24,896 nt of DNA from a virus: positions 1 through 24,896 of IMG/VR virus record IMGVR_UViG_3300010430_000428, one strand, 5' to 3'. Numbering within the stretch: position 1 is the first letter of the stretch; each line of letters opens with the position of its first letter. The position numbers were made by a program, and so were the translations under genes. Under the pieces are notes generated by a model. That model worked only from the letters and a program-made list of their open reading frames with translations, made no database searches and had not been told where the DNA came from. Positions 1-24,896 of this stretch are shown piece by piece.

Positions 1-18
1 CGCGCCTGGTTAGCTTAG
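1..18 (+). CDS. possible 3' end of an upstream gene
   Basis: The first 18 bases can be read as the last codons of an upstream reading frame ending in L-A-stop (TAG at 16-18). Ten bases later the capsid gene begins. I favour this frame because the gene before the major tail protein ends in the same codons, TTA GCT TAG, in the same relation to the next start. In lambda-like phages the gene upstream of the protease would be the portal. Nothing of a portal can be recognised in six codons, so this is an inference from position only. Confidence 0.25.
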   Translation, partial: RAWLA

Positions 19-31
19 GAGGTTAAAAATG
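9..31 (+). promoter_or_regulatory. ribosome binding leader of the capsid gene
   Basis: A strong Shine-Dalgarno AGGAGG (17-22) stands 6 bases before the ATG at 29. The 20 bases before this ATG match the 20 bases before the major tail protein ATG (3013-3032) at 17 positions, including the upstream TAG stop. The sequence shows the similarity. That it sets high expression of the two most abundant virion proteins is inference. Confidence 0.6.
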
Positions 32-1966
32 TTTACTCGGGAATTCGAGATCCAGTTGCGAGGCGATTCGCCGTTTCAAGAGCTTGACAACGGCGATTTG
101 ATTGTCGAAATGGCGTTTTCGAGCTCGGCGCCGGCCGAGCGTTGGTTCGGGTATGAGGTGCTCGACCATGCAAAGAAATCGATTCGCCTCGATCGCCTCG
201 AGGATTCCGCGCCGTTGCTGTTTAATCATGATTGGAACGAGCTACGCGGGACGCACTTGGCCGGCACGATTACGACCGACGGCGAAACCCTGCGCGGCAA
301 GGTGCGCATTACCGCCGCGACGCAAGCCGGGCGCGAAACCATCGAGCTAGTTAAGGCCGGCGTCCTGGTTAAAAGTTCGATCGGCTATTTGGTACACAAG
401 GCGATCGAGGAGGGCGACGAGGAACGCGCCGCGCGCGAGCTCGACGGCGAGACGTATGAACGAATGGTATCCAATCCGCAGCGCGGCAAGCATGACAAGA
501 TCCCGACTTATCGCGTGGTCGATTGGGAACCGATGGAAAACTCGCTCGTGACAATCCCGATGGATAATTCCGTCGGGGTTGGGCGGGCGTTTGTTGGTGC
601 GCCAGGGGCCGGCGCAAATTCTGAAACGGCGGCATCCGCCACAAATGGAAAGGTGCGAGATATGCATACCAGTAACGCCGCCGGCGAATCCGGCAACAAC
701 GCAAACCCAGACGTGAAAGTAACGGACAACGGCGGCGCGCCGGCGTCGATCGATCCGGTAAAACACGAGCAGCAACGCGCGGCCGCGATTCGCAATCTCG
801 GTAAATCCAATAACATCGACGATCGGATTTGCGAGCAGTGGATCCGCGAGGGCGCGGATTGGAACACTATCTCGGATGAGATCCTCAAAATCCACGAGGA
901 ACGCGCAAAGAATCCCAATCCGCTTACTCGCATTGGTATGGACGGAAAAGAAACCGGCCGCTATTCCCTGGCGCGCGCGATTCTCGCTTGCGGTTCGCAA
1001 AATTGGGACAAAGCCGGTCTCGAGCTCGAGGCGTCGCGCACGGTTGCGGCGAAGCTTGGCAAATCGCCGGATGAGCGCACTTTCTATATGCCGTTTGAGG
1101 TGATGGAACGGCCGAACCAGGCGCGGCGCGATATGACGGTCGGCACGGCAACCGCCGGCGGGCATTTGGTGGCGACGGAGAATATGAGCTTCATTGATCT
1201 GCTGCGGGCGCGTTCGGTTATGTTGAACATGGGCGCGCGTCGCTTGCCTGGTCTGGTTTCGAATATCACGATTCCGCGCCTGGACGGTGCCGGCACGGCG
1301 TACTGGTTGGCGAATGAAGGGTCGCAGATTACCGAATCCAACCAGACGCTCGGACAGTTGGCTTTGTCGCCGAAAAACGTCGGCGGCTATACCGAGATTT
1401 CGCGGCAATTGATGATGCAATCCGCGCCGGCGGCCGAGGGCATTGTCGCGGACGATCTTGCGCGGATCGTCGGCCTTGCGGTTGATGCTGCCGGGCTCGA
1501 GGGTGACGGAACGGGCGGCGCTCCGACCGGCATCGCGAATACGGCCGGCATCGGTGCGGTGACGGGTACATCGCTTGCATACGCTGGCGTGCTCGAGTTT
1601 CAGACCGATGTAGCAGGCGCAGAGGTGATGCCGCAGGCGGGCGGCTATGCCACGACCGCGGCGGTCGCGTCGCTGATGATGCAGCGGGTCAAGTTCGCGT
1701 CTACCGCCTCGCCGATGTGGGAGGGCAATATCTGGAACGGGAACCTTGCCGGATTTCCGGCGATGAGCTCGTCGCAGTTGACTGCCGCAACCATGATTTT
1801 TGGCGATTGGTCCGAGGCGATTTTGGCCGAGTGGGGCGTGCTTGAGATCGAGGTAAACCCGTTTGCCAATTTCCAGGCCGCGATTTACGGCGTGCGGGCT
1901 GTTTACTCGGTCGATTGGGGCATCCGGCACGCCGGTGCATTCTCCCGCGCAACAACCATAACCTAA
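29..1966 (+). CDS. fused prohead protease and HK97-fold major capsid protein
   Basis: This 645-residue protein joins two functions that are usually separate genes. Residues 1-190 look like the caudovirus prohead serine protease: a His in the NHD motif (H67), Ser residues in SSIGY (S116/S117), and the typical closing segment around 163-186. Residues about 190-245 are a low-complexity linker. Residues 245-360 are charged and helical and would be the delta or scaffold-like domain. Residues about 365-645 read as an HK97-type major capsid protein. The protease would mature the prohead by cutting the scaffold-like domain from assembled capsid protein. The best candidate cleavage zone lies just before residue 370. 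An internal ATG at 662 with its own Shine-Dalgarno may give free capsid precursor. The connector genes follow directly. Fold assignment rests on recognised sequence patterns. Confidence 0.9.
   Translation: MFTREFEIQLRGDSPFQELDNGDLIVEMAFSSSAPAERWFGYEVLDHAKKSIRLDRLEDSAPLLFNHDWNELRGTHLAGTITTDGETLRGKVRITAATQAGRETIELVKAGVLVKSSIGYLVHKAIEEGDEERAARELDGETYERMVSNPQRGKHDKIPTYRVVDWEPMENSLVTIPMDNSVGVGRAFVGAPGAGANSETAASATNGKVRDMHTSNAAGESGNNANPDVKVTDNGGAPASIDPVKHEQQRAAAIRNLGKSNNIDDRICEQWIREGADWNTISDEILKIHEERAKNPNPLTRIGMDGKETGRYSLARAILACGSQNWDKAGLELEASRTVAAKLGKSPDERTFYMPFEVMERPNQARRDMTVGTATAGGHLVATENMSFIDLLRARSVMLNMGARRLPGLVSNITIPRLDGAGTAYWLANEGSQITESNQTLGQLALSPKNVGGYTEISRQLMMQSAPAAEGIVADDLARIVGLAVDAAGLEGDGTGGAPTGIANTAGIGAVTGTSLAYAGVLEFQTDVAGAEVMPQAGGYATTAAVASLMMQRVKFASTASPMWEGNIWNGNLAGFPAMSSSQLTAATMIFGDWSEAILAEWGVLEIEVNPFANFQAAIYGVRAVYSVDWGIRHAGAFSRATTIT
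647..664 (+). promoter_or_regulatory. candidate internal ribosome binding site and start for free capsid protein
   Basis: GGAAAGGTG at 647-655 precedes an in-frame ATG (662-664, codon 212) with 8 bases between AAGG and ATG. The start lies in the linker after the protease domain and before the delta-like domain. Translation from here would yield a 434-residue capsid precursor without protease. The site is visible in the sequence; its use is inferred. Confidence 0.45.
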
Positions 1967-1979
1967 GCCGGTAACGGCT
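1966..1979 (+). other. GNRA-type hairpin after the capsid gene
   Basis: AGCCG and CGGCT pair perfectly around a GTAA loop (GNRA class), starting in the capsid stop codon. There is no T tract behind it, so it is not a standard terminator. It could stabilise the capsid mRNA 3' end. The ten bases GCCGGTAACG recur at 2024-2033. Confidence 0.35.
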
Positions 1980-2059
1980 AAGGGTTGTCAGTGTTAACGG
2001 CGGCGGGTTCTCCGGAGCTCGTTGCCGGTAACGTTTCGGAATCTTTGGAGGCTAATGCA

Positions 2060-2257
2060 ATGGCACAAACAAAAGATCGCGAGATCACTATCGAGGCGGA
2101 TCGCGCCTTTTTCATAAGTGCGGATCAGCATGTCAAGGTCGGCGAGCAGGTAACTTTACGCGAAGGCGTCGCACGCCAGATCTGCGGGACCGGCCGCGCG
2201 CATGTGGTGGACGGCAAGCGTTCGACCAAGCGCGCGGATCCGCCCGCGTCGAGTTAA
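2060..2257 (+). CDS. small conserved-type phage head protein of unknown function
   Basis: The product is 65 residues. I choose ATG 2060 over the TTG at 1985 because GGAG (2047-2050) lies about 9 bases upstream and the extra 25 residues look non-coding. The protein has an alternating beta-like first half (ITIEADRAFFI, then VKVGEQVTL) and a short helix with an A-R-Q-I-C-G-TG-RA pattern, then a polar tail. The pattern of a beta segment, v-G..v.., then a helix ending in small residues is shared with the 84-residue protein at 21639-21893. Its place between capsid and head-tail joining genes is that of lambda FI or a decoration protein, but no homology to those can be claimed. Confidence 0.7.
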   Translation: MAQTKDREITIEADRAFFISADQHVKVGEQVTLREGVARQICGTGRAHVVDGKRSTKRADPPASS

Positions 2258-2267
2258 GGGTTATCCG

Positions 2268-2570
2268 GTGGGGTTAAATCAGAATCTTGCGGTGCATTTC
2301 AGCGAGGCGGAATTCGGCCTCGCTGCGACGTGGACGCCGGCCGCCGGTGGCGCCGCGAGTTCGATTTCGATTTTGTTTGATAACGGTTATGAAGATTACG
2401 AATTCGGCACTGTTGAGCATAGCGGCCGCGCGCCGGCGGCTATGGTCCAGAGTTCCGAGGTTGCCGGCCTGGTTGTCGGTGATACGTTGACGATCGAGGG
2501 CGTGGATTATCGGGTGCGCACGATCGAGCCGGACGGCCAGGGCGTTACGCGCCTTGTGTTGCACGCCTGA
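2268..2570 (+). CDS. head-tail joining protein, lambda FII-like
   Basis: The start is GTG 2268, chosen because AAGGG (2256-2260) lies 7 bases upstream; an upstream start at 2202 would overlap the previous gene and adds an arginine-rich non-coding-looking stretch. The 100-residue product ends with the pattern GDTLTIEGVDYRVRTIEPDG followed by a short beta strand. Lambda gpFII ends with an equivalent GDTLTI...DRVSPDDGG...L segment. FII-type proteins close the filled head and form the docking ring for the tail. Length is close to gpFII (117 residues). The stop TGA shares its A with the ATG of the next gene, so the two are probably translationally coupled. Confidence 0.75.
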   Translation: MGLNQNLAVHFSEAEFGLAATWTPAAGGAASSISILFDNGYEDYEFGTVEHSGRAPAAMVQSSEVAGLVVGDTLTIEGVDYRVRTIEPDGQGVTRLVLHA

Positions 2571-3022
2571 TGCACGCGCGCGAAACGCTTATCGCCGGCC
2601 TGGTTGCGCAGATCGTTGCGGCGTCAACAACGCTCGGCGGCAATGTGAAGTCCGGGCGAATGTATGCGATCGAGTCGGACGAATTTCCGATCGCACTGGT
2701 TTATCAGGGCGACGAAACCAGCGCGGTCGATGATGTGAACAGCAAGAAAACGCGCGAGCTCGAGATCCGGATCGAGATTCATGCGATCGATAATCCGGCC
2801 GACATGAGCTCGCCGGAATTGCAATCGGATCTTAACGGGTTGGCCGAGGAAATCGAAAACGCGATCGAGGCGGATCCGTCGATCGGCGGCCTTGCTCTTT
2901 TTGTTGAACACCAGGGAACACAAACAACGCTCGCGCAAGTAGACACGGATCGCGGGGGGTTGTTGCTTAACTTGGTCGCGCAGTATCGAACGGCGCGGCT
3001 TAATGCATCGCAGTTAGCTTAG
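2570..3022 (+). CDS. tail terminator protein, gpU-like
   Basis: The 150-residue product starts at an ATG overlapping the previous stop. The N-terminus (a helix with ETLIAGLVAQIVAA), a central E-I-R-I-E-I-H strand, and a helix followed by a strand fit the gpU / tail-completion family. Such proteins cap the tail tube at the length set by the tape measure and form the tail side of the head-tail interface. The context fits: an FII-like gene directly before and the major tail tube gene directly after. Family assignment rests on pattern and position, not on an alignment. Confidence 0.7.
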   Translation: MHARETLIAGLVAQIVAASTTLGGNVKSGRMYAIESDEFPIALVYQGDETSAVDDVNSKKTRELEIRIEIHAIDNPADMSSPELQSDLNGLAEEIENAIEADPSIGGLALFVEHQGTQTTLAQVDTDRGGLLLNLVAQYRTARLNASQLA

Positions 3023-3035
3023 GGGGTCAGAAATG
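3013..3035 (+). promoter_or_regulatory. ribosome binding leader of the major tail gene
   Basis: AGGGGGT (3021-3027) precedes ATG 3033. The 20-nt block from 3013 to 3032 differs from that before the capsid gene (9-28) at only three positions, all transitions, and the first four codons are also alike (M-F-T-R and M-L-T-R). Confidence 0.55.
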
Positions 3036-3965
3036 CTTACACGTCAAACGGTGATCCTAGCCAAAGAAGAATCGACTTACCGGACAGATCCATCGCCGGC
3101 GGTTTCGGCTGATGAGGTTATGGTAGAGGAACCGGCCTGGTCGCTGGTTGGCCGGGGCATGGCCGAGCGCGCCGGCGTTCGCGAAACGCTCGCGCCTTTT
3201 CAGCCGCTACACGCGGGCGAGCTTTTCCAGGTGACTTTTTCCGCCGAGCTCAAAGGATCCGGAGCGGCCGGCACGCCGCCAGAGATCGGCGCAATCCTAC
3301 AGGCGTGCGCAATGTCCGAGACAATCGATCCGGGCGTTTCTGTTACTTATAAGCCGGTTTCGGCGCAGTCGAGCCAGAAGTCCGTGACGATCTATTTTTA
3401 CCGGGCGGGAAAGCTTTTCATCATGTCGGGCGCTCGCGGCGACGTTTCGTTCGAGCTCGGCGTCGGCAAGCCGGCAATGGCAAGCTTTACATTTACCGGA
3501 CACTTGATTAGCGAAACGGATGTTTCGCTTGTGTCGCCAACGTATTCGAGCGAAGTCCCGCCGATTATGATCGGCATGTCGGGCCTGGCGTTCGATACGG
3601 AATCGCCGGCGGCCTCGACGATCTCGATCGCGCTTGGCAATGAGGTTGCGCAACCGGAAGATATTGTGCAGGCAAACGGGTACGGCGAGATCCGGATTTC
3701 AAACCGCCGCGTAACGGGTTCGATCGACATCGAGGATAAGTTGGTTGCGGATTATGATTTCCTGACCAAGTGGAAAACAAACGCAACATTTGCGATCGAT
3801 ACCGGCGCGATCGGGTCGGCCGGCAACCAGGTGCGGTTTACGGTTGGCAAGGCGAGTATTACCGAGCAGTCGGCCGGCGACAAGTCCGGCATTGTGGTGC
3901 GCAATGCTTCGTTTATTGGCCTGGAAACGTCCGGGGATGATGAGGTTTCGGTAATCTTTACTTAA
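3033..3965 (+). CDS. major tail (tube) protein
   Basis: The 310-residue protein is rich in beta strands with alternating hydrophobic residues and many Gly/Ser turns, as expected for a siphovirus tail tube subunit that stacks in hexameric rings. Segments such as VTFSAELKGSG (about 68-78) and ASFTFTGHL (about 149-157) resemble the 'tail tube / phage major tail' pattern of Pseudomonas- and Burkholderia-type siphoviruses. It sits between the tail terminator and the tail chaperones, the standard position of this gene. A terminator-like hairpin with eight Ts follows 70-120 bases downstream, which would favour excess tube protein over later tail proteins. Confidence 0.85.
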   Translation: MLTRQTVILAKEESTYRTDPSPAVSADEVMVEEPAWSLVGRGMAERAGVRETLAPFQPLHAGELFQVTFSAELKGSGAAGTPPEIGAILQACAMSETIDPGVSVTYKPVSAQSSQKSVTIYFYRAGKLFIMSGARGDVSFELGVGKPAMASFTFTGHLISETDVSLVSPTYSSEVPPIMIGMSGLAFDTESPAASTISIALGNEVAQPEDIVQANGYGEIRISNRRVTGSIDIEDKLVADYDFLTKWKTNATFAIDTGAIGSAGNQVRFTVGKASITEQSAGDKSGIVVRNASFIGLETSGDDEVSVIFT

Positions 3966-4036
3966 ATCGAAAACGCCTCAGATCGGGCCAGATCGCCGCC
4001 TAAGCGATTGCGGGCCTTGCTGGTAGGGTGATAAGG

Positions 4037-4083
4037 GCGCGGCGCCGATCGTTGTTTCTAGGTTGGTTTCCGCGCTTTTTTTT
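4037..4083 (+). terminator. candidate factor-independent terminator after the tail tube gene
   Basis: GCGCGG (4037-4042) pairs with CCGCGC (4070-4075), directly followed by eight Ts (4076-4083). The loop is long (27 bases), so the structure is weaker than a standard terminator and may act as an attenuator. The gap 3966-4111 holds no reading frame I would defend. Confidence 0.5.
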
Positions 4084-4111
4084 GTGTGTTTTGAGTGACT
4101 GAGGGGGAAAG

Positions 4112-4582
4112 ATGAGAAAACCGGGGGAGGCTTTACCGATTTACAAGCCGGAATGGTGGACGCCGCCGGCGATCGCCGATTCGGGGCTCGCGTTTCAGAT
4201 CAAGGCGTTGCCAGGCATTGCGCTTGTGGATGTGGATATGCGGTTAACGCCTGACGGATCGACGAAGTTTTCCGGGGAGAGTTGCCGCGTGATCCTGGCG
4301 GCGGGTCTGCTCGGGTGGCGCGGGCTCAACGATGAAGCCGGCGAGCCGGTGGAGTGGGATCCGCGGAACATGGACGCGAACATCGAACGGCTCGATATCG
4401 GGTTGGTTGGTGCGCTCTCGGTCGAGATCTGGATCCGGTCAAGGTTGTCGGAGGACGAGCGAAAAAACTTCGAATCGCTGCAAACGTCGCAGCAGCGCGA
4501 AACGAGTTTAACTGCGACGGGTGCCGATGGGGCCGGCACTGTGACGAACGAAACCCCGCGCCGGCTCCAATCTTCCGGATAA
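4112..4582 (+). CDS. tail assembly chaperone (G-like)
   Basis: The 156-residue protein starts at ATG 4112 behind a strong GAGGGGG. Positions directly after the tail tube and before the gpZ and tape measure genes, and a -1 overlapping frame downstream, are the hallmarks of lambda G. The N-terminal 115 residues are mixed helix and strand; the last 37, after the slippery site, are low-complexity (T, G, E, R) and probably little more than read-on sequence. G-type chaperones coat the tape measure protein before tube polymerisation and are absent from the virion. No similarity to lambda G itself was seen; the call rests on position and on the frameshift signal. Confidence 0.75.
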   Translation: MRKPGEALPIYKPEWWTPPAIADSGLAFQIKALPGIALVDVDMRLTPDGSTKFSGESCRVILAAGLLGWRGLNDEAGEPVEWDPRNMDANIERLDIGLVGALSVEIWIRSRLSEDERKNFESLQTSQQRETSLTATGADGAGTVTNETPRRLQSSG

Positions 4583-4797
4583 CCGGGTTGATGGATTCGC
4601 GAACCTGTTTTCTGCCGATGATTACCAGACAATCACATCAAATGCTGAGATTGCACAGACATTACACAGAAGGTTTTTTGCCGCAGGCGGGCGGGGTGCT
4701 CGACCAGTCGGCGAAGTATGTCGAAGCGATGGAGGTGATCGACGGGGAGTTCGCCAGGATCCGGACCGAGCGCGAGGAAAGGGCGCGGCAAAAATGA
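4112..4797 (+). CDS. tail assembly chaperone fusion (GT-like) made by -1 frameshift
   Basis: A shift of -1 at 4462-4468 joins the first 119 residues of the G-like frame to 109 residues of the overlapping frame, giving about 228 residues. The downstream part has a CDGCRWGRHC cysteine cluster and a C-terminal segment (GGVLDQSAKYVEAMEVIDGE) like the T domains of siphovirus chaperones, which bind tube subunits. That frame has no start with a good Shine-Dalgarno after the slippery site, so frameshifting is the natural way to express it. Its TGA overlaps the ATG of the gpZ-like gene at 4794. Confidence 0.75.
4462..4501 (+). promoter_or_regulatory. -1 frameshift signal: A-AAA-AAC slippery site plus hairpin
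   Basis: The heptamer AAAAAAC (4462-4468) lies exactly in register for the G frame as CGA AAA AAC. Seven bases later CGCTGC (4476-4481) can pair with GCAGCG (4492-4497) around a 10-base loop. TTCG (4469-4472) and CGAA (4498-4501) can extend the stem with an AAT bulge. Slippery heptamer, 7-nt spacer and GC-rich stem together are the canonical -1 frameshift layout. Confidence 0.8.
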
Positions 4798-5381
4798 TCG
4801 AATTAAGTGTCGTCCAGGATATCAACCGGGCGGCTCGCGACTTCGGCGAGCTCACAAACAAGGCGCGAAACGTCGCTCTTGTGCGCGGCATCAATGTTGG
4901 GTTGCGCAAGGTTAAAACGGAATCCGCGCGCGAGGTGACTAAGGTTTATAACGTTAAGCAAAAGGTTGTCCGCGCCACAATTACCTTGCTGAAGGCGTCG
5001 CCAAAGCAAGCGGCGATCCGCGGCTCGGTGAGGTTTAGCGGGCGGCGCCTGCCAATAATGGATTTCAGGCCGAGCGCGGTTAATGCCTGGAACAAACCGG
5101 GGCGCCGGCACAATAAACGCGGCGGCGGTGTGTCGGTACGGATCAAGAAAAACGCCGGGCGCAAGTTGATCGCGGGCGCGTTTCTGGCGGAGGGGCCGAA
5201 CGGGCCCGGCGCATTTCGGCGCGTCGGAGCCGCGCGGCGCGAGTTGCGTAATCTGAGATCGATCGCGGTGCCTGATGCCGTGCAAAACCGTGCGATAACG
5301 CGGGCGCTAACCACGTCCGGCTTTAAAGCTTTCCGGCGCGAAATGGGCCGGCAATTGGATCTGGCAATCCGGAGGCTATAA
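4794..5381 (+). CDS. minor tail protein, gpZ-like
   Basis: The 195-residue basic protein fits the prophage minor tail protein Z family. It has an N-terminal helix pair, then the typical RE-V.K.YN-VK-..-V.. segment, then a strand with SGRRLPIMDF (about 82-91), followed by VSVRIKK and AFLAE. In lambda, gpZ is needed to finish the head-proximal end of the tail and position the DNA end. Its place here, after the chaperones and before the tape measure, differs from lambda, where Z precedes U and V. The start overlaps the T-frame stop (ATGA). Confidence 0.8.
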   Translation: MIELSVVQDINRAARDFGELTNKARNVALVRGINVGLRKVKTESAREVTKVYNVKQKVVRATITLLKASPKQAAIRGSVRFSGRRLPIMDFRPSAVNAWNKPGRRHNKRGGGVSVRIKKNAGRKLIAGAFLAEGPNGPGAFRRVGAARRELRNLRSIAVPDAVQNRAITRALTTSGFKAFRREMGRQLDLAIRRL

Positions 5382-5382
5382 C

Positions 5383-7401
5383 GTGGCGGACAAAAAATAT
5401 TCGATAGATTTCGTCGGGCGTGATCGCACAAAGAGCGCGGCGACTTCGGTCAAACAAAATCTTAAGTCGATCGAGGGCGGGGTCGCGTCGCTTCGTAATG
5501 TTTGGGTCGGCGCGTCGGGTGTGTTTGCCGCGGTTGGCGTTTCGAAATTGTTTTCGGAAGTCGCGCGCGAAACGGTCGAGCTCGAGCAGACAACGCTTAG
5601 ACTCGACGCGGTTTACAAAGCGACGGGCGGCACGGTTGGCCTTGCGGTTTCGGAGCTCGAAAATTTTATCGAGACAATGAACCAGGAAAGCGTTTTCGGG
5701 CAAAACCAGATCCGGGACGCGGCCGCGATAATGCTGACGTTTAAAAACGTCCAGGAGGAAACCTTTACGGAGGGCATCCGGCTCGCCGCGGATCTGTCGG
5801 CGGTTATGAATCAGGATTTGAAATCGAGCGTTGTCCAGATCGGCAAGGCGCTCGAGGATCCGGTTAAAGGCATGTCCGCGCTGGCGGATGTAGGCGTTTC
5901 GTTTACGCCGGTTCAACAGGAAATGATTAAAAATTTCCAGGAGACAAACGATCTAGCATCGGCGCAGGCGGTGATACTGGAAACGCTCGAGGGGCAGTTC
6001 GGCGGCACGGCGAAAAATCTCAAAGGCGGCTTACATGGATCGATGCTGGCGGTTAACGAGGAATGGGAGCGCCTTTTGCGCGCCGCCGGAAATTCGGATT
6101 TTGCGCAAGGCGTTGTTACGGGATTTTTTCAAAGCGTCGAATCCGGTTTGCGCAACATGCGCGAGGAAATTGAAAAAGGCAATTGGGTTGCCAGTTATCT
6201 GAAAATCATCGGCGAAAGCTTGCCGGGGCCCATTGGTCCAACGCTACAGGCGGGCGGCGAGTTTCTCGAGGATCGCGACGATCGCCGGCGCGATAGCGGA
6301 ACGATACGCGGGCCGGATGGCGAGCAGACGGCGGAAGAATTTTACGCCGACCATGCCAAAGTTTTAGATGATGCGCGCAAGTCGAGGGAAAAGAAGGACG
6401 CCGACGCCGCGGCCGCGGCGACGAAACGCCGCGAAGCCTGGGCGAAGGAATCCGCGCGGTTAACGAAAGAAGAAATCTCGCATTGGGCGCGCCTCGAGGC
6501 GGAAAAGGAACGCTTTCACGAGGCCGAGATCGGCCGCGCTATTCGTCAAATGCAGGTCAATCAGGATTGGCTCGACGATACGGACGAGGCGATCCGGGAC
6601 GCGATCGACGTTGGCCAGGAATTAAAAGAGGCGCGCGAACAGGAACACGCCGCCCGGATGCAACAGTTACTCAGCGAGGGCACGGCGCTTACTCAATCGA
6701 TCGCGAACGAGCGCGACGTGCTTAATGATTGGTTTCGAATCAAGTCCGAGCTGCTCGACGAGCTCGAGGCGGAACAATTCACGATTAAAGGCGGATGGGA
6801 TAACCAGCGCCTTTTGCTCACAAAGGAATTCCAGGAGCGCGAAACCGCGATCGTTAACGCGGAAATGCGAAAGCGGTTCGGGATCTCAAACTATTATCGG
6901 AAACTTGATCTTGATAGCGCGCAGTTTTTCCTTGGTCAAATGTCGGTTTTGATGACGACGAATAGCCGCTCGATGTTTGAGGTTGGCAAGGCGGCGGCGA
7001 TCGGCGAAACGATTATCCAGACTTATCGCGCCGCGCAAGGCGCCTTTGCGTCGCTCGCAAGTATTCCGATCGTCGGGCCTGCCTTGGGCGCGGCGGCGGC
7101 CGCGGCGGCCGTCCTGGGCGGTATGGCGCGAGTGCAGGCAATACGATCGCAATCGTTTGGCGCGGGCTCGGGTGTTGCGCCGGTGGCGCCGGCGTCGCCG
7201 ATTACGGGGCTGCCGTCGAGTAGCGCGTCGAACCTTCCGCCGACCGAGTTCGAACAGCAGGCCGAGCGCCAGGCGCCGCGAGTTGTTAATATTCAGATCG
7301 AATCCGACTCGGGTTTCGTGTCGGCGTCCTGGGTTCGGGACAAGCTTTTGCCGACGATCTCGGAGGCGGCCGGCGACGGCGTTATCGTTAAGGGGTACTG
7401 A
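5383..7401 (+). CDS. tail tape measure protein
   Basis: The start is GTG 5383 behind GGAGG (5371-5375). The 672-residue protein is mostly helical. It has a long N-terminal region typical of short tape measure proteins, a strongly charged coiled-coil zone at about 325-500, and a hydrophobic Ala-rich helix near 565-585 (VGPALGAAAAAAAVLGGMA). A short C-terminal beta-rich tail follows. Tape measures set tail length and are ejected to help DNA cross the envelope. By the usual rule of about 0.15 nm per residue this size predicts a tail near 100 nm; that is inference. The large frames seen in other registers here are shadows. Confidence 0.9.
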   Translation: MADKKYSIDFVGRDRTKSAATSVKQNLKSIEGGVASLRNVWVGASGVFAAVGVSKLFSEVARETVELEQTTLRLDAVYKATGGTVGLAVSELENFIETMNQESVFGQNQIRDAAAIMLTFKNVQEETFTEGIRLAADLSAVMNQDLKSSVVQIGKALEDPVKGMSALADVGVSFTPVQQEMIKNFQETNDLASAQAVILETLEGQFGGTAKNLKGGLHGSMLAVNEEWERLLRAAGNSDFAQGVVTGFFQSVESGLRNMREEIEKGNWVASYLKIIGESLPGPIGPTLQAGGEFLEDRDDRRRDSGTIRGPDGEQTAEEFYADHAKVLDDARKSREKKDADAAAAATKRREAWAKESARLTKEEISHWARLEAEKERFHEAEIGRAIRQMQVNQDWLDDTDEAIRDAIDVGQELKEAREQEHAARMQQLLSEGTALTQSIANERDVLNDWFRIKSELLDELEAEQFTIKGGWDNQRLLLTKEFQERETAIVNAEMRKRFGISNYYRKLDLDSAQFFLGQMSVLMTTNSRSMFEVGKAAAIGETIIQTYRAAQGAFASLASIPIVGPALGAAAAAAAVLGGMARVQAIRSQSFGAGSGVAPVAPASPITGLPSSSASNLPPTEFEQQAERQAPRVVNIQIESDSGFVSASWVRDKLLPTISEAAGDGVIVKGY

Positions 7402-8159
7402 TGGCCGAACAATCCAAAATCCTTTTCGAATCCAGGTTTAACGACGCGACGCCGGCGGCGAGCTCGACGGCGACGGGGTTCGACGTGCTTAACCTGATCG
7501 ATTACCGATCGTTTTCCTGGTGGAAACCCGCATCGATGCCGGCGACGATTACGGTCGATTGTGGATCCGCCCAGGCGGCGGATTACTGCGCGATTTGGGG
7601 GCACGATCTGAATGCAACCGGGTGCGAGCTCGAGGTCCGCGGAAGTACCGATAATTTTGCAGCGTCCGATGTGCTGGTCGCGTCTGTTACGCCGGCGGAT
7701 GATAAGCCGGTATATTTGCCGTTTGTTTCGGCGTCTTATCGATACTGGCGCATTACTGTAAAGACGGGCACGCCGCCGACAATCGCGATCGCGTTGCTCG
7801 GTGTGCGACTTAGCATTCCGTCCGGCGTGCCGGCCGGGTTCGATCCGATCGGGCGCGATTCGGTCGAGCGTTATAATCGGAGCGTTAACGGGCATCCGCT
7901 CGGCAAGGTAATCGAGTTCGAGGAATGGCAACAGGCGATTACGTTCGAGTTGCTTTCATGGGCCTGGATCCGCTCGACATGGTTGCCGGCCTGGTCGGCG
8001 CACTTGCGGGCGGAGCCGTTTTTGTTTGCCTGGCATCCGGACAGTTATGCGAGCGAATTGCACTTGTGCTCGGTCGATGGAAAGTTTACGACGCCGCATT
8101 CGGCCGGCGCTTTGTGTAGTCTTACCGTCCCGTTGACCGGGTTGGCTTTGGAGGTCTGA
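7401..8159 (+). CDS. tail-tip protein (distal-tail-like) with jelly-roll pattern
   Basis: The 252-residue product starts at an ATG that shares one base with the tape measure stop. The first half has a pattern like a carbohydrate-binding or discoidin-type beta sandwich: F-DVLNLID, then TITVDCGSAQAADYCAIWGH, then a YRYWRITV strand. The second half (about 155-252) is beta-rich with many Trp residues. Position directly behind the tape measure is that of the distal tail or hub-adjacent protein, which links the tube to the tip and often carries sugar-binding domains. I do not recognise a specific named family. Confidence 0.65.
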   Translation: MAEQSKILFESRFNDATPAASSTATGFDVLNLIDYRSFSWWKPASMPATITVDCGSAQAADYCAIWGHDLNATGCELEVRGSTDNFAASDVLVASVTPADDKPVYLPFVSASYRYWRITVKTGTPPTIAIALLGVRLSIPSGVPAGFDPIGRDSVERYNRSVNGHPLGKVIEFEEWQQAITFELLSWAWIRSTWLPAWSAHLRAEPFLFAWHPDSYASELHLCSVDGKFTTPHSAGALCSLTVPLTGLALEV

Positions 8160-10090
8160 TGCCGGTTCGCGTCTTAAGCTATACGCTCGAGCTCGATATC
8201 GATAGATGTAATAACGTTTACGGGAGCGCGCCTTGTACCGCGGCGGGTGCGGCGGGCTCGGAGTGTTATAACACTCGTGCAACGTGCCAGGATCCGGCGA
8301 ATTATGATCCGGGGGTGCATACAATCAAGTTTACGAAACGCGGCTCGCCGATCCCGGCGGGCGAGCTCGTGCGCCCGCTAATCGATGATGTATCGATGGC
8401 GCCGACGGAGATCGATATCGAAACCGGATACGCGCGCCGATCATCGACCGCGATCCGCCTGGCGGACGATACCGGATCGGATATCGATCAGGATCCATAT
8501 CATGCGACGCGCGCAGCGCCGGCGGCCGGGACGTTTTGGGCGCGGTTCCTGGCGCGCAATCCGTACTGGCAAAATCGCACGGCGCGGATCTCGCGGGCGT
8601 TCATCCTGGATGGTGTATGGCAAACGCCGGCGGTCGAGCAATATATTATCGATTCGATTACCGGGCCCGATCGCGCCGGGACGATTCGGGTAACGCTCAA
8701 GGATCCGACCAAGCGCGTCGATCGCACGTTGCTGCCTGGGCCGACGGATGGACGGTTGCAAGCGGATCTAAACGCGGCGGAATTCGCCGGCGTAGTGGTT
8801 TCGGCCGCCGCCTCGACGGTTGTCCTACCGGATGACGCGAGCCCGGTTGACGGGTTCTATGATGATTGCGAGGCGTATATTACGGCGCGAACGGGCGAGG
8901 GGCAGCGACGCATCATTTCGAGTTACGTCGGCGCGACGCGGACGGCAACGCTAACACTCGGATGGACGGTGTTGCCGGATTCGAGCAGTTCGATCGAGAT
9001 CGGTAAGCTTTCGCTCGATGTGGGCTCGGCATATATCGGCCTTTACAAAGATCCGGCGGTGACGGGCAAGCGTGAGTTTGTGGCGATCGGATCCGAGGTT
9101 ATCGAATACGAATCGATTACAGGTTCGGCGCTCGAGTGGGCGGATACGACCAGGCGCGCAAGCTTCGGAACAACGCGCGAGGATCATCGGGCGGATGATG
9201 AGGTGCAGCAATGTTGGGTCCAGATCGAGGAACAATTCGGCGACGTGGCGCAACAGATCCTCGATGATTCCGGGGTTCCGGCGAGCCTGGTTGATGGCGT
9301 GGGGTTTGATGACGAAAACGACAAATGGCTCGGCGATTTGTATCGGGTAACTGTCTGCATTACGGAGCCGACCGACGCGGACGAATTGTTAGAGGAAATG
9401 CTTCCGCTGGCGCACGCGGTTATTTATTGGGATCCGGTTGCGCAAAAAACGAAATTTCGGGTTGTGCTGCCGTCGCGCGTGGTCGCGCACGCCTGGGGGG
9501 ATGATGCCGAGTTGATCGATGGATCCGTCGCCGTGAGTGTGTTGCATGAGTTACGCCGGACGCGGTGGGCGGTTTCGTTTGCGATCCGCGACGTTGCCGG
9601 CGATATCGACGAGCTTGCGAATTTCGAACGGACCGAGCTCGCGATCGAGGCGGACGCGGAAGATCCGTCGCAGTATGGTGACGTGAGGCCGGAATCTCTT
9701 TTCTCGCGCTGGTTTGGCGCCGCCGGTGATATTGCTATGCGCGCCTGGGTCAAGCGTCAATTGATTCTGTACCGCGACGCGCCGCGCGAGGTTTCGTTCG
9801 AGCTCGATCCAAAGGACGCCGGCATCGAGCTCGCAGACTTCGGGACGCTTACAACGGCGTTTATAACTGACGAAACCGGCGCGGCGAAGGCGACGCGGAT
9901 ACTTGTAACCAGGGTCGAGGATCTCGGCAACCGGATCCGGATCCGCGGGCGCACTACAACGTTTGAAAAAAATTACGGGTACATCGCGCCGAACACGGCC
10001 GGCAATCATCCGTCGGATTCGGAATATGCGCACGTTTCGGACAATGCCGGTTTGATGGGCGACGGGTCCGACGCTTATTTAATTATCTAA
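8159..10090 (+). CDS. tail hub / tip protein with N-terminal four-cysteine motif
   Basis: The 643-residue protein starts at an ATG overlapping the previous stop. Its N-terminus has four closely spaced cysteines (C17, C26, C36, C43) in a context CNNVYGSAPC ... ECYNTRATCQD. After a mixed region there are beta-rich modules (about 215-330) and a hub-like C-terminal part with the segments YWDPVAQKTKFRVV and SFELDPKDAGIELADF. Such proteins form the baseplate hub under the tape measure. Lambda gpL, in a comparable place, binds an Fe-S cluster by four cysteines, so a metal or Fe-S site is plausible here, though this is inference. Cysteines further on (e.g. in YDDCEAY and QQCWVQ) are scattered. Confidence 0.7.
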   Translation: MPVRVLSYTLELDIDRCNNVYGSAPCTAAGAAGSECYNTRATCQDPANYDPGVHTIKFTKRGSPIPAGELVRPLIDDVSMAPTEIDIETGYARRSSTAIRLADDTGSDIDQDPYHATRAAPAAGTFWARFLARNPYWQNRTARISRAFILDGVWQTPAVEQYIIDSITGPDRAGTIRVTLKDPTKRVDRTLLPGPTDGRLQADLNAAEFAGVVVSAAASTVVLPDDASPVDGFYDDCEAYITARTGEGQRRIISSYVGATRTATLTLGWTVLPDSSSSIEIGKLSLDVGSAYIGLYKDPAVTGKREFVAIGSEVIEYESITGSALEWADTTRRASFGTTREDHRADDEVQQCWVQIEEQFGDVAQQILDDSGVPASLVDGVGFDDENDKWLGDLYRVTVCITEPTDADELLEEMLPLAHAVIYWDPVAQKTKFRVVLPSRVVAHAWGDDAELIDGSVAVSVLHELRRTRWAVSFAIRDVAGDIDELANFERTELAIEADAEDPSQYGDVRPESLFSRWFGAAGDIAMRAWVKRQLILYRDAPREVSFELDPKDAGIELADFGTLTTAFITDETGAAKATRILVTRVEDLGNRIRIRGRTTTFEKNYGYIAPNTAGNHPSDSEYAHVSDNAGLMGDGSDAYLII

Positions 10091-10099
10091 GGGGCAAAC

Positions 10100-11542
10100 A
10101 TGGCCGCGCCAAGCAAAAACTTTACATCGATTGCGGACGCCGCGATCGATCCGGATTCGCCGATTACGACCGGGCTATTAACACAGATCCGGGATTCGCT
10201 TGTGCATCTCGAGGAATGGTTGGGTCACAGTTTCACGGCCGCGCAGGATCATAATCACGACGGCGTTAATTCCGCGCTTGTGCCGACCGGGCCGAACGCG
10301 CTACGTAATGCAAGCTTCGAGGATAATGAATCCGGGTGGACGTTTACCGATTACTCTGGCGGATCGCACGGCCAGGAATCGGCAAACGATATGCACGGCG
10401 CAAATTCGATGGCGTTTACATCGACGGTGCTCGCGAACGGTGGCGGCTATGCGTTGTCAAGCGAGTTTATTGCGATTGGCGGCTCGATCCGGATTCCTTG
10501 GTCGGTCTGGTTAAAGGGGAGCGTGGCGAATGTATCCGCACGCCTCGAATTGGTTTGGTACGATGATGCGCAGGCGCAAATATCTACCACGTCGGTTGTT
10601 GATTTGACAAACACGCCGACGGCGGCGACGTACTACAGAGGCGATGAAACATCGCCGGCGTCGGCGCGTTTTGTAAAGCTGCGCATTACCGGCGGGGTTC
10701 CGGCCGCGGGAACGGCGACGGGTACGGTTTATTTCGATGGACTATTTCTAGCAAACGAACCCGTGATTATCCAAATTCGTCAAGCGGATCTCGCTACGAC
10801 GACGGGTTCGGTTTCGACGACGGGTTCCGGCCATTTCACATTGCCGGGCGGAACATATGGATTTTATCCGCAGCACTGGCGCAGCGCGACAACCGCATCG
10901 ATCAATGCATGGTTTGTAAATGCTTTTATTGTAAGTACGGCTCCAACAACGTACTTGTATCTAGCTATCACGGGCGGCGGCGGGACGGTTTACTCGCAGC
11001 AAAGATATGTCCAAGCGTCGCCGCCTTACGATCTCGGCAACGGGGAGATTCCATTTTTTGCGTTTGCGGCGGTGGATAGCGCCGGCGATATCATTGGCAC
11101 TTATTGCGCAGAAGATCCGCCCTGGGCGAACAATGGGCCAACGAATACGCGCCCGGATTTCATGCGCGGCAAGGTCGGTTATCAGTGGGCGCCACGTCGC
11201 AAGCTTGATCGGGCGAAGCTTGCCGGGCCTGACGCCGCCGCCGAGCTCGCCGCCTGGCGCAATGAAAAGCGCGTCGCGCGCCCGGTGACGCAGGCAATTA
11301 AAAACGCCGACATGGCGCTAATTCCGCATCCGTTTAGCGGTCAGATTTTGGCCGATGCCGCGGCGATTGTGTTGATCGATCCGGCGGGCTCGGTGCTTGA
11401 AAAGCTACGCGAATTGCAAAGCGACGGCGAAAACGTTTCGGATGTTTTGCACGAGCATTGCCGCGTCGGGAACACGCCAACGGGCGCGAATGCGCCGCCA
11501 GGTGTTATTGCTGCGCCGCTACGGTGGAAGGGTGGCGCGTAA
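10100..11542 (+). CDS. tail fibre or receptor-binding protein candidate
   Basis: The 480-residue protein starts at ATG 10100 with AGGGGC upstream. Residues 1-75 contain DPDSPITTGLLTQIRDSL and DHNHDGVNSALV, a pattern often met at the N-terminus of phage tail proteins that attach to the tail tip. Residues about 80-240 (NASFEDNESGWTF to VYFDGLFLANE) look like a CBM_4_9-type carbohydrate-binding beta sandwich. The C-terminal 150 residues contain a helical linker and an end rich in charged residues. It closes the tail operon before lysis genes. Receptor binding is inferred from domain type and position. Confidence 0.65.
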   Translation: MAAPSKNFTSIADAAIDPDSPITTGLLTQIRDSLVHLEEWLGHSFTAAQDHNHDGVNSALVPTGPNALRNASFEDNESGWTFTDYSGGSHGQESANDMHGANSMAFTSTVLANGGGYALSSEFIAIGGSIRIPWSVWLKGSVANVSARLELVWYDDAQAQISTTSVVDLTNTPTAATYYRGDETSPASARFVKLRITGGVPAAGTATGTVYFDGLFLANEPVIIQIRQADLATTTGSVSTTGSGHFTLPGGTYGFYPQHWRSATTASINAWFVNAFIVSTAPTTYLYLAITGGGGTVYSQQRYVQASPPYDLGNGEIPFFAFAAVDSAGDIIGTYCAEDPPWANNGPTNTRPDFMRGKVGYQWAPRRKLDRAKLAGPDAAAELAAWRNEKRVARPVTQAIKNADMALIPHPFSGQILADAAAIVLIDPAGSVLEKLRELQSDGENVSDVLHEHCRVGNTPTGANAPPGVIAAPLRWKGGA

Positions 11543-11569
11543 GGTTTCAATAAGAAAAAAGGGTTTGCC

Positions 11570-11872
11570 ATGTACGACGATTGGAACGGGAAAGAACGGC
11601 GCGCAGGCGGTGATTTTGGAGCTCGGCGGCGTTGGCGGATTGTTTCCGGTACGGCGTCGGCGCCGTTTGCTTTGTTGGGTGCGTTTTTTTTCCGGCGGCA
11701 TACCGGCCAGGAATTGCCGGACGATGTTTTAATCGCCGTGGTAACGTTAATCGGCGTGATGACTAATCATGTCATTGTGTGTTTTTGGGATGTTCACGAG
11801 CTTGTAAACGCATACGTCGGGCGGCGAGCTCGCGGCAAACGGGAGGCGGAGGATGTTGAAACGGAGAATTGA
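11570..11872 (+). CDS. small membrane protein at the start of the lysis cassette
   Basis: The 100-residue product has an N-terminal NGKERR stretch, one hydrophobic segment at about 24-41 and a second at about 53-73, and a charged C-terminus. Two membrane segments, small size and position immediately upstream of the endolysin fit a holin-like or accessory lysis protein. There is no recognisable family motif. The gene overlaps the endolysin start by 20 bases. AAAAGGG at about 11557-11563 is the likely ribosome site. Confidence 0.6.
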   Translation: MYDDWNGKERRAGGDFGARRRWRIVSGTASAPFALLGAFFFRRHTGQELPDDVLIAVVTLIGVMTNHVIVCFWDVHELVNAYVGRRARGKREAEDVETEN

Positions 11873-12416
11873 CCAGATTGTTATACATTGCACGGCAACG
11901 CCTAACGGGCGCGCGTGCTTTTCGTCCACGATTAACGGATGGCATCGCGATCGAGGTTTCAAGCGTTCGAAAACCTGGCGCAAGCGGCTGAATTTTCAGT
12001 TTGATGCGATCGGTTATCACGGCATTATTCACCATTCCGGCGTTTATCAGTCGGGCCGCCATTTCGACGAGGTTGGCGCGCACGCGCGAGGAAATAACAC
12101 GCACTCGATCGGCCTGGCGATGGTTGGCACGGATCAATTTAATCGCGATCAGTGGCTCGGGCTTCGTTCGGCGGTAACTAATGTGATACAGGCGGCGCTT
12201 GATGGCGTAACGGACAAATATCCGGATCTTGCTAACAGTGTTTACGATACGGTCCAGGCTGCGGCGGATTACAATATCGAGGTGACAGGGCATAGAGATT
12301 TATCGCCGGACGTGGACGGCGACGGGGAGATCGAGCCATTTGAGTGGTTGAAAACGTGCCCAGGTTTTGACGCGGCGGAATGGTTCTATACGGGGATGCG
12401 ATTTGATTTCGATTAG
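11853..12416 (+). CDS. N-acetylmuramoyl-L-alanine amidase (endolysin) with EF-hand-like loop
   Basis: The 187-residue protein is an Amidase_2-type (T7 lysozyme-like) zinc amidase that cuts the bond between muramic acid and the stem peptide. Zinc ligands are H12 (IHCTAT), H147 (GHRDL) and C169 (KTCPGF); Y55 (in GYH) is the conserved catalytic Tyr and K167 the likely second catalytic residue. Between H147 and C169 lies DVDGDGEIEPFE (153-164), which matches a 12-residue EF-hand calcium loop at every ligand position. No signal peptide is seen, so export should need a holin. Two GGAGG motifs precede ATG 11853. Confidence 0.9.
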   Translation: MLKRRIDQIVIHCTATPNGRACFSSTINGWHRDRGFKRSKTWRKRLNFQFDAIGYHGIIHHSGVYQSGRHFDEVGAHARGNNTHSIGLAMVGTDQFNRDQWLGLRSAVTNVIQAALDGVTDKYPDLANSVYDTVQAAADYNIEVTGHRDLSPDVDGDGEIEPFEWLKTCPGFDAAEWFYTGMRFDFD

Positions 12417-12424
12417 GGGGTTTT

Positions 12425-12865
12425 ATGGCTGAATGCATTTCGCGGTTTGTAGGGGTTGGCCTGGTCGCGCTGGTGATCGTGGTAATGTGGTCCAATGGTG
12501 CGTTTGCGCAGGATCCGCAAGCGATAATCCCGGATGAGCTTGTCGGGTGGGTCAACGTGCTGTTGCGGTTTCCGTCCGGGCCGGCCGAGTGGGGTTTTAT
12601 TGTTGCCGGCCTGGTCGGGATGATCGGGCATTGGTACAAGAAAAAGCGACGCGGGGAAACGCACGCGCGCCTGGTCGATCACTTTATCGCCAATTATCCA
12701 AAGTCTACCTTTGCGACGTTGTTTGTTTTCTGGTTTGTGGCGGTGTATCTGCTCGAGGCGGTTGCGATCGCGGCCGCGCATCCAGGGGGGGCGGTTGCGG
12801 TGGGGCTCGCCGTGGGATGGTGGCTCGACTCGATGATTAACAAGGGCGATCCGGGCGCCGTGTGA
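12425..12865 (+). CDS. membrane protein with signal-like N-terminus, holin candidate
   Basis: The 146-residue product opens with a hydrophobic stretch (about 7-28) ending in AFA-QD, which looks like a signal peptidase I site. Further hydrophobic segments lie at about 55-71, 96-117 and 118-137. A basic loop (KKKRR) separates the second and third. Several membrane spans, small size, and position between the amidase and the spanins make it the best holin candidate. The apparent signal peptide is unusual for a holin and could be a membrane anchor that is kept (signal-arrest type). It overlaps the next gene by one base. Confidence 0.65.
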   Translation: MAECISRFVGVGLVALVIVVMWSNGAFAQDPQAIIPDELVGWVNVLLRFPSGPAEWGFIVAGLVGMIGHWYKKKRRGETHARLVDHFIANYPKSTFATLFVFWFVAVYLLEAVAIAAAHPGGAVAVGLAVGWWLDSMINKGDPGAV

Positions 12866-13308
12866 TGTTTTCCGGCCTGGGGATCCGCCTTGCGGTTGTA
12901 GGCGTTGCCATTGCTGCATTTGCGGGGATGGGTCTTTACATTCGGGCACTTCGGGCCGAGCGCGGTGAGCTCGAGCAAGCGTATTTGATAACGGCCGAGG
13001 CCGCCGGCGCGGCCAATGCCGAGCTCGAGCGCGTTGTCGAGGATTCGCGCCGGCTCGACCGGATTCTCGCCGGCCGGGAGCGCGCCCGAGTGGCGCTTGT
13101 GCGCCGAAATGAAAGGTTAACGAATGAGATCCGAACGCTTAAACGCACTTCGCCGGCGGTTCGCGATTGGGCTAATACTCGCGTGCCTGGTGAGCTCGTC
13201 GGGTTGCTCAACGCCTCGAATAGTGACGAAAACCCAAACGATCAAGGTCCGGCCGCCGGCGGCTCTGATGGCGCGCACGCCAGTCCCGCGGATCCGGATC
13301 GAGACTAA
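12865..13308 (+). CDS. i-spanin (Rz-like)
   Basis: ATG 12865 overlaps the previous stop (TGATG); a GTG at 12862 would add one residue but is less likely. The 147-residue protein has one N-terminal membrane segment (about 6-26) then a long heptad-rich coiled coil (about 28-95), then a low-complexity polar tail. This is the inner-membrane spanin architecture: anchored in the cytoplasmic membrane with a periplasmic coiled coil that contacts the outer-membrane partner to fuse the membranes at lysis. An o-spanin frame lies nested inside it in the +1 register, as in lambda Rz/Rz1. Confidence 0.8.
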   Translation: MFSGLGIRLAVVGVAIAAFAGMGLYIRALRAERGELEQAYLITAEAAGAANAELERVVEDSRRLDRILAGRERARVALVRRNERLTNEIRTLKRTSPAVRDWANTRVPGELVGLLNASNSDENPNDQGPAAGGSDGAHASPADPDRD

Positions 13309-13402
13309 CGGGGACCTGGTGGACGCGCTTCAGGCAACCAGGGGCGCGCTAGGTGCCTGTAATGCTGACAAGCGGACTATGCGGGAATGGGTAGAGGATT
13401 GA
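13124..13402 (+). CDS. o-spanin (Rz1-like) lipoprotein, nested and overlapping
   Basis: The 92-residue product starts at ATG 13124 with AAAGG (13112-13116) 7 bases upstream, inside the i-spanin gene and one base off its frame, and runs past its end. It has an Arg-rich n-region, a hydrophobic stretch and SSGC with C28 as the lipidation site; Ser at -3 is not the preferred residue. Behind it come Pro-rich segments (RPPAALMARTPVPRI), as in Rz1 proteins. The lipoprotein would sit in the outer membrane and pair with the i-spanin. Its presence indicates a Gram-negative host. Confidence 0.75.
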   Translation: MRSERLNALRRRFAIGLILACLVSSSGCSTPRIVTKTQTIKVRPPAALMARTPVPRIRIETNGDLVDALQATRGALGACNADKRTMREWVED

Positions 13403-13692
13403 GCGTCTCGGCGACTCTGGCGGCCGTTACGCTTGTTGGCGCCGTTGCGACGGGGGTTTATACCGTCGAATCGCGATATGCGCATACGGAGGCGCTGAGG
13501 GCGTTAGAGGTGCGGGTCGCGCTTGGCGAGTTGAAGCAATTAAGGCGCGACGCGGAGGCCGAGCTTTACCACTACGAACGCCTTTTGCGCCAGGATCCCG
13601 GAAATGCGGAGCTCGAGCGCAAGGTCCGGAAGTGGCGCCGGCGCGCTCGCGAGATCGAGGTCGATATCGAGGCCGAACAGGGGCGGCGATGA
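13387..13692 (+). CDS. small membrane-anchored coiled-coil protein
   Basis: The 101-residue product starts at ATG 13387, overlapping the o-spanin end by 16 bases. A membrane segment at about 7-26 is followed by a strongly charged helical stretch with heptads (about 35-98). It resembles a second i-spanin-like or holin-accessory protein, but no partner or family is evident. Its stop overlaps the next ATG (ATGA), so it belongs to the same transcript. Confidence 0.6.
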   Translation: MGRGLSVSATLAAVTLVGAVATGVYTVESRYAHTEALRALEVRVALGELKQLRRDAEAELYHYERLLRQDPGNAELERKVRKWRRRAREIEVDIEAEQGRR

Positions 13693-14351
13693 GCTCGCCG
13701 GTTTCGGTTTTGTTTGTCCGGGCGCGTAGCGCGTATAAATCTATTACCAGCATCGATGGGCTCGAGATATACGACAAGCGACGCGACGCGCGCACGTTCG
13801 ATTATTCGGGGCCCGTCGTTGCGCATCCGCCTTGTCGCGCGTGGGGTTCCTTGCGGCACTTTGCGAAGCCGGAACCAGGCGAACGCGAGCTCGCGATTTT
13901 TGCGCTTGATGCGGTTCGGCGTTGTGGCGGGGTGCTCGAGCATCCGGCGCGCTCGGGTTTGTGGGATCTTCCGGGGATAGTTACGGAGAAAGGCGCTTAT
14001 TGTCCTGGCGGCCGGGATGCGTTCGGCGGATGGGTGCTGCCGGTTTATCAATGGGATTTTGGCCACCGCGCCCGAAAGGCGTCTATTTTGTATTTCGTTG
14101 GCCTGGAGCCGCGCGACTTGCCGGCGATTCCGATCGCGCTCGGCGAAGCAACGCATACGATCGGTTTATGGTCGGGGCGTGATCGCGCTCGAGCTCGCCC
14201 GGTTTGCAATAAGTCGGAGTTCGAAAAAACTCCGCCGGCGTTCGCGGCCTGGCTCGTCGAGGCGGCCGCGAAATGCAAACCGCCTCGACGTGAGGCCGAG
14301 GTCATTCGCCTTCCGTTAAATGCTGAACGGCATACTTCGCCGCGCATCTGA
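13689..14351 (+). CDS. conserved-type phage protein with PPC and EHP motifs, function unknown
   Basis: ATG 13689 is chosen over 13632 because it overlaps the previous stop and follows AGGGGCGG. The 220-residue protein contains VVAHPPCRAWG (about 42-52), then a KPEPGERELAIFALDAVRR helix, then GGVLEHPA (about 79-86), and further RDAFGGW and an ENxx-like C-terminal half. The order PPC...E-x-P recalls motifs IV and VI of DNA cytosine-5 methyltransferases (PPC and ENV), but no SAM-binding motif I is visible, so a functional enzyme is doubtful. It could equally be an unrelated phage family. The 3' end overlaps by 50 bases the convergent zinc-finger gene at 14302-14484. Confidence 0.7.
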   Translation: MSSPVSVLFVRARSAYKSITSIDGLEIYDKRRDARTFDYSGPVVAHPPCRAWGSLRHFAKPEPGERELAIFALDAVRRCGGVLEHPARSGLWDLPGIVTEKGAYCPGGRDAFGGWVLPVYQWDFGHRARKASILYFVGLEPRDLPAIPIALGEATHTIGLWSGRDRARARPVCNKSEFEKTPPAFAAWLVEAAAKCKPPRREAEVIRLPLNAERHTSPRI

Positions 14352-14484
14352 GAGTGCAAAATTTTCCTGATCTGTCCGTATAGTGCAAATCAAGGCTGCG
14401 GGCTGGCATGTCCGGGCGACTTTTTAGAAACGCTCGGAAACGCCGACCGCATACAATGCACTGATGACGACGTTGTGGCTTCAC
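14302..14484 (-). CDS. small zinc-finger protein
   Basis: The 60-residue product starts at a GTG (minus strand, 14484) that overlaps the preceding stop in a GTGA junction. It has C9-x2-C12 and C43-x3-C47, with FCTLRCAAKYA resembling TRASH/MYM-type zinc knuckles. It would be the last gene of the minus-strand operon, and its end overlaps the plus-strand gene ending at 14351. Metal binding is likely from the pattern; target (DNA, RNA or protein) is unknown. Confidence 0.6.
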   Translation of the reverse strand: MKPQRRHQCIVCGRRFRAFLKSRPDMPARSLDLHYTDRSGKFCTLRCAAKYAVQHLTEGE

Positions 14485-14714
14485 TGCGATTGAAAACGAA
14501 AAACACGCGAATAACCGGGCGAGTCAGGATTGGCAATCCCGTCGAACGTGCAAGCGTTTAACTGGAAATATCCATGTGATTTGGCGATGTCTACCGCTCC
14601 GATCGGGTTGGGCGCTTGCACCGCGAGGTGCTCAATGTTGCCGTGGAACCCGCATACCTTGAACGTGTCGCTTTTCTTGGTGCTAACTGTCAGATCGTAA
14701 TAGTGCATCTTCAT
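14481..14714 (-). CDS. small hypothetical protein
   Basis: The 77-residue product starts at ATG (minus, 14714) behind AGGGAG. It begins with a beta-like MHYYDLTVST segment, then has a helix around VDIAKSHGYFQL. I do not recognise it. The composition differs somewhat from neighbouring late genes (more Asn, His, Phe). It sits in a tight operon with 5 bases to the preceding gene and a GTGA overlap with the following gene. Confidence 0.7.
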   Translation of the reverse strand: MKMHYYDLTVSTKKSDTFKVCGFHGNIEHLAVQAPNPIGAVDIAKSHGYFQLNACTFDGIANPDSPGYSRVFRFQSQ

Positions 14715-14719
14715 TCTCC

Positions 14720-15118
14720 CTAGTGGGGTTTGTTGGGCTCGCCCGAGTTATTAACCTGGCGCTCGAGCTTGATAATTTTGTCGAGGCGTTTAAATAGTTC
14801 GACCGCCTGTTGTTCCCGCAAGATCCATCCTGGATCCGATGCTAGTCCGGGCATTAAGCTTACGCGCTGGCGGATCATCGAGAGCAGATTGAGGGCGCGT
14901 TGGGTGACGAGCGCGCTCCGCTCGGTTTGCCGGGCGAGGGCGATGATAACGGCCATCTCGTCATGTTTGAGGATCTCGCCGGATATCCGTCGCTTTGCCA
15001 GCGCGAGCACGCAATCGCCTGTTAGCAATGCGCCGGCGTCCTGGATTTTTTTCTCGAGCTCGAGTTGTGCGGCGTCGAGCTCGGCGCTTGCCTGGAAGTT
15101 TTTCTCGGTGTTATTCAT
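14720..15118 (-). CDS. helical hypothetical protein of the minus-strand operon
   Basis: I start the gene at minus 15118 (MNNTEKN) because AAAGGA lies just upstream and a longer frame to 15205 would overlap the preceding gene and adds an Arg/Ser-rich shadow. The 132-residue product is almost entirely helical, with heptad-like patterns in the first 35 residues and again near the end. No family is recognised. An accessory or regulatory role is only guessed from its operon. Confidence 0.75.
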   Translation of the reverse strand: MNNTEKNFQASAELDAAQLELEKKIQDAGALLTGDCVLALAKRRISGEILKHDEMAVIIALARQTERSALVTQRALNLLSMIRQRVSLMPGLASDPGWILREQQAVELFKRLDKIIKLERQVNNSGEPNKPH

Positions 15119-15131
15119 GGTTTGAGTTCCT

Positions 15132-15407
15132 TTACAGTGTGAGATAGAGCGCGCCGACCGCGATCGCGGCGGCGGCGATGAACGCGGCAGACAAAGCGCG
15201 TTCACGTTTGGTAACGGCGGGGCGGCCGGTGACGATCGCCGGGCGCACGTAATACGGATCCGGATTATTGAACCGAGGGCGCCGGTTGTGGGTTCGCCGG
15301 ATTACGCGATCGACGGAGAAAACCGCGCACATTAAAAAACCGATGTAGAAACCGCCGAGAAAAAACCCAAGGGCGCCGCAGATCAATACGTATATCGGGA
15401 GCGTCAT
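15132..15407 (-). CDS. small membrane protein with two spans
   Basis: The 91-residue product has a hydrophobic N-terminal stretch (about 4-30) rich in Gly and Phe, a basic central part with NRRPRFNNPDPYYVRP, and a second hydrophobic segment (about 70-90) at the very end. GAAAGG lies about 10 bases before ATG (minus, 15407). It is not recognised; membrane location is inferred from hydropathy. Being early-operon encoded it may act at the host envelope, for example in superinfection exclusion, but nothing in sequence proves this. Confidence 0.65.
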   Translation of the reverse strand: MTLPIYVLICGALGFFLGGFYIGFLMCAVFSVDRVIRRTHNRRPRFNNPDPYYVRPAIVTGRPAVTKRERALSAAFIAAAAIAVGALYLTL

Positions 15408-15412
15408 TTCTG

Positions 15413-15919
15413 TTAGCCTTTCTTCTGGTTGGCCGCGTCGAGTTTAATCGCGCGGTGAGGGGAAACGCCGCGTTGCTCGCATTCCTTGCAAATGGCGGCG
15501 CGTTTTTTGCCTTGTCCGATGTAATAAAAATCCGACTCGAATTTGCGTTTCTGGCAGCCTGGACAATGCACGCGCGCGATCCCGATCGGCACGCGCGTGG
15601 ACACGTCGCGCGAGCGATAGATATGCGCGCGGCATTCCTTTGCCATTGTATGACTGGAGCACATCCCGCGGAGCTCGCGCACGAGTTCGCGATATTGGTC
15701 GACGGTGATTTTGCGCTCGACTTTTGCGATCGCGGCCGCGGTGATGCATTCGACGAATGCGGGGACGGTGATTTGCTCGCGAAGCGTGATTCCGTGCCAT
15801 TTAATTGCGTGCGTTTTGTAAATCGATCCGGGCTCGATTGGTTTGGCTTCGACCGTGAACGGCGCAATGTTTGTGCGTTCGGGCGGAGCCAGGTTTGCGG
15901 CTAGGCTGATTGTTTGCAT
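15413..15919 (-). CDS. protein with C-terminal zinc-ribbon-like motif
   Basis: The 168-residue product has an N-terminal part with a helical EQITVPAFVECITAAAIAKV segment and a C-terminal CxxC...CxxC unit (C119, C122, C144, C147) with KRKFESDFYYIGQG between, a treble-clef or zinc-ribbon pattern. Additional Cys (C58, C87, C96) are scattered. There is no HNH signature, so a nuclease call is not supported. It overlaps the preceding gene by 19 bases. Nucleic-acid or protein binding is plausible. Confidence 0.75.
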   Translation of the reverse strand: MQTISLAANLAPPERTNIAPFTVEAKPIEPGSIYKTHAIKWHGITLREQITVPAFVECITAAAIAKVERKITVDQYRELVRELRGMCSSHTMAKECRAHIYRSRDVSTRVPIGIARVHCPGCQKRKFESDFYYIGQGKKRAAICKECEQRGVSPHRAIKLDAANQKKG

Positions 15920-16176
15920 CGGTCGAGATCCTCGATAGAGTTTAAAAATGCTTCCGGTTGCCTTGCGATAATTTTTCGCATTATCGCGTCCAGATCGGCA
16001 ATGATCTCGGCGTCACTTCGGTCGAAAACGTCGGCGACGAGCGCCGCGGTTGTCGAAATTATTCGCGGAGTTTGGAACAGCCATGCCGTATCGTCATTCC
16101 AGGCGATCCAATGCAGGCAATCGCGATATCTGCGACTTTGGCGGCGCTTCGGTGGGGGTAAGACTGAGGTATGCAT
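15901..16176 (-). CDS. first gene of the minus-strand operon, hypothetical
   Basis: The 91-residue product starts at ATG (minus, 16176) behind a strong AAAGGAG. It has a basic N-terminus, a W-rich stretch (LHWIAWNDDTAWLF) and a helical C-terminal half with IIADLDAIMRKIIARQPEAF. I do not recognise it. As first gene after the divergent control region it should be expressed early. Confidence 0.7.
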   Translation of the reverse strand: MHTSVLPPPKRRQSRRYRDCLHWIAWNDDTAWLFQTPRIISTTAALVADVFDRSDAEIIADLDAIMRKIIARQPEAFLNSIEDLDRCKQSA

Positions 16177-16203
16177 GATCGTACTCCTTTGTTTTGTTAA
16201 CGA

Positions 16204-16232
16204 ATAATCCCGCCTTGCGTGCGGTGTATCAA
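16204..16232 (-). promoter_or_regulatory. candidate sigma70-type promoter for the minus-strand operon
   Basis: On the minus strand TTGATA (plus 16227-16232) and GATTAT (plus 16204-16209) stand 17 bases apart, matching the consensus at 5/6 and 4/6 positions. Transcription would start shortly before the strong AAAGGAG of the first gene. Confidence 0.45.
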
Positions 16233-16243
16233 ACCGCTACGAT
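16215..16243 (+). promoter_or_regulatory. candidate promoter for the regulator gene
   Basis: TTGCGT (16215-16220) and TACGAT (16238-16243) are 17 bases apart. The match to the consensus is partial. The -10 overlaps the left half of the palindrome at 16240-16253, which would suit autoregulation. Confidence 0.3.
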
Positions 16244-16262
16244 AACCATATCGCAATGATAC
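16226..16262. repeat. nested inverted repeats, operator candidate
   Basis: CGATA-ACCA-TATCG (16240-16253) is a perfect 5+5 palindrome. GTATCA (16226-16231) and TGATAC (16257-16262) form an outer inverted repeat. Both centre near 16245, cover both promoter candidates, and so look like a binding site for the dimeric regulator encoded next door. Binding itself is inferred. Confidence 0.45.
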
Positions 16263-16275
16263 GGGTTAGACAAGC

Positions 16276-16485
16276 ATGACTAAACGATTTCTGGATCACT
16301 GGGGCGATCTGTCAGCGAAGGCTAAAAGGCGACTCGCCGCCGGCGTTGGTAATTCGCCCGAGTATTTGCGCCTGGTTGCTTACGGGCATCGACGTGCGAG
16401 CGCGGATCTTGCCGTGCGCCTGGAAAAAGCGACGGCGGGCGGCGTTAAGCGGGCCGACTTGCGTCCGGATATTTTCTCGGCATAA
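16276..16485 (+). CDS. YdaS/Cro-like helix-turn-helix regulator
   Basis: The 69-residue protein matches the YdaS/Cro-like family: a helix (SAKAKRRLAAGVG), a recognition helix (SPEYLRLVAYGHRRAS), then ADLAVRLEKAT, and the family-typical ending RADLRPDIFS. These proteins act as Cro-type repressors/antirepressors in lambdoid-like phages. It lies 14 bases behind the last operator half-site. No CI-like repressor or integrase is visible in this window, so it cannot be decided whether the phage is temperate. Confidence 0.85.
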   Translation: MTKRFLDHWGDLSAKAKRRLAAGVGNSPEYLRLVAYGHRRASADLAVRLEKATAGGVKRADLRPDIFSA

Positions 16486-16520
16486 TGGTTACATTCCTCC
16501 CGCCTGTTGGTACGGGCTTA

Positions 16521-16552
16521 GCGTCGGCGCTTTTGCGTCGGCGCTTTTTTTT
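16521..16552 (+). terminator. tandem 14-bp repeat ending in a T8 tract, weak terminator candidate
   Basis: GCGTCGGCGCTTTT occurs twice in direct tandem (16521-16534, 16535-16548). Each copy can form a short GCG-TCGG-CGC stem (AGCG-CGCT for the first), and eight Ts follow the second. The stems are very short, so termination would be weak. Confidence 0.35.
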
Positions 16553-16570
16553 GATTGCGGGGCGCGCCTG

Positions 16571-17071
16571 ATGCGGCTAAAAAAACTCGCATATTCGAGA
16601 GGCTTTGACGGTCTGCGCGCGACTGGTGTTTTTCGGCTGCGTGGTGTGCCGGTTGTCTTTGGTGAGGATTGGAAATCGCCGGACGATCGGCCATGTTTGG
16701 CAATCGCTCCAAGGGATTATCGGCCGTTAACGTTTGAGCTCGGCGCGTTGTCCGATCTCGAGGTGCATGTGATCGATCGAGATTACGGCGCGCATTTTAT
16801 CGACGGCGCGCCCGCGGTTTTCTGGTTTGTTGCGGAGCTCGCGCGCATATGTCCGATCGTCGAGTTATGGGATTACAGGATCCCGGAATGCGAATATGCT
16901 AAAACCGATTTCGCGCAATTAGCGTTTTTGTCGATGGCGCCGACCGAGAAAAAGCCGCGCCGACTTTGGCCGGCCTGGGCGTCGCAAGATATGGTCCGCG
17001 ATTACGAACGGCGCCGGCGCCTGGCGCTCGATAAGAAGTTAAAACAAATTTTCGAGGGGGTTTGCCAATGA
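16571..17071 (+). CDS. hypothetical protein upstream of the VirE ATPase
   Basis: I start the gene at ATG 16571 (GGGGCGCG upstream), as the open frame further upstream overlaps the regulator gene and the tandem repeat. The 166-residue product has mixed beta and alpha content with a FGEDWKSPDDRPCLAIAP segment and ends in a basic helix (DYERRRRLALDKKLKQIF). It is not recognised. Its stop overlaps the ATG of the ATPase gene (ATGA), so the two products are probably made together, perhaps as replication partners. Confidence 0.65.
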   Translation: MRLKKLAYSRGFDGLRATGVFRLRGVPVVFGEDWKSPDDRPCLAIAPRDYRPLTFELGALSDLEVHVIDRDYGAHFIDGAPAVFWFVAELARICPIVELWDYRIPECEYAKTDFAQLAFLSMAPTEKKPRRLWPAWASQDMVRDYERRRRLALDKKLKQIFEGVCQ

Positions 17072-18342
17072 CAATTGCGGGACCGATGCCGCTCGGCGTT
17101 GTTGATGATTCGGCGCCGTGGCGTGGCGTTCACGATCACAGATTGCGCAAAACAGATTCCGGAAAGATTATTGCGGCTATCGATAACGTTGTCGCGATCC
17201 TCGAGAATGATCCGGCTATAAAAGGCGCGATTGCATTCGATGATTTTTCCGGAGTCATTCGCAAGCGCAAGCCGCTGCCGTGGTCGGAAAACGCCGGCGG
17301 CGCCTGGACGGATGACGACGAAAGTTTTTTCGCGCTCTGGTTGGCGCGCGAATATCGCATTACTCGGATCCCGGAACGCGAATTGCATCATGCGTTTACG
17401 GTTGTCTCACTCAACAATCGGTTTCACGAGGTGCGCGAATATCTCGAGGGGTTGCGGTGGGACGGGAACCCGCGCGTTCGATATTGGTTATCGGCCTATT
17501 GCGGAGCCGAGGCAAGCGCGTATTGCGCGCTTGCCGGGGCGAAATTCCTTGTTGCCGCGTGCGCCAGGGTGATGCGGGCGCCTGTCGAGACTAAGGTCGA
17601 TACGGTGTTAATACTCGAGGGCGAGCAGAATGCCGGAAAATCGACGGTGCTGCGGATACTGTTTTCGCCTTGGTTCACGGATGCAGGTTTCGAGCTTAAC
17701 AGCACCGACGGTTATCAAATCATCCGCGGCATGTGGGGCGTAGAGCTCGCGGAGCTCGACAGTTTTAACAGGGCCGAAGCTTCGAAGTCTAAAGCGTTTT
17801 TCTCGAGGTCTAAGGATCGCTATCGTAATCCGTATGGCCGGAGGCCGGTTGACGTGGTGCGGCAGTGTGTTTTCGGTGGGACGGTCAATAACACCACGTA
17901 TTTAAAAGACGACACCGGCAATCGGCGATATTGGCCGGTAAGGGTCGGCCGGATCGATCTCGAGGAATTGGCAAAAGATCGCGATCAACTATTCGCCGAG
18001 GCGCTCAAGCTTTACGAGGACGGGACGCCGTGGCATGTGATCGACTCGGAAAGGCCGCTCTTTACAGAGCAACAGGATAGGCGTTACATTGGCGACGCTT
18101 ACGAGGATCAGATCGTAGAATATCTCGCCGGCGATACTGATACCAATTACCAACCGCGCGACGGCGTAACAACTGGCGAGATCCTGACGGCGATCGGCGT
18201 CGATCGTCAACGCTGGTCGCTGGCGGAGCAACAACGCATCGGGCGGATCATGGCGCGCCTTGGTTGGGAAAGGGCCAAGGCGCCAAAGGATAAGCGAACC
18301 GGCGCCCGAACCTGGCGTTATTACCGTCCCAAAACGGGTTAG
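17068..18342 (+). CDS. VirE-family P-loop ATPase (replication-associated)
   Basis: ATG 17068 follows GAGGGGG by 7 bases; a TTG at 17062 would add two residues. The 424-residue protein has a Walker A GEQNAGKST (185-193), Walker B-type GVELAELD (about 224-231), then a sensor segment FGGTVNNTTYLKDDTGNRRY (269-288), the classic pattern of the 'virulence-associated E' family. Such proteins are superfamily-3-helicase-like ATPases, usually fused to or encoded next to a primase in phages and genomic islands. No primase domain occurs here; the N-terminal 140 residues lack a toprim or prim-pol motif. An 11-bp hairpin covers its stop codon. Confidence 0.85.
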   Translation: MTIAGPMPLGVVDDSAPWRGVHDHRLRKTDSGKIIAAIDNVVAILENDPAIKGAIAFDDFSGVIRKRKPLPWSENAGGAWTDDDESFFALWLAREYRITRIPERELHHAFTVVSLNNRFHEVREYLEGLRWDGNPRVRYWLSAYCGAEASAYCALAGAKFLVAACARVMRAPVETKVDTVLILEGEQNAGKSTVLRILFSPWFTDAGFELNSTDGYQIIRGMWGVELAELDSFNRAEASKSKAFFSRSKDRYRNPYGRRPVDVVRQCVFGGTVNNTTYLKDDTGNRRYWPVRVGRIDLEELAKDRDQLFAEALKLYEDGTPWHVIDSERPLFTEQQDRRYIGDAYEDQIVEYLAGDTDTNYQPRDGVTTGEILTAIGVDRQRWSLAEQQRIGRIMARLGWERAKAPKDKRTGARTWRYYRPKTG

Positions 18343-18361
18343 CTAATCGCGCTAACCCGTT
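18333..18361. repeat. perfect 11-bp inverted repeat across the VirE stop codon
   Basis: AACGGGTTAGC (18333-18343) and GCTAACCCGTT (18351-18361) pair without a mismatch around a 7-base loop. There is no T tract on the plus strand. On the minus strand a TTTT follows the hairpin, so it could terminate antisense transcripts. It could equally be part of the adjacent replication or packaging site. Confidence 0.6.
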
Positions 18362-18363
18362 GA

Positions 18364-18464
18364 TTGTCCTAAAGTCCCATTGTCCCGTTAAAAAATCCCT
18401 ACGCGCGCGCGCGCGCGCGGGCGTGTAATCTCATTTTCAATGGGACAATGGGACAACAGGACAA
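18364..18464. repeat. inverted arrays of GGGACA-type 8-mers around a (CG)9 core
   Basis: The right arm (18439-18464) reads as consecutive 8-mers ATGGGACA, ATGGGACA, ACAGGACA. The left arm (18364-18389) read on the minus strand gives ACGGGACA, ATGGGACT, TTAGGACA. The 26-bp arms match at 22 positions. Between them lie TTAAAAAAT (18387-18395) and the CG tract. Repeated short binding sites between a replication ATPase gene and the terminase genes suggest an origin (iterons) or a cosB/pac-type site for terminase. Function is inference. Confidence 0.6.
18402..18419. repeat. (CG)9 alternating tract, potential Z-DNA
   Basis: Eighteen bases of uninterrupted CG dinucleotides, extended to 20 alternating bases by TA at 18400-18401, lie in the spacer of the inverted arrays. 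Such tracts adopt Z-DNA easily under negative supercoiling. Nothing similar occurs elsewhere in the window. Confidence 0.7.
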
Positions 18465-18593
18465 ACAAGGCGCCGGTTTCGCTTTTTGAACAAAGACGCT
18501 TAAAATCGCGCAAACGGCGCGGGTCCCTTTGGCCTGGCGTCCGAGCGCAGCGGGCGAGCGCCAAAAATCGCTAGTGTCTAATTTGGGGTAACG
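18465..18593 (+). other. remaining leader of the terminase genes
   Basis: No open frame is convincing here. TGGCG (18535-18539) and CGCCA (18559-18563) can form an imperfect hairpin with GC-rich interior (GAGCGCAGCGGGCGAG). GGGG (18586-18589) before GTG 18594 is the ribosome site of the small terminase. A cos nick site could lie here but cannot be pinned down. Confidence 0.4.
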
Positions 18594-19091
18594 GTGGAAA
18601 CTGACGAGCAAACCGAGACGATGACGCAAACCGCGTATGCGGAACATCGCGGTTGCTCGGTTTCGCGAATCAATCAATTGGTCGGCTCCGGGCGGATCGA
18701 GCTCGATGATGCCGGGCGGATCCCGGTCGAGGCGACGGACGCGATTCTCGACGAAACGCTCGACGTTACGAAAAAGGCGCGAGCCGAAAAAGGACAGGCA
18801 TCGGAGTATTGGCAAAACCGGGCGCGCCGCGAGCGGCTCGAAGCCGATCGATCCGAGCTCGCATTGCTGGAAAAGTCCGGCAAGTTGATCGACGCGGAAA
18901 AGGCCAAGCGCGCGCAATACGCGCTGGCGCAACGTCTGGTTTCGGATCTTATGCAACTGCCGGCGCGAATATCGCCGATTATTGCTCCGCAAGATCCGCA
19001 ACGCGCCGAGCAGGTTTTGCTTGATGAATTTCGCGCAGCTCTGGCGGATATCGCAAAGGTGTTGGAGGCCGCCGAGGATGACAACGCTTAG
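18594..19091 (+). CDS. terminase small subunit (Nu1-like)
   Basis: The 165-residue product starts at GTG 18594 (GGGGTAACG upstream); ATG 18621 is a possible alternative. It has an N-terminal winged-helix-type DNA-binding part (AYAEHRGCSVSRINQLVGSG, about 14-33, then RIPVEATDAIL), a long charged helix (about 55-110), and a C-terminal helix region. This is the layout of phage small terminases like lambda gpNu1, which bind repeated sites in cosB and recruit the large subunit. The inverted 8-mer arrays 130 bases upstream are a plausible binding target. The stop lies inside the large subunit gene (14-base overlap). Confidence 0.8.
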   Translation: METDEQTETMTQTAYAEHRGCSVSRINQLVGSGRIELDDAGRIPVEATDAILDETLDVTKKARAEKGQASEYWQNRARRERLEADRSELALLEKSGKLIDAEKAKRAQYALAQRLVSDLMQLPARISPIIAPQDPQRAEQVLLDEFRAALADIAKVLEAAEDDNA

Positions 19092-21129
19092 CGATATCGT
19101 CCTGGATCCGCGCGAGCTCGCGAGATCCTTTGCGACTGGTTTGCTTGATGCGTTGCGCCCGCGGCTCACGGTTAGCGAATGGGCGGACAAGTTTCGAATA
19201 TTGTCGAAGGTTTCGAGCGCCGAGCATGGTCGTTGGTCAACGCGGCGCACGCCTTACCTGCGCGAGATTATGGATCTATTGAGCGATGAGGATCCGACGC
19301 AAGAAATCGTTTTTCAGAAACCGACGCAGATCGGCGGGACGGAATGCGGGAATAACTGGATCGGCGAGCATGTGCACCAGGGCGTCGGCACGATGATGAT
19401 CGTTATGCCAACATCTAGCGGCGCAAAGAAGTCGAGCAAAACCCGCATAACGCCGATGATTAACGACACGCCAGAGCTACGCGGGCGGATCCGGGACGCG
19501 AAATCGCGCGACTCGGGTAATACGACGTTGATGAAAGAATTCGGAAACGGCGCCGGGTTGCTGGTCTTTGCAGGCGCCAATAGCGCGAACGATCTGAAAT
19601 CCACGCCTTCCGGTAAACTGTTTCTCGATGAGATCGAAGAATATCCCGATGATGTGGACGGGCAAGGCGATCCGGAAGAATTGGCGGCAAAGCGGGCGGA
19701 TACTTACACGCGTAAAAAGATGTTCAAAGTATCGACGCCAACGATCGCGGACGGGCGCATCGATCGGGCATATAAGGCGAGTGATCGCCGCGAATATTAT
19801 GTGCCTTGTCCGCATTGCCGGCATTATCAAACGCTTCGGTTTGATCGCCTGAAATGGACAACGCGCAAAGTTTACGAATCGGTAAACCAGGAAACCGGCG
19901 AGCTCACGGAAAGCGATACGCCGATCGATGGGGCAAGCCTGCGCGACTCGGGCGAGATCCTCGATATTTGGTACGACTGCGAAGCTTGCTCGGATCCGAT
20001 ACACGAGCACAGCAAATCCCAAATGTTGCTCGATGGCGCTTGGCGCGCTACCAATCCGGGCCCGGATCGCGCGGCCGGGTTCAAGCTTAACGCGCTTTAT
20101 TCGCCTATCGGTTGGTTTGGTTGGCGAAAAATCATATTGCAGTTTTTGAAGGCGGAAAAGGATGTTACCGGCAAGCTTAAGAAAACGTTTACGAATACGG
20201 TTCTTGGCGAGGCGTATGAGGAACAAGGCGAAACCGTTGACGACGCCGCGTTAAAAACCCGCGTCGAATCGTATCGAATCAACAGCAAGATTCCGGCGGG
20301 CGTTTGCGTGCTATGCGCCGGCGTCGATGTGCAGGGTGATCGGCTCGAGGCGCGGTTGTGGGGATACGGGCGCAACCGCGAAACCTGGCTTTGTGGTCGC
20401 GAGGTTATTTTCGGGCCGCCGGAATTGCCGGCAACGTGGGCGGAGCTCGAACGCCTGCTCGAAAAAACTTACGATCACGCGCTCGGCGGCGAGCTTCGTT
20501 TGCTTGCGATGGGTGTTGACGCATCGGACGGCAAAACAACGCATTTTGTGCGCATGTTCGCGCGTAAATGGGCGCCGACCAAGCGCGTTTTTGCACTTAA
20601 AGGGCAGTCGCAAGCGGCAAAACCGCTAATCGGTCGGCCGACGGATCAAGACGTTTCGTTCGGCGGCAAGTTCATTAAGGGCGGGGTGAAGCTTTGGCCG
20701 ATGGGGTCGGACACAGGTAAAGCGGCGTTCTATGCACAATTACGAATCGATAAGCCTGGTCCGGGTTACGTGCATTTGCCGGCGGGTTTGCCTGACGAGG
20801 AATTCAAGCAGATGACCGCGGAACGGATGCGCACGCGCTACATTCGCGGCCATGCAAAAGTCGAGTGGGTTTTGCCATCCGGCCGGCGTAACGAGGGGCT
20901 AGACTGTCGCGTAATGTCCGACGCGGTTGCCGAGGCGTGCGGCGTGCATCGAATGAACATGGACAGAATCGAAAAACATTTGACGCAACCAAACGGCGAG
21001 CTAGCATTCGAATCGCCAGAGGCCGAAACGCCAGGCGAGGATGATGCAGTACCGGAGCCGCGAAAACCGGCTCGGCGTTTTACCAGTCCGCCTAAACGCG
21101 GAAATTTTTCACAATCTTGGCGTAAATGA
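19078..21129 (+). CDS. terminase large subunit, GpA family
   Basis: ATG 19078 with GGAGG (19064-19068) is preferred over a frame opening at 18982 that lies inside the small-subunit gene. The 683-residue motor-nuclease has a deviant Walker A (KPTQIGGTE, 81-89), Walker B (LFLDEIEEY, 181-189), a CxxC...CxxC zinc-binding insert (C244/C247, C301/C304), and a nuclease domain with acidic residues at D417 (AGVDVQGD) and D481/D484 (GVDASDG). GpA-type terminases belong to cos-packaging phages such as lambda, so defined cohesive ends are expected. The C-terminal 60 residues are a Pro/Glu-rich tail, probably the portal-docking peptide. No portal follows in the next 3.7 kb, contrary to the usual order. 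Confidence 0.93.
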   Translation: MTTLSDIVLDPRELARSFATGLLDALRPRLTVSEWADKFRILSKVSSAEHGRWSTRRTPYLREIMDLLSDEDPTQEIVFQKPTQIGGTECGNNWIGEHVHQGVGTMMIVMPTSSGAKKSSKTRITPMINDTPELRGRIRDAKSRDSGNTTLMKEFGNGAGLLVFAGANSANDLKSTPSGKLFLDEIEEYPDDVDGQGDPEELAAKRADTYTRKKMFKVSTPTIADGRIDRAYKASDRREYYVPCPHCRHYQTLRFDRLKWTTRKVYESVNQETGELTESDTPIDGASLRDSGEILDIWYDCEACSDPIHEHSKSQMLLDGAWRATNPGPDRAAGFKLNALYSPIGWFGWRKIILQFLKAEKDVTGKLKKTFTNTVLGEAYEEQGETVDDAALKTRVESYRINSKIPAGVCVLCAGVDVQGDRLEARLWGYGRNRETWLCGREVIFGPPELPATWAELERLLEKTYDHALGGELRLLAMGVDASDGKTTHFVRMFARKWAPTKRVFALKGQSQAAKPLIGRPTDQDVSFGGKFIKGGVKLWPMGSDTGKAAFYAQLRIDKPGPGYVHLPAGLPDEEFKQMTAERMRTRYIRGHAKVEWVLPSGRRNEGLDCRVMSDAVAEACGVHRMNMDRIEKHLTQPNGELAFESPEAETPGEDDAVPEPRKPARRFTSPPKRGNFSQSWRK

Positions 21130-21138
21130 GGGGTCGAT

Positions 21139-21579
21139 ATGAGCGCAACAAATAGTTTCGAAACGGGTTTGCTAAGTCTGATTTTCGAAAATGCGAATCT
21201 GGCAAACGTGGGCGATGCGACGGGGTTGCGCGGAAGTTCGACCGCCGGCGTTTTTTATATCAGTTTGCACACCGCGGATCCGGGCGAAGCCGGTTCGCAA
21301 ACGACGAGCGAGGCCGCTTATACAAGTTACGGGCGCCAAAGCGTTGCGCGGAGCTCGGCACAATGGACGGTTGCCGGGAATACTTGCGACAATGATAACG
21401 CGATCACTTTCGCGCAAGCGACTGGTGGCAGCGAAACCGAGCAAGATTTCGGAATCGGATCCGACGCGAGCGGCGCCGGAAATCTTTTCATGAAGGGCGC
21501 GTTAACAAGTAACCTTGCCGTTTCGAGCGGGATCACGCCGGAATTTGCGGCGGGAGATCTCGACATAACGCTCGACTAA
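21139..21579 (+). CDS. virion-type beta-rich protein
   Basis: The 146-residue protein starts at ATG 21139 after GAGGGGT. Residues 1-30 (TNSFETGLLSLIFENANLANVGD) and the segments VFYISLHTADPGEAG and ITPEFAAGDLDITLD match a small family commonly found in siphovirus late regions, often labelled structural or fibre-associated. The fold is unknown to me. It is cotranscribed with terminase (9-base gap). Confidence 0.7.
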   Translation: MSATNSFETGLLSLIFENANLANVGDATGLRGSSTAGVFYISLHTADPGEAGSQTTSEAAYTSYGRQSVARSSAQWTVAGNTCDNDNAITFAQATGGSETEQDFGIGSDASGAGNLFMKGALTSNLAVSSGITPEFAAGDLDITLD

Positions 21580-21638
21580 GCGCGCGCGTTCGGGCGCCAG
21601 GTGTGGCGCGTGGTTTATCTGTTTGGAGGGTTAAGAGC

Positions 21639-21893
21639 ATGAAAAAAATCGAGTTGCTTTGCGATGTGGACGGATCAATGCGCAATCTTGAGGGGCAAAA
21701 GAAAGCGGCGGATGCTTTCGGCATGTCGCCGCGAGCAAAGATTTATCCGCGCCTGAAGGTTAAAACGATCCGCGGTGCCGAGGTGCGTTTCGTAAAGGGC
21801 GCGCAGATCGAAGTTTCCGACGCAACCGCGGCGAAGTGTATCGAGCGCAATGTCGCAAAAGAGGTTCCGATCAAGGCCGCGGCCGAGGTCTAG
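21639..21893 (+). CDS. small hypothetical head-type protein
   Basis: The start is ATG 21639 with TTTGGAGGG upstream; an upstream start at 21603 has no ribosome site. The 84-residue protein has two beta-like segments and ends with QIEVSDATAAKCIERNVAKEV, a 'strand, short helix with small residues' pattern shared in outline with the 65-residue protein at 2060-2257. It lies where small connector-related genes occur in phages, though the role is unknown. Confidence 0.65.
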   Translation: MKKIELLCDVDGSMRNLEGQKKAADAFGMSPRAKIYPRLKVKTIRGAEVRFVKGAQIEVSDATAAKCIERNVAKEVPIKAAAEV

Positions 21894-21915
21894 TTAAACC
21901 GCCAGGGGGGCGAGA

Positions 21916-22167
21916 ATGCCAATCGATGTAATTACAAAGGATCTAGTTGCGCCGCGGCGCGTTGAGGTGTCGAACGCTGGCGATGTTGTGACAATGAAAT
22001 TCGGAAACGTTTCTATTGATATGCATTACCTTGACGTTTTTCGTTTTGCGCATTGGGCGCGGATGAACGCCAAACAATGCAAAAAACGTGTTGGAGATAA
22101 CGGCCGGCATTTAAGCGTTATGGGTACGCTTTCGGATGCCGAGGAAAATTACAAGCGGGGCATTTAA
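21916..22167 (+). CDS. hypothetical protein
   Basis: The 83-residue product follows GGGGGGCG and starts at ATG 21916. It contains VEVSNAGDVVTMKFGNVSIDMHY, two antiparallel-looking strands, then a helix with FRFAHWARMNAKQCKKRVGD. I do not recognise it. The 89 bases to the next gene (22168-22256) hold no clear signal except the ribosome site AGAGGGG. Confidence 0.6.
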   Translation: MPIDVITKDLVAPRRVEVSNAGDVVTMKFGNVSIDMHYLDVFRFAHWARMNAKQCKKRVGDNGRHLSVMGTLSDAEENYKRGI

Positions 22168-22256
22168 TGATCGCATCCGGCGGCGCGAGTTGGCGTTGCG
22201 TCACGTTTCACTAATGGGCGTTCTAACTAACGCCGATGAAACTAGAGGGGAAAACC

Positions 22257-22661
22257 ATGAAGATATTACTGCGGCACTCTGGCGGCGTGTCCGCCATTTT
22301 TGTTATTACGTTCATGGCGCTTGTCTTGTGTAGTTCAAAAGCGCGGGCGCAAGACGCGCCGCTCGATGGGGCGATTCTCGATTGGGATTCCAGCGGACAG
22401 TACGCGGAGTTTTATAACGTATACCGCGCACCGCAGGGGGCGGACGATTCGTGCCCTACTTATCCGGCTGGATTTACTGCCGTTGGCCGGGTAGACGCGC
22501 CGGCGCTCACTTACACCGATGGGCCGCTGGCCTTTGGTCAAACGTACTGTTGGCACGTAACAGCCGCGAACGCCGACGAAGAAAGTGACGCGAGCGGTCT
22601 TGTTATAAAGAGGATCGCCTACCCAAAGCCACTGCCCCCTGCGAATTTGCGGGTTCGCTAG
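22257..22661 (+). CDS. secreted FN3-like protein
   Basis: ATG 22257 follows AGAGGGG (22244-22250). The 134-residue product has a basic start, a hydrophobic core (about 10-26) and an ARA-QD signal peptidase I site near residue 31. The mature part looks like one fibronectin type III domain: LDWDSSG, YNVYRAP, TYTDGP, YCWHVTAAN. Two Cys (in DSCPTY and TYCWHV) may form a disulfide, fitting export to the periplasm. A Sec-exported single FN3 protein is unusual for a phage late gene; a lysogeny-type moron or adhesion role is possible. Confidence 0.7.
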   Translation: MKILLRHSGGVSAIFVITFMALVLCSSKARAQDAPLDGAILDWDSSGQYAEFYNVYRAPQGADDSCPTYPAGFTAVGRVDAPALTYTDGPLAFGQTYCWHVTAANADEESDASGLVIKRIAYPKPLPPANLRVR

Positions 22662-22697
22662 AGGCGGGGCATTCGATAATCATCAGGTGCAGAAAGC

Positions 22698-23192
22698 ATG
22701 ACTGACGACAACACAACGCTAGGCGAACTGAAGGCGCGGGCCATCCACGCCAGCACGGCGCGGCATGGCGCCTTTGGCAATCTCGGTTTTCGGCCAATGC
22801 GGTTTAACAAGCCGGGAGATTATGTGCGCCTGCACTGCCATAACTTCGACCACAACATAATTGTATTCAGTGGCACGTTTCACATTTGGGGGCGGGAGGT
22901 CAAGAACATTGATGCGCCAGACCATACGCTCGTAATGGTTCCCGGTGAGGAATGGCCCGAGGAAGGCGAGACGTGGCGCTTTGTTGGGCCAGAAAAAGAA
23001 GTAGTGCTGAGGGCTCCGTCGCTCGGGCTGGTGCGCGCGGGATGGGCTCACAAGTTCTTGTGTGTGGAGGGTCCAGGTCTTGCCGCTTGCGCGTTTGCTG
23101 TCCGTAATACAGATGGTGAAGTCGTCACGCGCATGGAGCGGTGGGATGGTAATAGCGCGTTCATGGGTCAGCCGGGGCGAGGTGGTAAGTAA
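22698..23192 (+). CDS. cupin-fold protein
   Basis: The 164-residue protein has cupin motif 1 in exact spacing: G40-x5-H46-x-H48-x3-H52-x6-G59, with His in place of the usual Glu. AGWAHKF (H118) supplies the His of motif 2. Four His could hold a metal (Fe, Mn, Ni or Zn). The role in the phage is unknown: an enzyme acting on sugars, or a virion part. Codon use differs from the late genes (more CTG, no GAGCTC), suggesting acquisition. The start is ATG 22698 with a weak AGGTG upstream. Confidence 0.7.
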   Translation: MTDDNTTLGELKARAIHASTARHGAFGNLGFRPMRFNKPGDYVRLHCHNFDHNIIVFSGTFHIWGREVKNIDAPDHTLVMVPGEEWPEEGETWRFVGPEKEVVLRAPSLGLVRAGWAHKFLCVEGPGLAACAFAVRNTDGEVVTRMERWDGNSAFMGQPGRGGK

Positions 23193-23194
23193 AT

Positions 23195-23671
23195 ATGGCT
23201 CAACTGGTTGTCATGACTGTTAATAAGTACAGCGGCGGCGATCCGTACAAAGCGGTCAAATCAGAAGAACGCGGGGACGTAATCGCCGTTAAAGACGATA
23301 GTCATGTGTTCGGAGCTAAGGAACTGGCGAGTCCTAACTACATCATCATCCAAGTGGACGGTACCAAGGCCGAGTTCGATCACTTGCGGGAAGGTCAGCC
23401 GGGATCCTTCGAGCTGAATCCGATGCTGCGCATTAAGGCGCGCAAGATTGATCTTGACGAAATGGTGGCAGATGGTGACAAAGACATTGAGTCCGAGGCT
23501 GACTGCAAGAAGAAGTTGAAGCCAGACGGCAAAATTGATCTGAGCAAGAAGCGCAAGAAAGAGAAAATCATCAAGTCCAAAGCCTATGTGCTGAGCAAGG
23601 TGAAGGTAAAGGATAACGTGCCTGATCCTGCCGTCCTGGGGGGCGACGCCGCGCCGGGAGTGATCGGCTAG
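23195..23671 (+). CDS. lysine-rich hypothetical protein
   Basis: The 158-residue product starts two bases after the cupin stop. The N-terminal half is beta-like (VVMTVNKY, DVIAVKDDSHVFG, NYIIIQVDGT), the middle very rich in Lys and Asp (about 88-130). A pattern of MVMVTD...kRGDIVDV type occurs in small phage proteins next to fibre genes, but I cannot name a family. Its stop shares a base with the GTG start of the next gene. Confidence 0.65.
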   Translation: MAQLVVMTVNKYSGGDPYKAVKSEERGDVIAVKDDSHVFGAKELASPNYIIIQVDGTKAEFDHLREGQPGSFELNPMLRIKARKIDLDEMVADGDKDIESEADCKKKLKPDGKIDLSKKRKKEKIIKSKAYVLSKVKVKDNVPDPAVLGGDAAPGVIG

Positions 23672-24896
23672 TGGCGAAGGATCTTATCGGTTTCGGAGAG
23701 GCGTACACGGACATAGGTACGTGGTACGGAGACATCCCGAGCACACTGACGGAGCAGGAAATCGGCGCGGTCACAAATACTACCGAGTACACCGAGTCCG
23801 GGACCATTCTGACGCTTGCCGCACGCACCACGACGCCGACTAAGAATATCGTGCTGACAGCAGAGGATGGGGATAGCTTCAAGGATAACGGCAGTGTCAG
23901 AACCAACGCGCTGCGCTATAACGCGAGCAATGGTTCTGCGATCAGGGGCACGTCGGCTGCCACCATTGTCAATGGTACTGTCGATATCGACTTTACCATC
24001 AGCAATTTGCAGATCAAAGGCATCGGTACTGGTAACTACGATTCGACGTTCTATATAAGTAGCTATTCGATCACAGGCGAGACGCGCATCCTTGGAAACA
24101 TCTTGGACGGAAATGCAAATACTGGGGACTATAACTACGCTAACTTCATGGTGAAGGGGCGGGACGTAGTATTCGCTAACAACCTGTGCGTAGTGCGGGA
24201 TGGTGGGGGATTCACTACACGTAATGTGGCAGATGGTGAATTCAAGGTGCTTTACAACACCTTCATTTGTCCGTCCAACCTGACCGCAGCAGACGACGGC
24301 ATCTTAGCCGACTACCAAGGCGGCGAACTGACTGGAAATTTAATAATCGGATTCACTAATGATGTAACGGTGAATCTGAGTGCAACCTGGACCGGCAACA
24401 ACAATGCCACAACGGAGTCAGACGCGAATAGCGGATTACCTGATCCGGCAACAGACAACAACGTTTATAGCATCACGGCAACGAGCGAACTTGAATCAGT
24501 CACAGATGCCAGCGGGGCACTGGATGCGCGCGCTAAGTCAGGTGGTGATATTGACGGCGCGGGTACGCCTTCAACTACATGGTGCAGCGAAGATATCAGC
24601 GGCGCCACGCGGGACGCCAGCACTCCGACGATCGGGTGCTGGGAAATAACCGCGGCTGGCTCGAGCGCGATCGCCGGTTCGGCGGATCTGGCGCTCGGCG
24701 GATCCGGATCCGCCGCGGGTGTTGGTTCGCTTTCGGGTTCGGCAAGCTTGGCGCTCGGCGGATCTGGCGGGGCGGGCGGCCTGGGAGATCTCGCCGGCAT
24801 TATCAACGCGATTTTCTTGGCGAGCGGTTCGGTTTCCGCGGTTGGCTCGAGCGCGCTCGCCGGCTCGGCGGATCTCGCGCTCGGCGGATCCGGAAC
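23671..24896 (+). CDS. beta-helix tail fibre or spike protein, 3' end outside the window
   Basis: From GTG 23671 (GGGAG at 23656-23660) the frame stays open to the last base (408 codons), so the gene is cut by the window end. Residues about 50-330 show repeated short strands with Asn ladders (ILGNILDGN, VVFANNLCVV, LTGNLIIGF), typical of a right-handed parallel beta-helix. After IGCWE (about residues 324-328) the protein turns into Gly/Ser/Ala repeats with GSADLALGGSG units. Beta-helix fibres and spikes bind or degrade surface polysaccharides; no catalytic motif can be assigned. The repeats may be a flexible or collagen-like stalk. Codon use before 24640 is foreign to the window, and typical of it after that point. 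Confidence 0.75.
   Translation, partial: MAKDLIGFGEAYTDIGTWYGDIPSTLTEQEIGAVTNTTEYTESGTILTLAARTTTPTKNIVLTAEDGDSFKDNGSVRTNALRYNASNGSAIRGTSAATIVNGTVDIDFTISNLQIKGIGTGNYDSTFYISSYSITGETRILGNILDGNANTGDYNYANFMVKGRDVVFANNLCVVRDGGGFTTRNVADGEFKVLYNTFICPSNLTAADDGILADYQGGELTGNLIIGFTNDVTVNLSATWTGNNNATTESDANSGLPDPATDNNVYSITATSELESVTDASGALDARAKSGGDIDGAGTPSTTWCSEDISGATRDASTPTIGCWEITAAGSSAIAGSADLALGGSGSAAGVGSLSGSASLALGGSGGAGGLGDLAGIINAIFLASGSVSAVGSSALAGSADLALGGSG
24658..24893 (+). repeat. coding repeats, GSADLALGGSG units
   Basis: Three related units start near 24658, 24724 and 24844. The first and third are nearly identical over 50 bases (GGCTCGAGCGCG at the start and CGCTCGGCGGATCCGG at the end); the second is shorter and diverged. 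They lie in frame and end at the window boundary, so more copies may follow. Confidence 0.75.

Follow-up and report, generated by a model that had tools for sequence, protein, structure and literature searches.

The virus record analysed here opens with a gene encoding a prohead protease fused to a major capsid protein, and we propose that this gene is very probably a nested pair. It would yield a long protease-delta-capsid product and, from an internal start in the linker between the protease and the remainder, a short delta-capsid product. The reading is drawn from sequence: the linkers of most related fusions carry an in-frame ATG behind a Shine-Dalgarno (SD) sequence, this pairing is denser there than elsewhere in the reading frame, and the same design recurs in fusions built from other domains.

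The fusion gene and its predicted internal start

The window is the whole virus record (24,896 bases), and the protease-capsid ORF begins 28 bases into it. The gene is laid out as follows.

17..22, + strand: SD of the primary start, AGGAGG, 6 nt before the ATG at 29-31; duplex energy -10.9 kcal/mol
29..1966, + strand: protease-capsid fusion ORF, 645 aa, 69.1 kDa
29..586, + strand: S78 prohead protease domain, about residues 1-186 (Pfam PF04586, invariant columns, AlphaFold)
587..736, + strand: disordered linker, about residues 187-236 (pLDDT <50; little residue conservation in linkers)
647..653, + strand: internal SD, GGAAAGG, read from sequence; -5.2 kcal/mol
662..664, + strand: predicted internal start codon ATG (M212), from the sequence and the linker starts of relatives
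662..1966, + strand: predicted short product, delta and capsid, 434 aa, 45.9 kDa; matches the solved R4C capsid chain 8gta_A (E 1.8e-29)
755..1057, + strand: helical delta (scaffold-like) region, residues 243-343 (AlphaFold helices; named delta by analogy with HK97)
1118..1177, + strand: second disordered stretch, residues 364-383 (pLDDT <50; 8gta_A begins at the equivalent of residue 377)
1178..1963, + strand: HK97-fold capsid domain (PF05065 at residues 386-638; 8gta_A)

The fusion of protease and capsid in the original prediction is borne out by Pfam, which places Peptidase_S78 at residues 59-138 and Phage_capsid at residues 386-638 of the single ORF, both over cut-off. H67 and S117 of the protease are invariant in alignments A1 and A3. 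The HK97 capsid model TIGR01554 scores over its cut-off and the protease model TIGR01543 under its own, while NF045541 (scaf_prot_MCP2) reaches 117.3 bits against a curated cut-off of 525, over residues 20-302 only. An AlphaFold model built on a 49-sequence alignment (mean pLDDT 81.2) has a folded protease, a disordered stretch (pLDDT <50 at 181-232 and 234-236) followed by the helices of residues 243-343, and a capsid domain that is mostly well predicted to the C-terminus. Residues 364-383 are the likely region of delta removal.

The ATG at 662-664 is codon 212 of the ORF, in frame with no stop before 1964, and it is preceded by AAGG at 650-653 and then by 8 nt (654-661), as can be read directly in the sequence and as had been claimed. 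Because pLDDT is below 50 there, M212 is predicted to lie inside the disordered linker between the protease and the delta helices, in agreement with the placement first suggested for it. In one gene such a site is unremarkable, as the 66-codon linker of the window is expected to hold about 0.2-0.3 in-frame ATGs with an SD of -5 kcal/mol or below (hereafter SD-backed) by chance, and its significance comes only from the relatives. Some features of the window count against the nested start. The internal SD is weaker than the primary SD (-5.2 against -10.9 kcal/mol), the internal site folds more tightly (-21.5 against -15.5 kcal/mol, the stretch folded for the primary start being cut at the end of the record), and M212 is followed by His, which no other of 136 linker starts has.

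The fusion gene is overlapped by very long antisense open frames in the window (347-1930, - strand) and in two relatives (L001 1844-3184 and L002 3673-4800, both - strand), perhaps as an effect of codon composition. A portal gene is annotated directly upstream of the fusion in 13 of 20 annotated relatives and, as the present record starts just before the fusion, it is probably a fragment cut at this point. A GpA-type terminase (18982-21129) lies near the other end of the record, and a VapE-like domain protein is encoded at 17062-18342 (PF05272, E 1.6e-67).

Linker starts in related fusions

A protein scan gave 4 viral loci; tblastn found 115 phage records, of which 53 were covered to at least 80%, and 20 were fetched. 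A single-protein scan of genome contigs confirmed no relative, whereas an alignment-based scan did confirm relatives. Profile A1, made from 22 fusions, provided the best 80 of 552 viral loci and the best 80 of 400 genome loci, and a capsid-only alignment the best 80 of 320 close loci; since only the best 80 of the confirmed relatives were taken in each alignment scan, closer relatives are over-represented in the counts marked below as coming from the best-80 lists.

The first set, which includes the best 80 of 552 and of 400 loci, comprised 184 ORFs and was reduced to 138 representatives below 70% identity, with the linker taken to run from the GxGR that closes the protease to the ERxRxxI helix. 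An in-frame linker ATG is present in 136 of these 138 (best 80 of 552 and of 400), the exceptions being L004, a weak homologue, and L109, which has a GTG with AAAGGAG. With the line drawn at -5 kcal/mol, a value picked after several thresholds were compared, 114 of the 136 linker ATGs are SD-backed as against 211 of the 1562 in-frame ATGs that these genes carry in their protease and capsid parts (best-80 lists). The closest set gives a similar picture, with a linker ATG in 48 of 51 representatives and an SD-backed one in 42 (best 80 of 320). After the sets were combined and re-clustered, 148 of 180 fusions below 70% identity have an SD-backed linker ATG (best 80 of 552, 400 and 320); a further 9 have an SD-backed GTG without an SD-backed ATG, and the remaining 23 have weaker ATGs only, with neither ATG nor GTG at the -5 line, which counts against the nested start (best-80 lists). 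The conservation of ATG and SD in the linkers of relatives supports the internal start that had been suggested from this one gene.

L004 is counted among the 138 and left out of the 180, L025 is in both counts though its architecture is a different one (see below), and the unfused L032 was dropped as no single ORF spans both parts. Choosing the best ATG in each linker is a biased choice, and in L007 and perhaps a few others the ATG of lowest energy is probably not the real start; we relied instead on rates over all ATGs and per codon. In the first set, SD-backed ATGs number 14.2 per 1000 codons in the linker, 3.2 in the protease, 4.4 in delta and 3.4 in the capsid, so that their density in the linker is 3-4 times that of the other in-frame parts (best-80 lists). 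The other frames of the linker have 4.5 (+1 frame) and 0.2 per 1000 codons, and the +1 value counts against the proposal.

When the sequence upstream of the linker ATG was reshuffled using each gene's own synonymous codons, the mean SD was -4.56 in the shuffled sequences as compared with -6.73 in the real ones. The real SD was the stronger in 113 of 136 genes (p 1.2e-18), and control ATGs showed no SD excess over such reshuffles. The spacer between SD and ATG is 5-9 nt in 108 of 120 linkers. The predicted short product carries S, P, T, E, A, D or N directly after its first Met in 117 of 136 cases, a preference that other Met codons of these genes do not share, and residue identity around the linker start is about 9-27% between proteins that are 35-70% identical. 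A nucleotide peak at -12 to -8 before the linker starts was left unused, as it is circular when the starts have been chosen by their SD.

Linker ATGs without an SD are seen in L006, L074, L098 (energy 0) and L015 (-3.1), and include those of Synechococcus phages S-LBS1 and S-CBS3; the hosts of such phages perhaps rely less on the SD. An extra N-terminal part with Hva1_TUDOR (PF11160) precedes the protease in the same frame in Roseobacter phage CRP-811 and an IMG/VR contig (L012 3-971, L074 1080-2405). L015 and L022 are likewise extended at the N-terminus, though with no match to PF11160.

Some linkers have a GTG behind a good SD (L109, L187, L188, L220, L221, L224, L257 and L262), and the sequence that follows resembles other starts when judged by eye, as in VSDESNAAAG of L221 and MAGENAAAGA of L191. 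Because elongating ribosomes read GTG as Val, the property shared by these codons is the ability to start translation. A GTG with an SD of -8 or below occurs in 7 of the 32 representatives that lack an SD-backed ATG, where about 1.3 would be expected (0.041 per linker). When all linker GTGs of the combined set are pooled, their SD rate of 18.0% is not over the protease background of 25.9%, and the GTG argument rests on the strong SDs and on position judged by eye. Two of the nine GTG cases (L015 and L100) look spurious, L257 has an SD-backed ATG further upstream as well, and L230, with a weaker SD before its GTG, was not counted.

In an unfused lineage (L032 and L218, which are one contig, and L219) the capsid part is 52-53% identical to that of the window. 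Here the protease ends in a stop, and a free capsid gene then opens with its own AAGGAG-N5-ATG where the fusions have their linker start, which shows the role of the site once the genes are separate. The junctions are found at two places.

L032, 1-400: unfused protease/capsid junction
L219, 2350-2480: unfused protease/capsid junction

Among the best 80 of 320 loci from the capsid alignment, 75 have the two genes fused and 2 have them split, and in the other 3 the contig starts within the gene; the separate genes of L032 and L219 may be either a later split or the ancestral state. In Moraxella phage Mcat3 (hit H62), a relative of the PAJU2 fusion discussed below, the match spans two genes annotated as coat proteins, which may be a further case of a split.

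Other architectures and other readings of the linker signal

Protease-capsid fusions are known and named, as stated in the accessible parts of PMC8601537, PMC9671004 and PMC6536676. Those annotated as NF045541, PAJU2 ORF003 ('prohead protease fused capsid protein') and the ClpP-gpT fusions of Paracoccus prophages have protease and capsid in one ORF, as here. Annotated fusions are explained as gene fusions or self-cleaving polyproteins in the accessible text, which makes no mention of an internal start. A search with NF045541 of 198 genomes, from the family of the Pseudomonas genome that holds L168, matched 46 and exposed two architectures with Phage_capsid_4 (PF25209), one with an NF045541-type protease and the other with a ClpP protease (PF00574). 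Pfam finds no S78 domain in the NF045541-type fusion with PF25209 (L271), and the kinship of its protease to that of the window rests on NF045541 and on the match of the A1 profile to L025, which aligns throughout with this type of fusion.

Both architectures carry the linker start signal seen in the window. An SD-backed linker ATG is present in 14 of 14 NF045541-type and 25 of 25 ClpP representatives with PF25209 (viral contigs below 80% identity, from the best 80 of 537 and the best 80 of 506 loci respectively). In the NF045541 type the linker holds 14.6 SD-backed ATGs per 1000 codons, as against 4.0 in the protease and 4.9 in the capsid (best-80 list). The ClpP type has 13.8 in the linker, 14.7 in the protease and 0.5 in the capsid (best-80 list) and, as its protease part is as rich as its linker, only the contrast with the capsid is left, which makes this the weaker comparison. 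PAJU2 ORF003 shares the signal, with an ATG at codon 197 between the domains behind AGGAGGG, whose SD (-10.8) is the strongest of five in-frame ATG or GTG codons at -5 or below, its own first ATG included. In L298, also of these other architectures, the SD of the linker start reaches -12.3.

Not every reading of this signal involves initiation. All of the capsid might be made as the fusion, from which the protease then cuts itself, with the linker ATG and SD due to chance or left over from the start of a formerly separate capsid gene. Autocatalytic cleavage has been proposed for PAJU2, as PMC8306868 reports, and could yield free capsid protein with no internal start. The solved R4C chain comprises 268 aa of a 629-aa ORF, the preceding part being removed or unseen in the particle, and in the window the primary SD is the stronger of the two. 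However, a relic start should decay, yet ATG and SD are kept in the 148 of 180 fusions (best-80 lists) amid poorly conserved linkers; with an SD beyond synonymous expectation and with GTG sometimes replacing ATG, we regard self-cleavage as the only source of capsid protein as unlikely.

The Met with its Lys/Glu-rich flank could instead be a feature of the protein, such as a recognition site for cleavage between protease and delta, and KE and EE pairs are indeed common just before the linker Met. The GG of the SD, however, falls in all three codon phases (86, 23 and 11 cases in the first set, with 16 of 136 lacking a recognised core), so that the residues encoded vary with phase (KE/EE/QE, GA/GN/GG or RS/RK), and in some lineages Met gives way to Val (GTG) while a good SD is kept; given the synonymous excess as well, a protein feature is barely credible. 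A slowing of elongation has been proposed for internal SD-like sequences, and the stretch might merely pause ribosomes between protease and capsid to aid folding, without initiation. A pause site has no need of a start codon, yet the SD-backed share of in-frame ATGs is 63.8% in the linker compared with 12.8-19.0% elsewhere (combined set, best-80 lists), the SD stands at start-like spacing, and the unfused lineage uses the place as a gene start, all of which makes a pure pause very improbable. We rejected the Met as a cleavage site, the SD as a pause only and the relic start, and we favour the nested start.

Two proposed products from one gene

In lambda C/Nu3 one ORF has two in-frame starts and a common stop, and the long protease carries the short product at its C-terminal end. 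The window gene appears similar in having two in-frame start signals and one stop, as judged from the signals and their conservation, and its long product is a prohead protease (PF04586 at 59-138) that would contain the whole of the short product (from residue 212). It differs from lambda in that the short product would be the major capsid protein with its delta region (PF05065) and not a separate scaffold, so that the protease would be tethered to a shell subunit. An interaction between C and Nu3 is listed for lambda in the accessible part of PMC3224144. The window gene also resembles HK97 in its S78 protease and HK97-type capsid domains, with a modelled helical delta-like region N-terminal to the capsid fold. 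In HK97 the gp4 protease and gp5 capsid are two separate genes, whereas here protease and capsid are the single ORF 29-1966 with a predicted internal start. In herpesvirus UL26/UL26.5 and retroviral Gag/Gag-Pol a minority precursor fuses a protease to the main assembly protein, and the dose of protease is set during gene expression, via nested transcripts or frameshifting. The window gene is unrelated to these and would use nested starts.

The probable course of events is that ribosomes starting at 29 make the 645-aa protease-delta-capsid, while those starting at ATG 662, guided by GGAAAGG, would make the 434-aa delta-capsid, a counterpart of HK97 gp5 (385 aa, length from 3qpr), which it resembles in layout, and this short form may be the main shell subunit. 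Long and short forms would co-assemble via their common delta and capsid domains, so that a limited number of proteases would enter the procapsid, each as part of a capsid subunit. The long subunits, a minority, would thereby carry the protease into the shell, where it would remove the delta domains as well as itself. We infer co-assembly and self-release from the shared domains and by comparison with HK97 and lambda.

The further idea that the short product is the abundant form finds only partial support, and on this point relatives and window part company. Over 169 relatives (best-80 lists) the median SD is -6.6 at the internal start against -6.5 at the primary start, and the internal SD is at least as strong in 95, the primary start being a guess (whichever start codon of the 5' part has the best SD) and the window being computed separately. 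This near equality would allow an abundant short form. In the window the internal SD is clearly the weaker, so that for this phage a dominant short form finds no support in SD strength.

Fusions and nested starts in head genes are both already known, and a nested start within a protease-capsid fusion would, from the sequences, be a new variant. The literature within coverage, to which subscription papers mostly do not belong, and which was in part available, yielded no report of an internal start in such a fusion and no N-terminal or mass-spectrometry data for the capsids of phiHAP-1, VP882 or R4C.

It seems reasonably likely that protease-capsid 'fusion proteins' of phages in general are nested gene pairs, and that an internal start has been either retained or acquired in each of the S78 or ClpP fusions with PF05065 or PF25209, with the protease dose set by translation initiation. 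That the design turns up in different fusion architectures points to a rule of head assembly and not to an oddity. The R4C particle holds 415 copies of its capsid chain, according to the accessible part of PMC10276861, and nested starts would explain how genes that encode protease and capsid 1:1 avoid hundreds of proteases per procapsid. If this is true, the logic of Gag/Gag-Pol is achieved here by nested starts, and a silent change in the SD would be a simple handle on the number of proteases that a procapsid needs. The over-long major capsid protein annotated in these genomes would then be something other than the main shell subunit, and many phages and prophages would need their major capsid protein re-annotated.
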